Assembly: GCF_003258295.1 (NCBI RefSeq)
Contig: NZ_QKYN01000029.1
Location: 1-64,000, forward strand
Source of the DNA: Streptacidiphilus pinicola
GTDB taxonomy: Bacteria > Actinomycetota > Actinomycetes > Streptomycetales > Streptomycetaceae
Direction of reading: 5' to 3'
Length of the DNA: 64,000 bases
Notes under the pieces: generated by a model
What the model was told of the DNA's origin: nothing
The model's input: only the letters and a program-made list of their open reading frames with translations
Database searches by the model: none
Made by a program: the position numbers and the translations under genes
Part shown: one piece after another, positions 1 to 64,000 of the stretch
Numbering within the stretch: position 1 is the stretch's first letter
Layout of the letters: each line of letters starts with the position of its first letter

Positions 1-438
1 GGCGAGCAGCGAGGCGACCGCTGCGCCCACCCGCCCCGCCCCGCGTACCTCGACCCGGGCTTCCCGGCGGGCGAGCAGGGCGGCGGGAGCCGCGCCCGGA
101 CCTGGCCGGGCGAGCGAGAGCGCGGCCAGATCCGGTGCCAGCCGCGCCCGTTCCTCGGGCGGCAGGGCCAGCAGCGGCCGATGGGCGGCGCTGTCGTCGA
201 TGGCGTCGCAGGCGAGCAGCTCCTCGATCAGCTCGCCCACGCGCTGGGGGCCGATGCCCAGGCGTGCAGCCTCTCCGGGCAGCGCGGCCAGCTCCCGCGT
301 GCCGTCCAGCAGGTCGAGGAACCGCGCCTCGTCGGGCGCGGCCGTGACCACCCCGCCGTGCCCCGGTCCGAGACCGAACTGCAGCGTCTCCCGGTCGCGC
401 CAGGCGCGGTGCAGAGCGGGCTTGAGACAGGGGCGCAT
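1..438 (-). CDS. ThiF-family adenylyltransferase (partial, N-terminal part)
   Basis: The gene runs off the left edge, so only the first 146 residues are visible. The ATG at 438 begins MRPCLKPALHRAWRDRE, followed by a QFGLGPGHGG segment and a leucine-rich region of the winged-helix type (DLLDGTRELAAL). The visible part ends entering a Rossmann-like glycine motif, GAGRVGAAVASLL, which in ThiF/HesA proteins binds ATP. This layout (about 130 residues of small domain, then a nucleotide-binding fold) matches the ThiF-family protein that, as I recall, lies next to an M48-type peptidase in streptomycetes. Catalytic residues lie outside the window. The substrate is unknown; these proteins can adenylate a carrier-protein or peptide C terminus. 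Confidence 0.75.
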   Translation of the reverse strand, partial: MRPCLKPALHRAWRDRETLQFGLGPGHGGVVTAAPDEARFLDLLDGTRELAALPGEAARLGIGPQRVGELIEELLACDAIDDSAAHRPLLALPPEERARLAPDLAALSLARPGPGAAPAALLARREARVEVRGAGRVGAAVASLLA

Positions 439-518
439 CGACGTCTCCGTTCCGAGCGGTGGGTCCTGCCGGATCTGACGCGCTCAGCATGCACCGGAAG
501 CGGAAAACGTGCGCAAAG

Positions 519-540
519 TTATCCACAGGGCTGTGGATAT
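519..540. promoter_or_regulatory. Inverted pair of DnaA-box-like 9-mers
   Basis: TTATCCACA at 519-527 and TGTGGATAT at 532-540 (reverse complement ATATCCACA) form an 18-base inverted repeat around GG. The first copy equals the classical DnaA-box consensus; the second differs at one base. The pair sits in the divergent gap between the ThiF-like gene and the M48-type peptidase. Binding is inferred from sequence only; streptomycete boxes usually read TTGTCCACA. Confidence 0.4.
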
Positions 541-657
541 GGTCTGATGATCGCTCAAATCTCCTGTGATTTGGCCCGTTTTTGCCGAGATTCCACGCTA
601 TTCCCCCTGTGGTGATGACCACCCGAAGGGAGAAATTCAGCCAATGGGTGGGGACTT

Positions 658-1275
658 TTGACGGTCCCGACAGGTAGCGTCTCCGCCGTGGCTGCTGGAC
701 CGGAGCACCGTTCTGCTGCGCCGCGCAGGCCTGTTCTGGCAGCAGCCCAGAGCCGGCTGTCGGCGCAGAACGTCGAGGTGCGCAGAAGCGCCCGACGCAG
801 CCGCACGGTGTCCGCCTACCGCGAGGACGGGCGCACCATCGTGCTCATCCCCGCCCGCATGACCGCGGCCGAGGAGAAGCGCTGGGTGGAGCGGATGCTG
901 GACCGGCTCGACGCCCGGGAGAGCCGGCCGGTCCGCGGTGACGAGGAGCTCTCGGCACGTGCCTGCGAGCTGTCCAGGAAGTACCTGGGTGGCCGGGCCG
1001 AGCCCCGGAGCGTCCGCTGGGTCACCAACCAGAACACCCGCTGGGGCTCCTGCACCCCGTCGGAGCGGACGATACGTCTCTCCCACCGGCTGCAGGGCAT
1101 GCCCGACTACGTGGTCGACTACGTGTTGCTGCACGAGCTCGCCCATCTCCTGGAGCCGGACCACGGGAGCCGGTTCTGGGCCCTGCTGGACGCCTATCCG
1201 CGCACCGAACGGGCGCGGGGCTATCTGGAGGGCGTGGTCGCCGCCCGGCTGCCCTCCCCGCGCGAGAGCCACTGA
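658..1275 (+). CDS. M48-type (YgjP/SprT-like, DUF45) zinc metallopeptidase
   Basis: This 205-residue protein has the zinc signature HELAH near residue 159 (LLHELAHLLEPDHGSRFW), with a downstream His in the conserved DHGxxFW segment. Before it comes the family motif TRWGSC (residues 127-132). These are hallmarks of the YgjP-like metal-dependent hydrolase family. The start is uncertain. TTG at 658 has a GGTGGGG element 5-7 bases upstream, whereas GTG at 688 lacks a good ribosome binding site but would remove a non-conserved N terminus. It is divergent from the ThiF-like gene and convergent with the NUDIX gene. The physiological substrate is unknown. Confidence 0.8.
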   Translation: MTVPTGSVSAVAAGPEHRSAAPRRPVLAAAQSRLSAQNVEVRRSARRSRTVSAYREDGRTIVLIPARMTAAEEKRWVERMLDRLDARESRPVRGDEELSARACELSRKYLGGRAEPRSVRWVTNQNTRWGSCTPSERTIRLSHRLQGMPDYVVDYVLLHELAHLLEPDHGSRFWALLDAYPRTERARGYLEGVVAARLPSPRESH

Positions 1276-1299
1276 GGCCGGGCGGGGGAGGGGCTCGCG

Positions 1300-1884
1300 T
1301 CAGCGCAGCGCGAGCTTGGCCAGCTCCGTCAGCCGCCGCACCGAGGCGTCGGTGTCGTCGGGCAGCCGGTCCCACGGGAACCAGCGCAGGTCCAGGGACT
1401 CCTCGCTGATCCGGGCCAGGGCGTCCGTGGGGGCGAGGACCAGGTACTGGACGTCCAGGTGCGTGTTCTCCGGCTGGTCCTTGCCGGCGCAGCGCACCGC
1501 GTGGCGGTCCAGCTTGACGGGCCCCTCCCCGATCAGGGTCAGCCCCTCGGTGATGCCCGACTCCTCGCGGGCCTCGCGCAGAGCGGCCTCGGCCAGCGTG
1601 GCGTCCTCGGGCTCGCAGTGGCCGCCCAGCTGGAGCCAGCGACCCACCTTCGGGTGCAGGGTGAGCAGCACGCGCCCGCCCGCCGCGTCCACCACCAGGG
1701 CGCTCGCGGTGATGTGGGCGGGGCGGCAGCTGCGCCAGACCCCGTCCACGCGGGCGTCCAGGTGCGCCAGATAGTCCTGGCGCAGCAGGTCCTGCTCGGC
1801 GTCGGGCGCCTGCCAGGAGCGCAGCGCCCGGACGGCGTCGGCGTGGAGGGACGACAGGGAGGTCAACTCGGAACTCGAGATCAC
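1300..1884 (-). CDS. NUDIX hydrolase
   Basis: A 194-residue protein with a full Nudix box, GGHCEPEDATLAEAALREAR followed by EESGI (pattern Gx5Ex7REUxEExGU), about residues 84-108. The GTG start at 1884 overlaps the stop codon of the upstream metalloprotease-like gene (GTGA), so translation is probably coupled. Nudix enzymes cleave nucleoside diphosphates linked to another moiety. The substrate cannot be read from this sequence. WLQLGGH is the usual strand entering the box. Confidence 0.88.
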   Translation of the reverse strand: MISSSELTSLSSLHADAVRALRSWQAPDAEQDLLRQDYLAHLDARVDGVWRSCRPAHITASALVVDAAGGRVLLTLHPKVGRWLQLGGHCEPEDATLAEAALREAREESGITEGLTLIGEGPVKLDRHAVRCAGKDQPENTHLDVQYLVLAPTDALARISEESLDLRWFPWDRLPDDTDASVRRLTELAKLALR

Positions 1885-3512
1885 TGCTCGGTACCCGGCT
1901 TCCCCTCGTCCTCGCCCTTGTCCGGCTTGTCGTCGGTCGGCTTGTCGTCGGTCGGCTTGTCCGCACCGGACGTACTCTCGGACGCTCCGCCCTGGGCTCC
2001 GCCCGCTGCGTCGGGGCGTCGCTCGGCGGCCTCGTTGAGCAGCTCGTCGAGCTTGGTGAAGTCGATGCCCCCCTCGCCGAGGTCGGGGGCGGCGGCGCCG
2101 TGCACGAACCCGTCCGGGTCGTCCAGATCGGCCGCCGTCGGCAGCATGTCGGGGTGACCCCACAGGGCGTCACGGCCGTCGGTGCCCCGGGCGTCGGCCA
2201 GCGAGGCCCACAGCCGGGAGGCGTCCCGCAGACGACGCGGGCGCAGCTCCAGGCCGACCAGGGTGGCGAAGGTCTGCTCGGCCGGCCCGCCGGTGGCCCG
2301 GCGGCGGCGCAGGGTCTCGCGCAGGGCCGCGGCGTGCGGCAGATGCGGCGCGGCGGCCGCGTGGACGACCGCGTCCACCCAGCCCTCGACGAGGGCCAGT
2401 GCCGTCTCCAGGCGAGCCAGCGCCGCCTTCTGCTCGGGGGTGTCCTCGGGCTGGAACAGGCCGCCGCCCAGCGCCTCCTGGAGGGACTCCGGGTTCGTCG
2501 GGTCGACCTGGCCGACCAGGTCCTCCAGGCGGGAGGTGTCGACCTTGATGCCGCGCGCGTAGGCCTCGACGGTGCCGAAGAGGTGCTGGCGCAGCCAGGG
2601 CACGTGGGCGAAGAGCCGCTGGTGCGCCGCCTCGCGCAGGGCGAGGTAGAGGCGGACCTCGTCGGCGGGCACGGACAGGCCCTCGCCGAACAGCTCGATG
2701 TTCTGCGGCAGTAGCGCGGCCTTCCCGGCCGGGCCCAGCGGCAGGCCGACGTCACTGGAGCCGAGCACCTCGGCCGCCAGGGCGCCGAGGGCCTGGCCGA
2801 TCTGGGTGCCGAACATGGCACCGCCCATGCTGCGCATCACGCCGAGCAGCGGGCCGGCCATGGCCTGCATCTCCTCGGGCACCACGCTGCCCATGGCCGA
2901 GCCGACGCGCTCGGCCACCGGATCGACCAGCTGTTGCCAGGTCGGCAGAGTGGCCTCGATCCACTCGGCCCGGCTCCAGGCGACGGCGCTCGCCGCGCCG
3001 GCGGGCAGCGCCGTCACCGAGTCCAGCCAGAGCTCGGCCAGGCGCATGGACTCGGAGACGGCGGACCGCTCCGACTCGCCGACGGAGCGGTCCTTGGACC
3101 CCTCCTCGTCGGTGCCCTGGACGACCGCCTGGCGGGCGATGTTCTTGGCGAGCTCCCAGTTGACCGGCCCGCCGTCGAAGGAGAGCATCTGGCCCAGCTG
3201 CTGGAACGCGGCGCCGAGGTCGTTGGGGTTCAGGCCGCCGAAGATGGCGGCGAAGGGGTTGTCACCGGACTCGCCGGAGCCGCCCGGGCCGCCGGGCAGG
3301 CCGGGGAAACCGGGGAAGCCGAAACCGAAGGGGTTGCCGCCGCCAGGACCGCCACTGCCACCGCTGTCGCCGCTGCCGGAGCCGCCGCCACCGGTGCCCT
3401 TGTCGTTACGGCCGCCGGAGCCGCCCTGGCTGCCGGAGCCGCCCTGCTTCCCCTCCTTGCCCTCCTCGGGCTCCTCGGGGGGAAGGCCGAAGCCGAAGGG
3501 GATGTCGCTCAC
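1881..3512 (-). CDS. Zincin-2 family protein (DUF2342, putative zinc-dependent metalloprotease)
   Basis: The 543-residue protein opens with SDIPFGFGLPPEE, the family's usual N terminus. A 90-residue low-complexity stretch rich in Gly, Ser, Asp and Asn follows (GSGSQGGSGGRNDKGTGG type), then the folded domain. Typical family blocks are FQQLGQMLSFDGGPVNWELA and the helical segment GPLLGVMRSMGGAMFGTQIG. The GTG at 3512 is chosen because upstream codons are not conserved in kind. The C-terminal tail holds a short DNA repeat (about 1918-1960) encoding DKPTDDKPTDDKPDKG. This actinobacterial family is predicted to be a zincin, but a perfect HExxH is not obvious here, so protease activity is a family-based guess. 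It is coupled to the NUDIX gene. Confidence 0.85.
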   Translation of the reverse strand: MSDIPFGFGLPPEEPEEGKEGKQGGSGSQGGSGGRNDKGTGGGGSGSGDSGGSGGPGGGNPFGFGFPGFPGLPGGPGGSGESGDNPFAAIFGGLNPNDLGAAFQQLGQMLSFDGGPVNWELAKNIARQAVVQGTDEEGSKDRSVGESERSAVSESMRLAELWLDSVTALPAGAASAVAWSRAEWIEATLPTWQQLVDPVAERVGSAMGSVVPEEMQAMAGPLLGVMRSMGGAMFGTQIGQALGALAAEVLGSSDVGLPLGPAGKAALLPQNIELFGEGLSVPADEVRLYLALREAAHQRLFAHVPWLRQHLFGTVEAYARGIKVDTSRLEDLVGQVDPTNPESLQEALGGGLFQPEDTPEQKAALARLETALALVEGWVDAVVHAAAAPHLPHAAALRETLRRRRATGGPAEQTFATLVGLELRPRRLRDASRLWASLADARGTDGRDALWGHPDMLPTAADLDDPDGFVHGAAAPDLGEGGIDFTKLDELLNEAAERRPDAAGGAQGGASESTSGADKPTDDKPTDDKPDKGEDEGKPGTEQ

Positions 3513-3646
3513 GAGTCGCCTCGATCTGATAGGCCGGCGCCGGAACACGGCGGGTGCCGGGTGCACCGCCATGCCCTGGCCTCGGGCAGGATGGACCGGT
3601 ACGTGACACTTACGTACGCATCAAAACTAACCGTGGAGGATAGCCG

Positions 3647-4804
3647 GTGAGTTCCCCGCCTTCGGACGTTCGCTCTCGGCTGACCGATGACCTGGAGGGT
3701 CCGGCGGGTTCGGAGGAGGCAGAGGTGGACCGCCCCGAGTACACCGGGACGCCGCTGGTCGTCGCCGTCACCGGCGCCGCCTCCGGCATGGGCGAACGCC
3801 TGGTCCGCCGGCTGGCCGAGGCTCAGGGCGTGCGCCGGGTCCTGGCGATCGACGAACGCCGTGGCGAGGCGAAGGGCGTCCAGTGGCGGGTGCTCGACGT
3901 CCGCGACCCGGCGGTGGCCGAGCGGTTGGCTGGCGTGGACGTGGTCGTCCACCTGGCGCTCGACCTCGGCATGGAGTCCGACCCCAAGGCACGCTCCGCC
4001 TACAACGTCCGCGGGACGCAGACCGTGATCACGGCGGCCGCGGCCGCGGGCGTGCACCGGGTGGTGCTGTGCACCTCGGCCATGGTCTACGGGGCGGTGG
4101 CCGACAACGAGGTCCCGCTGGCGGAGGACGCGCCGCTGCGCGCGACCGAAGAGGCCACCCTGGTGGGTGATCTGCTGGAGATCGAGCGCCTCGCCCGGCG
4201 CGCGCCCCACGTCCACCCCGGGCTGTCCGTGACGGTGCTGCGTCCGGCGGTGCTGGTCGGGCCGGGTGTCGACACAGTGCTGACCCGCCACTTCGAGGCA
4301 CCGCGGCTGCTGGTCGTGGCCGGCTCCCGTCCCTGCTGGCAGTTCTGCCATGTGGACGACCTCACGACGGCGCTGGAGTACGCGGCGCTCGGCTTCGTCG
4401 AGGGCGAGGTCACGGTCGGCTGCGACGGCTGGCTGGAGCAGGAGGAGGTCGAGCAGATCACCGGCATCCGCCGGATGGAACTGCCTGCCTCCCTCGCGCT
4501 GGGCACCGCCGCCCGGCTGCACCGGCTCGGGCTGACCCCGGCACCGGCCGGCGATCTGGCCTACACGATGTATCCGTGGGTGGTCTCCGGCAGTCGGCTG
4601 CACGAGGCGGGCTGGCGGCCGCGGCACAGCAACGAGGACGCGCTGGCGGAGCTGCTGGAGCAGGTCTCCGGCAACCACGCGGTGGCCGGGCGTCGCCTGA
4701 GCGGCAAGGACGCCGCGACCAGCCTCGGCGCGGCCGGAGCCACGGTCGCCCTGGTCGGCACGGCCGCGCTCGTGCGGCGCGCCCGCAAGCGGCGTCGCAT
4801 GTGA
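3647..4804 (+). CDS. SDR-family NAD-dependent epimerase/dehydratase-like protein
   Basis: The 385-residue protein begins at GTG 3647, 7 bases after GGAGG. A 35-residue acidic leader is followed by a Rossmann strand and glycine motif, VVAVTGAASGMGERLV (residues 45-60), then the expected LDVRD and VVVHLAL segments. The catalytic region reads STSAMVYG-like CTSAMVYGAVADN. The Tyr is present but the Lys four residues later is replaced, so classical SDR catalysis may be lost. The C terminus is very basic (VRRARKRRRM) after a short hydrophobic stretch, suggesting membrane association. It is divergent from the DUF2342 gene and shares a 134-base promoter gap with it. Confidence 0.82.
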   Translation: MSSPPSDVRSRLTDDLEGPAGSEEAEVDRPEYTGTPLVVAVTGAASGMGERLVRRLAEAQGVRRVLAIDERRGEAKGVQWRVLDVRDPAVAERLAGVDVVVHLALDLGMESDPKARSAYNVRGTQTVITAAAAAGVHRVVLCTSAMVYGAVADNEVPLAEDAPLRATEEATLVGDLLEIERLARRAPHVHPGLSVTVLRPAVLVGPGVDTVLTRHFEAPRLLVVAGSRPCWQFCHVDDLTTALEYAALGFVEGEVTVGCDGWLEQEEVEQITGIRRMELPASLALGTAARLHRLGLTPAPAGDLAYTMYPWVVSGSRLHEAGWRPRHSNEDALAELLEQVSGNHAVAGRRLSGKDAATSLGAAGATVALVGTAALVRRARKRRRM

Positions 4805-4865
4805 GGCGGAAGTCGGATGTCACGATGCGGAATCGCCTCTTGAGTCGCGTCGGGGATCCGCCATC

Positions 4866-5318
4866 ATGGACGCCATGAGCTCCAACACGACGGCCGACGA
4901 CCCGATCCGCCTGCTCGCGCTGCGCGACACCGCGCTGTCGCTCGACGAGGTCGTCGCCGCGGTCCAGCACGACGCGGCCGGCGGCACCGACGTCTTCATC
5001 GGCACCGTCCGGGACCACGACGGTGGCAAGGGTGTCACCGCCCTGGAGTACAGCGCCCACCCGACCGCGGAGGCCGAGCTGCGCCGGGTCGCGGAGAAGG
5101 TCTGCGCGGACTTCCCCGTCCTGGCCGTGGCCGCCGTGCACCGGGTCGGCCTGCTGGAGATCAACGACGTCGCGGTGATCGTCGCGGTCTCCACCGCGCA
5201 CCGGGGCGAGGCCTTCGAGGCCTGCCGCCGGCTGATCGACACGCTCAAGCACGAGGTGCCGATCTGGAAGCACCAGCGCTTCGCCGACGGCACCGAGGAG
5301 TGGGTCGCCGCCTGCTGA
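4866..5318 (+). CDS. moaE: Molybdopterin synthase catalytic subunit MoaE
   Basis: MoaE makes molybdopterin from precursor Z using the thiocarboxylated C terminus of MoaD. The 150-residue length is normal. Diagnostic segments are the N-terminal GGTDVFIGTVRDHDGGKGV (residues 39-57), the HRVGLLEIND core, HRGEAFEACRRLID, and the active-site lysine region TLKHEVPIWKHQ near the C terminus. ATG 4866 and ATG 4875 are both possible; neither has a strong ribosome binding site. No other Moco gene is adjacent; moaD would have to be elsewhere. Confidence 0.92.
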   Translation: MDAMSSNTTADDPIRLLALRDTALSLDEVVAAVQHDAAGGTDVFIGTVRDHDGGKGVTALEYSAHPTAEAELRRVAEKVCADFPVLAVAAVHRVGLLEINDVAVIVAVSTAHRGEAFEACRRLIDTLKHEVPIWKHQRFADGTEEWVAAC

Positions 5319-5351
5319 GCGAGGCCTGCTGCGGGAGGGCCGCTCCGGAAA

Positions 5352-5369
5352 AGCTTTCCCGGGAAAGCT
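5352..5369. other. Perfect 18-bp palindrome in intergenic DNA
   Basis: AGCTTTCCCGGGAAAGCT is a perfect palindrome 34 bases after the moaE stop. It could be an operator, or a short hairpin acting as the moaE terminator (9-bp arms without loop make that weak). It is unusually A/T-containing for this region. Confidence 0.35.
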
Positions 5370-5432
5370 GCGCATTCACCCACACGGTATGGATCTGGTG
5401 CGTGACCGGCATGCCCCGGTGATCGTTGTCCG

Positions 5433-5455
5433 TATCAGCCACTAGTCTGCTGATA
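5433..5455 (+). promoter_or_regulatory. Inverted repeat before small membrane protein gene
   Basis: TATCAGC (5433-5439) and GCTGATA (5449-5455) flank CACTAGTCT. The repeat ends 23 bases before the ATG at 5479, so it probably overlaps the promoter or start of the transcript. Its function, whether operator or hairpin, is inferred. Confidence 0.3.
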
Positions 5456-5478
5456 ACACGATGACCTGGGAGAACGAC

Positions 5479-5646
5479 ATGGGTGTGCTCGCCTGGTGGA
5501 TCATCCCGTTGGTGGGTGGGGTCCTCGCCGCGCTCTGGGTGACCTGGTCCTCCCGAACCCGCAGTACGGGTGACCGCGACTCGGTGCAGGGCTACGAACG
5601 TTTCCGCGACGCCATGGAGCGCACGACGGGGCGACCGGAAGCGTAG
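5479..5646 (+). CDS. Small single-span membrane protein (55 aa)
   Basis: I chose ATG 5479 because GGGAGA lies about 5 bases upstream; the in-frame ATG at 5461 precedes that site. The product starts MGVLAWWIIPLVGGVLAALW, one transmembrane helix. A positively charged, likely cytoplasmic tail of about 30 residues follows (SRTRSTGDRD...YERFRDAMERTTGR). I do not recognise a named family. Similar short helix-plus-basic-tail ORFs occur just before the PDZ protease gene in related genomes as I recall. The function is unknown; it may be co-expressed with the downstream protease. Confidence 0.7.
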   Translation: MGVLAWWIIPLVGGVLAALWVTWSSRTRSTGDRDSVQGYERFRDAMERTTGRPEA

Positions 5647-5688
5647 TCCGCCGGGCGCGAGTCCGAGCGCGTCCCGTACTGTCGTGCC

Positions 5689-6780
5689 ATGCCACGCCGC
5701 TCCGCGACGATGCTCGCCGCCACGTTGATGCTGATAGCGCTGTTCTGCGTCGCCCTCGTGGTGCCCACGCCCTATGCCGAGATGAGCCCCGGGCCGACCT
5801 ACAACACCCTGGGCGACCAGAACGGCAAGCCCGTCATCGTCATCACCGGTCACCACACGTACCCCACCAGCGGTCACCTGAACATGACCACGGTCGAGGT
5901 GAGCAGCGCGGACTACCGGCCGAACCTGGTCTCCGCGCTGATCGGCTGGATGAAGGGCGACATGGCGATCGTCCCGCACAGCACGCTCTACCCGGACAAC
6001 CAGACCGAGCAGCAGGCCCAGCAGCAGAACGCCGAGGAGTTCTCAGCCTCGCAGGACAGCGCCAAGGCCGCCGCCCTCAGCAGCCTCGGATTCCCGGTCC
6101 AGCCCGAGGTCGTGGTCGCCGCGGTGGTCGAGAACAGCCCCTCGATCGGCAAGCTCCACGCCGGCGACATCATCGTGGCGGTCGACGGCACCAAGGTCAC
6201 CGACCCGCAGCAGGTGTCCACGCTGGTGACCAAGCATCAGCCGGGGCAGGACGTGGTCTTCACGGTGATCCCCAAGGCGAAGACCTCGGACATCACCCAG
6301 ACCGCCGCCCAGGAGGCAGCGGCCGAGCAGCGGGTGACCATCACCACGGCGAAGAACCCGGACACCGGCAAGGCCATGGTCGGCATCCAGCCCGACGTGG
6401 AGCACAGCTTCCCGTTCGACGTCCAGATCAACCTGGGCGACGTCGGCGGCCCCAGCGCCGGGCTGATGTTCGCGCTCGGCATCGTGGACAAGCTGAACGG
6501 CACCGACCTGACCGGCGGGAAGTTCGTCGCCGGCACCGGCACCATCGACGCCAACGGCAACGTCGGGCCGATCGGCGGCATCAGCATGAAGCTGATCGCG
6601 GCGCGCAACGCCGGCGCCCAGTACTTCTTCACCCCGGCCGACAACTGCGCGGAGGCGGCCTCCGCCACCCCGCAGGGGCTCACTCTCGTCAAGGAGACGA
6701 GCCTCAAGGGTGCGTTGGACGCCCTCTCCGCCATCCGTTCGGGCGACACCGCCGCGCTGCCCTCCTGCTCCACGAAGTAG
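5689..6780 (+). CDS. Membrane-anchored PDZ/Lon-like serine protease (YlbL family)
   Basis: The 363-residue protein has an N-terminal signal anchor (residues 7-25). A PDZ domain spans about residues 125-195 (VVENSPSIGKLHAGDIIVAVDG) and a C-terminal Lon-type protease domain about residues 230-335. The Ser-Lys dyad is visible: Ser256 in DVGGPSAGLMFALG and Lys301 in GPIGGISMKLIAA. The active site should face outside the membrane. The family processes membrane or exported proteins; in Bacillus YlbL-type proteases degrade a cell-division inhibitor, but the target here is unknown. Gene order (small membrane protein, PDZ protease, PPA1309, UPF0182) matches the streptomycete core. Confidence 0.9.
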   Translation: MPRRSATMLAATLMLIALFCVALVVPTPYAEMSPGPTYNTLGDQNGKPVIVITGHHTYPTSGHLNMTTVEVSSADYRPNLVSALIGWMKGDMAIVPHSTLYPDNQTEQQAQQQNAEEFSASQDSAKAAALSSLGFPVQPEVVVAAVVENSPSIGKLHAGDIIVAVDGTKVTDPQQVSTLVTKHQPGQDVVFTVIPKAKTSDITQTAAQEAAAEQRVTITTAKNPDTGKAMVGIQPDVEHSFPFDVQINLGDVGGPSAGLMFALGIVDKLNGTDLTGGKFVAGTGTIDANGNVGPIGGISMKLIAARNAGAQYFFTPADNCAEAASATPQGLTLVKETSLKGALDALSAIRSGDTAALPSCSTK

Positions 6781-6896
6781 GGCGCACGAAGCAGTCCGGC
6801 GGGCAGGTGGCCGAGAACGAACTCTGGGCAGGCTGGTGAGCCTGCCCAGCGTGGGTCCGGAGCTGTGCGCGGTCGCCGCCGGTCGGCGGGACGCTG

Positions 6897-7436
6897 TCAG
6901 CTGAAGGTGGTCAGCAGCGCGTCGGCGAGGCCGGGGACCAGGTCGGGACCGGTCAGGACCTCGCGGGCGGTGTCCTTCTCGCGCAGGCGCAGCGCGGTCT
7001 CGCGGCTGCCGTCGCGCAGGACCGCCACCGTCATCCGGACCTCCTGACGGTTCGGGTGCTTGGCGACGAAGGCGGCCAGCTCCCGCTCGCTCTTGCCCTT
7101 CGGCAGCTCCTCCTCGGCGGAGGGCGGCAGGATCAGCCGCTCGACGACCAGGGCGCAGCCCGCGACCGCGTCGGGCCAGGCGATGGTGCCGAGGAACTCG
7201 TCGAGCTTCGCGCCGCGCGGGAGCTCGTCCTGTTCGATCGGGGTCAGCTCGCCCTGGGCGCCCGGCTCCAGGCCCAGCTCCCGTGCCAGGGCGGGCTGGT
7301 CGGTCAGCAGCGCGGCCGTGTCCACCAAGGCGAAGAGGCGGGCGGGCTGGTCCCAGCCGAGGCCGGCGGCGTACTCGTCGATCTCGAGTGCGGCACGGGT
7401 CAGCGGGCGGGCGGCGGGGGGTGTGGCGTCGGACAT
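6897..7436 (-). CDS. PPA1309-family protein
   Basis: A 179-residue soluble protein recognised from its composition and block order: N-terminal ALEIDEYAAGLGWDQPARLFALVDT, then GELTPIEQDELP, GTIAWPDAVAGCALVVERL and the C-terminal MTVAVLRDGSRETALRLR. These are characteristic of a conserved actinobacterial family of unknown function (PPA1309 type). The start at ATG 7436 (MSDATPP) is preferred to the 11-codon longer alternative, which is low-quality sequence. It is divergent from the UPF0182-like gene with about 120 bases between them. Confidence 0.85.
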   Translation of the reverse strand: MSDATPPAARPLTRAALEIDEYAAGLGWDQPARLFALVDTAALLTDQPALARELGLEPGAQGELTPIEQDELPRGAKLDEFLGTIAWPDAVAGCALVVERLILPPSAEEELPKGKSERELAAFVAKHPNRQEVRMTVAVLRDGSRETALRLREKDTAREVLTGPDLVPGLADALLTTFS

Positions 7437-7560
7437 GTTCCATATCCTCACATGTCGGCGGGAACTCAAATAATCGTCGTCGGAGTTGGACTAGGCGGCC
7501 CCTGGACCCCCGGCCGGGGCAGGGCCGTCCGCCCGCCACCGACCAGCCCGAGGACCCGCC

Positions 7561-8424
7561 TTGGTATTCCAGATGCCGACGACCGGCCCGACGCGGCGTC
7601 GCCCGCGCGTGCTGCCGTTGGCATCGGCCATCTCCGCGGGCCTGATGCTGGGCGCCCTGGTGGTGCTGGTCGCGCCGAGCTGGGCTCAGGTCATCCTCTT
7701 CCTGGTCTTCGGCTCCGTCATGGCGCTGCTGGTCGGCGGCAACTGCTGGCTCGCGCACCGGCTGCGTCAGCCGCTGAGCGTGATGTCGTCCGAACAGGTG
7801 AGCCTGGATCCGTGCCGCCAGCTGGTCGCCGGACGAAAACCGGTGCTGCTCGCTGCGGTCGCCGGTGTCCCGGGGGTGCTGGCCGGTGCGGCCGCGGCCA
7901 CCCACGCCGACCTGTGGCAGGAGACGGTGCGCGGCGCCGAGTGGGGAGTGCGGGACCCGATCCTGCACCGGCCCTCGGGCTTCTACCTGACCACCGTCCC
8001 CTGGTACCGGTTCCTGGTCGACTTCGGCTTCGCGGCGATGGTCGCCTCCTTGGCCGCGGCCGGGGCGGTCCACTACCTCTACGGCGGCCTGCAGTTGCAG
8101 GACCGACGCAGACGCAGCACGGCCGCCGCCCGGACGCAGCTCTCGCTGCTGTGCGCGGTGCTGCTGGCGTTGAAGGCGGCGGCGTACTGGTTGGACCGCT
8201 TCGAGATCGTGGGCCGCGCGGGCGAGCTGGGTCCGCGCGAGCTGGCCGCCTGGCTGCAGGCGAAGTCGCTGCTGTGCAGCATCGCGCTGATCTGCGCCGT
8301 GCTGTTCCTGTCGGTCCCGGTCCGGCACCGCTGGATGCCGGCTCTCACGGGGCTGGTGCTGCTGCTGTTCTGCTCGGGCCTGATCGGCGGGGTGTACCCG
8401 GCGCTGGTCGCCTATCTCGGTTGA
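7561..8424 (+). CDS. Truncated UPF0182-family membrane protein
   Basis: The 287-residue protein starts at TTG 7561 with GAGGA upstream, beginning (M)VFQMP, which matches the usual MAFQMP start of UPF0182 proteins. Several hydrophobic helices are visible. Family segments are recognisable: NCWLAHRLRQPLS, WYRFLVDFGFAA, HYLYGGLQLQ, LLALKAAAYWLDR and the end block LIGGVYPALV. In UPF0182 proteins that last block is followed by roughly 600 further residues, but here translation stops five codons later. The usual segment between the first two helices (WYRS-type) also seems to be missing. No C-terminal remainder lies in the 40 bases before the tRNA. It is either a relic or a shortened functional form. 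Confidence 0.8.
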   Translation: MVFQMPTTGPTRRRPRVLPLASAISAGLMLGALVVLVAPSWAQVILFLVFGSVMALLVGGNCWLAHRLRQPLSVMSSEQVSLDPCRQLVAGRKPVLLAAVAGVPGVLAGAAAATHADLWQETVRGAEWGVRDPILHRPSGFYLTTVPWYRFLVDFGFAAMVASLAAAGAVHYLYGGLQLQDRRRRSTAAARTQLSLLCAVLLALKAAAYWLDRFEIVGRAGELGPRELAAWLQAKSLLCSIALICAVLFLSVPVRHRWMPALTGLVLLLFCSGLIGGVYPALVAYLG

Positions 8425-8451
8425 GGAACCGCTCCGGGCACGTGCTAGTGT
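8421..8451 (+). promoter_or_regulatory. Possible promoter of first tRNA-fMet gene
   Basis: TTGAGG (8421-8426) and TAGTGT (8446-8451) are separated by 19 bases and lie 14 bases before the tRNA. The -35-like element overlaps the stop codon of the UPF0182-like gene. The long spacing makes this a weak call. Confidence 0.4.
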
Positions 8452-8464
8452 TGGGGCACAACGA

Positions 8465-8538
8465 CGCGGGGTGGAGCAGCTCGGTAGCTCGCTGGGCTCA
8501 TAACCCAGAGGTCGCAGGTTCAAATCCTGTCCCCGCTA
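8465..8538 (+). tRNA. Initiator tRNA-Met (CAT), copy 1
   Basis: A 74-nt cloverleaf with acceptor CGCGGGG/CCCCGC and anticodon loop CTCATAA. The anticodon stem contains three consecutive G:C pairs (GGG/CCC), and the first base pair is a mismatch (C1 opposite T72). Both are hallmarks of initiator tRNA. The CCA end is not encoded. Confidence 0.97.
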
Positions 8539-8543
8539 CTCAG

Positions 8544-8579
8544 GACGAAGGCCCGGTGCACACGCACCGGGCCTTCGTC
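8544..8579 (+). terminator. Terminator after tRNA-fMet copy 1
   Basis: A perfect 16-bp stem, left arm 8544-8559 and right arm 8564-8579 with loop ACAC, begins 5 bases after the tRNA. The core GCCCGGTGC/GCACCGGGC is identical in the second copy. Confidence 0.85.
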
Positions 8580-8603
8580 GTTCCGGCCCCCGGTTATATC
8601 GAT

Positions 8604-8633
8604 TTGCTCTGATCGGCCAGGGCGTCGTAGAGT
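8604..8633 (+). promoter_or_regulatory. Promoter of second tRNA-fMet gene
   Basis: TTGCTC (8604-8609) and TAGAGT (8628-8633) are separated by 18 bases, 13 bases before the tRNA. They fit a housekeeping (HrdB-type) promoter and imply independent transcription of copy 2. Confidence 0.5.
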
Positions 8634-8646
8634 AGAGACACAACGA

Positions 8647-8720
8647 CGCGGGGTGGAGCAGCTCGGTAGCTCGCTGGGCTCATAACCCAGAGGTCGCAGG
8701 TTCAAATCCTGTCCCCGCTA
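8647..8720 (+). tRNA. Initiator tRNA-Met (CAT), copy 2
   Basis: Base-for-base identical to the copy at 8465-8538: same CAT anticodon, GGG/CCC anticodon stem and C1-T72 mismatch. Confidence 0.97.
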
Positions 8721-8725
8721 CTGAA

Positions 8726-8757
8726 GACAGGCCCGGTGCACACGCACCGGGCCTGTC
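8726..8757 (+). terminator. Terminator after tRNA-fMet copy 2
   Basis: A perfect 14-bp stem, arms 8726-8739 and 8744-8757, with the loop ACAC. Confidence 0.85.
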
Positions 8758-9104
8758 GCATATCCGCAGATCCTCTGCTCACGGTCGACGCGCGTCGACC
8801 GCCGCGCCGGGGACCGTGTCGTGGGGCGCGCGACTCTGCCGAACGGGTACGGAATCTGACGGACAGTCTTATCGGGTTCCAGCACGGGAAGATGGGGGTC
8901 GCGGGAGGTCGGGGGCACGCTGTCGTCGACCGCTCGCACAGGTGTTGCACGGTAGATGTGTCGCGATATCGACAAAGCGCTGAAGTACCCTCACAAGCTG
9001 CGGTATACCAGGTGTACGCGGGTTGCGGATGGTGCGACGATGAGCTCGACGGGGGCGATTGCGTACCAGGGGTGCCCGCATCCCCGGCGGACGCGGGAGT
9101 CGAC
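8758..9104 (+). other. Intergenic leader before Sel1-repeat gene
   Basis: This 347-base stretch has no convincing gene. A 52-codon ORF (ATG 8956, stop 9112-9114, beginning MCRDIDKALKYPHKLRY) overlaps the start of the next gene out of frame. It contains several AT-rich codons but lacks a ribosome binding site. The segment 8940-9010 is noticeably less GC-rich than its surroundings and probably carries the promoter of the Sel1-repeat gene. Confidence 0.4.
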
Positions 9105-11177
9105 ATGTCGGTAGTTGCTGGAGGCCCGGCAGGGGCCGAGCAGGCGGGGCGGCTGCCGTTGCAGCGCGGCCAGGACGCCCAGCGCGACGGCACGCTCCTC
9201 GGACAGCCGACCCTTGATGCCGCCGCGCCCGACAGCCAGAGGCTCGACCTCTCGGCCCCCGACTTCCCGCTGCCCGACGCCTCGCTCGCCGACACCCCGC
9301 TGACCGACCGAGCCGCCCACACCGACGATGCCGCGGACACCGACGGCGCCGACGACGACGCTGCCGTCGACCGCAGCGGTGCCCCCCACGGATCGACACC
9401 GTCCAGATCCACCCCGCGCCCCGACCTCGACCCCGTCGCGGAGGGCGAGGCGCCGGTCGGGGACGAGAGCCCGGCCGGAGCGGAGAGCTTCGAGGAGGTG
9501 CTCGCGGCGCGCGAGCGGGAGGCGCTGGAGCAGCGCTACCGCGACGCCGCGGAGTCGGGTGACGCCGCGGCGGCCAGTCTGCTCGGCGCGTTGCTGCTGC
9601 GCCGGGGCGATCTCGACGCCGCCGAGCCGTACCTGCGTCGGGCGGCCGCCGCCGGACTGCGGGCCGGCGCCAATAATTTGGGGGTGCTGCTGCACCAGCG
9701 CGGCCATCGGGACGAGGCCGGCCTGTGGTGGCGCGAGGCCGCCGTCGCCGGCAGCGCGCCCGCCGCGCACGCCCTCGGCCTGCATCTGCGCGACCGCGGC
9801 GACGAGTCCGGAGCCGAGTACTGGCTGCTTCAGGCGGCCGAGCAGGGGCACACCGGCGGCGCGTTCGCGCTGGCCGACCTGCTGGAGCACCGCCGTGACA
9901 CGGCCCGTGCCGAGCGCTGGTTCCGCACCGCCGCCGAGGTCGGCCACCGCGAGGCCGCGTACCGGCTCGGCCGCCTGCGCGAGGGGGCGCGGGACGCCGC
10001 CGGGGCGGAGCCCTGGTACCGGCAGGCCGCGGCCAGGAGCCACACCGCCGCCTCACTCCGGCTCGGCCATCTCCTCGAGGCGCGCAAGGACCGCGAGGAG
10101 GCCGCCCGTTGGTACCGCCAGGCGGCCCAGGCGGGCGAGTCGCGCGCGGCCTGCGCGCTCGGCTTCCTGCTGCGCGACCAGGGTGACGCGGTCGGCGCCG
10201 CCGACTGGTGGCGCGAGGCCGCGGAGGCCGGCGACGGCACGGCCGCGAACGCGCTCGGCGCGCTCCACGACGAGTGGGGCGAGACCGAGATGGCGCAGCA
10301 GTGGTACCGCACGGCGCTGGACGCAGGGGACCACAACGGGGCGTTCAACCTCGGCCTGATGGCGGCTGCGCGCGGCCAGGAGGCGATGGCGGAGCAGTGG
10401 TACCGCCGGGCGGCCTACGCCGGTCACCGCGAGGCGAGCAACGCGCTGGCGGTGATGCTGCTGCAGCGCGGCGACACCCCCGGCGCCGAGCCGTGGTTCT
10501 GCAAGGCCGCCGAGGCAGGCTCGGTCGACGCCGCCTACAACCTGGGCATTCTGCACGCGGAGCGCGGCGAACTGCACTCCGCGCAGGAGTGGTACGCCCG
10601 TGCGGCGGCCGAGGGCCACGCGGACGCGGCGCTGCAGCTGGGGGTGGCCAAGGAGCGCCGCGGCGATCTCGCCGCGGCGGCGGCGCGGTACCGGCAGGCG
10701 GCTGACGGTGCCTCGGTCGAGGGCGCGTTCCGCCTCGCGGTGCTGCTGGAGCGGTTCGAGGACGAGACCGGCGGCCGGGGCGAGGACCCGGAGCGCTGGT
10801 ACCGCAAAGCGGCCGAGGCCGGACACGGCCGCGCCCAGGTGCGGATCGGTGTCCGCGCGGCGGAGCGGGGTGAGACTCAGGAGGCGGAGCGCTGGTACCG
10901 CGCCGCCGCCGAGGGCGGCAGTCGCAGCGGCGCGTTCAACCTCGGCCTGCTCCTGGCCCGCGAGGGCGGCGAGTCCGAGGCGCTGCGCTGGTACACCATC
11001 GCCGCGGAGGCCGGCCACGGTCGCGCGGCGCTCCGGCTCGCCCTGGTCGCCGCGCGCCGCGGCGAACTGCGCGAGGCCCGCGTCTGGTGCGTCCGGGCGG
11101 CGGAGCTCGGTCCGTCCGGTGTGACGGAGCGGGCGGAGCGCCTGCTGGAGGCGCTGAGCGCGGAACTGTCGGCCTAG
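9105..11177 (+). CDS. Sel1/TPR-like repeat protein (690 aa)
   Basis: ATG 9105 follows GGGAG by 5 bases. After an acidic, proline-rich 125-residue leader (including DAxLADTPLTDRAAHTDD-like sequence), the rest is about 15 Sel1-like helical repeats of 36 residues. Their pattern is AExWYRxAAEAGHxxAAxxLGxLLxxxGD; examples are AEQWYRRAAYAGHREASNAL and AEPWFCKAAEAGSVDAAYNL. There is no signal peptide or membrane helix, so the product is probably a cytoplasmic scaffold for protein-protein contacts. The conserved position beside tRNA-fMet is, from memory, typical in streptomycetes. Partners are unknown. The in-frame ORF extends further upstream to 8736, but that part crosses the tRNA terminator and is not coding-like. 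Confidence 0.85.
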   Translation: MSVVAGGPAGAEQAGRLPLQRGQDAQRDGTLLGQPTLDAAAPDSQRLDLSAPDFPLPDASLADTPLTDRAAHTDDAADTDGADDDAAVDRSGAPHGSTPSRSTPRPDLDPVAEGEAPVGDESPAGAESFEEVLAAREREALEQRYRDAAESGDAAAASLLGALLLRRGDLDAAEPYLRRAAAAGLRAGANNLGVLLHQRGHRDEAGLWWREAAVAGSAPAAHALGLHLRDRGDESGAEYWLLQAAEQGHTGGAFALADLLEHRRDTARAERWFRTAAEVGHREAAYRLGRLREGARDAAGAEPWYRQAAARSHTAASLRLGHLLEARKDREEAARWYRQAAQAGESRAACALGFLLRDQGDAVGAADWWREAAEAGDGTAANALGALHDEWGETEMAQQWYRTALDAGDHNGAFNLGLMAAARGQEAMAEQWYRRAAYAGHREASNALAVMLLQRGDTPGAEPWFCKAAEAGSVDAAYNLGILHAERGELHSAQEWYARAAAEGHADAALQLGVAKERRGDLAAAAARYRQAADGASVEGAFRLAVLLERFEDETGGRGEDPERWYRKAAEAGHGRAQVRIGVRAAERGETQEAERWYRAAAEGGSRSGAFNLGLLLAREGGESEALRWYTIAAEAGHGRAALRLALVAARRGELREARVWCVRAAELGPSGVTERAERLLEALSAELSA

Positions 11178-11179
11178 CC

Positions 11180-11596
11180 TCAGGCTTGGGCGCAGGCCGG
11201 GCAGAGGCCGCGGTAGGTGACCTCGACGCCGGAGATGGCGAAGCCGAAGCGCTCGGCGGCGGGGAGCGCGTTCAGGGGGTCCTCCGACGGATGCACGTCG
11301 CGGATGGTGCCGCAGGCCTCGCAGACCAGGTGCTGGTGCGCGTGGTGGGCGTTGGGGTCGTACCGCTTGGCGCGGCCGTCCGTGGAGACCTCCAGGACTT
11401 CGCCGAGCGTGACGAGTTCGCCCAGGGTGTTGTAGACCGTCGCCCGGCTGATCTCCGGCAGCAGTCCGACGGCGCGCGCGTGGATCTCGTCCGCGGTGTA
11501 GTGGACGTGGTCACCGTCCAGGACCTGGGCCACGACCCGTCGTTGCGCGGTGAGTCGCCACCCGCGGTTCCGGAGCCGTTCCAGCAGGTCACTCAT
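11180..11596 (-). CDS. Fur-family redox/metal regulator (CatR/PerR-like)
   Basis: A 138-residue Fur-superfamily repressor. The winged-helix N terminus reads LRNRGWRLTAQRRVVAQVL and ISRATVYNTLGELVTLGEV. Metal site residues are in NAHHAHQHLVCEACG, and a second CxxC (GLCPACAQA) forms the structural zinc site. The RGWRLTAQRRVVAxVL...TADEIHARA pattern matches CatR, the peroxide-sensing repressor of catalase in Streptomyces, better than Zur, Nur or FurA as I remember them. No catalase gene is adjacent, so the target is inferred to be elsewhere. It lies 15 bases downstream of dedA, and no clear ribosome binding site precedes its ATG. Confidence 0.85.
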   Translation of the reverse strand: MSDLLERLRNRGWRLTAQRRVVAQVLDGDHVHYTADEIHARAVGLLPEISRATVYNTLGELVTLGEVLEVSTDGRAKRYDPNAHHAHQHLVCEACGTIRDVHPSEDPLNALPAAERFGFAISGVEVTYRGLCPACAQA

Positions 11597-11611
11597 GGGG
11601 GAGAGGGTATC

Positions 11612-12298
11612 TCAGACGGCGGAGCCCTCGATCTGGGCCTCGGCGTCGGCGTCGTCGGCAGCGCCGCTCTCCTGCTCCAGCCACGCCTCGGCCTTCTTCT
11701 CGGCGCGGCGCTTCAGCAGCACCAGGCCGGCCACGACGAGCGCCGCCACGCCGACGGCGATCCAACTGGCCACCGAGGCGTAGTGCTCGACGGTGTGCCA
11801 GCCCGCTCCGGCGAAGTAGCCGAGAAGGACGAAGCCCGTCGCCCAGACCGCGCCGCCGAGCATGTTCCACACGGCGAAGGTGCGGTAGGGCATCTCGGAG
11901 ACGCCGCACAGGCCGGGGACGAGGGCGCGCAGGGCGGCCGCGAAGCGGCCCGCGAAGACGGCCTTTCCGCCGAGACGCCGGATCAGCTCCTTGCTCTGGC
12001 GCACGCTGGCCGGCTTGATCAGGCGCTTGGGCAGCCGGGAGAGCAGCGTGTCGCCCCAGCGCTTGCCGACCGCGTAGCCGATGCTGTCGCCGACGACGGC
12101 GCCGACGATCGCCACGAGCAGCACCGCCCACAGCTGGGTGTGACCGTTGTAGGCGGTGACCCCGCCGATCACCACCGCGGTCTCGCCGGGGATGAGGAAG
12201 CCGAGGAAGACCGAGGACTCCAGGGCGGGCAGCAGGAAGACGGCGATCAGCACCAACGTGCCGTTGAGTGCGAGCAGGTGGTCGCTGATCCAGGACAC
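11612..12298 (-). CDS. DedA-family membrane protein
   Basis: A 228-residue polytopic protein of the DedA (SNARE-associated/VTT) family, proposed to act as a lipid flippase such as for undecaprenyl phosphate. Diagnostic blocks are FLGFLIPGETAVVIGG (residues 31-46), GAVVGDSIGYAVGKRWG, the amphipathic reentrant motif FAGRFAAALRALVPGLCGVSEMPYRTF, and WATGFVLLGYFAG. The GTG at 12298 follows GAGGAC by 7 bases. The charged C-terminal tail (EKKAEAWLEQESGAADDADA) is cytoplasmic. It is probably co-transcribed with the downstream Fur-family gene. Confidence 0.93.
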   Translation of the reverse strand: MSWISDHLLALNGTLVLIAVFLLPALESSVFLGFLIPGETAVVIGGVTAYNGHTQLWAVLLVAIVGAVVGDSIGYAVGKRWGDTLLSRLPKRLIKPASVRQSKELIRRLGGKAVFAGRFAAALRALVPGLCGVSEMPYRTFAVWNMLGGAVWATGFVLLGYFAGAGWHTVEHYASVASWIAVGVAALVVAGLVLLKRRAEKKAEAWLEQESGAADDADAEAQIEGSAV

Positions 12299-12434
12299 GG
12301 GCAGTCCTCACGGCAGGGGGACGGGACGGGACGAGACCCCAAACCTATCGTCCGCCCGCGTAAGCGCGCGGTCAGCGCCGGGCGCTCAGCAGCGGTGGGG
12401 GCGCCGGGAACGGTGCCCCCACCGTCCCGCGGGC

Positions 12435-13229
12435 TCAGCCGAGTCGGTGGAGCACTTCTCCGTGCAGCAGGCCGTTGCTGGCGACAGCGTTGCCGCTGCG
12501 GACGCCGGGGATGCCGTCGAGGCCGGTGAAACGGCCGCCCGCCTCCTCGACGACGACGCAGCAGGCCGCCATGTCCCACAGGCTCAGCTCGGGCTCGGCG
12601 GCGAGGTCGACGGCGCCCTCGGCGACCATCATGTAGGACCAGAAGTCGCCGTAGGCGCGGGTGCGCCAGCAGGCGCGGGTGAGGTCGAGGAAGGCGTCGA
12701 GCTTGCCGCGCTCCTCCCAGCCGCCGAGCGACGAGTACGAGAACGAGGCGTCCTCGAGGCGGGAGACCTCGGAGACGTGGATGCGCGAGGCGCGGGTCAG
12801 GCTGCGGCCGGTGAACGCGCCGGTGCCGCGGGCGGCCCACCAGCGGCGACCGAGCGCGGGCGCGGAGACGAGGCCGACGACGGGCTGCTCGCCGCCGGGG
12901 CCCGCCTCCATGAGCGCGATCAACGTCGCCCAGACCGGGACGCCGCGGATGAAGTTCTTGGTGCCGTCGATCGGGTCGATCACCCAGCGGCGCGGGCCCT
13001 GGCCGGTGGTGGTGCCGTACTCCTCACCGAGGACGGTGTCGCGTGGCCGCGCGCGGGCGAGGTCGCTGCGGAGCAGGTCCTCGACCGCCTTGTCCGCGTC
13101 GCTGACCGGGGTGAGGTCCGGCTTGGTCTCGACGGCGAGGTCGAGCGCGCGGAAGCGGTCGAGGGTCACCGAGTCGGCGTGGTCCGCGAGGACGTGGGCA
13201 AGGCGCAGATCGTCGGAGTAGTCGGCCAT
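12435..13229 (-). CDS. hisN: Histidinol-phosphatase HisN (inositol monophosphatase family)
   Basis: The 264-residue protein has the metal-binding motifs of the inositol monophosphatase fold: GEEYG, WVIDPIDGTKNFIRG (DPxDGT) and WDMAACCVVVEEAGGRFT. The local context, near aroA and rsgA, is that of streptomycete hisN, which dephosphorylates histidinol phosphate in histidine biosynthesis. ATG 13229 (MADYSDDLRLAHVLAD) is chosen over the in-frame ATG 30 bases upstream because the homologous N terminus begins there. The alternative, a general inositol-phosphate phosphatase, is less likely. Confidence 0.88.
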   Translation of the reverse strand: MADYSDDLRLAHVLADHADSVTLDRFRALDLAVETKPDLTPVSDADKAVEDLLRSDLARARPRDTVLGEEYGTTTGQGPRRWVIDPIDGTKNFIRGVPVWATLIALMEAGPGGEQPVVGLVSAPALGRRWWAARGTGAFTGRSLTRASRIHVSEVSRLEDASFSYSSLGGWEERGKLDAFLDLTRACWRTRAYGDFWSYMMVAEGAVDLAAEPELSLWDMAACCVVVEEAGGRFTGLDGIPGVRSGNAVASNGLLHGEVLHRLG

Positions 13230-13396
13230 GCCCCGAACAGTAACGATCTCGGCGGGCATGGGCCAGCGCCGTCCGCGCCGTGCCGCGCGTGTCCGGAGCG
13301 TGCCGCGCGCCGAGGGATTGACTTCGTCGGTGGGCGCCCCGAGTCTGGGCGAGCTGACATGACGTCAGCTCATGTTTGCTTGGGGGAGGTCTGCCC

Positions 13397-15004
13397 GTGA
13401 GACCCGCGAGACCCGTGAAGATCGCACGAAGAGGCGCTTCGGGACGGCAGGGGCGCCCGAGAATCCTGCTCGCCCTGCTCGGCGCGACCGCCCTGGCGGT
13501 GGCCGGAATCACGCCGACCGCCGCGGGCGCCGCGTCCACCCACCGTCACAACCACGCGCGCACCCTGCTCGTCTGCAACGGCAGCACCACGCCCTGCCCG
13601 CGCGAAGCCGGCGCCGCCGCCTACCGGACCGTGCAGGCCGCCGTCGACGCCGCGCGGCGCGGCGACTGGGTGCTGGTCTGGCCCGGTGTCTATCACGAGA
13701 AGGCCACCGACAGCGCGGGCGTGCTGATCACGACGCCCGGCATCCACCTGCGCGGGCTCGACCGCAACGGGGTCGTCATCGACGGCAGCGACGGCACTGC
13801 GGCGCATCCCTGTCCGGCGGATCCGGCGCTGCAGGACCGCACCGGGCGCAGCGGGATCGTCGTCTCGAAGGCCGACGACGTCTCCGTCGAGAACCTGACG
13901 GTCTGCAACTACCTCTCCGGCGCGGACGGCGAGGGATACGGCGGCGGCAACGAGATCTGGTGGAACGGCGGCGACGGCAGCGGCACGATCGGGCTGCACG
14001 GCTACCACGGCGCCTACCTCACGGCGACGTCCGGTTACGGCTCGGCCGACGCGAGCGCGTCGATGGCGCAGTACGGGATCTTCGCGTCCAACGCCACCGG
14101 GCCGGCCGTCGTCGCGCACACCTACGCCTCCAACATGGGTGACTCCGACTACTACGTGGGCGCGTGCCGGAACGTCTGCGGGGTCGTGCTGACGGACGCG
14201 CACGGGCAGAACTCGGCGCTCGGCTTCTCGGGCACGAACTCCGGCGGCTACGTCATCCGCAACTCCGAGTTCGACCACAACCGCACCGGCATCGCGCCGA
14301 ACTCCCTGAACAACGACGACGCGCCGCCCCCGCAGGACGGCAGCTGCGTGAACGCGCCGCAGGCGTCGTGCACGTTCATCGAGCACAACTTCATCCACGA
14401 CAACAACAACCCGAACGCGCCCGTCTCCGGTCTGGCGCCGGTGATCGGCGTGGGCGTGGAGATCTCCGGCGGGCACGGCGACACGGTGCGGGACAACCGG
14501 ATCGAGCGGCAGGGCAGTTGGGGCGTGGTGCTGCACGACTTCCCGGACAGCGAGACGCCGCCGCCGGGGAGCGACTGCCAGGGTGGCGTGCAGCAGCCGG
14601 GGCTGTGCCTCTTCCTCGCCTACGGCAACGTGGTGGCGGACAACGCGTTCAGCCACGTCGGCTGGTTCGGCAACCCGACCAACGCGGACGTGGCGAACGA
14701 GTCGGCGACGGCGCCCCGCAACTGCTTCACCGGCAACCGCGTGATCGGCGGGGGCGCGCTGACCAGCGATCCCGCGGCCATCCAGAGCGGCGCGGTGGAC
14801 GGCACGCCGTGCGGTGCGGGCGCGGGCGTGGGCGACAGCGGGCTGCTCTTCGGCGAGCTGGTCTGCGCGGCGGGCTTCGGGACCTGCCCGGTGCCGGGCG
14901 CCGCCTACCCGCAGCGGACGGGGCTGGACCTGGCGCCGATCCGGCCGCAGCAGACGATGCCGCAGCCGTGCCGGGACGTGCCGGAGAACGCGTTCTGTCG
15001 GTGA
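13397..15004 (+). CDS. Secreted right-handed beta-helix protein
   Basis: GTG 13397 follows GGGGGAGG by 7 bases. The first 45 residues form a long signal peptide (twin-arginine-like RRGASGRQGR before a hydrophobic core, ending AAGAAS). The mature part contains a Pfam-type periplasmic copper-binding/pectate-lyase repeat pattern: YRTVQAAVDAARRGDWVLVWPGVYHE, then NGVVIDGSD and repeated asparagine-rich turns (IRNSEFDHNRTGI, VRDNRIERQGSWGVVL, VVADNAFSHVGWFGNP). Several cysteine pairs fit an exported protein. It could be a polysaccharide lyase-like or adhesin protein; no catalytic residue set is identifiable. It sits between hisN and the SMR gene in what is otherwise a minus-strand cluster. Confidence 0.82.
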   Translation: MRPARPVKIARRGASGRQGRPRILLALLGATALAVAGITPTAAGAASTHRHNHARTLLVCNGSTTPCPREAGAAAYRTVQAAVDAARRGDWVLVWPGVYHEKATDSAGVLITTPGIHLRGLDRNGVVIDGSDGTAAHPCPADPALQDRTGRSGIVVSKADDVSVENLTVCNYLSGADGEGYGGGNEIWWNGGDGSGTIGLHGYHGAYLTATSGYGSADASASMAQYGIFASNATGPAVVAHTYASNMGDSDYYVGACRNVCGVVLTDAHGQNSALGFSGTNSGGYVIRNSEFDHNRTGIAPNSLNNDDAPPPQDGSCVNAPQASCTFIEHNFIHDNNNPNAPVSGLAPVIGVGVEISGGHGDTVRDNRIERQGSWGVVLHDFPDSETPPPGSDCQGGVQQPGLCLFLAYGNVVADNAFSHVGWFGNPTNADVANESATAPRNCFTGNRVIGGGALTSDPAAIQSGAVDGTPCGAGAGVGDSGLLFGELVCAAGFGTCPVPGAAYPQRTGLDLAPIRPQQTMPQPCRDVPENAFCR

Positions 15005-15040
15005 CGGGTGCCAGGACTTGGCTTCAGTGAATGATGAGGC

Positions 15041-15364
15041 TCAGTGACCGCCGCCGCTGAGCTGGAGGCCGATCACGCCCACCAGGACCAGTGAGATCGA
15101 GACGAGCTTGAGCACGGAGACGGCGTCGCCGAGCCAGATCATGCCCACGGTCGCGGTTCCGGCGGCGCCGATCCCCGTCCAGACGGCATAGGCGGGGCCG
15201 ACGTCGAGGGTCTTCAGCGAGAGCGTCAGCAGGCCGAAGCTGCCGAGGGCGAAGCAGGCGAAGCCGACGGTGGGCCAGACCCGGGAGAATCCGTCGCTGA
15301 GCTTGAGACAGACGGCGAAGCCCGTCTCCAGGATCCCCGCGACGACCACCAGCAGCCAGGCCAC
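15041..15364 (-). CDS. SMR-family small exporter (SugE/Gdx-like)
   Basis: A 107-residue, four-helix small multidrug-resistance protein. The GTG at 15364 is placed after GGAGGG. The conserved Glu of helix 1 is in VVAGILETGFAVCLKLSDGFS, and the second half reads GPAYAVWTGIGAAGTATVGMIWLGD. The Lys in helix 1 after the Glu and the TGIGA segment fit the SugE/Gdx subgroup, many of which export guanidinium. I looked upstream for a guanidine (ykkC) riboswitch and saw none. It could equally be a general cation exporter. Confidence 0.88.
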   Translation of the reverse strand: MAWLLVVVAGILETGFAVCLKLSDGFSRVWPTVGFACFALGSFGLLTLSLKTLDVGPAYAVWTGIGAAGTATVGMIWLGDAVSVLKLVSISLVLVGVIGLQLSGGGH

Positions 15365-15483
15365 AGCACCCTCCGGAGTCCGACGGCCACGTCCCACCAT
15401 GATCGATGCGGGGCCGGCCGTCGGCATCTCGAAGAAGTGCCGCGAGCACGTACTGCGGGCAGGTGCCGGGACGTCAGTCGCCG

Positions 15484-16515
15484 TCAGTCGCCCTCGCGGG
15501 CTTCGCGGGTGGAGAGGAGACGACGCAGGGAGTAGAGGCGGGCCGGGTCGGCGTGGCCGTCGGCGACCCAGGCGTCGAGGGCGCAGTCGGGTTCGTCGTG
15601 GGAGCAGGCGCGCGGGCAGTCGGCGGTGCCGGGTTCAAGATCCGGGAAGGCGTGGATGACCCGGGACGGCTCGATGTGGGAGAGGCCGAAGCTGCGGAAG
15701 CCGGGGGTGTCGATGACCCAGCCGGACTCCTGGCCCTTCGCCGCCGGCAGGCGCAGCGCCAGCGCGGAGGTCGTGGTGTGGCGGCCGCGGCCGGTGACGG
15801 CGTTGACGTCGCCGGTCTGCCGCTGGTGGTCCGGGACGAGCGCGTTGACCAGCGTCGTCTTGCCGACGCCGCTGTGGCCGATGAAGACGGTGGACAGGCC
15901 GCGCAGCAGCTCGCGCACGGCCTCGGCGCCCTCGGCGGCGAGGGTGTCGCGGCTGGTGACGACGTGGCGGACGCCCAGCGGCGCGTAGGTCTCCAGCAGC
16001 GGTCCGGCGTCCGCGAGGTCCGCCTTGGTCAGCACGAGCAGCGGCTCCATGCCCGCGTCGTACGCGGCGACCAGGCAGCGGTCGATCAGGCGGGGGCGGG
16101 GCTCGGGGTCGGCCAGGGCGGTGACGATGGCGAGCTGGTCGGCGTTGGCGACGACGATGCGCTCGTAGGGGTCGTCGTCGTCCGCGGTGCGGCGCAGCAC
16201 GGACTCGCGCTCCTCGACGCGGACGATGCGGGCGAGGGAGCCGGCCTCGCCGGAGACGTCGCCGACCAGGCCGACCCGGTCGCCCACCACGACGCCCTTG
16301 CGGCCCAGCTCGCGTGCCTTCATCGCGGCGATCTCGCGCTCGCGCTTGGTGCCGTCGTCGACCAGGCAGGTGAACCGGCCGCGGTCGACGGTGAGGACCA
16401 TGCCCTCGGCGGCGTCCTCGTGCGTCGGCCGGATCCGCGTGCGCGGACGCGAGCCGCGACGCGACGGGCGTTGGCGGATGTCGTCCTCGTCGGCGTCCTT
16501 GCCGTAGCGGCGCAT
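15484..16515 (-). CDS. rsgA: Ribosome small-subunit biogenesis GTPase RsgA
   Basis: A 343-residue circularly permuted GTPase. It has an N-terminal basic tail and OB-fold (GRFTCLVDDGTKREREIAAM...VVVGDRVGLVGD). The G-motifs come in permuted order: LTKADL (G4), then GHSGVGKTTLVNAL (G1), TTTSA (G2) and DTPGFRSFGL (G3). A zinc-binding C-terminal domain follows (CPRACSHDEPDCAL). RsgA releases assembly factors during 30S maturation. The ATG at 16515 lies 10 bases after the aroA stop, so the two are one operon. Confidence 0.95.
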   Translation of the reverse strand: MRRYGKDADEDDIRQRPSRRGSRPRTRIRPTHEDAAEGMVLTVDRGRFTCLVDDGTKREREIAAMKARELGRKGVVVGDRVGLVGDVSGEAGSLARIVRVEERESVLRRTADDDDPYERIVVANADQLAIVTALADPEPRPRLIDRCLVAAYDAGMEPLLVLTKADLADAGPLLETYAPLGVRHVVTSRDTLAAEGAEAVRELLRGLSTVFIGHSGVGKTTLVNALVPDHQRQTGDVNAVTGRGRHTTTSALALRLPAAKGQESGWVIDTPGFRSFGLSHIEPSRVIHAFPDLEPGTADCPRACSHDEPDCALDAWVADGHADPARLYSLRRLLSTREAREGD

Positions 16516-16525
16516 GGCGGTACCC

Positions 16526-17905
16526 CTAGCCCTTTCCGCCCGCCGACGAGCCCGTCGCCGTCGATGCGCCCTTCGCCGTCCCGCCCGTCGCGTCGGTGCC
16601 CAGCAGCCCGGCCCAGAGCTCGGGGAAGTCGGGCAGCGTCTTGGCGGTGGTGGCGATGTTCTCGACCTGGACGCCCGGGACGGCCAGCCCGATCACGGCG
16701 GCCGCGGTGGCCAGGCGGTGGTCCTCGTAGGTGTGGAAGACGCCGCCGTGCAGCGGGCGCGGGACGATGCGCAGGCCGTCCTCGGTCTCGGTGACGTCGC
16801 CGCCCAGCGCGTTGAACTCGCGGGCGAGCGCGGCCAGCCGGTCCGTCTCGTGCAGCCGCAGGTGCGCGATGCCGCGCAGCGTGGAGGGGGAGTCGGCGAG
16901 CAGGGCGACGGCGGCGACGACGGGGGTCAGCTCGCCGACGGCGTGCAGGTCCGCGTCGATGCCGTGGACGGTGCCGGTGCCGGTGAAGCGCAGGCCGTCG
17001 GGGGTGAACTCGCAGGCACCGCCCATCCGTGTGAACAGGTCCCGCAGCTCGTCACCCGGCTGGCTGGTCCGCTCGGGCCAGTCCCGGACGGTCACGGTGC
17101 CGCCGGTGATCAGAGCGGCGGCCAGGAACGGCGCGGCGTTGGAGAGGTCGGGCTCGACCACCACGTCGCGGCCGAGCAGGGCTCCGGGCGTGACCCGCCA
17201 CACGTCCGGCTCGCCGCCGTCCTCCGGGGCGTCGACCTGGGCGCCGGCGGCGCGCAGCATCTCCACCGTCATCCGGATGTGGGGAAGCGAAGGCACTGGC
17301 TCGCCGACGTGCCGCACCTCGACGCCGTGCTGGAAGCGGGAGCCGGAGAGCAGCAGCGCGCTGACGAACTGGGAGGAGCTGGACGCGTCGACGGTGACCG
17401 TGCCGCCGACCAGGCCGCCGGTGCCGTGCACGGTCATCGGCAGGGCGCCGCGGCCGCCGTCCTCGATGCGGGCGCCGAGGGCCCGCAGCGCCTGGATGAC
17501 ACCGCCGAGCGGGCGCTCGTGGGAGCGCGGATCGCCGTCGAAGTGGACGGGGCCGTCGGCCAGGGCCGCGACCGGCGGCAGGAACCGCATCACGGTGCCG
17601 GCGTTGCCGACGTCCACGGTGGCCGGTCCGCCGAGCGGTGCGGGCAGCACCCGCCAGGCCTCGCCGCCGCCGCCCACGCCGCTGCTGGAGTTGAGGGTGT
17701 CCTCGACGCCGACGCCGAGGGCGCGCAGACCCTCGGCCATGAGCAGGCTGTCGCGGCTGCGCAGCGGGCGTCGGACGTAGCCGGGCTGGGCGGCCAGCGC
17801 CGCCAGCACCAGCGCGCGGTTGGTCGCGGACTTGGAGCCGGGCACGGTGACCACCGCGTCCACGGGATCGGTCGCGGTCGGGGCGGGCCAGTGCAGCTCG
17901 GTCAT
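16526..17905 (-). CDS. aroA: 3-phosphoshikimate 1-carboxyvinyltransferase (EPSP synthase)
   Basis: AroA joins phosphoenolpyruvate and shikimate-3-phosphate in the shikimate pathway. The 459-residue protein has the N-terminal VTVPGSKSATNRALVLAALA (Lys and Ser of the phosphate site), DVGNAGTVMRFLPPV (the PEP site), SSSSQFVSALLLSG, and C-terminal ESDR-like HETDRLAAL plus YEDHRLATAAAVIGL. I prefer ATG 17905 to a GTG two codons upstream. The GNAGT segment places it near class I; glyphosate sensitivity cannot be judged. It is first in an operon with rsgA. Confidence 0.95.
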   Translation of the reverse strand: MTELHWPAPTATDPVDAVVTVPGSKSATNRALVLAALAAQPGYVRRPLRSRDSLLMAEGLRALGVGVEDTLNSSSGVGGGGEAWRVLPAPLGGPATVDVGNAGTVMRFLPPVAALADGPVHFDGDPRSHERPLGGVIQALRALGARIEDGGRGALPMTVHGTGGLVGGTVTVDASSSSQFVSALLLSGSRFQHGVEVRHVGEPVPSLPHIRMTVEMLRAAGAQVDAPEDGGEPDVWRVTPGALLGRDVVVEPDLSNAAPFLAAALITGGTVTVRDWPERTSQPGDELRDLFTRMGGACEFTPDGLRFTGTGTVHGIDADLHAVGELTPVVAAVALLADSPSTLRGIAHLRLHETDRLAALAREFNALGGDVTETEDGLRIVPRPLHGGVFHTYEDHRLATAAAVIGLAVPGVQVENIATTAKTLPDFPELWAGLLGTDATGGTAKGASTATGSSAGGKG

Positions 17906-17996
17906 GAGCACACAGCTTAGGCCCCGAACCGGTCCGGGTTCGGAACGGCGATCGGGGCTGGGTCGAAGCCGGGTCGCATCACGCCGGGGTCGTCAG

Positions 17997-18061
17997 CCGG
18001 ACTGATCACCCGGACTGATCACGCGGAGTGATCAGCCGGAGTGGTCACCTTGAGTGGTCAG
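17997..18061. repeat. Five tandem 13-bp repeats containing TGATCA
   Basis: Units at 17997, 18010, 18023, 18036 and 18049 follow the pattern CCGGACTGATCAC. The first two are identical, and later units have AGTGATCAG or AGTGGTCAC variants. Each unit holds a short palindrome. The last unit contains the stop codon of the downstream M50 protease gene (TCA at 18058-18060), so it fills the gap between the ends of two genes. Confidence 0.8.
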
Positions 18062-18768
18062 GGGAGCAGCCAGCGCGCGCCGAGGGCGAGGGAGCCGAGC
18101 GAGACGACCAGGAAGAGGCTCACCCACAGGATGCCGGGCAGCCGGGTGAGGCGGGCCAGCTGGTCCGCGTCGGAGTCCCTGGCCTGGCCGCGGGCGCGCT
18201 TGGTCTGCAGCTCGACCACCGGCCGGACGCCGCCGAGCAGCAGGAAGAAGACGCTCAGGTAGGCGAACGCGCCCTGCAACTGCGCCCCGCCGAACCAGGA
18301 GACGGCGAAGCAGAGGCCGCCGGTGACGAGCACGGTCAGCACGCCGAAGGCGTTGCGGACCTCGATCAGTACGCCGAGGAGCAGCGCCACCACCGCCCAC
18401 AGCAGCGCGGTGGTGTGACCGGCGGAGAGCAGCCAGGCGCCGACCAGGCCCAGCAGGGAGGGGGTGAGGTAGCCCGCGGCGGCGGTGAACACCATGCCGG
18501 GGCCGTAGGGCTTGCCGGAGGAGACGGTCAGTCCGCTGGTGTCCGAGTGGAGCCGGATGCCGTGCAGGCGGCGGCGCATCAGCAGCGCGACCAGGGCGTG
18601 GCCGCCCTCGTGCGCGATGGTCACCACGTTGCGGCTGAGCTGCCAGACGGCCCGCCACCCGACCGCGAGGAGCGCGACGGCGGCCATCGCCCAGACCACG
18701 GCGGAGCCCGGCGCGGCCTGCGTGCCGGTCACCTGGTCCCAGACCTGGCTGATGCTGTGCGCCTGCAT
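18058..18768 (-). CDS. M50-family membrane metallopeptidase
   Basis: A 236-residue integral membrane protein with the zinc motif HEGGHALVAL at residues 53-62, inside a hydrophobic helix as in site-2 type proteases. The rest contains about six further helices (MVFTAAAGYLTPSLLGLVGAW, LLWAVVALLLGVLIEVRNAFG, VLVTGGLCFAVSWFGG). The short length and lack of a PDZ domain fit the M50B-like group. It probably cleaves membrane proteins such as anti-sigma factors, but no partner is shown here. ATG 18768 follows AGGGGA by 9 bases. It is transcribed divergently from the SRAP gene. Confidence 0.85.
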   Translation of the reverse strand: MQAHSISQVWDQVTGTQAAPGSAVVWAMAAVALLAVGWRAVWQLSRNVVTIAHEGGHALVALLMRRRLHGIRLHSDTSGLTVSSGKPYGPGMVFTAAAGYLTPSLLGLVGAWLLSAGHTTALLWAVVALLLGVLIEVRNAFGVLTVLVTGGLCFAVSWFGGAQLQGAFAYLSVFFLLLGGVRPVVELQTKRARGQARDSDADQLARLTRLPGILWVSLFLVVSLGSLALGARWLLP

Positions 18769-18940
18769 GTCGTTGTGTCCCCTGCTTTCCGGTGCCTGCG
18801 GGCCTGCGGTCGATCAACGAGGCGAGCAAGCGTGCAGCCTCGCACACGTGGACGCCGTGGGGCCAGGCCGTGGTTCAGCCGCGGTGCGGGAGTGGGGGTT
18901 GTCACTCCGATCGGAGCCGCGACCTGGCAAGGTGGAACTC

Positions 18941-19705
18941 ATGTGCGGACGGTATGCGTCGAGTCGGAAGCCCGAGGACCTGGTCGAGCTCTTCGAGGTG
19001 AAGAGCTGGAACGCGCAGGAGACCCTCGTGGCCGACTACAACGTCGCGCCGACCAAGGACGTGTTCGCGGTGCTGGAGCGCCCGGTCCGGGAGCTCGGGC
19101 CGGAACCGGTGCGGCAGCTGCGGGTGCTGCGCTGGGGCCTGGTCCCGTCCTGGGCGAACGACCCGGGCGTGGGCGTGAAGATGTTCAACGCGCGGGCCGA
19201 GACCATCCACGAGAAGCCAGCCTACCGTCGCGCGTTCACCACCCGGCGCTGCCTGCTCCCCGCCGACGGCTACTTCGAGTGGCACACCCCCGAAAAGGAG
19301 CCCGGTCAGAAGAAGGCGCCGAAGAAGCAGCCGTACTTCGTGTCACCCAAGGACGGCGCGGAGATGGCCTTCGCGGGGCTGTACGAGTTCTGGCGGGACC
19401 GGAACGTGCCCGAGGACGACCCGGCGGCCTGGCTCACGACCTGCACGGTCATCACCACGGAGGCCGAGCCCGAGCTGGCGCGCGTGCACCCGCGGATGCC
19501 GCTGGTCCTGCCGCGCGAGCGCTGGGACGACTGGCTGGACCGCTCGCTCACCGACGCCGACGAGCTCCAGGCGCTGTTGGTTCCGCCCGCGCCGGGCCTG
19601 ATGGAGCTGCGGCCGATCGGGCCGGCGGTCGGCAACTTCCGCAACAACGGGCCCGAGCTGCTGGAACGCGTCGAGCCCGAGGAGAGTGTGGAGACGCTCT
19701 TCTGA
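18941..19705 (+). CDS. SRAP-domain protein (YedK/HMCES-like, abasic-site sensor)
   Basis: The 254-residue protein begins MCGRYASSRKPEDL, so Cys2 is the catalytic nucleophile that crosslinks to abasic sites in single-stranded DNA. Other active-site blocks are YNVAPTKDVFAVLE (Asn), MFNARAETIHEKPAYRRAF (the RAET region), CLLPADGYFEW (Glu) and RVHPRMPLVL (catalytic His). The ATG at 18941 must be the start, because the Cys must be exposed at position 2 after Met removal. It shields abasic DNA lesions. Its neighbour is the SigR operon, but no shared transcript is obvious. Confidence 0.95.
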   Translation: MCGRYASSRKPEDLVELFEVKSWNAQETLVADYNVAPTKDVFAVLERPVRELGPEPVRQLRVLRWGLVPSWANDPGVGVKMFNARAETIHEKPAYRRAFTTRRCLLPADGYFEWHTPEKEPGQKKAPKKQPYFVSPKDGAEMAFAGLYEFWRDRNVPEDDPAAWLTTCTVITTEAEPELARVHPRMPLVLPRERWDDWLDRSLTDADELQALLVPPAPGLMELRPIGPAVGNFRNNGPELLERVEPEESVETLF

Positions 19706-19707
19706 AC

Positions 19708-19734
19708 GGGAATGTTCGGCGCGGCGTCCTGGTT
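19708..19734 (+). promoter_or_regulatory. SigR-type promoter of sigR (autoregulatory)
   Basis: GGGAAT at 19708-19713, 18 bases, then GTT at 19732-19734 is an exact match to the SigR consensus GGGAAT-N18-GTT. Transcription should start about 7 bases later (near 19740), upstream of the ATG at 19781. This is the expected sigRp2 feedback promoter, and it overlaps the last codons of the SRAP gene. Confidence 0.85.
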
Positions 19735-19912
19735 GTCGCCACTGACACGATCGATTGCACACGTCAGTGGAAGGCAGCTCATGGTCGCAGCAGCATGCCC
19801 CGCCCGTCCGGAGGAGAACGCCCAGACGCTCCTTGCGTGGGCCGAGTGGCCTGCGGCGGGCGATTCCGCGCCGAGCCCGATAGTCTCCTTGGCGAGCACG
19901 AACGGCATCGCT

Positions 19913-19930
19913 GAGGAGGTGGGTCCGGTC
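19913..19930 (+). promoter_or_regulatory. Ribosome binding site and GTC start codon of sigR
   Basis: GAGGAGGT (19913-19920) is a near-perfect Shine-Dalgarno sequence. The codon 7 bases after it is GTC at 19928, in frame with sigR; the in-frame GTG at 19919 overlaps the Shine-Dalgarno sequence and cannot be used from it. This is the same arrangement as the IF3-repressed GTC start reported for Streptomyces sigR. Confidence 0.75.
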
Positions 19931-20554
19931 GCCGAGAACGAAAGCGTGGAGACCGAGGCGGAGCGTGCACAGCGCTTCGAGCGGGACGCTCTGGGCTACC
20001 TGGACCAGCTGTACTCCGCCGCGCTGCGGATGACCCGCAACCCGGCCGACGCCGAGGACCTGCTCCAGGAGACCTTCGTCAAGGCGTTCGCCTCGTTCCA
20101 CCAGTTCCGTGAGGGCACGAATCTGAAGGCCTGGCTCTACCGCATCCTGACGAACACCTTCATCAACTCCTACCGGAAGAAGCAGCGCGAGCCGCAGCGC
20201 ACCGGTGCGGACGAGATCGAGGACTGGCAGCTCGCGCGGGCCGAGTCGCACATGTCGACCGGTCTGCGGTCGGCCGAGGCGCAGGCGCTGGACCACCTCC
20301 CGGACAGTGACGTGAAGGAAGCGCTGCAGGCGATCCCGGAGGAGTTCCGGATCGCCGTGTATCTCGCGGACGTCGAGGGCTTCGCGTACAAGGAGATTGC
20401 CGACATCATGGGGACACCCATCGGTACGGTGATGTCCCGACTGCACCGCGGGCGCCGCCAGCTGGGGTCCCTGCTGGAGGACTACGCCCGTGACCGCGGG
20501 CTGGTCCCGGCCGGAACTGGCACGGGGGATGACCGGAAAGGCGCGGACTCATGA
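19928..20554 (+). CDS. sigR: ECF sigma factor SigR (thiol-oxidative stress)
   Basis: The 208-residue protein from the GTC start directs transcription of thiol-homeostasis genes and is held inactive by RsrA. Region 2 reads [20 protein letters not shown], then [17 protein letters not shown] and [17 protein letters not shown]; region 4 reads [19 protein letters not shown] followed by [15 protein letters not shown]. An in-frame ATG at 19781 lies inside the transcript from the SigR-type promoter and would give a 257-residue long form, like the unstable SigR' isoform. The long ORF from 19712 is not credible because that ATG overlaps the promoter's -35 element. The stop overlaps the rsrA start (ATGA), indicating coupling. 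Confidence 0.95.
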
Positions 20555-20862
20555 GCTGCGGCAATCACCACGACACTCCGTGCGAGGACGTGCTCGACCA
20601 CCTGTACGAGTACCTCGACAACGAGATGGGCGCAGCGGAGTGCGCGAAGCTGCGCGAGCACCTCGACGAGTGCAGTCCCTGCCTGGAGAAGTACGGGCTG
20701 GAGCAGGCGATCAAGGCCCTGGTGAAGCGCAGCTGCGGTTGTGACACCGCGCCGGTCGACCTGCGCGGCAAGGTGCTGGCCCGCATCGAGCGCATCCGGG
20801 CCGGGCTGCCCGTCGAGGGCGACGTCCTCTCCGAGCCCGCGTCCGCGCCGGTGACGGAGTAG
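20551..20862 (+). CDS. rsrA: Zinc-binding redox anti-sigma factor RsrA
   Basis: The 103-residue protein binds SigR through a zinc-containing fold that opens on thiol oxidation. Visible ligands and switch residues are Cys3, His7, Cys11, His37, Cys41 and Cys44 ([16 protein letters not shown] is the H-x3-C-x2-C motif). Cys62 is kept, while the neighbour that is Cys61 in S. coelicolor is Ser here (VKRSCGC), with an extra Cys64. The core zinc site and the trigger pair Cys11-Cys44 are intact. It overlaps sigR by 4 bases, consistent with translational coupling. Confidence 0.95.
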
Positions 20863-20946
20863 CGGCTGCGGCGTCGGCCGGCGTTCGACGGCGGCGTTCG
20901 GCACCGTTCGCGACACTGAGCCGCCGCCACCGGGTACGTGACCTTC

Positions 20947-20978
20947 AGGGGCGCGGGGCGAGAGTGCCCCGCGCCCCT
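20947..20978 (+). terminator. Terminator after sigR-rsrA
   Basis: A 13-bp perfect stem of G:C pairs (arms 20947-20959 and 20966-20978) with a 6-base loop lies 85 bases after the rsrA stop. There is no poly-T, as is usual in streptomycetes. Confidence 0.75.
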
Positions 20979-21159
20979 CGCGTTCACCATGAGCGGCCGG
21001 TGTGAAGAAAACGTGCTGCTGTGTCCGCATCAAGCCGGTGGGCCTGGGTAGGCAGTCACCCGATCGTGGAGTTTTTCGCCGAACGGCCGCTGCTGTGCGG
21101 TCGCTGTGCGATGAACTGAGGCTGGGCCTGGGGACCATGGCGAAAGCGGAGCAGAGTCG

Positions 21160-22539
21160 GTGGCGGAGGCGGGCGGACAGCTCCTGGCGCGTGGGGGGCG
21201 CGTTTACGCGGGGGCGGTGATTGTCGGGGCGTTGGTGTGTGTCGTGGCCGGCGGGGTCGGTGCGGGGCCCTGGAGCCGGGTCGCGGTATTAGCGGCGTTG
21301 CACCTCGGCTGCGATTGGCTGGTGCGGCGTCAGACGCGGGTGGGGGCGGCGGCCGCCGGGGCCGTCGCCGCCGGAGAGGCGAGCGCGCGCTGGGCGGCGT
21401 TCTTTCCGGTGCTGCTCGCGGCGGCGACGCTGCTGCGGCCGGGGTCGGCCGCGCTCGTGCCGGTGCTTGGCGCGGTGCTCGCGCCCGCCGCGCCGCCGCG
21501 GGCGCTGCGCCGGGCCTGGAACGCGGCGCAGCTCGCGCTCGGGACGTTCGCGGCGTCGGCGGTCTTCCACGGGCTGGACGGGCCGGCGCAGCTGGCCCGG
21601 CATCAGTTCCCGGCGGTGCTGGGCCCGACGGTGGTGGCGGCGCTGGTCTTCTGCGTGGTCTCCGGGGTGCTGGCGGCCGGGATCAGGATCACCGCGGAGC
21701 GGGCGGACCCGCGCACGGTGTGGCACGGCGTGCTGCTGCGCTCGCTGGTGCCGTGCCTCGGCTACGGGCTGATCGGGTTGATGATGGCGGTGCTGTGGCA
21801 GGGCCGGTACGGCGTGTTCTCGGCCGTGCTGGTGCTGCTGCCGCTGACGGTCTCCTCGTGGGTCTTCGCGCAGTTCCAGCGGGAGGAGGCCGCGCATCAG
21901 GCGACGGTCAGCGCGCTGGTGCAGGCGGTGGAGATCAAGGACGAGTACACCCGGGGTCACAGCGAACGGGTCAGCCGCGCGTCGGTGCTGATCGCGCGGG
22001 AGCTGCGGATGGCGGAGGAGCGCGTCGCCTCGCTGCGGATCGCGGGCGTGCTGCACGACATCGGCAAGCTGGGCGTGCCCACGCGGCTGCTGAGAAAAAA
22101 CGGTCCGCTTACGGACGACGAGCACGAGGCGGTGCAACTGCACCCGACGTTCGGGCACGAGATGGTGCGCGGCATCGGCTTCCTCGGGGAGGCCCGGCAG
22201 GGCATCCTGCACCACCACGAACGGCTGGACGGCCGCGGCTACCCGTCCGGGCTGGCGGGCGATCAGATCCCGGAGTTCGCCCGGGTGATCGCGGTCGCGG
22301 ACGCCTTCGACTCGATGACCTCCACCCGCTCCTACCGGCGCGGCCGGCCGGTCGAGGAGGCGGTGACGGAACTGGAGCGCTGCGCGGGCAGCCAGTTCGA
22401 CCCGACCATGGTCGCCGCCCTGATCCGCGCGGTACGGCGCCACGGCTGGCGCCCCGCCCAGCCCCGCCCGGGCGACGAGGCCGCGCCGGACCTCCCGCTG
22501 GGCATCCGCGAGCCGAGCCGCGCGGGCGTCGTGGGATGA
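21160..22539 (+). CDS. Membrane HD-GYP-domain protein
   Basis: The 459-residue protein has about six transmembrane segments in the first 240 residues. A C-terminal HD-GYP domain follows: EIKDEYTRGHSERVSRASVL, the catalytic AGVLHDIGKLGVP (about residue 300) and HHHERLDGRGYPSGLAG. The full GYP motif suggests hydrolysis of a cyclic dinucleotide such as c-di-GMP, although many actinobacterial members are untested. GTG 21160 is preceded by GGAG. Leu44 is encoded by TTA (21289-21291), the rare codon that needs the bldA tRNA. The stop overlaps the ATG of the next gene by 4 bases. Confidence 0.9.
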   Translation: MAEAGGQLLARGGRVYAGAVIVGALVCVVAGGVGAGPWSRVAVLAALHLGCDWLVRRQTRVGAAAAGAVAAGEASARWAAFFPVLLAAATLLRPGSAALVPVLGAVLAPAAPPRALRRAWNAAQLALGTFAASAVFHGLDGPAQLARHQFPAVLGPTVVAALVFCVVSGVLAAGIRITAERADPRTVWHGVLLRSLVPCLGYGLIGLMMAVLWQGRYGVFSAVLVLLPLTVSSWVFAQFQREEAAHQATVSALVQAVEIKDEYTRGHSERVSRASVLIARELRMAEERVASLRIAGVLHDIGKLGVPTRLLRKNGPLTDDEHEAVQLHPTFGHEMVRGIGFLGEARQGILHHHERLDGRGYPSGLAGDQIPEFARVIAVADAFDSMTSTRSYRRGRPVEEAVTELERCAGSQFDPTMVAALIRAVRRHGWRPAQPRPGDEAAPDLPLGIREPSRAGVVG

Positions 22540-24047
22540 CCCCGGAGGACTCCGCCGGCTGCCGGGCCACCACCCCCCAGTCGGCCCAACCACCGCTGCC
22601 GCCCCAGCAGCGGCCGCAACCCGAGACGGACCAGCCGCCTGTGCCCGCGCAGGGGGAGCCCGCGAGCGCAGCTCCCGCGGAGGCGACGGCTGGGCCCTCC
22701 GGCCGGCGTGAGCCCGCGCCGCGCCCTCGCGAGCGGCACCTGCCGGGGCCGAGGCCCGGCGCCGGGTCCACCACCACCTTGGCGGGTCAGCCCCGGGAAG
22801 CCCCGGGCGGGCGGTGGCGGGGTGGCGTGGTGCACGTCGGGGCCACGTTGCTGGTGGTGGGTTCACTCGCGTGGGTGAGTGTGTTCGGGTTCGTCGAGCC
22901 GTGGATCGCGTTCGCGTTCGGGTTGTTCGTCGCCGTCGGGGAGCTGGCGCGGACGCCGTTGCCCGGGGAGCGGGAGCAGGCGCCGCTCGGGGCGGCCGGG
23001 GCGCTGGCGTACGCGCTGCTCGGCAGTCTCGCCGGGGCGCGGACACACCACGGCGTGGCGCAGGTGGTGCTGGTCTGCACCCTGGGAGCACTGATCGGCG
23101 CCGTTCCCTGCCTGGTCCGGCGCCGACGGGCGAACTGGGGGTCGGTGTCGCGGCGGACCCTGAGCGTGGGCTTCGCGGCGCTGCTGTTCCAGCCGCTCTA
23201 CAACAGCGGCGCGCTGCTGCGCTGCGGCCTGGAGCACGGGCCCGGCTCCGCCGCGTACGTGGCGGTGTGCGCGCTGCTGTCGGCCGTCGTGGACGTGTCG
23301 CTGGCGGCGCTGCTCTCGGACGCGCCACTGCGGCGCGCGCTGCGGGACGAGGCGACGGCGCTGCTGCGGATCGGTTCGGCGGTCGCGGCCACCGGGGTGG
23401 TGATCGCCATCGCGGCGGGGGAGATCGGGCTGTGGGCGCTGCCGCTCTTCTCGGTGCCGCTGCTGCTGACCTTTGCCGGGTTCCGCCGCTACGCGGCGAT
23501 CCGGGCGACGCAGCGGCAGACGATCGCGAGCCTGGCGCGGGCGACCGAGGTGGCGGGGTACACGCTGCCGGGCCACGCCCGCCGGGTCGCCGAGCTGGCC
23601 TGTCGGGTCGGCCGCGAACTGGGGCTGCCCGACCAGGAGTTGCTGCTGCTGGAGTACGCGGCGCTGATGCACGACATCGGCCAGCTCTCGCTGGTCGATC
23701 CGATCCCGGGCGGGGCGACCGCGCTGCTGGAGGACGCCGAGCAGCGCCGGATCGGTCGGCTCGGCAGCGAGGTGATCCGCAGGACGGGGGTGCCGCCGCA
23801 GGTGGCCGAGATCGTGGTGCGCGCGGCGGAGCCGTACCGCCGTGCGGACGGGCGGGTCGTCCTGGACCTGCCGGTCGCGGCGCGGATCGTCCGGGTGGTC
23901 AACGCCTACGACGACCTTGCCTGCGACGACCCGGGCCCAGCCCGGCGCGAGGAGGTGCTGACACAGTTGCGGGCGGGAACCGAGCGTGACTACGAGCCTG
24001 TTGTGGTGGAGGCGCTGGCCCGTGTCTGTCAACGGATCTCCGGGTAG
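22536..24047 (+). CDS. Second HD-domain membrane protein (degenerate GYP)
   Basis: The ATG at 22536 overlaps the upstream stop (ATGA). The 503-residue product starts with a 90-residue Pro/Gln/Ala-rich tail. About six hydrophobic helices follow, then an HD domain: ATEVAGYTLPGHARRVAELA and AALMHDIGQLSLVDP. The HH[ED]RxDGxGYP block of its neighbour is replaced by VRAAEPYRRADGRVVLDLP, so the GYP signature is lost and phosphodiesterase activity is doubtful. It probably arose by duplication and may act as a regulatory partner or a binding-only protein. It is co-translated with the complete HD-GYP protein. Confidence 0.88.
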   Translation: MTPEDSAGCRATTPQSAQPPLPPQQRPQPETDQPPVPAQGEPASAAPAEATAGPSGRREPAPRPRERHLPGPRPGAGSTTTLAGQPREAPGGRWRGGVVHVGATLLVVGSLAWVSVFGFVEPWIAFAFGLFVAVGELARTPLPGEREQAPLGAAGALAYALLGSLAGARTHHGVAQVVLVCTLGALIGAVPCLVRRRRANWGSVSRRTLSVGFAALLFQPLYNSGALLRCGLEHGPGSAAYVAVCALLSAVVDVSLAALLSDAPLRRALRDEATALLRIGSAVAATGVVIAIAAGEIGLWALPLFSVPLLLTFAGFRRYAAIRATQRQTIASLARATEVAGYTLPGHARRVAELACRVGRELGLPDQELLLLEYAALMHDIGQLSLVDPIPGGATALLEDAEQRRIGRLGSEVIRRTGVPPQVAEIVVRAAEPYRRADGRVVLDLPVAARIVRVVNAYDDLACDDPGPARREEVLTQLRAGTERDYEPVVVEALARVCQRISG

Positions 24048-24195
24048 GCAGCGGGCAGGGGGGTGCACGTGGTTGGATGCAGAGGCAGGGCCTTGCGGGT
24101 CCATGCGTCGACCTGTGGATGTGGCAACGCAACGTGTGCACGCCCCTGGCGTAGCGGGTACGCCGGGTGCTGGGACCGACAAGCGGCAGGCTGAG

Positions 24196-25158
24196 GTGAA
24201 GATCTTCAATCGAGCACGGCAGAGGCCGTCCGCCAGCTGGCGGCAGACCACCGACCGCGCCTTCACCCTCATCGGGGACGGTCGGTTGGACGACGCCGGC
24301 GCACTGCTGGTCCGTGCGACGGACCTGGAGCCCTGGCTCTCCGACTCGTGGTTCAACCTGGCGTTGCTGCACAAGTTCCGCCGGGACTGGGACCAGGCGC
24401 GCGCGGCGGGGCTGCGCGCGGTCGCGCTGTTGGACCGCGGCAGCGGTGTCGGCGCACCCGACTGGTGGAACCTCGGCATCGCCGCGACGGCCCTGCAGGA
24501 CTGGGCGCTGGCGCGCCGCGCCTGGCAGGCCTACGGCCTGCGCGTCCCGGCCGGGGACGGCCCGGTCGCCCTGGATCTGGGCACCACGCCGGTGCGGCTC
24601 TCGCCGGAGGGCGAGTCCGAGGTCGTGTGGGGCCGAAGACTGGACCCGGCGCGGGTCGAGGTGCTGAGCATCCCGCTGCCGTCCTCCGGGCGGCGCTGGG
24701 GCGAGGTGGTCCTGCACGACGGCTCCCCGCACGGTGAACGGGTCGCGGACGGGGTGCCCTTTCCCGTCTTCGACGAGATCGAGCTGTGGGCGCCGTCGCC
24801 CGTTCCGACGCACGTGGTGCTGCTGCAGGCGGCCACGGAGGCGGACCGGGACGAGCTGGAGCGCCTGGTCTCCGAGGCCGGCTACGCGGCGGAGGACTGG
24901 ACGTCCTCGGTGCGGCTGCTGTGCCGCGCCTGCTCGGAGAGCCGGATGACGGCCGACGACGGCCACAGCGGTGCGCACGACCCCCACGACGACGGCCCGC
25001 TGGGGCGGCTCAGTCACCACGCGCAGGGGGAGCTGTGGGTCCCCGAGCGCGAGTGCGGCCTGGCCGCGCCGGCCGGGCTGGTCCAGCAGCTGCTGGACCG
25101 CTGGGTCGCCCTGTCACCCGGGCGCCGGGCCTATCGGGACCTTGAGGAAGTCTGCTGA
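24196..25158 (+). CDS. TPR-repeat protein of unknown function (320 aa)
   Basis: GTG 24196 starts (M)KIFNRARQRPSASWRQTTDRAFTLIGDGR. The N-terminal third contains TPR-like helices (GALLVRATDLEPWLSDSWFNLALLHKF, GIAATALQDWALARRAWQAYG). The middle has conserved blocks (RLDPARVEVLSIPLPSSGRRWGEVVLHDG, FPVFDEIELWAPSPVPTHVVLL), and the C terminus carries CRACSES and VPERECGLAAP. These are recognisable as a conserved streptomycete family next to the HD genes, but no function is known. ATG 24102 is an in-frame alternative. It is soluble and lies before the peptide deformylase gene. Confidence 0.82.
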   Translation: MKIFNRARQRPSASWRQTTDRAFTLIGDGRLDDAGALLVRATDLEPWLSDSWFNLALLHKFRRDWDQARAAGLRAVALLDRGSGVGAPDWWNLGIAATALQDWALARRAWQAYGLRVPAGDGPVALDLGTTPVRLSPEGESEVVWGRRLDPARVEVLSIPLPSSGRRWGEVVLHDGSPHGERVADGVPFPVFDEIELWAPSPVPTHVVLLQAATEADRDELERLVSEAGYAAEDWTSSVRLLCRACSESRMTADDGHSGAHDPHDDGPLGRLSHHAQGELWVPERECGLAAPAGLVQQLLDRWVALSPGRRAYRDLEEVC

Positions 25159-25221
25159 CGTGCCACGTACCCTTTGACGCAGGACTGAGCGACCAGCTCG
25201 GGATTCGTTGAAGGCGAGAGC

Positions 25222-25821
25222 ATGTCGGAAGAGCAGTTGGAAGCGCCGCAGCAGGTGATCGGTGAGGAGCCGGACACCTCGCGCGGTACGGTGCGGCCGA
25301 TCACGGTGGTCGGGAACCCGGTCCTGCACCACCCGTGTGCCCAGGTGACCGAGTTCGGCCCCGAGCTGCACGCGCTGATCGACGACATGTTCGTCAGCAT
25401 GTACGCCGCCGAGGGCGTGGGGCTGGCCGCGAACCAGATCGGGGTCGGGCAGCGGGTCTTCGTCTACGACTGCCCGGACGACGACAACGTGCGCCACATC
25501 GGTGTCGTGGTGAACCCGGTGCTGGACGACCTGGAGCCGTCCCAGCGGAACCTGGACGACGGAAACGAGGGCTGCCTGTCCGTGCCGGGCGCCTACGCCG
25601 AGCTGCCGCGGCCGGACGTCGCCGTCGTGCGCGGCCAGGACAAGGACGGCAAGGACGTCGTGGTCGAGGGCACCGGCTTCTTCGCCCGCTGCCTGCAGCA
25701 CGAGACGGACCACCTGAACGGCTACCTGTACATCGACCGCCTCTCCAAGCGTGACCGCAAGGACGCGCTGCGTCAGATGGAGGAGAAGTCGCCGCGGTAC
25801 CAGGTCGTGCCGAACGAGTGA
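25222..25821 (+). CDS. def: Peptide deformylase
   Basis: This enzyme removes the formyl group from the initiator methionine of new proteins. The three motifs are complete: [10 protein letters not shown] (residues 65-74), [10 protein letters not shown] with metal ligand Cys118, and QHETDHLNG with His160 and His164 and the catalytic Glu between them. The 199-residue length includes a 25-residue N-terminal extension typical of actinobacterial forms. It ends at a shared terminator with the convergent nrdB. Confidence 0.96.
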
Positions 25822-25828
25822 GTCAACC

Positions 25829-25868
25829 GAAGAGGCGCGTCCACCCGCACGGGTGAACGCGCCTCTTC
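25829..25868. terminator. Bidirectional terminator between def and nrdB
   Basis: A long hairpin: arm GAAGAGGCGCGT pairs with ACGCGCCTCTTC, extended by CACCC/GGGTG across a single mismatch, with a small GCAC-type loop. It lies 8 bases after the def stop and 7 bases beyond the nrdB stop, so it can serve both. Confidence 0.85.
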
Positions 25869-25875
25869 TGCGTTC

Positions 25876-26904
25876 TTAGAAGTCGTCGTCGAAGGAGACG
25901 GAGCCCTCGACGGCGATCTGGTAGGCCGAGACCCGGCGCTCGAAGAAGTTCGTCAGCTCCTGGACGTTCTGCAGCTCCATGAAGGCGAACGGGTTCTCCG
26001 AGCCGTAGCGGATCGGCAGCCCGAGGCGGGCCAGGCGCTGGTCGGCGACGCACTCCAGGTACTGCCGCATCGACTCGGTGTTCATGCCGGGCAGGCCCTC
26101 GCCGCACAGGTCGCGGGCGAACTGGAGCTCGGCCTCGACGGCCTCCTCCAGCATGGCGGTCACCCGCTTGCCCAGCTCCTCGTCGAACAGGTCGGGCTCC
26201 TCGGCGCGGACGGTGTCGACGACGCGGAAGGCGAAGTCCATGTGCATGGACTCGTCGCGGAAGACCCAGTTGGTGCCGGTCGCCAGGCCGTGCAGCAGGC
26301 CGCGCGAGCGGAACCAGTACACGTAGGCGAAGGCGCCGTAGAAGAACAGGCCCTCGATGCACGCAGCGAAGCAGATCAGGTTGAGCAGGAAGCGCCGGCG
26401 GTCCTCCTTGGACTCCAGCGCGTCGATCTTCTCGACGCTGTCCATCCAGCGGAAGCAGAACTGGGCCTTCTCGCGGATGGAGGGGATGCTCTCCACCGCG
26501 TCGAACGCGGCCGCGCGGTCCTCCGGGTCGGGCAGGTAGGTGTCCAGCAGCGTCAGGTAGAACTGGACGTGCACGGCCTCCTCGAAGAGCTGGCGCGACA
26601 GGTACAGGCGCGCCTCCGGGGAGTTGATGTGCTTGTAGAGGGTCAGCACCAGGTTGTTGGAGACGATCGAGTCGCCGGTCGCGAAGAACGCGACCAGGCG
26701 GCCGATCATGTGGCGCTCGCCCTCGCTGAGCTTGGCCAGGTCCGCGACGTCGGAGTGGAGGTCGACCTCCTCCACGGTCCAGGTGTTCTTGATGGCGTTG
26801 CGGTAGTGCTCGTAGAAGTCCGGGTAGCGCATCGGACGGAGCGTCAGCTCGAAGCCCGGGTCCAGGATGTTCTTCTTCTTGGCGGTGCTGTCGGTGGCGG
26901 TCAT
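25876..26904 (-). CDS. nrdB: Class Ia ribonucleotide reductase beta subunit NrdB
   Basis: The 342-residue small subunit carries the di-iron tyrosyl-radical site. Ligands appear in FFATGDSIVSNN (Asp), EEAVH (Glu and His), ACIEGLFFYG (Glu), and RDESMHMDFAF (Glu and His). The radical Tyr lies four residues after the first ligand His (EEAVHVQFY), so it is a genuine class Ia type. The C-terminal tail ending SVSFDDDF docks with NrdA. ATG 26904 overlaps the TAA of nrdA by one base. The reported streptomycete third gene of this operon, nrdS, is not present here: a terminator follows directly. Confidence 0.96.
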   Translation of the reverse strand: MTATDSTAKKKNILDPGFELTLRPMRYPDFYEHYRNAIKNTWTVEEVDLHSDVADLAKLSEGERHMIGRLVAFFATGDSIVSNNLVLTLYKHINSPEARLYLSRQLFEEAVHVQFYLTLLDTYLPDPEDRAAAFDAVESIPSIREKAQFCFRWMDSVEKIDALESKEDRRRFLLNLICFAACIEGLFFYGAFAYVYWFRSRGLLHGLATGTNWVFRDESMHMDFAFRVVDTVRAEEPDLFDEELGKRVTAMLEEAVEAELQFARDLCGEGLPGMNTESMRQYLECVADQRLARLGLPIRYGSENPFAFMELQNVQELTNFFERRVSAYQIAVEGSVSFDDDF

Positions 26905-29279
26905 TACTGGCAGGCCTCGCAGGACTCGGGGTTCTCCAGGGAGCAGGCGACGGCGTCCGCCTCCGTCACGACCTGGGCGGTGGCGGTGGTGGCCGCGCGG
27001 GCGATCCGGGTCGCCGGGCGCGAGCGCAGGTAGTAGGTGGTCTTCAGGCCGACCTTCCAGGCGTACGCGTACATCGAGCTGAGCTTGCCGATGGTGGGCG
27101 CGGCCATGAAGAGGTTCAGCGACTGGCTCTGGTCCAGGTACGGCATGCGGGCCGCGGCCAGGTCGATCAGCGCGCGCTGCGGGAGCTCCCAGGCGGTGCG
27201 GTAGAGGCGCTTGTACTCCTCCGGCAGGTCGGTGATCTCCTGGGCGGAGCCGTTGCCCTCGCGCAGCTCCTCCCGGGTGATCGCGTTCCACAGGCCGAGC
27301 TTCTTCAGGTCCGCCACCAGGTACGGGTTGACCTGGAGGAACTCGCCCGAGAGCGTCTCGCGCTTGAAGAGGTTGGAGACCTGCGGCTCGATGCACTCGT
27401 AGACGCCGGCGATGGACGCGATGGTCGCGGTCGGGGCGACGGCGAGCAGCAGCGCGTTGCGCAGGCCGGTCTCCGCGACGCGGGCGCGCAGCGCCTCCCA
27501 GCGCTCGGGCCACTCGGTCGTCACGGCGAAGTGGTCGATGTGGAGCTGGCCGCGGGCGGCGCGGGTCTCCGCGTAGGCCTCGTGGCGGCCGAGGCGCTCG
27601 GCCAGCTCGCAGCTGGTCTCGTAGGCGGCCAGCATGATCCGCTCGGAGATCTTCGTGGACACCGCCTTCGCCTCGGCGGAGTCGAACTCCAGGCGGAGCT
27701 TGAAGAAGACGTCCTGCAGGCCCATCATGCCCAGGCCCACCGGGCGCCAGCGGGAGTTGGACGTCCCGGCCTCGGGGGTCGGGTAGAAGTTGATGTCGAT
27801 GACCCGGTCGAGGAAGGTCACCGCGGTGCGGACGGTCGCGTCGAGGCGCTCCCAGTCGATCTCGCCGTGTCCGTCCACGAACGCGCCGAGGTTGACCGAG
27901 CCGAGGTTGCAGACGGCCGTCTCGGAGTCGTCGGTGACCTCGAGGATCTCGGTGCACAGGTTGGAGGAGTGGACCGTGCGGCCGGGCAGCGCGGTCTGGT
28001 TGGCGGCGCGGTTGGAGGCGTCCTTGAAGGTCATCCAGCCGTTGCCGGTCTGCGCGAGGGTGCGCATCATCCGGGCGTAGAGGGTACGGGCCGGGATGGT
28101 GCGGACGGCCTTGCCGGCCTGCTCCGCCTTGACGTACGCGGCGTCGAACTCGGCGCCCCACAGGTCGACCAGCTCGGGGACGTCGCCGGGGGAGAAGAGC
28201 GACCACTCGGTGTCGGCGTCGACGCGGCGCATGAACTCGTCCGGGATCCAGTGCGCCAGGTTCAGGTTGTGCGTGCGGCGCGCCTCCTCGCCGGTGTTGT
28301 CGCGCAGTTCGAGGAACTCCTCGATGTCCGCGTGCCAGGTCTCCAGGTAGACGCAGGCCGCGCCCTTGCGCCGGCCGCCCTGGTTGACCGCCGCCACCGA
28401 CGCGTCCAGCGTGCGCAGGAACGGGACGATGCCGTTGGACTGGCCGTTGGTGCCGCGGATCAGCGAACCGCGGGAGCGGACCCGGGAGTAGGACAGGCCG
28501 ATGCCGCCGGCGTGCTTGGACAGGCGGGCGATCTGCGCGTAGCGGCTGTAGATCGAGTCCAGTTCGTCGAGCGGCGAGTCCAGCAGGTAGCAGGAGGACA
28601 TCTGCGGGTGCCGGGTGCCGGAGTTGAACAGCGTCGGCGAGCTGGGCAGGTACTCCAGCCGGCTCATCAGCCGGTACAGCTCGGCGACCTCGGCCACGGA
28701 CTTCGCGTCCCCGCCAACCTCGAGCCCACACGCCACGCGCAGCATGAACTGCTGCGGGGTCTCGATGACCTGACGGGTGATCGGGTGGCGCAGGAGGTAG
28801 CGGGAGTACACCGTCCGCAGGCCGAAGTACTCGAAGCGGTCGTCGCCGTGCGGGTCGACGACGGCGTCGAGGGTGTCGGCGTGGGCGGCGACGAAGGCGG
28901 CGGTGGTGTCGCCGATCAGGCCCTCGCGGTGGCCGACCGCCACGGAGGCGGCGAAGCAGGTCGCGCCCTGGCCGGCGGCCTCCTCGCGGATCTCCTCGGC
29001 CAGCAGGCGGGCCGCGAGGCGCGAGTACTGCGGGTCCTCGGCGATGAGCGCGGCGGCGGACTCCATGGCCAGGCCCCGCAGCTCCGCGTAGTCGGCCTTG
29101 GCGCTGCGTCCGCGCAGCGCGGCGGCGGCCACGCGGCCCGGGTCGACGGCGGGCAGGTCGGCGGAGCGCTCGGTCAGGGTGACCAGCAGCGCGGTGCCGG
29201 GGGCGTCCCTGCCGGCGTCGGATCCCCGGTCGGATTCCCGAACAGGCTGGGGCAGGGTGGGGACGGCGGTGTCCGTCAT
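26904..29279 (-). CDS. nrdA: Class Ia ribonucleotide reductase alpha subunit NrdA
   Basis: The 791-residue catalytic subunit reduces ribonucleoside diphosphates. Visible active-site features are the redox Cys in GTRHPQMSSCYLLDSPLD, the radical Cys and Glu in SSNLCTEILEV, the second redox Cys in TAVCNLGSVNLG, and the C-terminal shuttle pair in ENPESCEACQ. The N terminus begins MTDTAVPTLPQPV and lacks a recognisable ATP-cone (KRDG-type) segment, so dATP feedback may differ from the E. coli enzyme. ATG 29279 is chosen; the longer ORF to 29588 crosses the riboswitch. Expression is probably controlled by NrdR and coenzyme B12. Confidence 0.95.
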   Translation of the reverse strand: MTDTAVPTLPQPVRESDRGSDAGRDAPGTALLVTLTERSADLPAVDPGRVAAAALRGRSAKADYAELRGLAMESAAALIAEDPQYSRLAARLLAEEIREEAAGQGATCFAASVAVGHREGLIGDTTAAFVAAHADTLDAVVDPHGDDRFEYFGLRTVYSRYLLRHPITRQVIETPQQFMLRVACGLEVGGDAKSVAEVAELYRLMSRLEYLPSSPTLFNSGTRHPQMSSCYLLDSPLDELDSIYSRYAQIARLSKHAGGIGLSYSRVRSRGSLIRGTNGQSNGIVPFLRTLDASVAAVNQGGRRKGAACVYLETWHADIEEFLELRDNTGEEARRTHNLNLAHWIPDEFMRRVDADTEWSLFSPGDVPELVDLWGAEFDAAYVKAEQAGKAVRTIPARTLYARMMRTLAQTGNGWMTFKDASNRAANQTALPGRTVHSSNLCTEILEVTDDSETAVCNLGSVNLGAFVDGHGEIDWERLDATVRTAVTFLDRVIDINFYPTPEAGTSNSRWRPVGLGMMGLQDVFFKLRLEFDSAEAKAVSTKISERIMLAAYETSCELAERLGRHEAYAETRAARGQLHIDHFAVTTEWPERWEALRARVAETGLRNALLLAVAPTATIASIAGVYECIEPQVSNLFKRETLSGEFLQVNPYLVADLKKLGLWNAITREELREGNGSAQEITDLPEEYKRLYRTAWELPQRALIDLAAARMPYLDQSQSLNLFMAAPTIGKLSSMYAYAWKVGLKTTYYLRSRPATRIARAATTATAQVVTEADAVACSLENPESCEACQ

Positions 29280-29432
29280 GTACGCGCACGCTCCTCGTTG
29301 GCGGCCGGTGGCTGAGGGTCGCTCAGCCGGATCGCGTGAGAAGGCAGGCGGGAACAGGGCAGCACGAGGCCAACCCGTCGGCCCACCCACGAGGCCCGGC
29401 GTTGCGGCGCCACGGCCGGGCAGGCCGGGGCG

Positions 29433-29547
29433 CGCTGACGGCAGGTCCTCGGACTTGCGGCAGGCCACCTGTGGTCTTGGCCGTGGCAGCCGCTCACCGT
29501 TGCGGGGCAGTTCCGGATTCACACCGGCTTCCCCTGCGTCGACAGCG
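29433..29547 (-). ncRNA. Cobalamin riboswitch upstream of nrdA
   Basis: On the minus strand the core GGAAGCCGGTGTGAATCCGG, then CTGCCCCGCAACGGTGAGC, and the B12 box AAGTCCGAGGACCTGCC are all present in order. Outer strands CGCTG and CAGCG (29543-29547 and 29433-29437) plus GCAGG/CCTGC can form the closing helix. It is transcribed toward nrdA, about 155 bases before its start. The leader between 29280 and 29432 is rich in complementary G/C runs that can hold the expression platform. In Streptomyces nrdAB the B12 riboswitch shuts the operon off so that the B12-dependent class II enzyme takes over. Confidence 0.93.
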
Positions 29548-29552
29548 AGCAT

Positions 29553-29600
29553 GAGCATACATCTAGTGGCGAGTGCGTCGTGCAGCACCAGATGTTGTGT
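29553..29600 (-). promoter_or_regulatory. Pair of NrdR boxes before nrdAB
   Basis: Two 16-bp imperfect palindromes, GAGCATACATCTAGTG (29553-29568) and GCACCAGATGTTGTGT (29585-29600, reverse complement ACACAACATCTGGTGC), are separated by 16 bases. They match the NrdR box pattern ACACWATATMTWGTG at most core positions. Their 32-base centre spacing equals about three helical turns, the arrangement used by NrdR. They lie just upstream of the riboswitch, where the promoter must be. Confidence 0.8.
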
Positions 29601-29654
29601 CGCGGATCGACTCGTTCGAGTGACCGTTCGATCACGCGCGCAGCCGACGGGGCG

Positions 29655-30170
29655 TCAGCCGACGGCGCTCCGGAGCTCCAGCGCGTAGGTGACGAGGTCG
29701 ATGCCGGGGACGGGCGACCAGTCGCGATCGGGGGTGCGGACGAAGCCCAGGCGCTCGTAGATCCGGTGAGCGTGGGTCATGCCCGGCTGGGTGGACATGA
29801 CGATCCGGGTGAGCCCGAGCTCGGCGGCGCGGGCGATGACCGCACGGACCATCAGCTCCCCGATGCCGCGTCCGCGCGCCGCCGGGTCGGGCGCGACGGC
29901 GAGCATCCGGAACTCGCCCTCGTGCCCCTCGGCGATGTCGGCGTAGGGGGAACCGGGCGCGGCGAAGGTGACCGAGCCGAGCACCGCCCCCGTCTCCTCG
30001 TCGACGGCGACAAGCAGCTCCGCCTTCTCGGCCCGGTCCGCCGGGTCGCGCAGCAGCTTGGCGTAGTCGGCCTCGCGGCCGATGTGGCCGTCCGCGATGA
30101 AGGCCTCGGCCACGAGGTGACCTGCGGCGTCGTACTCGGAGGGAAGGGCGGGGCGGACGACGATGCTCAT
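29655..30170 (-). CDS. GNAT-family N-acetyltransferase
   Basis: A 171-residue single-domain protein with the acetyl-CoA loop in MLAVAPDPAARGRGIGELMVRAVIARAAELG (the R/QxxGxG/A pattern), preceded by the strand LGSVTF and followed by AHRIYERLGFVR. ATG 30170 (MSIVVRPALPSEYDAA) is chosen. The acetyl acceptor is unknown. It may share control with the divergent DUF4232 gene across the 88-base gap. Confidence 0.85.
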   Translation of the reverse strand: MSIVVRPALPSEYDAAGHLVAEAFIADGHIGREADYAKLLRDPADRAEKAELLVAVDEETGAVLGSVTFAAPGSPYADIAEGHEGEFRMLAVAPDPAARGRGIGELMVRAVIARAAELGLTRIVMSTQPGMTHAHRIYERLGFVRTPDRDWSPVPGIDLVTYALELRSAVG

Positions 30171-30258
30171 CCTTGAAGTCTGCACGATCCCCGTCCGGGG
30201 TCCGTGCGGGGGTCGCCGGAAGGCGCGACCGAGCGTCACGTGCCATGGTCGTTGAGTG

Positions 30259-30918
30259 ATGAACTGGCGACACATCAGGAGCACCGGGCCGGCGGCCGCG
30301 GCGATATGCGCGGCGATCGCAGTGGCCGGATCGATCGCGCTGCCGACCGCCGCGTCCGCGGCGAGCCCGGCCCATCGGACGCGCACGGCGGCAAGACAGG
30401 CGGCCGCCCCCGCCGCGCAGCCGCCGAAGGCCTGTCCGGGCGCGACCAGGTCCAACCCGGTGGCGGTGACCCTGCGCGGGGTCCGCTCCGCGTACGCGGC
30501 GGGCGGGCGTTGGTCGACGCTGCGGCTCAGCCTGCACAACGGCACCCGCGCGGTCTGCGGGCAGCTGCGGCCCGTCCTCGTCTACGGCGCGCGCAACCGC
30601 ACGCTGCGCCCGGACGCTGTGCGGCTGCAGACGCGGATCGGCGGGCACTGGCGGTCCGTCACGCTGAACGCGGCGCTCGGCGAGCTGGCCGGCACGGTCG
30701 GGCCGACGAACGGCCTGCGGCTGGCTCCGGGCCGGACCGTCATGCTCACGGTCCGGATGCGGCTGGCCGCCGGCGCGCCGCGCGGTGAGTGGCTCTCGCT
30801 CGCGGTGGCCTACGCGCCGCTGCAGAGCAAGGGCACCACGGTGACCTGGCCGGTCGGGGTGACCAATCCGGCGTACTTCCGGGTGGTCGGCGGCCGGGGC
30901 GCGGCGCGGGCCACATAG
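30259..30918 (+). CDS. Secreted DUF4232-domain protein
   Basis: The 219-residue product has a signal peptide with hydrophobic core AAAAICAAIAVAGSIALPTAA and cleavage near ASAASP. A Pro/Ala-rich stretch follows, then a beta-rich domain: LRGVRSAYAAGGRWSTLRLSLHNG, CGQLRPVLVYG, LRLAPGRTVMLTVRMRLA. The architecture matches secreted DUF4232 proteins of actinomycetes, whose function is unknown. ATG 30259 is used; a GTG immediately precedes it. There are two cysteines in the mature part. Confidence 0.7.
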   Translation: MNWRHIRSTGPAAAAICAAIAVAGSIALPTAASAASPAHRTRTAARQAAAPAAQPPKACPGATRSNPVAVTLRGVRSAYAAGGRWSTLRLSLHNGTRAVCGQLRPVLVYGARNRTLRPDAVRLQTRIGGHWRSVTLNAALGELAGTVGPTNGLRLAPGRTVMLTVRMRLAAGAPRGEWLSLAVAYAPLQSKGTTVTWPVGVTNPAYFRVVGGRGAARAT

Positions 30919-30979
30919 TTTCCACAAAGCCGCTGCCTACCGTGCGAGACGTCCCGACGGGCGAGCGCGGAGGCACGGC

Positions 30980-32407
30980 ATGCGAGGCATCCGGAAGTTC
31001 GGCGTGTTCACAGCGGCGGCGGCGCTCACCGCCGCCTGTACCAGCGGCGGCAGCCCCGGCGCTCCCACCGCGTCCGCCGCCCCGGCGGCGGCGGGCATCC
31101 ACGCGATCAAGCACGTCGTCGTGATCATGCAGGAGAACCGCTCCTTCGACTCCTACTTCGGCACCTATCCCGGCGCGGACGGGATCCCGGCCGGGGTCTG
31201 CGTGCCCGACCCGGCGCACGGCGGGTGCGTCAAGCCGTTCCACGACAGCAACGACCGGAACACCGGCGGCCCGCACGGCGCGACGAACGCGACCGCCGAC
31301 GTGAACGGCGGGGCGATGAGCGGCTTCGTCGCACAGGCCGAGGGCGGCCGGAAGGGCTGCACCGACCCGAACAACCCGGCCTGCAGCACCGGCACGGCGA
31401 CGACCGACGTCATGGGCTACCACGACGGCTCGGACCTCCCCAACTACTGGGCCTACGCCAAGAACTACGTGCTGCAGGACCACATGTTCGAGCCGAACGC
31501 GTCCTGGTCGCTGCCGGCGCACCTCTTCCTGGTCTCCGAGTGGTCCGCGTACTGCACGCAGCACGACAACCCGTCCAGCTGCACCAACGCGCTGCAGAAT
31601 CCGGGTCTTCCGCCAGACTTCAGGTCCGGGCGGAAGAAGGCCGTGCAGCCGGCCGGGCCGCCGATCTACGCCTGGACCGACCTCACCTACCTGCTGCACA
31701 AGGACCAGGTCCCCTGGGGCTACTACGTGATGACGGGCTCCGAGCCCGACTGCGAGGACGCCACCGCGCTGACCTGCTCCCCGGTCCGGCAGAACGCGAA
31801 GACCCCGGGCATCTGGAACCCGCTGCCGTACTTCGACACCGTCAAGGCGGACCACCAGGAGGGGAACATCCAGTCCCTGGACGCCTTCTACAGCGCGGCC
31901 AGGTCCGGCACGCTGCCCGCGGTCTCCTGGATCTCCCCGGCGGGCCAGGTCAGCGAGCACCCGCCGGGCCTGGTCAGCGCGGGCCAGTCCTACACCACCA
32001 ACCTGATCGACACGATCATGAAGGGTCCCGACTGGGACTCCACCGCCATCTTCCTGACCTGGGACGACTGGGGCGGCTTCTACGACCACCTCACCCCGCG
32101 GTCGGTGGACGCCAACGGCTACGGGCTGCGGGTGCCGGGCCTGGTGATCAGCCCCTACGCGAAGCAGGGGTACATCGACCACCAGACCCTCTCCTTCGAC
32201 GCCTTCGACAAGTTCATCGAGGACGACTTCCTGCACGGTGAGCGCCTCGACCCGGCCACCGACGGCCGCCCCGACCCGCGCCCCGACGTCCGCGAGAACG
32301 CCTCCCAGCTGGGCGACCTGAGCTCCGACTTCGACTTCACCCAGAAGCCGCGGGCGCCGCTGCTGCTGCCCGTCGATCCGCGGACCGATCTCGTGGCCCC
32401 GCACTGA
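30980..32407 (+). CDS. Secreted phosphoesterase (phospholipase C/acid phosphatase family)
   Basis: ATG 30980 follows GGAGG by 7 bases. The 475-residue protein has an N-terminal signal ending at a lipobox-like LTAACTSGG (weak, because Leu is at -4). The PF04185-type phosphoesterase domain starts IKHVVVIMQENRSFDSYFGTYPG, giving the metal ligands Asn and Glu. It contains LPAHLFLVSEWSAYCT, the second metal region AIFLTWDDWGGFYDHL, and GLRVPGLVISPYAKQGYIDH. It may release phosphate from phospholipids or other organic phosphates. It could be a lipoprotein or freely secreted. Confidence 0.88.
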   Translation: MRGIRKFGVFTAAAALTAACTSGGSPGAPTASAAPAAAGIHAIKHVVVIMQENRSFDSYFGTYPGADGIPAGVCVPDPAHGGCVKPFHDSNDRNTGGPHGATNATADVNGGAMSGFVAQAEGGRKGCTDPNNPACSTGTATTDVMGYHDGSDLPNYWAYAKNYVLQDHMFEPNASWSLPAHLFLVSEWSAYCTQHDNPSSCTNALQNPGLPPDFRSGRKKAVQPAGPPIYAWTDLTYLLHKDQVPWGYYVMTGSEPDCEDATALTCSPVRQNAKTPGIWNPLPYFDTVKADHQEGNIQSLDAFYSAARSGTLPAVSWISPAGQVSEHPPGLVSAGQSYTTNLIDTIMKGPDWDSTAIFLTWDDWGGFYDHLTPRSVDANGYGLRVPGLVISPYAKQGYIDHQTLSFDAFDKFIEDDFLHGERLDPATDGRPDPRPDVRENASQLGDLSSDFDFTQKPRAPLLLPVDPRTDLVAPH

Positions 32408-32431
32408 CTCCCCGGGCGGCCGCCCGTCCGG

Positions 32432-33217
32432 TCACGGGGCCGAGAGCTCCGATTCGGGTGCCAGGTGCGGGCGGATGTTCCAGCAGTCCAGGGTCAGCGC
32501 CCCCTTCACGTCGCGGACCCAGCGGGTGACGGAGGTGTTGGCGACGGCGCCGGCACGGGCGAGGTCGACGAGTTCGCCCTCCTGGAGGTCGTCGATGACG
32601 TGCCGCAGCAGCATCACCACCGCGTCGTGCGCGACCAGCAGCACGCGGCGGTCGGGCTCCGTCTCGTAGAGGTCGCGCAGCGCGCTGCGCAGGCGCTGGG
32701 CCACGTCGGCGTAGGACTCGCCGCCCGGGGGACGCCAGCGAAGCTCGCCGAGGAGCCGCCTGCGGGCGGCCTCCTCGGGGTGGCGCAGCTCGATCGCCGC
32801 GGAGGTGAGCATCTCCAGCAGCCCGAGTTCGCGGTCGCGCAGCCGCTCGTCCGTGCACAGCTCGGGCAGCGGCAGGCCCGCGCGGTCCAGTTCCTCGACG
32901 ATCAGCTCCGCGGTCTCCTGGGTGCGCAGGTAGGGGGAGACCCAGAGGCTGTGCGGCAGGCCCTCGGCGCTGCGGGACGCGATCCAGCGGCCGAGCGCGC
33001 CGGCCTCCTCGCGGCCGAGCGGGGTGAGCGAGAGGTCCGCGTCACGGCAGGTGATGCCGACGTCGAGCGCGCCCACCGCCTCCGCCGCGTGGAAGGCCGC
33101 GTTGGCGGTGCTCTGGCCGTGCCGGACGGCGGTCAGCGACAGCGGGCCGGGCAGCGCGGGAAAGAGCCGCCTGGGCACTGTGCGCAGCGCCTTCGGGTTC
33201 TGGTCGGTCAGTGCCAC
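32432..33217 (-). CDS. Histidine phosphatase family protein
   Basis: A 261-residue protein with the RHG motif near residue 33 (LTAVRHGQSTANAAF), catalytic-site Arg/Glu blocks (SPYLRTQETAELI, RLRDRELGLLE) and the second His in VLLVAHDAVVMLLRHV. It belongs to the phosphoglycerate-mutase-like superfamily. The GTG at 33217 follows GGGGG by about 4 bases. The substrate is unknown. It is convergent with the phosphoesterase gene. Confidence 0.9.
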   Translation of the reverse strand: MALTDQNPKALRTVPRRLFPALPGPLSLTAVRHGQSTANAAFHAAEAVGALDVGITCRDADLSLTPLGREEAGALGRWIASRSAEGLPHSLWVSPYLRTQETAELIVEELDRAGLPLPELCTDERLRDRELGLLEMLTSAAIELRHPEEAARRRLLGELRWRPPGGESYADVAQRLRSALRDLYETEPDRRVLLVAHDAVVMLLRHVIDDLQEGELVDLARAGAVANTSVTRWVRDVKGALTLDCWNIRPHLAPESELSAP

Positions 33218-33310
33218 GTCGCCCCCTGGGGATCGACTGGCCCGCCGCGGGAGTGCGAAACGGGCCGCCGCTCCAGTGTGCGGGAGCGTGCGGCCCGTTC
33301 TAAGGGCGCA

Positions 33311-34951
33311 TCAGGTGGTGACGGGGGCGATCACGTCCGATCCGTGCTCCGGGTCGCCGCTGACCGGCGTTTCGTCGGCGTCGGCGGTGTAGTCGGCGGC
33401 GGTCGTCTCGTCGACGCCCTCGGGCGCCTTGAGCGCCTTCAGCACCAACGTGAGCACCACCGCCACGACGATGTTGAGCACCAGCGCGGTGACGCCGATG
33501 TAACCGATCTGGCCGATCGCCGGGATGTTGGCCGAGCTGCCGCCGAAGTGCGAGCCGGGCTTGCCGGGCGCGGCGACACCGTAGGCCTCGTAGGTGCCGT
33601 AGGCCATGCCGGCCGCCCAGCCCACCAGCAGCGCCCAGCGGTGGAACCAGCGCACGAACAGGCCGGTCACGATCGCCGGGAAGGTCTGCAGGATCCAGAT
33701 GCCGCCGAGCAGCTGCAGGTTGATCGAGAACTGCTTGTCGATGCCGAGCACGAAGCCCAGCGCACCGAGCTTGACCACGAGGGAGACCAGCTTGGCCACC
33801 TTGGTCTCCTGCGCCGGGGTGGCGTCCGGCTTGATCAGGTCCTTGTAGATGTTGCGGGTGAACAGGTTGGCCGCGGCGATCGACATGATCGCGGCGGGGA
33901 CGAGGGCGCCGATGCCGATCGCGGCGAAGGCGACGCCGGCGAACCAGCTCGGGAACATCTGCTCGAACAGCTGCGGGACGGCCAGCTGCGAGTTGTAGCC
34001 CTTGACGCCCTTGCCGACGCCCGCCGAGACGGCCATGAAGCCCAGCAGCGAGAGCAGGCCCAGCATCAGCGAGTAGGCGGGCATGATCGCCAGGTTGCGG
34101 CGGACCGTGAGCCGGTTCTTCGCCGCCATCACGCCGGTGGCCGAGTGCGGGTACATGAACAGCGCCATCGCGGAGCCCAGCGCCAGGGTGGCGTAGGCCC
34201 ACTGCGCCTGCGCGCCCGGGATCATCGCGCCGCGCGGCTTGCCCGTGGCCGGGTTGGTCTTGGCCATCGCGGCGGCCGCGTCGTGGAAGATGTGGCCGTA
34301 GCCGCCGAGCCGGATCGGGATGTAGATGATCGCGACGATGACGACGACGTAGACCAGGGTGTCCTTGACGAAGGCGATCAGCGCCGGCGCGCGCAGGCCG
34401 GAGCTGTAGGTGTAGGCCGCGAGCACGGCGAACGCGATCAGCAGCGGCAGGTCCTTGCCGAAGCTGCTGCTGCCGCCCACGTGCAGGGTGTCCAGCACCG
34501 CCTGGATGCCCACGAGTTGCAGCGCGATGTAGGGCATGGTGGCGAGGATGCCGGTGAGCGCGACGGCCACCGCCACACTCTTGCTGCCGTAGCGGCCGCG
34601 GGCGAAGTCGGCGAGGGTGACGTAGCCCTTGCTGCGGGCGACCGACCAGAGCCGGGGCAGGAAGAGGAAGACCAGCGGCCAGGCGATGATCGTGTACGGC
34701 ACGGCGTAGAAGCCCTGCGCGCCCACGCCGTAGATCAGCGCCGGGACGGCGATGAAGGTGTACGCGGTGTAGAGGTCGCCGCCGAGCAGGAACCAGCTGA
34801 TGACGGTGCCGAACGAGCGGCCGCCGAGGCCCCACTCGTCGAGGTGCTCGGCGTCGCCGCCGCGGCGCCAGCGCGCGGCCATGAAGCCGAGCACGGTGAC
34901 CAGGGCGAAGAAGAGGATGAAGACGGTGAGCGCGGTCCAGTCGGTCTTCAT
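33311..34951 (-). CDS. Sodium:solute symporter (MctP-like monocarboxylate permease)
   Basis: A 546-residue protein with about 13 hydrophobic helices and SSS-family blocks: DEWGLGGRSFGTVISWFLLGGDLYTAYTF, ARGRYGSKSV, PALIAFVKDTLVYVVVI and LVPAAIMSIAAANLFTRNI. Together with the upstream DUF3311 protein (4-base ATGA overlap) this is the actinobacterial small-subunit plus permease arrangement known for monocarboxylate or acetate uptake. The acidic C-terminal tail is cytoplasmic. The substrate is inferred, not shown. Confidence 0.88.
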   Translation of the reverse strand: MKTDWTALTVFILFFALVTVLGFMAARWRRGGDAEHLDEWGLGGRSFGTVISWFLLGGDLYTAYTFIAVPALIYGVGAQGFYAVPYTIIAWPLVFLFLPRLWSVARSKGYVTLADFARGRYGSKSVAVAVALTGILATMPYIALQLVGIQAVLDTLHVGGSSSFGKDLPLLIAFAVLAAYTYSSGLRAPALIAFVKDTLVYVVVIVAIIYIPIRLGGYGHIFHDAAAAMAKTNPATGKPRGAMIPGAQAQWAYATLALGSAMALFMYPHSATGVMAAKNRLTVRRNLAIMPAYSLMLGLLSLLGFMAVSAGVGKGVKGYNSQLAVPQLFEQMFPSWFAGVAFAAIGIGALVPAAIMSIAAANLFTRNIYKDLIKPDATPAQETKVAKLVSLVVKLGALGFVLGIDKQFSINLQLLGGIWILQTFPAIVTGLFVRWFHRWALLVGWAAGMAYGTYEAYGVAAPGKPGSHFGGSSANIPAIGQIGYIGVTALVLNIVVAVVLTLVLKALKAPEGVDETTAADYTADADETPVSGDPEHGSDVIAPVTT

Positions 34952-35220
34952 GCCTGCTCACCCCCACGAGCGACGCGCTGTGCCTTGCGCTGCCTCTCCT
35001 CACGGGTGAACAGCACGTAGGCGAGGCCCGTCATGAGCGCGGACAGCACCACCCACAGCAACTGGTACCAGTAGAAGAAGGGGATCCCGATGAACGCCGG
35101 GGTCAGTGTGGCGTAGGAGTTGACCCAGAGCAGTGCCACGAAGGGTGCGACGAGCAGCACCGCGCAGACCACTCTGACGGGTGTGACCAACGGCAGTTTG
35201 ACTGGTGACGATTGCGACAT
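34948..35220 (-). CDS. DUF3311 small membrane subunit of the permease
   Basis: A 90-residue protein starting MSQSSPVKLPLVTPVRVV at ATG 35220; GGGGAG is found about 10 bases upstream, making this start better than ATG 35238. Two transmembrane helices (CAVLLVAPFVALLWVNSY and GIPFFYWYQLLWVVLSALMTGLAYVLF) match the DUF3311 family, which pairs with SSS permeases. It overlaps the permease gene by 4 bases. Confidence 0.88.
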   Translation of the reverse strand: MSQSSPVKLPLVTPVRVVCAVLLVAPFVALLWVNSYATLTPAFIGIPFFYWYQLLWVVLSALMTGLAYVLFTREERQRKAQRVARGGEQA

Positions 35221-35322
35221 GAACCGCGGCTCCCCCATGAGTCGTTGACGGTTTGTTGATCAACAGGTCACAGGGGAATCTAGACCCTTGCCGCGCTCAC
35301 GTCACGGGGTCGTGCAGATGTA

Positions 35323-36093
35323 TCAGGCCTCGGGACGGCGCAGGCGGGCGGTGAACTTGTAGCGGTCGCCGCGGTAGACCGAGCGCACCCACTCCACCGG
35401 TTCGCCGCCGGCGTCGAAGGAGTGACGCGACAGCAGCAGCATCGGCAGGCCGACGTCGGTGCCGAGCACGCCGGCCTCGCGCGGGGTGGCCAGCGAGGTC
35501 TCGATGGTCTCCTCGGCCTCGGCCACGTGCACGCCGTAGACCTCGGAGAGCGCCGTGTACAGCGAGTTGTACTTGACCAGGTTGCGGCGCAGCGCCGGGA
35601 AGCGCTTGGCGCTCAGGTGCGCCGTCTCGATGGCCATCGGGTCGCCGTTGGCCAGGCGCAGTCGCTCGACCCGCAGCACCCGGCCGCCGGGGCGGATGTC
35701 CAGCAGCTCGGCGAGCCGGTCGTCGGCGGTGATGTAGCCGACCTCCAGCAGCCGGGAGGTGGGCTCCAGGCCCTGCGCGCGCATGTCCTCGGTGTAGGAG
35801 GTGAGCTGCAGCGCCTGGGACACCTTGGGCTTGGCGACGAACGTGCCCTTGCCCTGGATCCGCTCCAGCCGTCCCTCGACCACGAGCTCCTGCAGCGCCT
35901 GCCGCACCGTGGTGCGCGAGGTCTCGAACTCGAGCGCGAGCGTGCGCTCCGGCGGCACGGGAGTGCCGGGCGCCTGCGTCTGGGTGATCTGCAGCAGGTG
36001 GCGCTTGAGGCGGTAGTACTTAGGGACGCGGGCCGTGCCGCCGTTCTCCTGCGTCTGGGGCGTTTCCACGCCCAAGCCCCCATCCGTCGTCAT
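35323..36093 (-). CDS. dasR: GntR/HutC-family regulator DasR
   Basis: The 256-residue protein has a GntR winged helix ([22 protein letters not shown], residues about 47-68) and a UTRA effector domain ([21 protein letters not shown]-like [17 protein letters not shown]). Blocks such as [34 protein letters not shown] and [19 protein letters not shown] match S. coelicolor DasR as I recall it. DasR represses amino-sugar uptake and metabolism, and links nutrient state to antibiotic production; glucosamine-6-phosphate releases it. It lies at the 3' end of the das cluster and has a short 36094-36233 gap upstream. Confidence 0.93.
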
Positions 36094-36233
36094 CGTGGGT
36101 TCTCGTTCCTTTCGGTGGGGTCCTCGCCCGAGAGCCAGGGCCGTCTCCGGCACGCTGCTGCGGGACCAATGGTGGCACGTCGACGCAACCCGGCATGCCA
36201 TGCGAGGCCAGTGGCGGTTGGGTCGTCCACGGT

Positions 36234-37811
36234 TCAGGCGATCCGGGCGACCTGGGCGCCCGGGCCGGCCAGCGCCTCCGCCGCGGCGACGCCGCAGACC
36301 CGGGCGCCGCCGTAGGTGGTCAGCGTGGTGACGCCGCGGTCGGCCAGGACCGAGTCCACGCCGTAGGCGGTGCCGATCTCCACGACCACGGCGTCCGGGC
36401 GGGAGGCGGTCAGTTCCAGCGTCGCCCGCTGCATCCACGGGTGCCGGTGCAGGTCGCGCACCACGATCACCAGCGGACGCCCGACCGCGGCGCCCAGCAG
36501 CGGCTTGGTGTCGACCTGCCCGTCGCCCGCGTCGACCGCGGTGTGGATCAGTCCGGCCGTCTCCAGCCGCGCGACCGGGGCGCCGACCCGGGCCGTGGTG
36601 GTGCCGGGCAGGAACTCGCTGAGCGGTCCGGCGACGCCCCACGGTGTCTCCGAGCCGACGGCGAAGTTGGCGGCCGGGGAGAACTCGACGACGTGCGGCA
36701 CCCCGTGCAGCGGGGTGAGCGCCCCGTGCACCCGCAGCGCGCGCCGGGCCGCGGCCAGCCCGATGCCGGGCACCGCGGTCGCGGTGTTCTCCCGGCGCAG
36801 CTTCGCCGACCAGCGGGCGACGGCGCGGTTGCGCTCCGCGGCCTCGTGCAGCCGATCCTCCGGCAGCCGCCCCTCGCGGACCGCCCACAGCAACGCGTCG
36901 CGCAGGTAGCGGAAGGTGGCCTCGTCCTCCAGCCCGCCGCCGACGCAGATCGTGTCGGCGCCCACCGCGATGGCCTTGACCGTGCCCTCGGCGATGCCGT
37001 GGGTGCCGGAGATGGCGCCCATCTCGATGCCGTCGGTGACGATCAGGCCCTGGTAGCCCAGCTCGTTGCGGAGCAGGTCGTGCAGGATCGCCCGGGACAT
37101 GGTGGCCGGCAGGTCGGGGTCGTAGGCGGGGAAGAGGATGTGGGCCGTCATGATCCCCTTCACGTCCGCGGCGACCGCGGCCTTGAACGGGACCAGGTGC
37201 TCGCTGAAGCCCTCGGCGGCCAGGTCGATCCGGGGCAGGCCCAGGTGCGAGTCGGCCGCGGTGTCGCCGTGGCCGGGGAAGTGCTTGGCGCAGGCCGCCA
37301 CGCCCGCCGACTGCACGCCGCGGACGTAGGCGGCGGTGTGCCGGGCGGCCAGCTCGCCGTCGCCGCCGAAGGAGCGGACCCCGATGACGGGGTTGTCCGG
37401 GTTGGTGTTGACGTCGGCGTCCGGCGCGTAGTTGAGGTTGATGCCGGCGGCGGCGAGGTCGAAGCCGATGGACCGGGCGACCTCCTCGGTGAGCGCGACG
37501 TCGTCCACCGCGCCGAGCGCCAGGTTGCCGGGGTAGGAGGAGCCGCTGACGGCCTCCAGCCGGGTGACGTCGCCGCCCTCCTCGTCCGTCGCGATCAGCA
37601 CGTCGGGGTTGAGCGCGTACAGCGAGGAGGTGAGCGCGGCGACCTGGGCCGGGTCGGCGATGTTGCGCCCGAAGAGCGCCACGCCGCCCAACTCGCCCGA
37701 GTCCAGGTGCCGGCGCACCCACTCGGGAGCCGTCAGACCGGAGAAGCCTGGCTGGAGCACCGCACCGGCGTCCGCGAGCAGTTGGACGGTGTCCGGGCCG
37801 GGGTTGGTCAT
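36234..37811 (-). CDS. GH3 beta-N-acetylhexosaminidase (NagZ/DasD-like)
   Basis: ATG 37811 follows AAGGA closely. The 525-residue intracellular enzyme contains the family-3 blocks [12 protein letters not shown], the NagZ-type general acid loop KHFPGHGDT (residues 176-184) with following DSHLGLP, and the nucleophile Asp260 in [12 protein letters not shown]. It probably cleaves imported chitobiose or other N-acetylglucosaminides, completing the das uptake pathway. It is longer than the minimal NagZ because of the extra C-terminal domain seen in streptomycete DasD-type enzymes. It is co-directional with dasABC, with 86 bases between it and dasC. Confidence 0.9.
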
Positions 37812-37897
37812 GGTTCCTTCCCTCACGGGGTATCGAGGCGTCCAGGGGCAGTCGGGGAGGCGGCGCGCGCTGGGGGGCCCGCGCCGCACCCGGGCGG

Positions 37898-38788
37898 TCA
37901 GCCCTTGACCGCGCCGGCCGTGAGGCCGGAGGTGACGCGACGCTGGAAGATGACGAACAGGACGATCACGGGCAGCGAGACCATCAGCGCGCCGGCCATC
38001 TGGGAGCCGTAGTCCGCGCCGTGGGTCGGCGACGAGGAGAAGCCGGTCAGCCACACCATCGCGGTCTGCTGGTTGTTGCTGGAGAGCAGGATGTTGGCGA
38101 TGACGAACTCGTTCCACGCCTGGATCCAGCAGAAGACGCCGGTGGTGATCAGGCCGGGGACCGTCAGCGGCAGGATGATCCGCATGAAGGCGCCCCAGCG
38201 GGTGCAGCCGTCGACCAGGGCCGCCTCGTCGAGCTCCTTCGGGATGTTGACGATGAAGGAGCGCAGCGTCCACACCACGTAGGGGATGGTGAAGACCAGG
38301 TAGGCGAGGATGACGCCGAAGGCCTGGTCGTAGAGGCCGATGTTCTTCAGGATGAAGAACATCGGGATGACCAGCGAGATCAGCGGCACCATCTGCACCA
38401 CGAGCATGGACGCGATGAAGAAGTTCCGGCCGGTGAAGCGGAACCGGGCCACCGAGACGGCGCCGAGGAAACCCACCGCCAGACCCAGGATCACCGCGCC
38501 GACGGTGATGACGGCGACGTTGCGCATGTCGGTCAGGAAGTTGGGGTCGTCGAAGACGGTCTGGAAGCTGGCGGTGGAGATGCCCGTCGGCCAGAAGGTC
38601 GGGTCGACGCTGAGCAGGTCCTTGCCGGTCTTGACGGTCGTCAGGACCATCCAGTAGATCGGGAAGAACATGACGAGCGCGAAGAGCAGCGCGACGGTGT
38701 TCCACAGCGGGGTGGCCCAGCGCTTGCGGCCGACGGCGTCGTCCTCGCGGCTGCGCCGGAGCACGGTGGGGGCGGTGTCGGTTGCCAT
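37898..38788 (-). CDS. dasC: ABC transporter permease DasC
   Basis: A 296-residue MalG-type inner-membrane permease with six helices. The EAA loop is [32 protein letters not shown] (EAA---G pattern), the docking site for the ATPase, which is shared and encoded elsewhere as with MsiK in Streptomyces. The ATG at 38788 overlaps the dasB stop (ATGA). It forms the chitobiose or amino-sugar importer with DasA and DasB. Confidence 0.93.
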
Positions 38789-39771
38789 CAGTCCTGGTCT
38801 CCCATCTTGATGACCTGGCGGATGTAGAAGACGAGGACCGCCAGCATGAGCAGGATCATCAGGATCGAGACCACTGCGCTGGTGCTGTAGTGGGAGCTGC
38901 CCAGGCCCTCCTGGTAGAGGTAGACGCCGAGGACGCGGTAGCCCGGCTCGGGGGCGTTGTCGCGCAGCGCCCAGATCTGGCCGAAGACCTGGAAGTCCCA
39001 GATGAAGCTGAGGGCGGTGCCGAGCACCAGGAAGGGCTTGATGACGGGCAGCACCACGTGCCGGAAGCTCTCCCAGCCGTTGGCGCCGTCCAGCTTGGAC
39101 GCCTCGACGAGCTCCTTGGGCACCTGGGTCAGCGCGGCGTTGATGCCGATGACCAGGAACGGCAGCGCGCCCCAGACCACGGCGATCGCCACCACGATGT
39201 AGAGGCCCTGGTTCGGGTCGGCGAACCAGTCGTGGGTGCGCCAGCCCTGGTCGCCGGTCGCCAGGTAGAACCAGTAGTCGACGACGCCGCCGGTGTTGGC
39301 GAAGAGCCACTTGAACAGCGTGCCGGTGACGATCTGCGGGACGGCCCAGACGAACATGAGCGCCGTCACCACGGTGACCTTGGCCCACTTGGAGATCCGC
39401 TGCAGCAGCAGGGCCACCAGCAGGGAGATCAGGATGGAGGCCGCCACGACCTCGAGGGTGAACAGCACGGTCCGCTGCACCGACTGCCAGAAGTCGCCGC
39501 TGCCGAGGACCTTGCTGAACCCGTCGAAGCCGATGAACTTCACCAGGTCGGGCGCCGACAGGTGGAGGTAGTCGTTGACGTTCTGGAAGGCCAGGACGAA
39601 CAGGTCCACCAGCGGGTAGGCCAGCACGGTCAGCAGGATCACCACGGCGGGGGCGATCAACACGTAGGGGACGAAGCTCCCGCGCACACGCACGCCCTTG
39701 CGCGCCGCCTTCGGGGCCTTCGGCCGACCGTTTGCCGCGACCGGCATCGGGTCGCTTTCCATCACACTCAT
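38788..39771 (-). CDS. dasB: ABC transporter permease DasB
   Basis: A 327-residue MalF-type permease. After a basic 25-residue N terminus, six helices follow, and the EAA motif is VPKELVEASKLDGANGWESFRHVVLPVIKPF. ATG 39771 is preceded by AAGGA at about 5 bases; ATG 39762 is a possible alternative. The 128-base gap after dasA contains a hairpin that could lower dasBC expression relative to dasA. Confidence 0.93.
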   Translation of the reverse strand: MSVMESDPMPVAANGRPKAPKAARKGVRVRGSFVPYVLIAPAVVILLTVLAYPLVDLFVLAFQNVNDYLHLSAPDLVKFIGFDGFSKVLGSGDFWQSVQRTVLFTLEVVAASILISLLVALLLQRISKWAKVTVVTALMFVWAVPQIVTGTLFKWLFANTGGVVDYWFYLATGDQGWRTHDWFADPNQGLYIVVAIAVVWGALPFLVIGINAALTQVPKELVEASKLDGANGWESFRHVVLPVIKPFLVLGTALSFIWDFQVFGQIWALRDNAPEPGYRVLGVYLYQEGLGSSHYSTSAVVSILMILLMLAVLVFYIRQVIKMGDQD

Positions 39772-39842
39772 CAGGGTCCTTCCCCGGCGCCTGCGTTCCG
39801 GCCGCAGGTGGTCTCTCGTCCTGGCGGATCTGGTACCGACGA

Positions 39843-39881
39843 GAGCGGGCAGCCGGGGACGGCTCCGCCGGCTGCCCGCTC
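39843..39881 (-). terminator. Hairpin between dasA and dasB (probable attenuator)
   Basis: A perfect 14-bp stem (arms 39843-39856 and 39868-39881) with an 11-base loop, located 19 bases after the dasA stop and before dasB. Such intra-operon hairpins commonly let only part of the transcripts continue, which fits an excess of binding protein over permease. Confidence 0.75.
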
Positions 39882-39899
39882 GTCGGTCGACAGGGTCGG

Positions 39900-41225
39900 T
39901 CAGCCCGCGTTCAGGTCGGCCAGGATGGTGGTCTGCGCCGTGGTGAGCGAGGCCGTGGCGTCCTTGCCGGTGGCGATGGCGCTCAGCGCGTTCTGCAGCG
40001 CGACCTCGTCGGAGGCCTGGCTCCAGTACGGGCTGTTCGGGATGAACCAGGTCTTGCCGAGGGCGGCGTCACCGGTGGCCTTGTTGGCCGGGGCGGCCGC
40101 CTCGTAGGCGGGGACCAGGGTCTTGTTGTTCGGGATGGCGAACTTGGCGAGCGCGGTCTGCTGCGCGGTGTTGGTGAAGATGCGCAGGAACTCGGCGCCG
40201 AGGCCCGGGTTGGCGGCGTGGCTCGGGACCGCCAGGTCGGAGCCGCCGAGGAAGGCCGGGGTCGGGGTGCCGGCCGCGGTGCCCGGGACCGGGACCTCGC
40301 CGAGGACGTTGGCCAGCGCCGGGTTGCCGCCGGTGGCCGCCGGGCCGCCGACGGTGCCGGCCTCCCAGCCGTTGCCGACGATGGCCGCGATGTTGCCCTT
40401 GGCCATCAGGGCGTCCTGGTTGTTCTCGTTGACCGTCTGCCCGCCGACCGAGTAGTTCTTCTGCAGGTCGGCCCAGGTCTGGACGCCCTTGATGAAGTTC
40501 GGGTCGGTCAGCGTGCCGCTCCACTTGCCGCCGGAGCTCTTGGCGATGATGCCGGAGGTGCCGTAGTCGCCGGCTCCGAAGGAGAGCGCGGTGTACCAGT
40601 CCATGCCCGGCAGGTAGAGCGCCGAGAAGTTCGGGTTGGAGGCGTTCTTCGCCTTGACCTTGTCCAGGTCGGCCTTCAGCTCGTCCAGGGTGGTCGGCGG
40701 GGTGGTGACACCGGCGGCGGCGAAGAGGTCCTTGCGGTAGATCAGCACGCGGGAGCCCGCGTAGTAGGGGATCGCGTAGGTCTTGGTGCCGTCGCCGTTC
40801 TCGCCGGAGGCGGCGAGGGAGTCGAGCCAGGACGAGGAGTTGTCGAACTTGTCCTTGACCGAGGTCAGGTCGACGAAGGAGCCGGCCGCGATGTACTTGG
40901 CGGTCTGGGTGTTGCCCAGCTCCAGCGCGTCGGGGGCGTTGCCGGAGAGCAGGGCCGTGTCCAGCTTGGTGCTGTAGTTCGGCCAGTTCTGCCACTCGAT
41001 GTTGACCTTGGCGCCGGTCTCGTCCTGGAACTGCTTGACCGCCGCGTTGACCACACCGGGCCAGCCCTTCTGGGCGTCCTGCATGATCCAGACGGTGATG
41101 GTCTTGCCCTTGCCGTCCGTGGAGAGCGTGCCCTGGGAGGACGAGCCGGAGGTCGACGAAGAGGAGCAGGCAGCCACGGACAGTACGGTCGCCAGCGCGG
41201 CGGCTGCAGCGATCTTGCGCTTCAA
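39900..41225 (-). CDS. dasA: Amino-sugar-binding lipoprotein DasA
   Basis: The TTG at 41225 is the start, because AGGAGGAA lies 6 bases upstream. The 441-residue protein has a lipoprotein signal: MKRKIAAAAALATVLSVAAC with Cys20. The binding-protein fold of family 1 follows (ITVWIMQDAQKGWPGVVNAAVKQF, DALELGNTQTAKYIAAG, IPYYAGSRVLIYRKDLF, FLGGSDLAVPSHAANPG). It delivers chitobiose or N-acetylglucosamine oligomers to DasBC. dre operators lie about 130-170 bases upstream. Confidence 0.93.
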   Translation of the reverse strand: MKRKIAAAAALATVLSVAACSSSSTSGSSSQGTLSTDGKGKTITVWIMQDAQKGWPGVVNAAVKQFQDETGAKVNIEWQNWPNYSTKLDTALLSGNAPDALELGNTQTAKYIAAGSFVDLTSVKDKFDNSSSWLDSLAASGENGDGTKTYAIPYYAGSRVLIYRKDLFAAAGVTTPPTTLDELKADLDKVKAKNASNPNFSALYLPGMDWYTALSFGAGDYGTSGIIAKSSGGKWSGTLTDPNFIKGVQTWADLQKNYSVGGQTVNENNQDALMAKGNIAAIVGNGWEAGTVGGPAATGGNPALANVLGEVPVPGTAAGTPTPAFLGGSDLAVPSHAANPGLGAEFLRIFTNTAQQTALAKFAIPNNKTLVPAYEAAAPANKATGDAALGKTWFIPNSPYWSQASDEVALQNALSAIATGKDATASLTTAQTTILADLNAG

Positions 41226-41354
41226 AACTTCCTCCTGAGGGAGAAGCGTGGGTGGCACCGGCTGTTCTCGGAGGCGTTCCGATGCTTGACCGTGCCGGAA
41301 GTGGGGGTGCTCAATGGGAGGCGCCAGCGCCCAACGCTCCGACGCAGCCACCTG

Positions 41355-41370
41355 ATTGGTGTAGACCAGT
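41355..41370. promoter_or_regulatory. DasR operator (dre), strong
   Basis: ATTGGTGTAGACCAGT agrees with the dre consensus ACTGGTCTAGACCAGT at 14 of 16 positions. It is in the divergent region of dasA and the second binding-protein gene. Confidence 0.85.
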
Positions 41371-41378
41371 GATCGGAG

Positions 41379-41394
41379 ATTGGCATGGACCAAT
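41379..41394. promoter_or_regulatory. DasR operator (dre), second copy
   Basis: ATTGGCATGGACCAAT has inverted arms (ATTGG/CCAAT) and 11 of 16 consensus matches, placed 24 bases from the first site (about two helical turns). Confidence 0.65.
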
Positions 41395-41478
41395 GAGGAC
41401 CGTCAAGGCCTCTCGGTGGAGCAGTCCAAGCCGTTATCAATGCTTGACATGGGGTGGGTCCGGCTCCACGGGGTCATG

Positions 41479-41494
41479 TCAGGACTGGACCATT
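41479..41494. promoter_or_regulatory. Possible weak dre
   Basis: TCAGGACTGGACCATT has a good right half (GGACCA) and 9 of the 12 core positions. It is closer to the second binding-protein gene (start 41661). Low certainty. Confidence 0.4.
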
Positions 41495-41660
41495 CCCCTG
41501 GGGAAAATCCCCCGAACCCGGCTTCATGCGGGCGAATTGGCTGCCGCATGACGGTCTCATAACGGCTCCTGGGAGAACGCGCCGCGACTCTTGACGGCTG
41601 CTTCCGGCCCCCGTGACACTCCCGCAATTGGTCGAGACCATTGGGGAGAGTGGTGCGAGC

Positions 41661-42947
41661 ATGAGACGAAGAGCTGTCGCTGTCGGGGTCTGTTCGGCCG
41701 TCGCCGCGCTCGGACTGAGCGCCTGCGGGCTGGTTCACGGGGGGTCGGGGCAGGGGAGTGCCTCGCCGACCAGTTGGGGCGGCCGGACGCTGGTGGTCTG
41801 GCTGATGAAGGGCGACGACCAGCAGGCCTGGATGACCGCCGTGCGCAGCGAGTTCGGCCGCGCCTACCCGGGCGCCAAGGTCGACTTCGAGGTCCAGGAC
41901 TGGAACGGGATCGAGCAGAAGGTCACCGACGCGTTGGCCCAGCTGAACCCGCCCGACGTCATCGACATCGGCAACACGCAGACCCCGTTCTACGCGGCCA
42001 ACGGCGGCCTGCTGCAGCTCACCCCGTACCTGGCCGAACTCGGCGCGAGCGGCTGGACGAAGTCCATGAACGCCTCGGCGGTCTTCCAGGGCAAGCAGTA
42101 CGCGGCGCCGTGGTACGCGGGCAACCGCGTGGTGATGTACAACAAGCTGCTCTGGAAGAAGGCCGGCCTCGGCGCCGCCCCGCAGACCCTGCAGGAGTGG
42201 GAGGACGACCTGGCCCGGCTGCAGAACACGGCCGGGGTCTCCTCCGCGCTGTGGCTGCCGGGTCAGAACTGGTACGCCTTCGACGGCTTCCTGCAGGACC
42301 AGGGCGCGCCGATCGTCCAGCGGGTCGACGGCGCCTGGGCGGGCGACCTGGAGAGCCCCGCCGGGCTGCGGGCCGCGGCGGTCTTCAAGAAGCTGCAGGC
42401 CTACGGCCACGCCCCGACGGACGGCACCGAGGCCGGTCAGGCGACGGTCTTCGCCAAGGGCGACGTCGGCTGCATGATCGCCATGGGGTACGAGGGTGCG
42501 CAGGTGACCGCGGCCAACCCGGGTCTGAACAACCAGATCGGCTGGTTCCCGATCCCCGGGGCCAAGGCCGGGCAGCCGGCCAAGACCTTCCTCGGCGGCT
42601 CGGACCTGACGATCTCGCAGAACACCGCGAACAAGGAACTGGCGGTGGGCTTCCTGAAGGTCGCGCTCGACGACGCGAACGAGGCCCTGATGGCCCGCTC
42701 CTCCGGCTTCCTGCCGAACCGGGCGAGCCTGTATCCCGCGCTGGCCGGCAACGCGTACGCGCAGGCGGCGGCCAAGTCCGTCCCCTATGCCGGCTACACG
42801 CCGCTGCTGCCCGGCTGGGGCAATGTCGAGACGACGCCGAACCCGGTGATCACCCTCTTCCTCACGCCGTATCTGAAGGGCAAGGACCCGGTCGTGGCGG
42901 CGCAGGCGGCGGACGCGGAGCTGACCCGGCGACTGGGCTGGAACTGA
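41661..42947 (+). CDS. Second DasA-like sugar-binding lipoprotein
   Basis: A 428-residue solute-binding lipoprotein transcribed away from dasA. The signal peptide ends at the lipobox LSAC (MRRRAVAVGVCSAVAALGLSAC, Cys22), which argues for ATG 41661 over a GTG at 41613. Conserved blocks correspond one to one with DasA: LVVWLMKGDDQQAWMTAV, DVIDIGNTQTPFYAANG, APWYAGNRVVMYNKLL, FLGGSDLTISQNTANKEL. It therefore probably binds a related amino sugar or oligosaccharide. It has no permease of its own here, so it may use DasBC. Control by the dre sites in the shared 435-base gap is inferred. Confidence 0.88.
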   Translation: MRRRAVAVGVCSAVAALGLSACGLVHGGSGQGSASPTSWGGRTLVVWLMKGDDQQAWMTAVRSEFGRAYPGAKVDFEVQDWNGIEQKVTDALAQLNPPDVIDIGNTQTPFYAANGGLLQLTPYLAELGASGWTKSMNASAVFQGKQYAAPWYAGNRVVMYNKLLWKKAGLGAAPQTLQEWEDDLARLQNTAGVSSALWLPGQNWYAFDGFLQDQGAPIVQRVDGAWAGDLESPAGLRAAAVFKKLQAYGHAPTDGTEAGQATVFAKGDVGCMIAMGYEGAQVTAANPGLNNQIGWFPIPGAKAGQPAKTFLGGSDLTISQNTANKELAVGFLKVALDDANEALMARSSGFLPNRASLYPALAGNAYAQAAAKSVPYAGYTPLLPGWGNVETTPNPVITLFLTPYLKGKDPVVAAQAADAELTRRLGWN

Positions 42948-42974
42948 GTTCCAAGGAGTGGACGGAGACGGCGA

Positions 42975-43028
42975 AAGGCCGCGAATGCCGGGGGCGGGAC
43001 CCTCAACCCGCGCCGGCACCGCGGCCTT
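42975..43028 (+). terminator. Terminator after second binding-protein gene
   Basis: A long interrupted stem: AAGGCCGCG pairs with CGCGGCCTT, TGCCGG with CCGGCA, and CGGG with CCCG, around the loop ACCCTCAA, starting 27 bases after the stop. Confidence 0.75.
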
Positions 43029-43173
43029 CGGCCTCGTCGGAGGAGGAGACCGTGCGCGGCGTGGCGGGTGTGCGGGCCCGGGACGCGGCGACGGATCGAC
43101 CGACGGTGGGGGAGCGGCGGCCGCGCGGTCAGGGCAGATGCGCGAGGCGGTCGCTCCTTGGTGCTGATTCGAT

Positions 43174-43189
43174 TGTGGACTAGACCATT
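43174..43189. promoter_or_regulatory. dre-like operator before histidine kinase gene
   Basis: TGTGGACTAGACCATT has 12 of 16 matches to the dre consensus, with the complete CTAGACCA right half. It is about 110 bases before the kinase start. Confidence 0.7.
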
Positions 43190-43192
43190 CAG

Positions 43193-43208
43193 CGTTGTCC
43201 AGACCAAT
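43193..43208. promoter_or_regulatory. Second dre-like operator before histidine kinase gene
   Basis: The 16 bases 43193-43208 (right half AGACCAAT) have 11 of 16 matches and start 19 bases after the first site. Together they suggest DasR-type control of the kinase gene or relate to the end of the das locus. Confidence 0.55.
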
Positions 43209-43296
43209 GGCGGAGGTATTCGCCAGGGGGCCACGGCCGGTTCCGGCCGTGGGGCGCCGGTCGGCCCGCCCGCCGCCGGACGGCTACCCTCGCCTC

Positions 43297-44757
43297 ATGC
43301 CTTCCCTGAACGAGCTGGTGCGCCACCACACCGCGCTGGAGCCCGCCGACGTGGAGTGGATCCACCTGCTGATCTCCGAATGGCAGCTGCTCTCGGACCT
43401 CTCCTTCGCCGACCTCGTGCTCTGGGTTCCGACCCGGGACGGCACCCGCTACGTCTCCCTGGCCCAGATGCGGCCCAACACCGGACCCACCTCCTACCAG
43501 GACGACATGGTCGGCCACCTGGTGCCGCGCGGCCGCAGGCCGCTGCTGGACATGGCGCTCGACGAGGGCCGGATCGTCCGCGAGGGTGATCCGGAGTGGC
43601 GCGAGGACGTACCCGTTCGGGTGGAGTCGATCCCGGTGCGGCGCGAGGGGCGCATCCTCGGGGTGATCGCCCGCAACACCAACCTGCTGACCGTGCGCAC
43701 GCCGAGCCGGCTGGAGCTCACCTATCTGCAGAGCGCCTCCGACCTGGCCCAGATGATCGCCAACGGCACCTTCCCGTTCCCCGGCGAGCAGAGCGACATG
43801 GACGCCTCGCCGCGCGCCGGCGACGGACTGATCCGGCTCGACGCCGACGGCGTCGTCACCTACGCCAGCCCCAACGCGCTCTCCGCCTACCATCGCCTCG
43901 GCCTCTCCGCCGACCTGGTCGGGCTGAACCTCGGCCGGACCACCGCCGACCTGATCCCGCCCACCCGCGGCCCCGTCGACGAGGCCCTGGTCAAGCTCGC
44001 CAGCGGCTGGGCGCCGCGGCAGACCGAGATCGAGCATCCCGAGGCCGTCGTCCAGCTGCGCACCATCCCGCTCAAGCCCAAGGGCGAGACCGTCGGCTCA
44101 CTGGTGCTGCTGCGCGACGTCACCGAGCTGCGCCGCCGCGAGCGCGAGCTGATGACCAAGGACGCGACCATCCGGGAGATCCACCACCGGGTCAAGAACA
44201 ACCTGCAGACCGTCGCCGCGCTGCTGCGGCTGCAGTCCCGCCGGATGGACTCCGCGCCCGCCCGCGCCGCACTGGACGAGGCGGTCCGCCGGGTCGGCTC
44301 GATCGCCATCGTGCACGAGACGCTCTCCATGGCCCTGGACGAGACGGTCGCCTTCGACGAGATCGCCGACCGGGTGCTGGCCATGGTGATGGAGCTCTCC
44401 CAGGAGGGCCGGGTCACCGCCCGCCGTGACGGCAGCTTCGGCATCCTGTCCGCCGAGGTGGCCACCCCCCTGTCGATGATCCTCACCGAGGTCCTGCAGA
44501 ACGCGCTCGAGCACGCGTACGGCCCCAAGACCGGCGGTGTGGTGGAGGTCTCGGCCCGGCGCGAGGAGGGTGTGCTGCACATCACCGTCACTGACGACGG
44601 CTCAGGCCTGCCCGAGGGATTCGACCCGCAGACGGCCGGCAACCTCGGCCTGCAGATCGTCCGTACGCTGGCGGCGGGTGAGTTGGGCGGAAAGTTCGAT
44701 ATGCGCCCGGCGCCGAAGGGCGGGACACAGGTGCTGCTCGCCATCCCGTTCGACTGA
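43297..44757 (+). CDS. PdtaS-like sensor histidine kinase
   Basis: A 486-residue soluble kinase. The N-terminal domain (LVRHHTALEPADVEWIHLLISEWQLLSDLSFADLVLW) is a GAF-like sensor and is followed by a PAS domain (DGLIRLDADGVVTYASPNALS). The HisKA_2 phospho-acceptor helix EIHHRVKNNLQTVAALL has His at residues 296-297. The ATPase domain has N, G1 and G2 boxes (LTEVLQNALEHAY, TDDGSGLPEGFD, GNLGLQIVRTL). In mycobacteria PdtaS pairs with an ANTAR-type regulator that acts on RNA. ATG 43297 has no obvious ribosome binding site. It normally lies beside wblE; here the NRPS gene is inserted between them. Confidence 0.92.
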   Translation: MPSLNELVRHHTALEPADVEWIHLLISEWQLLSDLSFADLVLWVPTRDGTRYVSLAQMRPNTGPTSYQDDMVGHLVPRGRRPLLDMALDEGRIVREGDPEWREDVPVRVESIPVRREGRILGVIARNTNLLTVRTPSRLELTYLQSASDLAQMIANGTFPFPGEQSDMDASPRAGDGLIRLDADGVVTYASPNALSAYHRLGLSADLVGLNLGRTTADLIPPTRGPVDEALVKLASGWAPRQTEIEHPEAVVQLRTIPLKPKGETVGSLVLLRDVTELRRRERELMTKDATIREIHHRVKNNLQTVAALLRLQSRRMDSAPARAALDEAVRRVGSIAIVHETLSMALDETVAFDEIADRVLAMVMELSQEGRVTARRDGSFGILSAEVATPLSMILTEVLQNALEHAYGPKTGGVVEVSARREEGVLHITVTDDGSGLPEGFDPQTAGNLGLQIVRTLAAGELGGKFDMRPAPKGGTQVLLAIPFD

Positions 44758-44896
44758 CGGACAGGGCCCTTTTACCAGTTACTCACCCTGGTGACGACAA
44801 CCGCAGGGGATGCTGATTCGTCTACAGTCGCAGGCGCCCCAGAAGTCGGGCGGCGCCGCGCAGCACGACCCACCCAGACGCCGGACGAGAAACTAC

Positions 44897-47800
44897 GTGG
44901 ATCAACAGAACAACATCGCGCCGCCTCACCCCACCGCCTCCGGCATGGGCACCGTCATGGCACCCAGCTGGCAGCAGCAGGCCACGACCTGGCCGGGAGC
45001 GGTGTGGCCGACGGCCGACCCGGCCCCGGCACGGACGCTGCTGGACGTCCTCGACGAGACGGCCTGGCGCCACCCGGACGCCCCGGCCCTCGACACCGGC
45101 AGCGCCGTCCTCTCCTACCGGCAGCTGCTGAACGCCGTCGGCACCCTCGCGGCCGAGCTGGCGGGCTACGGCATCGGGCCCGGCGACCGCGTCGGCGTGC
45201 GCGTGCCCAGCGGCACCCCGGAGCTCTACCTGGCGATCCTCGGCGTGCTCCGCGCCGGCGCGGCCTACGTGCCCGTCGACGTGGACGACCCCGACGAGCG
45301 CGCCGAGATGATCTGGACCGACGCCGGCGTCTGCGCCATCATCGGCGCGGGACTGTCCGTCATGGCCGGCCCCAGCCCCACCGGCGGCGAGCCGGGCGCG
45401 GCCCGGATCACCGACGACGCGTGGATCATCTTCACCTCCGGCACCACCGGCCGCCCCAAGGGCGTCGCCGTCACCCACCGCAGCGCCGCCGCCTTCGTCG
45501 ACGCCGAGGCCCGGCTGTTCCTGCGGCAGGCCCCGCTCGGCCCTGGCGACCGGGTGCTGGCCGGCCTGTCCGTCGCCTTCGACGCCTCCTGCGAGGAGAT
45601 GTGGCTGGCCTGGCGCCACGGCGCCTGCCTGGTGCCCGCGCCCCGCTCGCTGGTCAAGGCCGGCACCGACCTCGGCCCGTGGCTGGTCGAACGCGGCATC
45701 ACCGTCGTCTCCACCGTGCCGACCCTGGTCGCCCTCTGGCCCGAGCAGGCACTGGACCGGGTGCGGCTGCTGATCGTCGGCGGCGAGGCCTGCCCGCCCG
45801 AGCTGGTGGAGCGCCTGGCCGTCTCCGGCCGCGAGTTCTGGAACACCTACGGCCCCACCGAGGCCACCGTCGTCGCCTGCGCCTCGCTGATGCGCGCGGG
45901 CGAGCCGGTCCGCATCGGCGCGCCGCTGGACGGCTGGGAGCTGGCCGTCGTCGGCCCCGACAACCGGCCCGTCCCCTGGGGCGAGGTCGGCGAGCTGGTG
46001 ATCGGCGGCGTCGGCACCGCCCGCTACCTCGACCCGGCCAAGGACACCGAGAAGTTCGGCGCGCAGCCCTGGCACGGGCGCCCCGAACGCGTCTACCGCA
46101 GCGGCGACCTGGTCCGCGCCGACCCGCGGGGCCTGATCTTCATGGGCCGCGCCGACGAGCAGGTCAAGCTCGGTGGCCGGCGCATCGAACTCGGCGAGGT
46201 CGACGCCGCGCTGCAGGCGCTGCCCGGCATCCGGGCCGCCGCCGCGGCGGTCAAGGAGACCCCGGCCGGCGGCCAGGTGCTGGTCGGCTACCTCGTCCCC
46301 GACGGCTCCGGCGAGCCCGACCTCGCGGCGCTGCGCACGCTCCTGCTGGACAAGCTTCCGCAGGCGCTGGTGCCGGTGCTGGCCGTCGTGTCCGAACTGC
46401 CCACCCGTACCTCGGGCAAGGTCGACCGCAAGGCGCTGCCCTGGCCGCTGCCCGGCGTCGGCGCCGAGGCCGCGGCCTCCGGCGGGCCGCTGCACGGCAC
46501 CGCCGCGTGGCTGGGGGAGCAGTGGCAGGCCGTCCTCGGCGTGCCGGTCGGAGCCGAGAGCGACTTCTTCGCGCTCGGCGGCACCAGCCTCGCCGCGGCC
46601 AAGCTGGTCTCGCTGCTGCGGCAGCGCTTCCCCGGCGCCTCCGTCGCCGACCTCTACCAGCAGCCGGTGCTGCAGACGCTCGCGAACCACCTCGACGGCG
46701 GCGCGGACGAATCCGTGGAGGTCCGCGAGGTCCGGCCGGTGCCGGCCTACGTCGGCCTCTACCAGGGGCTGGTGCTCGCCGTCCTCTACGCCGTGACCGG
46801 GCTGCGCTGGGTGCTGGCGCTGGCCGCGGTGGACAACCTCATAGGGCCGCTGCCCTGGGCTCCGCACACCTCCTGGGTGCTGGTGGTCGGTGGTTGGCTG
46901 CTGCTCTCCAGCGCCTTCGGCCGCTGCCTGATCGGCGCGATCGGGTCCCGGCTGCTGACAGCGGGTCTGAAGCCGGGCACGTACCGCCGCGGCGGCGCGG
47001 CCCACCTGCGGCTGTGGACCGCCGAGCGGCTGGTCGCCATGTTCAACGTGGCCGCCGTGATCGGCACCCCGCTCGCGCGTCGCTACGCCAAGCTGCTCGG
47101 CTGCCGCGTCGGCCGCGACGTCGAGCTGCACAGCATGCCGCCGGTCACCGGCATGGCCGTCTACGGCGACGGCTGCGCGGTGGAGACCGAGGTCGACACG
47201 GCCGGCTGGTGGCTCGACGGCGACGTGCTGCACCTGGGCACCATCCGGATCGGCAAGAACGCGCGCGTCGGTACCCGCACCATGCTGATGCCCGGCGCCG
47301 AGATCGGCTACGAGGCCGAGGTGCTGCCCGGCAGTTGCGTGCTGGGCCGCGTCCCGGCGCGCGCCCGCGTCCACGGCAGCCCCGCCGTGCCGGACGAGCG
47401 CCCGGTCCCGGAGAACGAGCTCTGGCCCGCGCCCGCGCACCGTCGTTCGCGCGCCTGGAGCCTGGCCTTCGCGCTGGCCCTGCCCGGCTTCCAGCTGCTG
47501 CCGCTGCTCTCGGCGCTGCCGGCCGTCGCGGTGCTCTGGCTGCTGATAGGGAAGGACCCCTCCTACTCCAGCATCTTCGACCGGATCCTGACCGCCTCGG
47601 TGCCCCTGGCCCTGGTCACGACGGCCCTCTACGCGCTGGCCGTGGTGGTCGCGGTCCGGCTGCTGTCGGTCCCGATCAAGCCGGGGCTGCACCCGGCCCA
47701 CGGCAGGGTCGGGTTCTGCGTCTGGGCCGTGCACAACCTGATGGCCTCCTCGCGGGTCACCCTGTTCCCGTTCTACGCCAGCCTGATGACCCCGGTCTGG

Positions 47801-48835
47801 CTGCGGCTGCTGGGCGCCCGGATCGGCCGCCGGGTCGAGGCCTCGACGGCGATCGGCCTGCCCGGAATGATGCGGGTCGACGACCACGCCTTCCTCGCGG
47901 ACGACACCATGGTCGGCTCCTTCGCCCTCGGCGGTGGCTGGCTGCGGCTCGGGGTCTCCTCGGTGGGCAAGCGCTCCTTCGTCGGCAACTCCGGCATCGT
48001 CGCCCCCGGGCGCGCGCTGCCGGACGACTCGCTCGTGGGCGTGCTCTCCGACGCCCCGCCGGACGCCGAGCCGGGCAGCTCCTGGCTGGGCCGCCCCGGC
48101 ATGCGGGTGCAGCGCGTCGTGGAGGGCGGCGAGGACACCGCCCGCACCTACGACCCGCCGCGCCGACTGGTATGGGCACGAGGGCTGGTGGAGCTGTGCC
48201 GGGTCATCCCGGTGCTGCTGACGGTGCTCCTCGGCGACCTGGCCGCCACCGGCCTGCAGGCGCTCTTCGACTGGGACGGGCTGACGATGTGTGCCGTCCT
48301 CGCCGGTGTGATGCTGCTCGCCCTCGGGGTGACGGCGTGTCTGATGACCACGCTGGCCAAGTGGTTGCTGATGGGCCGCTTCCGCGAGGGCCAGAAGCCG
48401 CTGTGGAGCGCGTTCGTGTGGCGCAACGAACTCTTCGACACCTTCGTCGAGGAGCTGGCCATGCCGTGGCTGGGCAGCACGCTGGTCGGCACGCCCTTCT
48501 TCACCCTGTGGCTGCGCAGCCTCGGCACCCGGATCGGCCGCGGAGTGTGGTGCGAGTCGCACTGGTTCCCCGAGACCGACCTGATCAGCATCGGCGACGG
48601 AGCCACCGTCAACCGCGGTGTGGTGGTGCAGACTCACCTCTTCCACGACCGGCTGATGCGGATGGACACGATCGAGATCGAGGCGGGCGCGACCATCGGC
48701 CCGCACTCCATCGTGCTGCTGGGCTCGACACTGGGGGAGGGGTCCGTGGTGGGCCCGTCCTCGCTGGTGATGCGCGGCGAGTCGGTGCCGGCGGGCAGCC
48801 GCTGGCTGGGCAACCCGGTGCGCCGCTGGGCGTAG
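44897..48835 (+). CDS. Pls/PosA-type NRPS (cationic homopolymer synthetase family)
   Basis: The 1312-residue protein (GTG 44897; ATG 44945 is an alternative) has one adenylation and one carrier domain fused to a membrane part. Adenylation motifs are WIIFTSGTTGRPKG (residues 175-188), NTYGPTEATV (about 315), YRSGDLV, GRADEQVKLGGRRIELGE and SGKVDRKALP (about 506). The carrier serine is in DFFALGGTSL near residue 561. From 600 to the end there are paired transmembrane helices alternating with three soluble segments, some hexapeptide-like (IGKNARVGTRTMLMPGAEIG). This order and length match epsilon-poly-L-lysine synthetase (1319 aa). No condensation or thioesterase domain of ordinary type is visible. 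The monomer cannot be assigned from sequence alone. A strong terminator follows. Confidence 0.92.
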   Translation: MDQQNNIAPPHPTASGMGTVMAPSWQQQATTWPGAVWPTADPAPARTLLDVLDETAWRHPDAPALDTGSAVLSYRQLLNAVGTLAAELAGYGIGPGDRVGVRVPSGTPELYLAILGVLRAGAAYVPVDVDDPDERAEMIWTDAGVCAIIGAGLSVMAGPSPTGGEPGAARITDDAWIIFTSGTTGRPKGVAVTHRSAAAFVDAEARLFLRQAPLGPGDRVLAGLSVAFDASCEEMWLAWRHGACLVPAPRSLVKAGTDLGPWLVERGITVVSTVPTLVALWPEQALDRVRLLIVGGEACPPELVERLAVSGREFWNTYGPTEATVVACASLMRAGEPVRIGAPLDGWELAVVGPDNRPVPWGEVGELVIGGVGTARYLDPAKDTEKFGAQPWHGRPERVYRSGDLVRADPRGLIFMGRADEQVKLGGRRIELGEVDAALQALPGIRAAAAAVKETPAGGQVLVGYLVPDGSGEPDLAALRTLLLDKLPQALVPVLAVVSELPTRTSGKVDRKALPWPLPGVGAEAAASGGPLHGTAAWLGEQWQAVLGVPVGAESDFFALGGTSLAAAKLVSLLRQRFPGASVADLYQQPVLQTLANHLDGGADESVEVREVRPVPAYVGLYQGLVLAVLYAVTGLRWVLALAAVDNLIGPLPWAPHTSWVLVVGGWLLLSSAFGRCLIGAIGSRLLTAGLKPGTYRRGGAAHLRLWTAERLVAMFNVAAVIGTPLARRYAKLLGCRVGRDVELHSMPPVTGMAVYGDGCAVETEVDTAGWWLDGDVLHLGTIRIGKNARVGTRTMLMPGAEIGYEAEVLPGSCVLGRVPARARVHGSPAVPDERPVPENELWPAPAHRRSRAWSLAFALALPGFQLLPLLSALPAVAVLWLLIGKDPSYSSIFDRILTASVPLALVTTALYALAVVVAVRLLSVPIKPGLHPAHGRVGFCVWAVHNLMASSRVTLFPFYASLMTPVWLRLLGARIGRRVEASTAIGLPGMMRVDDHAFLADDTMVGSFALGGGWLRLGVSSVGKRSFVGNSGIVAPGRALPDDSLVGVLSDAPPDAEPGSSWLGRPGMRVQRVVEGGEDTARTYDPPRRLVWARGLVELCRVIPVLLTVLLGDLAATGLQALFDWDGLTMCAVLAGVMLLALGVTACLMTTLAKWLLMGRFREGQKPLWSAFVWRNELFDTFVEELAMPWLGSTLVGTPFFTLWLRSLGTRIGRGVWCESHWFPETDLISIGDGATVNRGVVVQTHLFHDRLMRMDTIEIEAGATIGPHSIVLLGSTLGEGSVVGPSSLVMRGESVPAGSRWLGNPVRRWA

Positions 48836-48894
48836 GGGACAAGCAGGAGGGCCCCCGTCCGCGGTGCGGACGGGGGCCCTCCTGCTTGTCCCCG
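48835..48894. terminator. Very strong terminator after the NRPS gene
   Basis: A stem of about 28 bp with one bulged C (48841) and loop GGT starts at the stop codon of the NRPS gene. As it is nearly symmetrical it can also stop minus-strand transcripts arriving from wblE or the 6C RNA. Confidence 0.85.
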
Positions 48895-48904
48895 AGATGT
48901 CCCT

Positions 48905-49000
48905 GAGAACGAAGCGAGGCCCTGCCGAACGGGGGGGAGGTTCGGCAGGGCCTCTGAACCTGCTCCGGCCGTCGGGGGGAGTCGGCCGGAGCAGGGGCTC
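48905..49000 (-). ncRNA. 6C RNA
   Basis: On the minus strand two stable hairpins follow each other: arms 48993-48983/48971-48961 with loop ACTCCCCCCGA, and arms 48954-48940/48930-48916 (15 bp perfect) with the loop CTCCCCCCC. Two stem-loops each exposing six or more cytosines define the 6C RNA of Actinobacteria. A TTGCTC and GATACC pair 17 bases apart at about 49085-49056 could be its promoter. The run of U-rich bases after the second hairpin (GCUUCGUUCUC) fits an end. The C-rich loops can pair with purine-rich ribosome binding sites. Confidence 0.8.
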
Positions 49001-49188
49001 TGTGATGACAGTGGCGCTCCGTGCACGGCACGGGCGACTGCCCTCGGCTCCGACGGTATCAAATCCTCGGGGCCGTTGAGCAATGCACAGGTGTGCATTG
49101 CTTTGGAAAGTGCTCACCCTGCGCTCACGGCGGGCACTTGATCAAGGGCTGATCAGAAGGTGGAACGGTGGTGCGGTGACTCTTCGTG

Positions 49189-49440
49189 TCAGGCGGTGCG
49201 GGCACGGTTGCGGGCGGCGCGGCGCTTCATCGCACGACGCTCGTCCTCGCTCATGCCGCCCCAGACACCGGCGTCCTGGCCCGTCTCCAGCGCCCACTGG
49301 AGGCAGCTCTCCATGACCGGGCAGCGACGGCAGACGGCCTTCGCCTCCTCGATCTGGAGCAGCGCGGGCCCGGTGTTGCCGATGGGGAAGAAAAGCTCGG
49401 GGTCCTCTTCCCGGCAGACAGCGCGGTGGCGCCAGTCCAT
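49189..49440 (-). CDS. wblE: WhiB-family regulator WblE
   Basis: An 83-residue iron-sulfur cluster protein with the four ligands Cys9, Cys37, Cys40 and Cys46 (AVCRRCPVMESC), the GVWGG turn and a basic C-terminal tail (RRAMKRRAARNRARTA) for DNA contact. It is the WblE/WhiB1 type. The start MDWRHRAVC at ATG 49440 follows GAGGAG by 8 bases. WblE-type proteins bind the housekeeping sigma factor region 4 and respond to nitric oxide or oxidation. It is placed beside the kinase-NRPS block and above the 6C RNA. Confidence 0.95.
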   Translation of the reverse strand: MDWRHRAVCREEDPELFFPIGNTGPALLQIEEAKAVCRRCPVMESCLQWALETGQDAGVWGGMSEDERRAMKRRAARNRARTA

Positions 49441-49775
49441 CTTGTCCAACTCCTCTAAACGGCGGGGGTGTCCCACCAGCGTCAATGGCAGCTTGTGAAT
49501 GTGAACGCTTTCACGAACCCGATGGCAGGCACAGGGCCGACACGTGAGTCGGCGCACGGATGCTCGCGGCGTTGCGGGGTGGATTCGGGCGACTCAGGCG
49601 GTCTCCGTTACGGACCGTCCCGATCGCCATGTAAAGGTTCGCAAACCTCGACCCGGGATACAACCCCCTTCGGGTAGGAAATTTTGAATCGTCGGTGTCG
49701 CTTGGGTCACACCCTGTACTTCGATGGAGTGAAGCGGTGCGTGCGTTCGAGAACAAGGCCAAACGGCCCTCGCGT
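49441..49775 (-). other. wblE upstream region, no gene
   Basis: A 335-base gap between wblE and the lipid kinase gene. It has low-GC patches around 49480-49520 and 49670-49700 and must hold the wblE promoter. No credible ORF is present. Confidence 0.5.
49501..49514. promoter_or_regulatory. Inverted repeat upstream of wblE
   Basis: GTGAACGCTTTCAC has inverted arms GTGAA/TTCAC around CGCT, 61 bases before the wblE start. It is a candidate operator; the regulator is unknown. Confidence 0.35.
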
Positions 49776-50732
49776 TCACACAATCACACGCAGTGCCCGA
49801 GATACGCCTGTGAAGCTGATGGTGTTCCGCTCTCCAAGGTGGTCCCCATCGACCTGGAACGGCAGCGGTTCCTGCGAATGCAAGGTGAATTCGGCGAGAT
49901 CGTGGTAAGCGACCACGTGTTTGCCGTGCGGGCCCGCGCCGGTCGAGTCGAGCAGCTGCGGGATCGTGCGCAGGGTCTGAACGAGTGACATCCGGGTCAT
50001 GCCGAAGAGGTCCAGGCTCGTGTCGAAACCGGCCTCCGGGGAGGCGTACACCGGCCGGTTCCCCAGATACGTCCACGGCGAGGTGTTGGAGACTATCGAC
50101 ACCGCCAGGCCCGGAACCGGGTCCATCCCGTCGCTACTGAACGTGATCGGCCCGTTGCGCCGGTTGCGGCCCTCCTCGAAGAACTGCCGCCAGGCCTGGC
50201 CGACATAGAGGGCGTGCGTCGAGCGCCGCCCGTCCCGCCGCGCCTGCTCGACCCGGCCCACCACGCCGGCGTCGAAGCCGAAGCCGGCGGTGAAGGTGAA
50301 CCACCGGTCGGGGAGCCCCTGTCCGCCGGAGCGGCCCAGCGAGATGGAGCGCTGCCGCGGACTCTCCGGCCGGCTCAGCGCGTCCAGCAGCACGCCGGTG
50401 GCCTCGACCGGATCGTTCGGCAGACCGAGCGCGCGGGCGAAGACGTTGGTGCTGCCGCCCGGCACCACCGCGAGCGCGGGCAGGTGTTCGCCGGGGCCGT
50501 CGTGAAGCAGGCCGTTGACGACCTCGTTCACCGTGCCGTCGCCGCCGAGCGCGACCACGACGTCGTGCGTCTGCTCCCGCGCGGCCTCCCGCGCGAGGTC
50601 CCGCGCGTGGCCCCGGTACCCGGTGGCGACGACGTCCAACTTCAGGTCGTTGGCGAGCGCGTGCGCGAGGACGTCTCTGGTCCGTCCACTGGTGGTGGTC
50701 GCTTTGGGATTGACGACCAGGAGCGCACGCAT
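49776..50732 (-). CDS. Diacylglycerol kinase/lipid kinase family protein
   Basis: A 318-residue member of the DAGK catalytic family. It starts MRALLVVNPKATTTSG, with the ATP-binding GGDGT motif in VVVALGGDGTVNEVVNGLL and PGGSTNVFARALGLP (about residues 92-106). The middle has FTFTAGFGFDAGVV, and the end is a beta-sandwich (PLPFQVDGDHLGE). It probably phosphorylates a diacylglycerol or related lipid. ATG 50732 has no strong ribosome binding site; the long ORF past it is not real coding sequence. Confidence 0.9.
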   Translation of the reverse strand: MRALLVVNPKATTTSGRTRDVLAHALANDLKLDVVATGYRGHARDLAREAAREQTHDVVVALGGDGTVNEVVNGLLHDGPGEHLPALAVVPGGSTNVFARALGLPNDPVEATGVLLDALSRPESPRQRSISLGRSGGQGLPDRWFTFTAGFGFDAGVVGRVEQARRDGRRSTHALYVGQAWRQFFEEGRNRRNGPITFSSDGMDPVPGLAVSIVSNTSPWTYLGNRPVYASPEAGFDTSLDLFGMTRMSLVQTLRTIPQLLDSTGAGPHGKHVVAYHDLAEFTLHSQEPLPFQVDGDHLGERNTISFTGVSRALRVIV

Positions 50733-50840
50733 GGTGGTAAGCGTACCTACGGGCGCCCGCCCCGAACCTCCTCGGGGCGGGTCGCGTGGTGGCCCGCGCC
50801 CCCGGGCCGTGGGCCGCAGGGCACGAGCTAGCCTGGAGGC

Positions 50841-51266
50841 GTGACTGCCGATGCCGCTCTGCCCGCCGCCACCGCGCCCCTGCGTCCGAGGACGCTGACC
50901 GCCGGGGCCTGGTTCTCCATCGCCCAGGGCGTCGTGATCGCCGCCTACGGCGTGTACGTGATGGTGGCCCCGCTCACCAGCACCACCAAGACCGGCATCG
51001 GGATGACCGAGTTCGCCGGCGGGCTGCTGCTGCTCATGGGCCTGCTCCCGCTCGCTGCGGGACGCGCGCTGCTGCAGCTGAAGAAGTGGGGACGCAGCCC
51101 GGCCGTCATGGTCGACACGTTGTGCCTGGCGGTCGCCTACTTCACGTTCCAGAACGGCGGCGCCTTCATCGCGCTCGGCGTCGCCGTGGGGCTGGCCGGG
51201 ATCGCCGGGATCGTCCTGCTGCTGCACCCGAGGACCACCGCAGCGCTGTGGCCCTCGGGTCAGTGA
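50841..51266 (+). CDS. Small integral membrane protein (141 aa)
   Basis: GTG 50841 is preceded by CTGGAGGC. Four hydrophobic segments (AGAWFSIAQGVVIAAYGVYVM, FAGGLLLLMGLLPLAAG, AVMVDTLCLAVAYFTF, FIALGVAVGLAGIAGIVLLL) make up most of the protein, with short charged loops. I recognise it only as a conserved streptomycete membrane protein upstream of sigH. No function can be assigned. Confidence 0.75.
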   Translation: MTADAALPAATAPLRPRTLTAGAWFSIAQGVVIAAYGVYVMVAPLTSTTKTGIGMTEFAGGLLLLMGLLPLAAGRALLQLKKWGRSPAVMVDTLCLAVAYFTFQNGGAFIALGVAVGLAGIAGIVLLLHPRTTAALWPSGQ

Positions 51267-51291
51267 CCGGCCTCGGTGACCGGCCGGGGAC

Positions 51292-52365
51292 TCACTCCTC
51301 GATGAGGAGCTTCTCCCGCAGCTGAGCCAGCGTCCGGGCGAGCAGCCGGGAGACGTGCATCTGCGAGATGCCGACCTCGGCCGCGATCTGGGACTGCGTC
51401 ATGTTCCGGAAGAAGCGCAGCACCAGGATCCGCTGCTCGCGCTGCGGCAGCTGGGCCAGCAGCGGCTTGAGCGACTCGCGGTACTCGACGCCCTCCAGGG
51501 CGTCGTCCTCCGCGCCGAGGGTGTCGGCGACGGCGGGGGACTCGTCGTCGGTGTCCGGGACGTCGAGCGAGAGCGTGCTGTAGGCGTTGGCGGACTCCAG
51601 ACCTTCGAGCACCTCCTCCTCGGAGATGCCCAGGTGCTCCGCCAGCTCGTGCACGGTCGGCGAGCGGCCGTGGCGCTGGGAGAGCTCGCTGGTGGCCGTC
51701 GTCAGCGACAGGCGCAGCTCCTGCAGGCGGCGCGGCACGCGGACCGCCCAGCCCTTGTCGCGGAAGTGGCGCTTGATCTCGCCGACGATGGTCGGGGTCG
51801 CGTAGGTGGAGAACTCGACACCACGCTCCGGGTCGAACCGGTCCACCGACTTGATCAGGCCGATGGTGGCGACCTGGGTCAGGTCGTCCAGTGGTTCGCC
51901 GCGGTTGCGGAACCGGCGGGCCAGGTGCTCGACCAGCGGGATGTGCATGCGCACCAGCTGGTTGCGCAGTTCCACCCGCTCCGGGGAGCCCTCGGACAGC
52001 TGTGCGAGCCGCACGAAGAGCGCGCGGGCGGCCTCGCGGTCGGGCGCGCTGTGGCGCTGCGGCGCGACCGTGCGCGCACCGCCGGGACCCCACGGCTCGG
52101 CCGGCTTCTCGGGCTCGCCCTCGGCGTCGGCCCCGCCCACGGCGTCGGCCTCGTGCAGCTCCGGCGCGTCGTCGGTGTCGAGCTCGAAGCCGGCCGGCCC
52201 GTCGCCGGCGGGCCGTGCCTGCTCGGCCTCGGGGGCCGGGCGGGCGTCGGCGCGCTCGGGGTCGTCCGCGAACACCCTTGCCTCCGTCTGCTTCTGGTTG
52301 CCGGCATCGGCCTGTGCGGGCACGTGGGCCCGGCTCGCGCCGGGCCGGTGGTTGAGGTCTCTCAC
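51292..52365 (-). CDS. sigH: SigB/SigF/SigH-family stress sigma factor
   Basis: The 357-residue protein has a long acidic N terminus (about 100 residues) before the sigma core: region 2 (LVEHLARRFRNRGEPLDDLTQVATIGLI, then EFSTYATPTIVGEIKRHFRD), region 3 (GRSPTVHELAEHLGISEEEVLE), region 4 (REQRILVLRFFRNMTQSQIAAEVGISQMHVSRLLARTL). It is the osmotic and stress sigma type SigH, consistent with the anti-sigma gene directly upstream. GTG 52365 follows GGGGG by 5-7 bases. In S. coelicolor SigH exists in several N-terminal forms, and the long N terminus here leaves room for internal starts. Confidence 0.9.
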   Translation of the reverse strand: MRDLNHRPGASRAHVPAQADAGNQKQTEARVFADDPERADARPAPEAEQARPAGDGPAGFELDTDDAPELHEADAVGGADAEGEPEKPAEPWGPGGARTVAPQRHSAPDREAARALFVRLAQLSEGSPERVELRNQLVRMHIPLVEHLARRFRNRGEPLDDLTQVATIGLIKSVDRFDPERGVEFSTYATPTIVGEIKRHFRDKGWAVRVPRRLQELRLSLTTATSELSQRHGRSPTVHELAEHLGISEEEVLEGLESANAYSTLSLDVPDTDDESPAVADTLGAEDDALEGVEYRESLKPLLAQLPQREQRILVLRFFRNMTQSQIAAEVGISQMHVSRLLARTLAQLREKLLIEE

Positions 52366-52393
52366 GACGATCCCCCGCTCCCGTATCCTCGCG

Positions 52394-52807
52394 TCACGGC
52401 TGGCCGGGGCCGGCCCCGCGCTTCTTGTGCAGGCTGATGGTCACCGTCTTGTCCGGCTCGACGGTCGACTCGACCTCGCCGGCCAGCGCTGAGAGCACCG
52501 TCCAGGCGAAGGTGTCACGCTCGGGCGCCCGCCCGTCCGTGGTCGGGGCCGAGACGGTCACCTTGAGCGAGTCGCCGACCAGCATGAACATGCAGCTGAG
52601 CACGGAGCCGGGCACGGCCTGCTGGAGCAGGATCGCGCAGGCCTCGTCCACTGCGATGCGCAGGTCCTCGATTTCGTCAAGTGTGAAGTCGAGCCGCGCC
52701 GCGAGTCCGGCCGTCGCGGTTCGCAGAACCGAGAGGTAGGCGCCCGCCGCGGGAAGTCGGACCTCGACGAAGTCCTGCGCGTCGGGCTCGCCGTCGATCT
52801 GGGACAC
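52394..52807 (-). CDS. prsH: Anti-sigma factor PrsH/RsbW-like (serine kinase fold)
   Basis: A 137-residue GHKL-fold protein of the RsbW/PrsH type: DEIEDLRIAVDEACAILLQQAV (N box) and KVTVSAPTTDGR, with a truncated G box, as in PrsH. It sequesters SigH and is probably relieved by an anti-anti-sigma factor encoded elsewhere. The GTG at 52807 follows GGAGGTGAGG. It is 28 bases upstream of sigH, so the pair is one operon. Confidence 0.85.
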   Translation of the reverse strand: MSQIDGEPDAQDFVEVRLPAAGAYLSVLRTATAGLAARLDFTLDEIEDLRIAVDEACAILLQQAVPGSVLSCMFMLVGDSLKVTVSAPTTDGRAPERDTFAWTVLSALAGEVESTVEPDKTVTISLHKKRGAGPGQP

Positions 52808-53041
52808 CCTCACCTCCGAGCTGTTCCGTGCCGTGCTGTGCGTGTGTGGCTGAATGCCGCCGTGACCGGTGACGCTACCGCGATCGCGAGCGCCATGTCG
52901 CCCATCCGGCGACCCCGGGCCTTCCGGTGACTCATAGTAGGTCCCCATATACGCACCGTGGCAATGGTGGTGGCGAAATCAGGAGAAAACACTTGCCCGC
53001 CGGACCAGGTCCGCCCGGCTGCGGGTGCTCCCCCTGACATC

Positions 53042-53512
53042 TCAACGCCCCAGCGCCGCCAGAGAATCCCCGCTGAGCCGGTGGACCGTCCACTCGTCCA
53101 TGGCCACCGCGCCCAGCGAGCGGTAGAAGGCGAGCGACGGCTCGTTCCAGTCCAGCACCGACCACTCCAGGCGGCCGTAGCCGCGCTCGACGCAGATCCG
53201 CGCGAGCTCCGTCAGCAGCGCCTTGCCGTGGCCGCCGCCGCGGGAGTCCGGGCGGACGTAGAGGTCCTCCAGGTAGATGCCGTGCGTGCCGGTCCAGGTG
53301 GAGAAGTTGCGGAACCAGAGCGCGAAGCCGACCGTGCGGCCCGACTCGTCCTCGGCGACGTGCGCGAACGCCGCCGGGTGGGCGCCGAACAGGGCGTCGT
53401 GCAGCTGCTGCTCGGTGGCCCTGGCCTCGGCGAGCGCCTTCTCGTACTCGGCGAGCTCGCGCACCATCGCGTGGATCTCGGGGATGTCGGCGGGAACAGC
53501 GGTTCGGATCAT
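53042..53512 (-). CDS. GNAT acetyltransferase, SSAT-like
   Basis: A 156-residue GNAT protein (MIRTAVPADIPEIHAMVRELAEYE) with LEDLYVRPDSRGGGHGKALLTELARIC (acetyl-CoA loop) and the C-terminal FYRSLGAVAMDEWTVHRLSGDSL. The FRNFSTWTGTHGIYLEDLYV block and length are like spermidine/diamine acetyltransferases. The substrate, an amine, is inferred from similarity of pattern only. Confidence 0.85.
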   Translation of the reverse strand: MIRTAVPADIPEIHAMVRELAEYEKALAEARATEQQLHDALFGAHPAAFAHVAEDESGRTVGFALWFRNFSTWTGTHGIYLEDLYVRPDSRGGGHGKALLTELARICVERGYGRLEWSVLDWNEPSLAFYRSLGAVAMDEWTVHRLSGDSLAALGR

Positions 53513-53542
53513 GTCGGAAAGCCTAGGCGACCGCGCCGACGT

Positions 53543-53812
53543 TCAGACGAGCCGCTGGTCCTCGTAGCACCAGCGCCAGCTCTCGCCCGGTTCGTGGCTG
53601 CGCATGACGGCATGGCCGGTCTGCCGGTGGTGCTCGGTGGCCCAGCGCCCGGGGGTGGAGTCGCAGCAGCCGACGTGTCCGCAGTGCAGGCAGAGCCGCA
53701 GCGCGACGGGGCGCTGGCCCAGCTCCGCGCAGTGCCGGCACCCGTCCGTCACCGGCGCGGGCTCGGGGTCGGGCAGCTCGGCGAGGTGCGGGCAGGGGCG
53801 GGAAGGGGACAT
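53543..53812 (-). CDS. UBP-type zinc finger protein
   Basis: An 89-residue protein whose cysteines and histidines (CPHL, CRHC, LCLHCGHVGCCDSTPG, HHRQTGHAVMRS) match a UBP/ZnF-type fold that in eukaryotes binds ubiquitin. The end WRWCYEDQRLV is typical of the bacterial proteins. The ligand in bacteria is not established. ATG 53812 follows GGAGG. It is divergent from the antiporter gene. Confidence 0.88.
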   Translation of the reverse strand: MSPSRPCPHLAELPDPEPAPVTDGCRHCAELGQRPVALRLCLHCGHVGCCDSTPGRWATEHHRQTGHAVMRSHEPGESWRWCYEDQRLV

Positions 53813-53861
53813 GGCCTCCAGGGTACGGGGCGTGCCCCGTCACGTGTGGTTCTGTGACCCC

Positions 53862-55469
53862 ATGGCCATGAGCAGTCCCAGCGCCCTCTTCGTCTTGGTC
53901 GCGGGCTCCACCGCCGTCGCGGGGATCGCCCGCCGGTACCGGTTGTCCGCGCCGCTGCTCCTCGTGGTGGCCGGCCTGCTCGCCTCCGAGCTGCCCGGCG
54001 TGCCGGACTACTCGCTCGACCCGGCGGTCGTGCTGCCGCTGGTACTGCCGCCGCTGCTGTACACCTCGGCCCAGGAGGCCTCCTACACCAGCATCCGGGC
54101 CAACCTGCGCCCGGTGGTGCTGCTCTCCGTCGGCTACGTGCTGTTCAGCACCGTCGCGATGGGTCTGATCGCCCATGCGCTGATCCCCGGGATGCCGCTC
54201 GCCGTCGCGTTCGTGCTCGGTGCGGTCGTCGCCCCGCCCGACGCGGTGGCGGCCACCGCGATCGCGCGCCGGGTCGGGCTGCCCGCCCAACTGGTCTCCA
54301 TCCTGCAGGGCGAGAGCCTGGTCAACGACGCGACCGCGATCACCGCCTACCGGGTCGCGATCGCGGCGGCGGTGGGGGAGGGCTTCTCCTTCGGCAGCGC
54401 GGTCGGCGAGTTCCTGCTGGCCGCGCTGGGCGGGACCGCGGTCGGGCTGGTGCTGATGTGGCCGCTGCAGTGGCTGCGGGTGCGGCTCGGCGACCCACTG
54501 CTCAGCAACACCTTCTCGCTCCTCGTCCCGTTCGCCGCGTACGCGGCGGCGGAGGCCTTCCATGCCTCGGGCGTGATCGCGGTCGTGGTCGTCGGCCTCT
54601 ACCTGGGCCACTACGCGAACTGCGTCGACTTCGCGCTGCGGCTGCAGGAGGAGGCGGTCTGGCGGATGGTCTCGTTCGTCCTGGAGTCCGCGGTCTTCGC
54701 CCTGATCGGTCTGCAACTGCCGGTCGTGGTCCGGCAGTTGAACGGCTACTCGGTGGGCCGGCTGACGCTGTGGTCGGTGGTACTGCTGCTCGCGCTGATC
54801 GGGCTCCGCTTCGTCTGGTGCTGGCCGGCGACGTATCTGCCCAGCATGCTCAGCCGCCGTATCCGGGAACGCGAGGGGCGTCCTCCGTGGACGCGCCCCC
54901 TCGTCGTCGCCTGGGCCGGCATGCGCGGCGTCGTCTCACTGGCCGTGGCCTTCTCGATCCCCGAGACCACGCACGACGGAGCGCCGTTCCCGGAGCGGGA
55001 CCTGCTGCTGTTCCTGGTCTTCGCGTTGGTCATCGGCACGCTGCTGGTACAGGGCCTGACGCTGCCTTCGCTGGTGCGCCGGCTGCCGATCCCGGAGCGG
55101 GACCGGGCCGCGGAGACGCTGCGCGAGGCCCAGGCCCAGTACGAGGCCTCAACGGCGGCCGAGGCACGGCTGGACGAGCTGCTGCGGGATCCGCGCAACC
55201 GGGTCCCCGAGGTCCTGGAGTCCCGGCTGCGTCGCCTGCTGGACCGGCGGCGCAACGCCGTGTGGGAACGCATGGGCGCGCCGGTCCACGAGGAGACGGG
55301 GGAGTCGGTGGACTCCGCCTACCGGCGCCTGGCCCGCGAGGCCCTGGACGCGGAGCGCCGGGCGCTGGTCGCCCAGCGCGACACCGGCCGGGTCGACGAC
55401 GAGCTGCTGCGCAGGCTGGTGCGGCGACTGGACTTCGAGGAGGCGCTGATGGAGCACACCGAGGAGTGA
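53862..55469 (+). CDS. Na+/H+ antiporter (CPA1 family)
   Basis: The 535-residue protein has about 12 hydrophobic helices. The ion-binding Asp lies in VLGAVVAPPDAVAATAIA, followed by GESLVNDATAITAYRVAI (conserved Asn-Asp). Arg-rich helix segments are seen in AGMRGVVSLAVAFSIPE. The C-terminal cytoplasmic tail of about 100 residues is charged and helical (REAQAQYEASTAAEARLDELL...). ATG 53862 or ATG 53868 may be used; neither has a clear ribosome binding site. It probably exchanges sodium for protons for pH and salt tolerance. Confidence 0.9.
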   Translation: MAMSSPSALFVLVAGSTAVAGIARRYRLSAPLLLVVAGLLASELPGVPDYSLDPAVVLPLVLPPLLYTSAQEASYTSIRANLRPVVLLSVGYVLFSTVAMGLIAHALIPGMPLAVAFVLGAVVAPPDAVAATAIARRVGLPAQLVSILQGESLVNDATAITAYRVAIAAAVGEGFSFGSAVGEFLLAALGGTAVGLVLMWPLQWLRVRLGDPLLSNTFSLLVPFAAYAAAEAFHASGVIAVVVVGLYLGHYANCVDFALRLQEEAVWRMVSFVLESAVFALIGLQLPVVVRQLNGYSVGRLTLWSVVLLLALIGLRFVWCWPATYLPSMLSRRIREREGRPPWTRPLVVAWAGMRGVVSLAVAFSIPETTHDGAPFPERDLLLFLVFALVIGTLLVQGLTLPSLVRRLPIPERDRAAETLREAQAQYEASTAAEARLDELLRDPRNRVPEVLESRLRRLLDRRRNAVWERMGAPVHEETGESVDSAYRRLAREALDAERRALVAQRDTGRVDDELLRRLVRRLDFEEALMEHTEE

Positions 55470-55581
55470 CCTCGGGGACAGTGCCCGGTGCGTGCGCGGT
55501 CAGGGCGCGGTCAGCGGTGGGGGTGAGTCTCGTTCCTGTGAGCGCGGCGGACCCCGCGGCGCCCGGGACGAGGAGCCTGCC

Positions 55582-56805
55582 ATGAACGCCACGAAGAAGA
55601 TCCTGATTTCCGGTGCCAGCATCGCCGGACCCGCGCTCGCGCTGTGGCTGGGGCGGTGCGGTCACGACGTCACGGTGGTGGAGCGGGCCGCGGCGTTCCG
55701 GGAGGGCGGGGGTGCGGTCGACTACCGGGGCCGGGTGCACCGCACGGTGCTGGAACGGATGGGCGTGCTGGAGACGCTGCGCGGGCTGGACACCGGGATG
55801 GGCGAGCAGGCCCTGCTCGACGAGAGCGGCCGCGAACTCCTGCGGCTCCCGGCCTCGTTCATGAGCGGCGAGCTGGAGGTGACCCGCGGCGACCTGGCCC
55901 GGACCCTGTACGAGGCGAGCCTGCCGGTCGCCCGCTACGTCTTCGGCGACTCGGTCCGGACGCTGACCGAGCACGCCGACGGTGTCGTCGTCGAGTTCGA
56001 GCACGGCCCGACCCAGGAGTTCGACCTGGTCGTCGGCGCGGACGGGATCCACTCCACGACCCGGAGGCTGGCCTTCGGGCCGGAGGAGCGGTTCCGCCGG
56101 GACACCGGCTGGTGCGTGGCGACGTTCTCCACCACCGCGCCGGCCCACCTGGGGCTGCGCAACAGCGGGGTGATGTGGAACGACCCGGGCCGGATGGTCG
56201 GGCTGTCCAACCTGCTGGGCGAGGACGGCGCGATGCTGGTCTTCCACGCGCCGGGCCTGGAGTTCGACCACCGCGACACGGCCCGTCAGCGGGCGATCGT
56301 CCGCGAGCACTACGCGGACGCCGGCTGGGAGGTGCCCTCGGTGCTGCCCTCGGCGGCGACCGCGTCGGACTTCTACTTCGACTCGATCAGCCAGATCGTC
56401 ATGGACCGCTGGTCCCGTGGCCGGGTGGTGCTGCTGGGCGACGCGGCCTGGGCGCCCGCGCCGGGCGGGATGGGCAACGGGCTGGCGGTCGTCGGCGCCT
56501 ACGTTCTGGCGGGGGAGCTGGCGACGGCCCCGGACCACGCGACCGCGTTCGCCCGCTACGAGGAGCGGATGCGCCCTTATGTGGCGAAGTGCCAGAAGCA
56601 GGGCGCGGGCGCGGGACGTTTCCTGGCGCCGGTCACCGGGAAGCAGGTGAAGCAGCGGAATCGGGCCTACCGTATGCTCTGCCACCGAACGATGCGTGCG
56701 CTGTTTGAGCGGATGACGGTGAAGGCCGCCGAGGCGATCGAGCTGCCCGCGTACGGGCTTCCCACGCTGAACCGTCCGACAGTTGGGGTTTTCCCACAGT
56801 CGTGA
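55582..56805 (+). CDS. FAD-dependent monooxygenase
   Basis: ATG 55582 follows GAGGAG by 7 bases. The 407-residue enzyme has the N-terminal FAD Rossmann motif (KILISGASIAGPALALWLGRCGHDVTVVER; Gly variant GASIAG), the DG motif in DLVVGADGIHSTTRRL, and the FAD ribityl motif VVLLGDAAWAPAPGGMGNG. This is the class A flavoprotein hydroxylase pattern (PHBH/TetX-like). The substrate is unknown; relatives hydroxylate aromatic compounds or inactivate tetracycline or rifamycin. Confidence 0.9.
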   Translation: MNATKKILISGASIAGPALALWLGRCGHDVTVVERAAAFREGGGAVDYRGRVHRTVLERMGVLETLRGLDTGMGEQALLDESGRELLRLPASFMSGELEVTRGDLARTLYEASLPVARYVFGDSVRTLTEHADGVVVEFEHGPTQEFDLVVGADGIHSTTRRLAFGPEERFRRDTGWCVATFSTTAPAHLGLRNSGVMWNDPGRMVGLSNLLGEDGAMLVFHAPGLEFDHRDTARQRAIVREHYADAGWEVPSVLPSAATASDFYFDSISQIVMDRWSRGRVVLLGDAAWAPAPGGMGNGLAVVGAYVLAGELATAPDHATAFARYEERMRPYVAKCQKQGAGAGRFLAPVTGKQVKQRNRAYRMLCHRTMRALFERMTVKAAEAIELPAYGLPTLNRPTVGVFPQS

Positions 56806-57138
56806 ACGAATCCTCAATCCCCCAGCTGGGGGAAGCACAAACCACCGAACGGCGGGCTACGCGCGTCATAGCGCGCTGAGCTCGCCGTTTGTTCATCTTC
56901 CGGCCCTGTGGGCGTCGGGATCCTGTGAATTGCCTATTGACCGGGATTCTTCAATCCTGGTTTGCTTTCGCCCCAGGTCGATCGGCAACCACCACAAGTG
57001 GTGACAGCATGCCAATTCTCTTGTGTGCGCTTTGAGTTGGAGCGGAATGCCCCGATTCGACCTGCGAGTTCTCCCAGGGCATGCGGACGCGTCCCCAGTC
57101 AACACCTGCGTCCGCGACGAGAGAGGATCACTCCCCAC
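56806..57138 (+). other. Long leader before secreted HEWHE protein gene
   Basis: A 333-base gap without a gene. It is the least GC-rich part of the window (56870-57060 has many A/T runs) and contains a 14-bp palindrome. It presumably carries the promoter and a long 5' leader. Confidence 0.5.
56990..57003. promoter_or_regulatory. Perfect palindrome CACCACAAGTGGTG-type operator
   Basis: CACCAC-AA-GTGGTG: perfect 6-bp arms, 135 bases before the start of the secreted protein. A regulator binding site or hairpin is inferred. Confidence 0.4.
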
Positions 57139-59064
57139 ATGCGCAACACCCGCTTCAGAGGCGCGGCCATCGCCGGTGTCGCCTCTATGTCCCTCGCTGC
57201 GGCCGGGCTCGCGCTCGCCGCCGCCCCGGCGCAGGCCTCGGGCGGTCACCGCCAGGTCTCCGGCATGGCGCACCACAACGCCGCCGCGGTGGACTCCAGC
57301 ACGGTGAACAACGAGTTCGACCCGTACGCCCCGTCGATCAACGCCAGCAAGGCCCCGGGCGTCAAGCAGTGGGAGGCCAAGCAGCGCCAGCTGCGCGCCA
57401 CCCGCGCGACGGCCGCGGCCACCGGCCAGGAGACCCTGTCCTACGGCGGTGGCGTCGACGGCATCGGCGTCCAGAGCGGCCACTCCAAGGTCTACCTGGT
57501 GTTCTACGGAACCCAGTGGGGCACGCAGAGCACCGACGGCAACGGCAACCTCAAGTTCACCGGCGACTCCGCCGGCGCCGCGAGTGCCGCCCAGCAGATG
57601 TTCAAGGGCATCGGCACCAACGGCGAGACCTGGTCCGCCGACCTGACCCAGTGGTGCGACGGCCCGAACGTGGCCTCCGGCGCGGTCAGCTGCCCGAGCA
57701 ACGCCAACTTCATCCCGTACCAGAGCGGCGGCGTGCTGTCCGGCGTCTGGTACGACAACGCGGGTGCCTCGCCGGCCCAGGCCAGCGGCAACCAGCTGGC
57801 CCAGGAGGCCATCAAGGCCGCCGGCCACTTCGGCAACACCTCGGGTACCGCCAACCGTGACGCGTACTACGTCATCCTGTCGCCCCACGGTGTGAACCCG
57901 GACGACTACGAGAACCCGACCACGGGTTACTGCGCCTGGCACGACTGGAACGGTGACACCACCCTCACCGGCGGTGCGGCGAGCTCGCCCTACGGCGACA
58001 TCGCCTTCTCCAACCAGCCGTACAACATCGACCAGGGCGCCAACTGCGGCGTCGGCTTCGTGAACTCGCCCGGCACCACGGACGGCTTCACGATGACCCT
58101 CGGCCACGAGTGGCACGAGATGATGTCGGACCAGAACCCGGCCGGCGGCTGGACCAACCACGTGTCCGGCAGCTCCTACAACGGCCAGGAGAACTCCGAC
58201 GAGTGCGCGTGGCTGAAGCCGGGCACGGCGGGCGGCGCGGCCAACGTCTCCTTCGGCTCCTTCGGTAGCTACGCCGAGCAGGCCAGCTGGTCCAACGACA
58301 CCAACAGCTGCGCCATCACGCACGCCATCCTGAACCACGGCAGCACCGGCAACACCGTCACGGTGACCAACCCGGGCACGCAGACGGGCACCGTCGGCAC
58401 CGCCGCCTCGCTGCAGATCAGCGCCTCCGACTCGGCCTCGGGCCAGACGCTGACCTACTCCGCGACCGGTCTCCCGGCCGGCCTGTCGATCAACTCCTCG
58501 ACCGGCCTGATCTCCGGCACTCCGACCGCCTCCGGCACCTCCTCGGTGACGGTCACGGCGACCGACTCCACCAACGCCACCGGCAGCACCTCCTTCAGCT
58601 GGACCGAGAACAGCTCGGGCGGCACGGGCGGCGGCGTCACCAACGGCGGCTTCGAGTCGGGTTCCTTCACCGGCTGGACCACCACCGGCAACGCCACGGT
58701 CATCGCGGGTGCGGCCCACTCCGGCAGCTACGGCGCGATGCTCGGCTCCACCAACCCGAGCACCACGTCCACGGCGGCGCAGACCTTCACCGCGCCGTCC
58801 GGCAGCAGCCAGCTGTCCTTCTACTACAGCAACAACTGCCCGGACACGGTCAGCTACGACTGGGCCACGGCGACGCTGAAGGACAACACCACCGGTACCA
58901 CCACCACGGTCCTGACCAAGACCTGTGACCCGAGCGGCGCCTGGAACCAGGTCACCTCGTCCGTCACCGCGGGTCACAGCTACACGCTGACGCTGACCAA
59001 CGTGGACGACAACTACCCGGGTGACCCGACCTACACCTACTACGACGACGTCACGGTGTCCTGA
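57139..59064 (+). CDS. Secreted HEWHE-motif protein with Ig-like and CBM-like C terminus
   Basis: The 641-residue protein has a clear signal peptide (ends AAPAQASGG). The central domain has SKVYLVFYGTQWGTQ, WSADLTQWCDG, and GTANRDAYYVILSPHGVNP. It then reads TMTLGHEWHEMMSD, an HExxH zinc-protease-like motif, with a later DECAWLKPG. A He_PIG-type immunoglobulin-like repeat follows (SATGLPAGLSINSSTGLISG) and a carbohydrate-binding-like C terminus (GGFESGSFTGWTTTGNA...YYDDVTVS). The cysteines fit an exported protein. It is probably a metalloprotease or surface-binding enzyme, but activity is inferred only from the motif. Confidence 0.88.
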   Translation: MRNTRFRGAAIAGVASMSLAAAGLALAAAPAQASGGHRQVSGMAHHNAAAVDSSTVNNEFDPYAPSINASKAPGVKQWEAKQRQLRATRATAAATGQETLSYGGGVDGIGVQSGHSKVYLVFYGTQWGTQSTDGNGNLKFTGDSAGAASAAQQMFKGIGTNGETWSADLTQWCDGPNVASGAVSCPSNANFIPYQSGGVLSGVWYDNAGASPAQASGNQLAQEAIKAAGHFGNTSGTANRDAYYVILSPHGVNPDDYENPTTGYCAWHDWNGDTTLTGGAASSPYGDIAFSNQPYNIDQGANCGVGFVNSPGTTDGFTMTLGHEWHEMMSDQNPAGGWTNHVSGSSYNGQENSDECAWLKPGTAGGAANVSFGSFGSYAEQASWSNDTNSCAITHAILNHGSTGNTVTVTNPGTQTGTVGTAASLQISASDSASGQTLTYSATGLPAGLSINSSTGLISGTPTASGTSSVTVTATDSTNATGSTSFSWTENSSGGTGGGVTNGGFESGSFTGWTTTGNATVIAGAAHSGSYGAMLGSTNPSTTSTAAQTFTAPSGSSQLSFYYSNNCPDTVSYDWATATLKDNTTGTTTTVLTKTCDPSGAWNQVTSSVTAGHSYTLTLTNVDDNYPGDPTYTYYDDVTVS

Positions 59065-59113
59065 TCACCCTGACTGATCGTTGACTGAGGCGACGAAGAA
59101 GTCGCCGAAGCGC

Positions 59114-59150
59114 GCGAGCGGAGACCGTCCGGGGGGCGGCCTCCGCTCGC
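59114..59150 (+). terminator. Terminator after secreted protein gene
   Basis: Arms GCGAGCGGAG and CTCCGCTCGC pair, with further CCG/CGG pairs above one mismatch, and the sequence TGCTTTGTTG follows. It lies 50 bases after the stop. Confidence 0.8.
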
Positions 59151-59191
59151 TGCTTTGTTGCACTGTTCTCTGTTGCTCTGTGCGGAGTGGT

Positions 59192-59746
59192 TCAGGCGCG
59201 GACCAGTACGCCGCGCACCGGCGTCCCGTCCGCGAGGGTCCAGTCGGCGGTGACGGAGCCGAGGGCGTCCGCGGGCGCCGGGCCCGGGCGCGGGACGCGC
59301 ACGATCGCCACCGTCGGCTCGGCCGGAGCGCCGGCTGCCAGCTCTCCGCTCACGGACGGGTCCGGGGTGTCGCTCTCCCCCTGCATCTGCGGCACCGTCT
59401 CGCCGCGCAGCAGCGCGCTCAACTGGGCCTGCAGCACCGGGTCGTGGACGCCGTCGTAGAGCCAGCGGGTGCCCAGCACGCCGTGCTCGCTGGTGCCGAT
59501 CAGCGCCTGCTCCGCGCCCTTCAGCGGCGCGCCGCGGTACGTCATCGGCACGTGGTAGGTGAGCGGACCGTCGGTCACGACCATGAACTCGATCCCGACC
59601 TCTCCGGCCGGGTCGTCCAGCCGGAAGCCGCCGGCCCGGCGCAGATCGGTCGTGCCGTCCCCCTGGTACCAGGGCTGCCGGGGCAGCCACTCGGCGAGCA
59701 GCTCCAGCTTGGTCGGGGTCATCGTGGTGTGGTGGATCAAGGCCAT
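59192..59746 (-). CDS. Maltokinase N-terminal-cap-like protein (184 aa)
   Basis: ATG 59746 is preceded by AGAGGAG at about 8 bases. The protein starts MALIHHTTMTPTKLELLAEW, with conserved blocks RAGGFRLDDPAGEVGIEFMVV, LTYHVPMTYRGAPL and HGVLGTRWLYDGVHDP. These belong to the N-terminal cap domain of maltokinase, found here on its own. Stand-alone versions of this domain are conserved in streptomycetes; their role is unknown. It lies downstream of sodN, separated by a terminator. Confidence 0.82.
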   Translation of the reverse strand: MALIHHTTMTPTKLELLAEWLPRQPWYQGDGTTDLRRAGGFRLDDPAGEVGIEFMVVTDGPLTYHVPMTYRGAPLKGAEQALIGTSEHGVLGTRWLYDGVHDPVLQAQLSALLRGETVPQMQGESDTPDPSVSGELAAGAPAEPTVAIVRVPRPGPAPADALGSVTADWTLADGTPVRGVLVRA

Positions 59747-59780
59747 ACAACTGCTCCTCTGTTCCTTTGCCGAAACAGCA

Positions 59781-59812
59781 GAGGGCCCGGCCGGATCGTC
59801 GGCCGGGCCCTC
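59781..59812 (-). terminator. Terminator after sodN
   Basis: A perfect 13-bp stem (arms 59781-59793 and 59800-59812) with a 6-base loop lies 65 bases beyond the sodN stop. Confidence 0.8.
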
Positions 59813-59877
59813 ACGCATGAGCGCCCTGAGCTGCGCGAGGACCGCCCTCGCACAGTTCTGGGATCAAGGCCCTGGGA

Positions 59878-60273
59878 TCAGGCCTTCTTGGTCTCCCAGA
59901 AGATCTTGTCGATCTCGGCGATCAGGTCGAGCGCCTTCTGGCCCGTCGCCGGGTCCGTGGAAGCCTTGGCGGCGGACAGCGCCTTGAGGGTGTCGTTCAC
60001 CAGCTGGTGCAGCTGCGGGTACTTCTCGAAGTGGGGCGCCTTGAAGTAGTCGCTCCACAGCACCGAGACGTGGTGCTTGGCCATCTCCGCGCGCTCCTCC
60101 TTGATGACGGTGGCGCGGGCGCGGAAGTGCGGGTCCTCGTTGGCCTGGTACTTCTCCTGGACGGCCTTGACGGACTCGGCCTCGATACGGGCCTGGGCCG
60201 GGTCATAGACGCCGCAGGGCAGGTCGCAGTGAGCGTGGACGGTAACCCGCGGAGCAAAGAGCCGAGAGAACAT
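59878..60273 (-). CDS. sodN: Nickel superoxide dismutase SodN
   Basis: The 131-residue precursor has a 14-residue leader that must be cut to expose His15, starting the nickel hook HCDLPCG (His1, Cys2 and Cys6 of the mature form). The rest is a four-helix bundle (AQARIEAESVKAVQEKYQA, ERAEMAKHHVSVLWSDYFKAPHFEKYPQL). It converts superoxide to oxygen and peroxide. The ATG at 60273 follows AGGAAGGA. SodX next to it is the leader protease. Control by a nickel-responsive Nur repressor is known in Streptomyces, but I cannot point to a clear Nur box here. Confidence 0.97.
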   Translation of the reverse strand: MFSRLFAPRVTVHAHCDLPCGVYDPAQARIEAESVKAVQEKYQANEDPHFRARATVIKEERAEMAKHHVSVLWSDYFKAPHFEKYPQLHQLVNDTLKALSAAKASTDPATGQKALDLIAEIDKIFWETKKA

Positions 60274-60542
60274 GGGAGTCCTTCCTGTGATCGTCTTCCC
60301 AGGAGGAGGTTACCGCCGAAAGCGTGCCGCTTCGCGTCCACCCCGGGGGCTTAGGACAAAGGTCGTAGCAGTCCGGTGAACGATGGTGGACTTGACCTCC
60401 GCTCTTGCGAAGATGGAAGGCGGACGGAGCGGCGATCGGACGAGCTAAGGCATGGGCGAGGTTGACGGGGATGGCCGAGCGTATGGGTGACCGCGACGCG
60501 CAGGCGCAGGCGCAGCTTCAGGAACCCCCGGAGGGGGGACCG

Positions 60543-60932
60543 GTGACCGGGAAGTTCGGGGTGCTGCTCGTCGACGGGCCGTCGATGGCCCCCACACTCG
60601 CCCACGGTGACCGGCTGCTCTGCCACTACGGCGCGCGGGTGCGGGCGGGCTCCGTCGTGGTGGCCCAGCACCCGCTCCGTCAGGACCTGCTCGTGGTCAA
60701 GCGCGCGGTCGAGCGCCGCGCCACGGGCTGGTGGCTCCTCTCGGACAACAGCGCGGTCGAGAGCGACAGCCGCGACTACGGCCCCGTCCCCGACGCCCTC
60801 ATCCTCGGCCGCGTCCTCCTCCGCTTCACCCCGAAGCCGGCCTGGCTCGCCCCACCCCCCTGGTGCCGCGCCGCGCTCCGCGCGATGCCGTACGGCATGG
60901 CCCGCAGATTCGGCGACTTCCGCAGGGCCTGA
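60543..60932 (+). CDS. sodX: Nickel-SOD maturation protease SodX
   Basis: A 129-residue signal-peptidase-like (S24/S26 family) protein: the catalytic Ser is in VDGPSMAPTLAHGDRLL and the Lys in QDLLVVKRAVERRATGWW. The GTG at 60543 has GGAGGGGGG just upstream; ATG 60483 is also in frame. SodX removes the SodN leader. It is divergent from sodN across 269 bases; each may have its own promoter. Confidence 0.92.
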   Translation: MTGKFGVLLVDGPSMAPTLAHGDRLLCHYGARVRAGSVVVAQHPLRQDLLVVKRAVERRATGWWLLSDNSAVESDSRDYGPVPDALILGRVLLRFTPKPAWLAPPPWCRAALRAMPYGMARRFGDFRRA

Positions 60933-60953
60933 GCTTCTGCGTCGACCTGTCGG

Positions 60954-61523
60954 CTACGCCGACGCGGCCTCGCGCTTGCGGGCCCGGTAGGCGGCGACGT
61001 TGGCGCGGGTGGCGCAGCGGTCGCTGCAGTAGCGGCGGCTGCGATTGGTGGAGGTGTCGAGATACGCGTTGCGGCAGGGCGCCGCCTGGCAGATGCCCAG
61101 GCGGTCCACGCCGTGCGCGGTGAGGTGCATGGCCAGGCCCATGCTCGCCAGCGCGGCGTACAGCGCGGTCGCGGTCGGGGCGTTCTCCGCCAGGTGCATG
61201 TGCCACAGCGGCTGGCCGCTGTCGTCCAGGTGGTCGTGCCCGGAGATGATCGGGCTGACCGGGAACTCGATCAGCAGGTCGTTCAGCACGTCCACGGCGT
61301 GCGTCTGCTCGCCCTCCGCCGCCGACTCGAAGACGCCGCGCAGCCGCGCCCGGACCCCGCGCAGGCGGGAGACGTCCGCCTCCTCCGCCAGCTTCACGCC
61401 CCGGCCGCCGGGGCTGAACAGCCGGCGGACCTCCTCGACGCTGGTCAGGGCGTCCTTCCCGCGCTCCGGCTCCTCGGTGTTGACCAGCCGGACGGCGAAG
61501 TCCGCATAGGTGGTGAGTTCCAT
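60954..61523 (-). CDS. CGNR zinc-finger regulator (ABATE domain)
   Basis: A 189-residue protein: N-terminal ABATE-type domain (YADFAVRLVNTEEPERGKDALTSVEEVRRLF), a middle helical part, and the C-terminal CGNR zinc finger (RLGICQAAPCRNAYLDTSTNRSRRYCSDRCATRANVAAYRARK) with four Cys as metal ligands. Such proteins are probable transcription regulators. ATG 61523 follows AAGGA by 8 bases. It is convergent with sodX, with 21 bases between stops. Confidence 0.9.
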   Translation of the reverse strand: MELTTYADFAVRLVNTEEPERGKDALTSVEEVRRLFSPGGRGVKLAEEADVSRLRGVRARLRGVFESAAEGEQTHAVDVLNDLLIEFPVSPIISGHDHLDDSGQPLWHMHLAENAPTATALYAALASMGLAMHLTAHGVDRLGICQAAPCRNAYLDTSTNRSRRYCSDRCATRANVAAYRARKREAASA

Positions 61524-62018
61524 GGTCGTCGTCCTTGCGCCGGGGGAGACTGGAGAGAGCCAGGGTAATGAGTCTTGCCGCTACCAGGGTATTACGCTTC
61601 CGGGGTGTGTGTGATGTACCCGACCGAAAGCCGAAACCTGCCCGGCTGCCCACCACAGGCCGAGCTGTGCCAAAATCGGCACACGGGTGACCCCCGTCAG
61701 TCGAGCAGGCCCACCGGTTCGGGACCGATCCGGTGGTGCGGGCGACCGGAAGCCAGGACAGCGCTCCGGATCGGCACGCACCATTCGCACTCCGGCCGCT
61801 CGCCGTTCGCTCTTGAGTGCTGTTCTGCACCGTTGTGTGTGGACGTGGTCCGTTCGTGCGGGCGGATCTCACGACACAACGGAGGAGACAGCCCCCTCTA
61901 CCGGGACAAAAAGACGAAGCAGCGGCGGCTCAGCCCGGACTAGTGTCGAGAACGGCACGGAACCGGAACAAGCACCAGCTCACTCAAACCCTCAAAGAAC
62001 GACGACGAAGAGGTCCTC
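61524..62018. other. Divergent control region of CGNR regulator and malic enzyme genes
   Basis: A 495-base gap. Near 61563-61594 there are two CAGGGTA-type repeats (CAGGGTAAT and CAGGGTATT), close to the start of the CGNR gene. The rest has no credible ORF and is less GC-rich toward 62018. It presumably holds the promoter of the malic enzyme gene. Confidence 0.4.
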
Positions 62019-63212
62019 GTGGCAGCCGAGATCATCAGCCCCCGCTCCATCGACCAGGAGCCGCTCGACCCCGCCTTCGCCCTGCACCGCGGCGGCAAGA
62101 TGGAGATTCGTGCGACGGTTCCGGTCCGTGACGCGGACGACCTTTCTCTCGCTTACACCCCCGGCGTGGCCCGTGTCTGCACCGCCATCGCCGAGCAGCC
62201 TGAGCTGGTCAACGACTACACCTGGAAGTCCAAGGTGGTCGCCGTCGTGACCGACGGCACCGCGGTGCTGGGCCTCGGCGACATCGGTCCCGAGGCGTCC
62301 CTTCCGGTCATGGAGGGCAAGGCGATCCTCTTCAAGCAGTTCGGCGGCGTCGACGCCGTGCCGATCGCGCTGGCCACCAAGGACACGGACGAGATCGTCG
62401 AGACCGTGATCCGTCTCGCGCCGTCCTTCGGTGGGGTGAACCTGGAGGACATCTCCGCCCCGCGCTGCTTCGAGATCGAGCGCCGCCTCAAGGAGGCGCT
62501 GGACATCCCGGTCTTCCACGACGACCAGCACGGCACCGCCGTGGTCACCCTGGCCGCGCTGCGCAACGCCGCCAAGCTGACCGGCCGCACCCTGGCCGAC
62601 CTGCGCGCCGTGATCTCCGGCGCGGGTGCGGCCGGCATCGCCATCGCCAAGATCCTCGTCGGCGCCGGCATCGGCGACGTCGCGCTCTGCGACCGCAAGG
62701 GCGTCGTCCACGTCGGCCGCACCGACCTGACCGACGTCAAGCGCGAGATCGCCGAGCTCACCAACCGCGGCGGGCTGACCGGCTCGCTGACGGACGTGCT
62801 GGAGGGCGCGGACGTCTTCATCGGCGTCTCCGGCGGCACGGTGCCGGAGGAGGCCGTCGCGAAGATGGCCAAGGACTGCTTCGTCTTCGCCATGGCCAAC
62901 CCGAACCCCGAGGTGCACCCCGACGTGGCGCACAAGTACGCCGCGGTCGTGGCTACCGGTCGCTCGGACTACCCGAACCAGATCAACAACGTGCTGGCGT
63001 TCCCGGGCATCTTCGCCGGCGCGCTCCAGGTGCGGGCCTCCAGCATCACCGAGGGCATGAAGATCGCCGCGGCCGACGCGCTGGCCCAGCTGGTCGGCGA
63101 GGAGCTCTCCGCGGCCAAGGTCATCCCGAGCCCCTTCGACGAGCGCGTCGCCCCGGCCGTCACCAAGGCCGTCGCCGAGGCCGCCCGCGCCGAGGGCGTC
63201 GCCCGGATCTGA
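62019..63212 (+). CDS. maeB: Malic enzyme (NAD(P)-dependent)
   Basis: The 397-residue short-form malic enzyme makes pyruvate and CO2 from malate. The N-terminal half has the catalytic Tyr and Lys segments ([31 protein letters not shown]). The metal ligands sit in [14 protein letters not shown] and [14 protein letters not shown]. The NAD(P) domain has [16 protein letters not shown], and DVFIGVSGG and [10 protein letters not shown] follow. GTG 62019 is preceded by GAAGAGGT at about 5 bases. NADP preference is inferred from the short bacterial MaeB-like type. Confidence 0.94.
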
Positions 63213-63323
63213 CGCACCCTCTCCTCAGCGGAGCTACGAGGCGCTTTTCTCGCCCGTCACGGAGCCATAGATCACACTGTGGCGTGGTTCCGTGGCGGGC
63301 GAGCGCGGTTCTAGGGTCGGAGC

Positions 63324-64000
63324 ATGTTCGCCGCCTATGCCGCACGTATCGCACCGGACGACCCGCTCAGCGGCCTGGAGCTCGGGGAGCGTCCCGAGCC
63401 GGAGGCCCGGCCCGGGTGGAGTGTCGTCACCGTCAAGGCCGCCTCGCTCAACCATCACGACCTGTGGTCGCTGCGCGGCGTCGGGCTGCCCGCCGAAAAG
63501 CTGCCGATGATCCTCGGGTGCGACGCCGCGGGCGTCGACGAGGACGGCAACGAGGTCGTCCTGCACTCCGTCATCGGCCAGACCGGGCACGGCGTCGGGC
63601 CCAAGGAGCCGCGGTCGATCCTGACCGAGCACTACCAGGGCAGCTTCGCCGAGAAGGTCGCCGTGCCGACCTGGAACCTGCTGCCGAAGCCCGCCGGGCT
63701 CTCCTTCGAGCAGGCCGCGTGCCTGCCGACGGCGTGGCTGACGGCGTACCGGATGCTCTTCACCAACGCGGGCGTGAAGCCCGGCGACACCGTCCTGGTG
63801 CAGGGTGCGGGCGGTGGCGTGGCCACCGCGCTGATCGTCCTTGGCAAGGCGGCCGGCCTGCGGGTCTGGGCCACCAGCCGGGACGAGGCCAAGGGCGCCC
63901 GCGCCGTCGAGCTGGGCGCGGACGCCTGGTTCCCCAGCGGCGCGCGCCTGCCCGAGCGGGTGGACGCCGTCATGGAGACCGTCGGGGCGGCCACCTGGTC
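63324..64000 (+). CDS. MDR-family zinc-binding dehydrogenase/quinone oxidoreductase (partial)
   Basis: ATG 63324 starts MFAAYAARIAPDDPLSGLEL. The first 225 residues are in the window, covering the GroES-like fold (VKAASLNHHDLWSLRGVGLPAEKLPMILGCDAAG) and the start of the Rossmann domain (VLVQGAGGGVATALIVLGKAAG). The GxGxxG-type motif is present. Zinc ligands cannot be fully judged because the gene leaves the window. It is probably an NADPH quinone reductase or alcohol dehydrogenase. Confidence 0.88.
   Translation, partial: MFAAYAARIAPDDPLSGLELGERPEPEARPGWSVVTVKAASLNHHDLWSLRGVGLPAEKLPMILGCDAAGVDEDGNEVVLHSVIGQTGHGVGPKEPRSILTEHYQGSFAEKVAVPTWNLLPKPAGLSFEQAACLPTAWLTAYRMLFTNAGVKPGDTVLVQGAGGGVATALIVLGKAAGLRVWATSRDEAKGARAVELGADAWFPSGARLPERVDAVMETVGAATW

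Follow-up and report, generated by a model that had tools for sequence, protein, structure and literature searches.

Epsilon-poly-L-lysine (epsilon-PL) is an antimicrobial polymer, and the reaction of its synthetase (Pls) is established in the literature (including PMC8117764 and PMC8506220): the amino acid is adenylated and loaded onto the carrier, and the membrane part then carries out the side-chain condensation. S. albulus makes epsilon-PL best at acid pH (PMC8506220), and its aminopeptidase PldII is coupled to pls (PMC9223678). Kitasatospora aureofaciens, which has two Pls homologues (L001 and L005), is a reported maker of short-chain epsilon-PL (PMC8506220). The Pls of C. variabile yields epsilon-PL once it is expressed in S. 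coelicolor from the pls promoter of S. albulus (PMC8117764) and is a more distant relative of the protein described below (51% identity). In this study, we analyzed a pls gene (44897..48835, forward strand) within a 64-kb stretch of Streptacidiphilus pinicola DNA (the window). The gene very probably encodes an epsilon-poly-L-lysine synthetase, and epsilon-PL is its predicted product because its adenylation code matches the code of the S. albulus enzyme at all ten positions and the protein is placed in the branch of S. albulus and K. aureofaciens. What stands out is a conventional Pls at an unusual, genus-specific position, without the usual peptidase, in an acidophilic genus of soil bacteria.

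The reading frame of pls is complete and uninterrupted and encodes 1312 amino acids from a GTG start. GTG 44897 is very probably the correct start because it is conserved in five orthologues, with the N-termini VDQQNNIAP, VDQENFIAP, and VEQQNFIAP. An ATG at 44810 was rejected as a start since N-terminal conservation sets in only at GTG 44897. The product matches TIGR02353, an NCBIfam model of the C-terminal region of the Pls/PosA family (cut-off 423.1 bits), with 669.1 bits over residues 623–1308 and profile positions 3–695 of 695. The match bears out the assignment to the Pls/PosA type made in a preliminary description of this DNA from sequence alone. The match to the adenylation model TIGR01733 also exceeds its cut-off. 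Pfam identified only AMP-binding, AMP-binding_C, PP-binding, and Hexapep in the product, which is a single adenylation-thiolation (A-T) module in which classical condensation and thioesterase domains are absent. The T domain (46508..46693, forward strand; residues 538–599) has a PP-binding match of 42.6 bits in Pfam, and its phosphopantetheine site was read in the translation as FFALGGTS. The translation contains the serine of the T domain as well as the A10 lysine.

The A domain (45053..46420, forward strand; residues about 53–508) consists of AMP-binding (residues 53–376) and AMP-binding_C (residues 434–508) in Pfam, and is 69.5% identical to that of S. albulus Pls (PDB 7WEW) over 492 residues. 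The residues of the ten-position specificity code were assigned by alignment to GrsA numbering. As a check on the numbering, the GrsA segment gave its own textbook code, DAWTIAAICK, with the last position on K517. The code of pls, DAESIGTVVK, is the same as that of 7WEW. Code position 2 sets the side-chain length; lysine enzymes have Ala there, PosA has Met, and the diaminopropionate and diaminobutyrate enzymes have Phe, and Asp and Glu are conserved at positions 1 and 3 across these enzymes (PMC10522769). In pls, positions 1, 2, and 3 are Asp, Ala, and Glu, respectively, and therefore lysine is predicted as the monomer; the lysine-type acidic pocket is present in the A domain. PosA, the delta-poly-L-ornithine synthetase of Acinetobacter baumannii, shares the family, the architecture, and the Asp and Glu at positions 1 and 3, but its code is DMEHNGTVSK (PMC10522769). 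DAESIGTVVK is present in 121 of the 123 family rows, a count that is not independent evidence and cannot separate subgroups because the rows were collected by similarity to pls.

A ten-residue code cannot tell L-lysine from close analogues with certainty. Enzymes for other diamino acids exist in the Pls/PosA family (PMC10522769), and contig C277 of the genome encodes a lysine 2,3-aminomutase-like protein, below the family cut-off. A less usual or new polymer, built from ornithine, diaminobutyrate, diaminopropionate, or beta-lysine, is nevertheless improbable, given that the code is that of the lysine enzyme and has Ala at the length-setting position, where PosA has Met and the diaminopropionate (PDAP) and diaminobutyrate (PDAB) enzymes have Phe. 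The aminomutase-like gene is unlinked to pls, and none of the scanned flanking genes (two solute-binding proteins, PdtaS, WhiB, diacylglycerol kinase, sigma factor, GNAT, and antiporter) belongs to a monomer pathway. L-Lysine is thus retained as the predicted monomer of pls. The preliminary description had left the monomer unnamed and had regarded this gene as the likeliest origin of a new secreted polymer in the window. Neither statement is supported; the code and the branch placement point to lysine and to an expected product that is already a known polymer.

Phylogenetic trees were constructed with FastTree (n = 108 rows) and IQ-TREE (n = 39 rows, with the other main branch as the root) from rows that included neither PDAP, PDAB, nor PosA sequences. 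A supported branch unites pls with the S. albulus-type Pls (L013), the A domain of which is 92% identical to 7WEW, and, nearer, with Kitasatospora copies including those of K. aureofaciens. Most copies within this branch, besides the S. albulus type, have no downstream peptidase, while the other main branch consists of pls-peptidase pairs from many actinobacteria. The S. albulus Pls has the same domain order, size, and code and is 58.5% identical to the protein over its full length (L013); it differs in that pldII lies directly downstream, whereas here there is none and the gene sits between PdtaS and whiB. The K. aureofaciens homologues are 65–67% identical over the full length, share the code and branch, and also have no linked peptidase, but they are located outside the PdtaS-wblE gap, elsewhere on the chromosome. 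Two Amycolatopsis pls copies (L073 and L077) form a long branch and are not accompanied by an M1 peptidase.

The membrane and C1-C2-C3 part (46727..48832, forward strand; residues 611–1312) was characterized with TIGR02353, an AlphaFold2 model, and Foldseek. The hydropathy peaks fall into three groups (residues 615–679, 853–931, and 1094–1159). The AlphaFold2 model of residues 611–1312 (mean pLDDT 85.3, pTM 0.88) has helix pairs interleaved with three left-handed beta-helix domains. Pfam, hydropathy, and the model agree on the order of A, T, and membrane part with three soluble segments, as originally proposed, and in the model the membrane helices separate the three soluble C domains. The nearest solved folds in Foldseek come from the hexapeptide acyltransferases, among them acetyltransferases of serine and of maltose, with modest scores and for single domains only (target TM-score of at most ~0.57 among the matches listed). 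In an alignment of 70 rows, C1 has the invariant histidine H135 and C3 has H637 and H640, and this count suggests C3 (QTHLFHDR) and C1 as candidate catalytic domains. The modelled fold and the histidines fit an acyltransferase-like condensation. Since related acyltransferases are trimers, a three-fold (pseudo-trimer) packing of C1–C3 is an attractive idea, which we do not claim here. In the proposed mechanism, the A domain would activate L-lysine with ATP and the T domain would hold it as a thioester. The membrane-embedded C1-C2-C3 part would then link lysines via their side-chain (epsilon) amino groups, and the resulting polycation, the chain of which may be short as in K. aureofaciens, would exit the cell.

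The upstream neighbor of pls is a PdtaS-type sensor histidine kinase gene (43195..44757, forward strand; GAF_PdtaS with 189 bits, HisKA_2, and HATPase_c in Pfam). Downstream and convergent lies a WhiB-family regulator gene (49189..49557, reverse strand; Pfam Whib, 98.4 bits), the wblE of the preliminary description, which is kept in the genus. The position between these two genes was thus described correctly. In other genera of Streptomycetaceae, PdtaS and wblE adjoin without pls in all loci (18/18, from 18 genomes), and the neighborhood is indeed otherwise conserved. Homologues of pls are found in 14 of 14 Streptacidiphilus genomes, and the PdtaS-pls-wblE arrangement is complete in 13 of them. 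In the remaining genome (G002), PdtaS is followed by a piece of pls that runs into the contig end. In another genome (G013), pls is split into frames, which is likely due to sequencing errors because that assembly is only 76% complete. The insertion of pls is old and is fixed across the genus at one chromosomal place. We rejected the reading that this one strain acquired pls recently, by insertion or by horizontal transfer, because the locus is genus-wide, and the term "inserted" in the preliminary description holds only on the genus scale, where the gene is absent from the same gap in the other genera compared.

A long perfect hairpin (48835..48894, forward strand) directly follows the stop codon of pls and lies in the gap that separates pls from the convergent whiB. 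Its folding energy is -70.7 kcal/mol, compared with -31.7 +/- 3.3 for shuffled sequences (z = -11.8), and in the DNA of the orthologues we read differing hairpin sequences at the same place. The T-run consensus terminator scan does not list this hairpin because it has no T-run. It is probably a transcription terminator of a kind without a T-run; of the terminator proposed for pls in the preliminary description, the stable structure is confirmed and its role is a matter of prediction. A sigma-70 promoter scan gave no match. Upstream of PdtaS, two divergent genes at 39900–41393 (reverse strand) and 41613–42947 (forward strand) encode extracellular solute-binding proteins that both belong to one family (PF01547/PF13416), and a sodium/hydrogen antiporter family gene is present near the pls locus at 53604–55469 (forward strand).

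The dN/dS of pls, estimated by a simple counting method, is 0.16–0.26 against five orthologues and 0.08–0.20 for the A domain alone, which shows purifying selection on the gene. Silence in culture is common among Pls genes, as in C. variabile, which itself made no epsilon-PL (PMC8117764), and the present genome has another pls. A silent or non-functional pls is the least probable reading, however, as the frame is intact, the motifs are present, dN/dS is well below 1, and the gene is kept in all 14 genomes of the genus.

Among the collected loci, the commonest gene after pls belongs to a single cluster of Peptidase_M1 proteins of about 430–520 residues. From their position and family, we infer that this cluster is of the PldII type. 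Such a peptidase stands beside 67 of the 80 named related pls loci, and of the 13 loci without it, two (L010 and L030) end too early to judge. No PldII-type match was found in the 64-kb window and none adjoins pls, consistent with the earlier remark that no degrading enzyme is seen next to the gene. We treat an adjoining pldII as a usual companion that the enzyme need not have in order to function. Contig C93 of the same genome carries a second pls (L111) with an M1 peptidase gene after it. Its product has the same code and architecture and is 55–57% identical, but it belongs to the other main branch, that of the pls-pldII pairs. Directly upstream of this second pls lies a large frame that reads as helicase-like and is not a polymer gene. 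The second pls and its PldII-type peptidase are present in 14 of 14 Streptacidiphilus genomes. A further M1 peptidase (L132, contig C58:35150–36445), 38% identical to the PldII-type protein on C93, is a candidate further polymer-degrading enzyme.

The fixation of the present locus in a genus that also carries a pls-pldII pair throughout raises the possibility that pls is a peptidase-less isozyme with a function other than bulk secretion. Its chains would perhaps be short and of low toxicity to the cell itself, and it would serve the envelope, development, or acid tolerance under joint regulation with PdtaS and WhiB. The nearest named relatives include the peptidase-less copies of K. aureofaciens, the reported short-chain producer. 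W646 and L883 of S. albulus Pls are known chain-length sites. With their numbering transferred from L013 at a one-residue offset, pls retains W at the W646 site and has Tyr at the L883 site. The Tyr would favor a specialized isozyme, but Leu at the L883 site also occurs in the K. aureofaciens copies, and the residue is therefore not predictive of chain length; a prediction from the two sites was dropped. Knock-outs of Pld and PldII left the chain length of S. albulus unchanged (PMC8506220), so that the missing peptidase alone says little about it. Adjacency to PdtaS and WhiB is not regulation. We consider such a specialized role possible but rather unlikely. A bolder form is more doubtful still, in which copies without a PldII-type peptidase, fixed in the PdtaS-wblE gap, would constitute a distinct class of Pls isozyme and a regulated, perhaps short-chain and acid-related, polycation system apart from the pls-pldII antibiotic pair.

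The preferred reading, an epsilon-poly-L-lysine synthetase of the conventional kind, replaces that of an unknown polymer with the prediction of epsilon-PL from an acidophilic genus, and no joint report of Streptacidiphilus and polylysine was found in the open literature searched. Streptacidiphilus lives at acid pH. Since S. albulus makes epsilon-PL best under such conditions and the genus has two pls genes, of which only one is accompanied by a peptidase, it is a natural setting for questions about the purpose of the polymer and about the reason for the usual pairing of pls with a peptidase. A third pls, also without a peptidase and outside the PdtaS-wblE gap, is present in some Streptacidiphilus genomes (L112, L113, L114, L124, and L121 in G007, G008, G009, G006, and G013, respectively). 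The third pls of G007 and that of G008 are followed by a gene of another cluster (cluster 2), by sequence an ABC ATP-binding protein. Cluster-2 genes also adjoin pls in S. hygroscopicus ATCC 21589 (L020) and strain TP-A0356 (L016).
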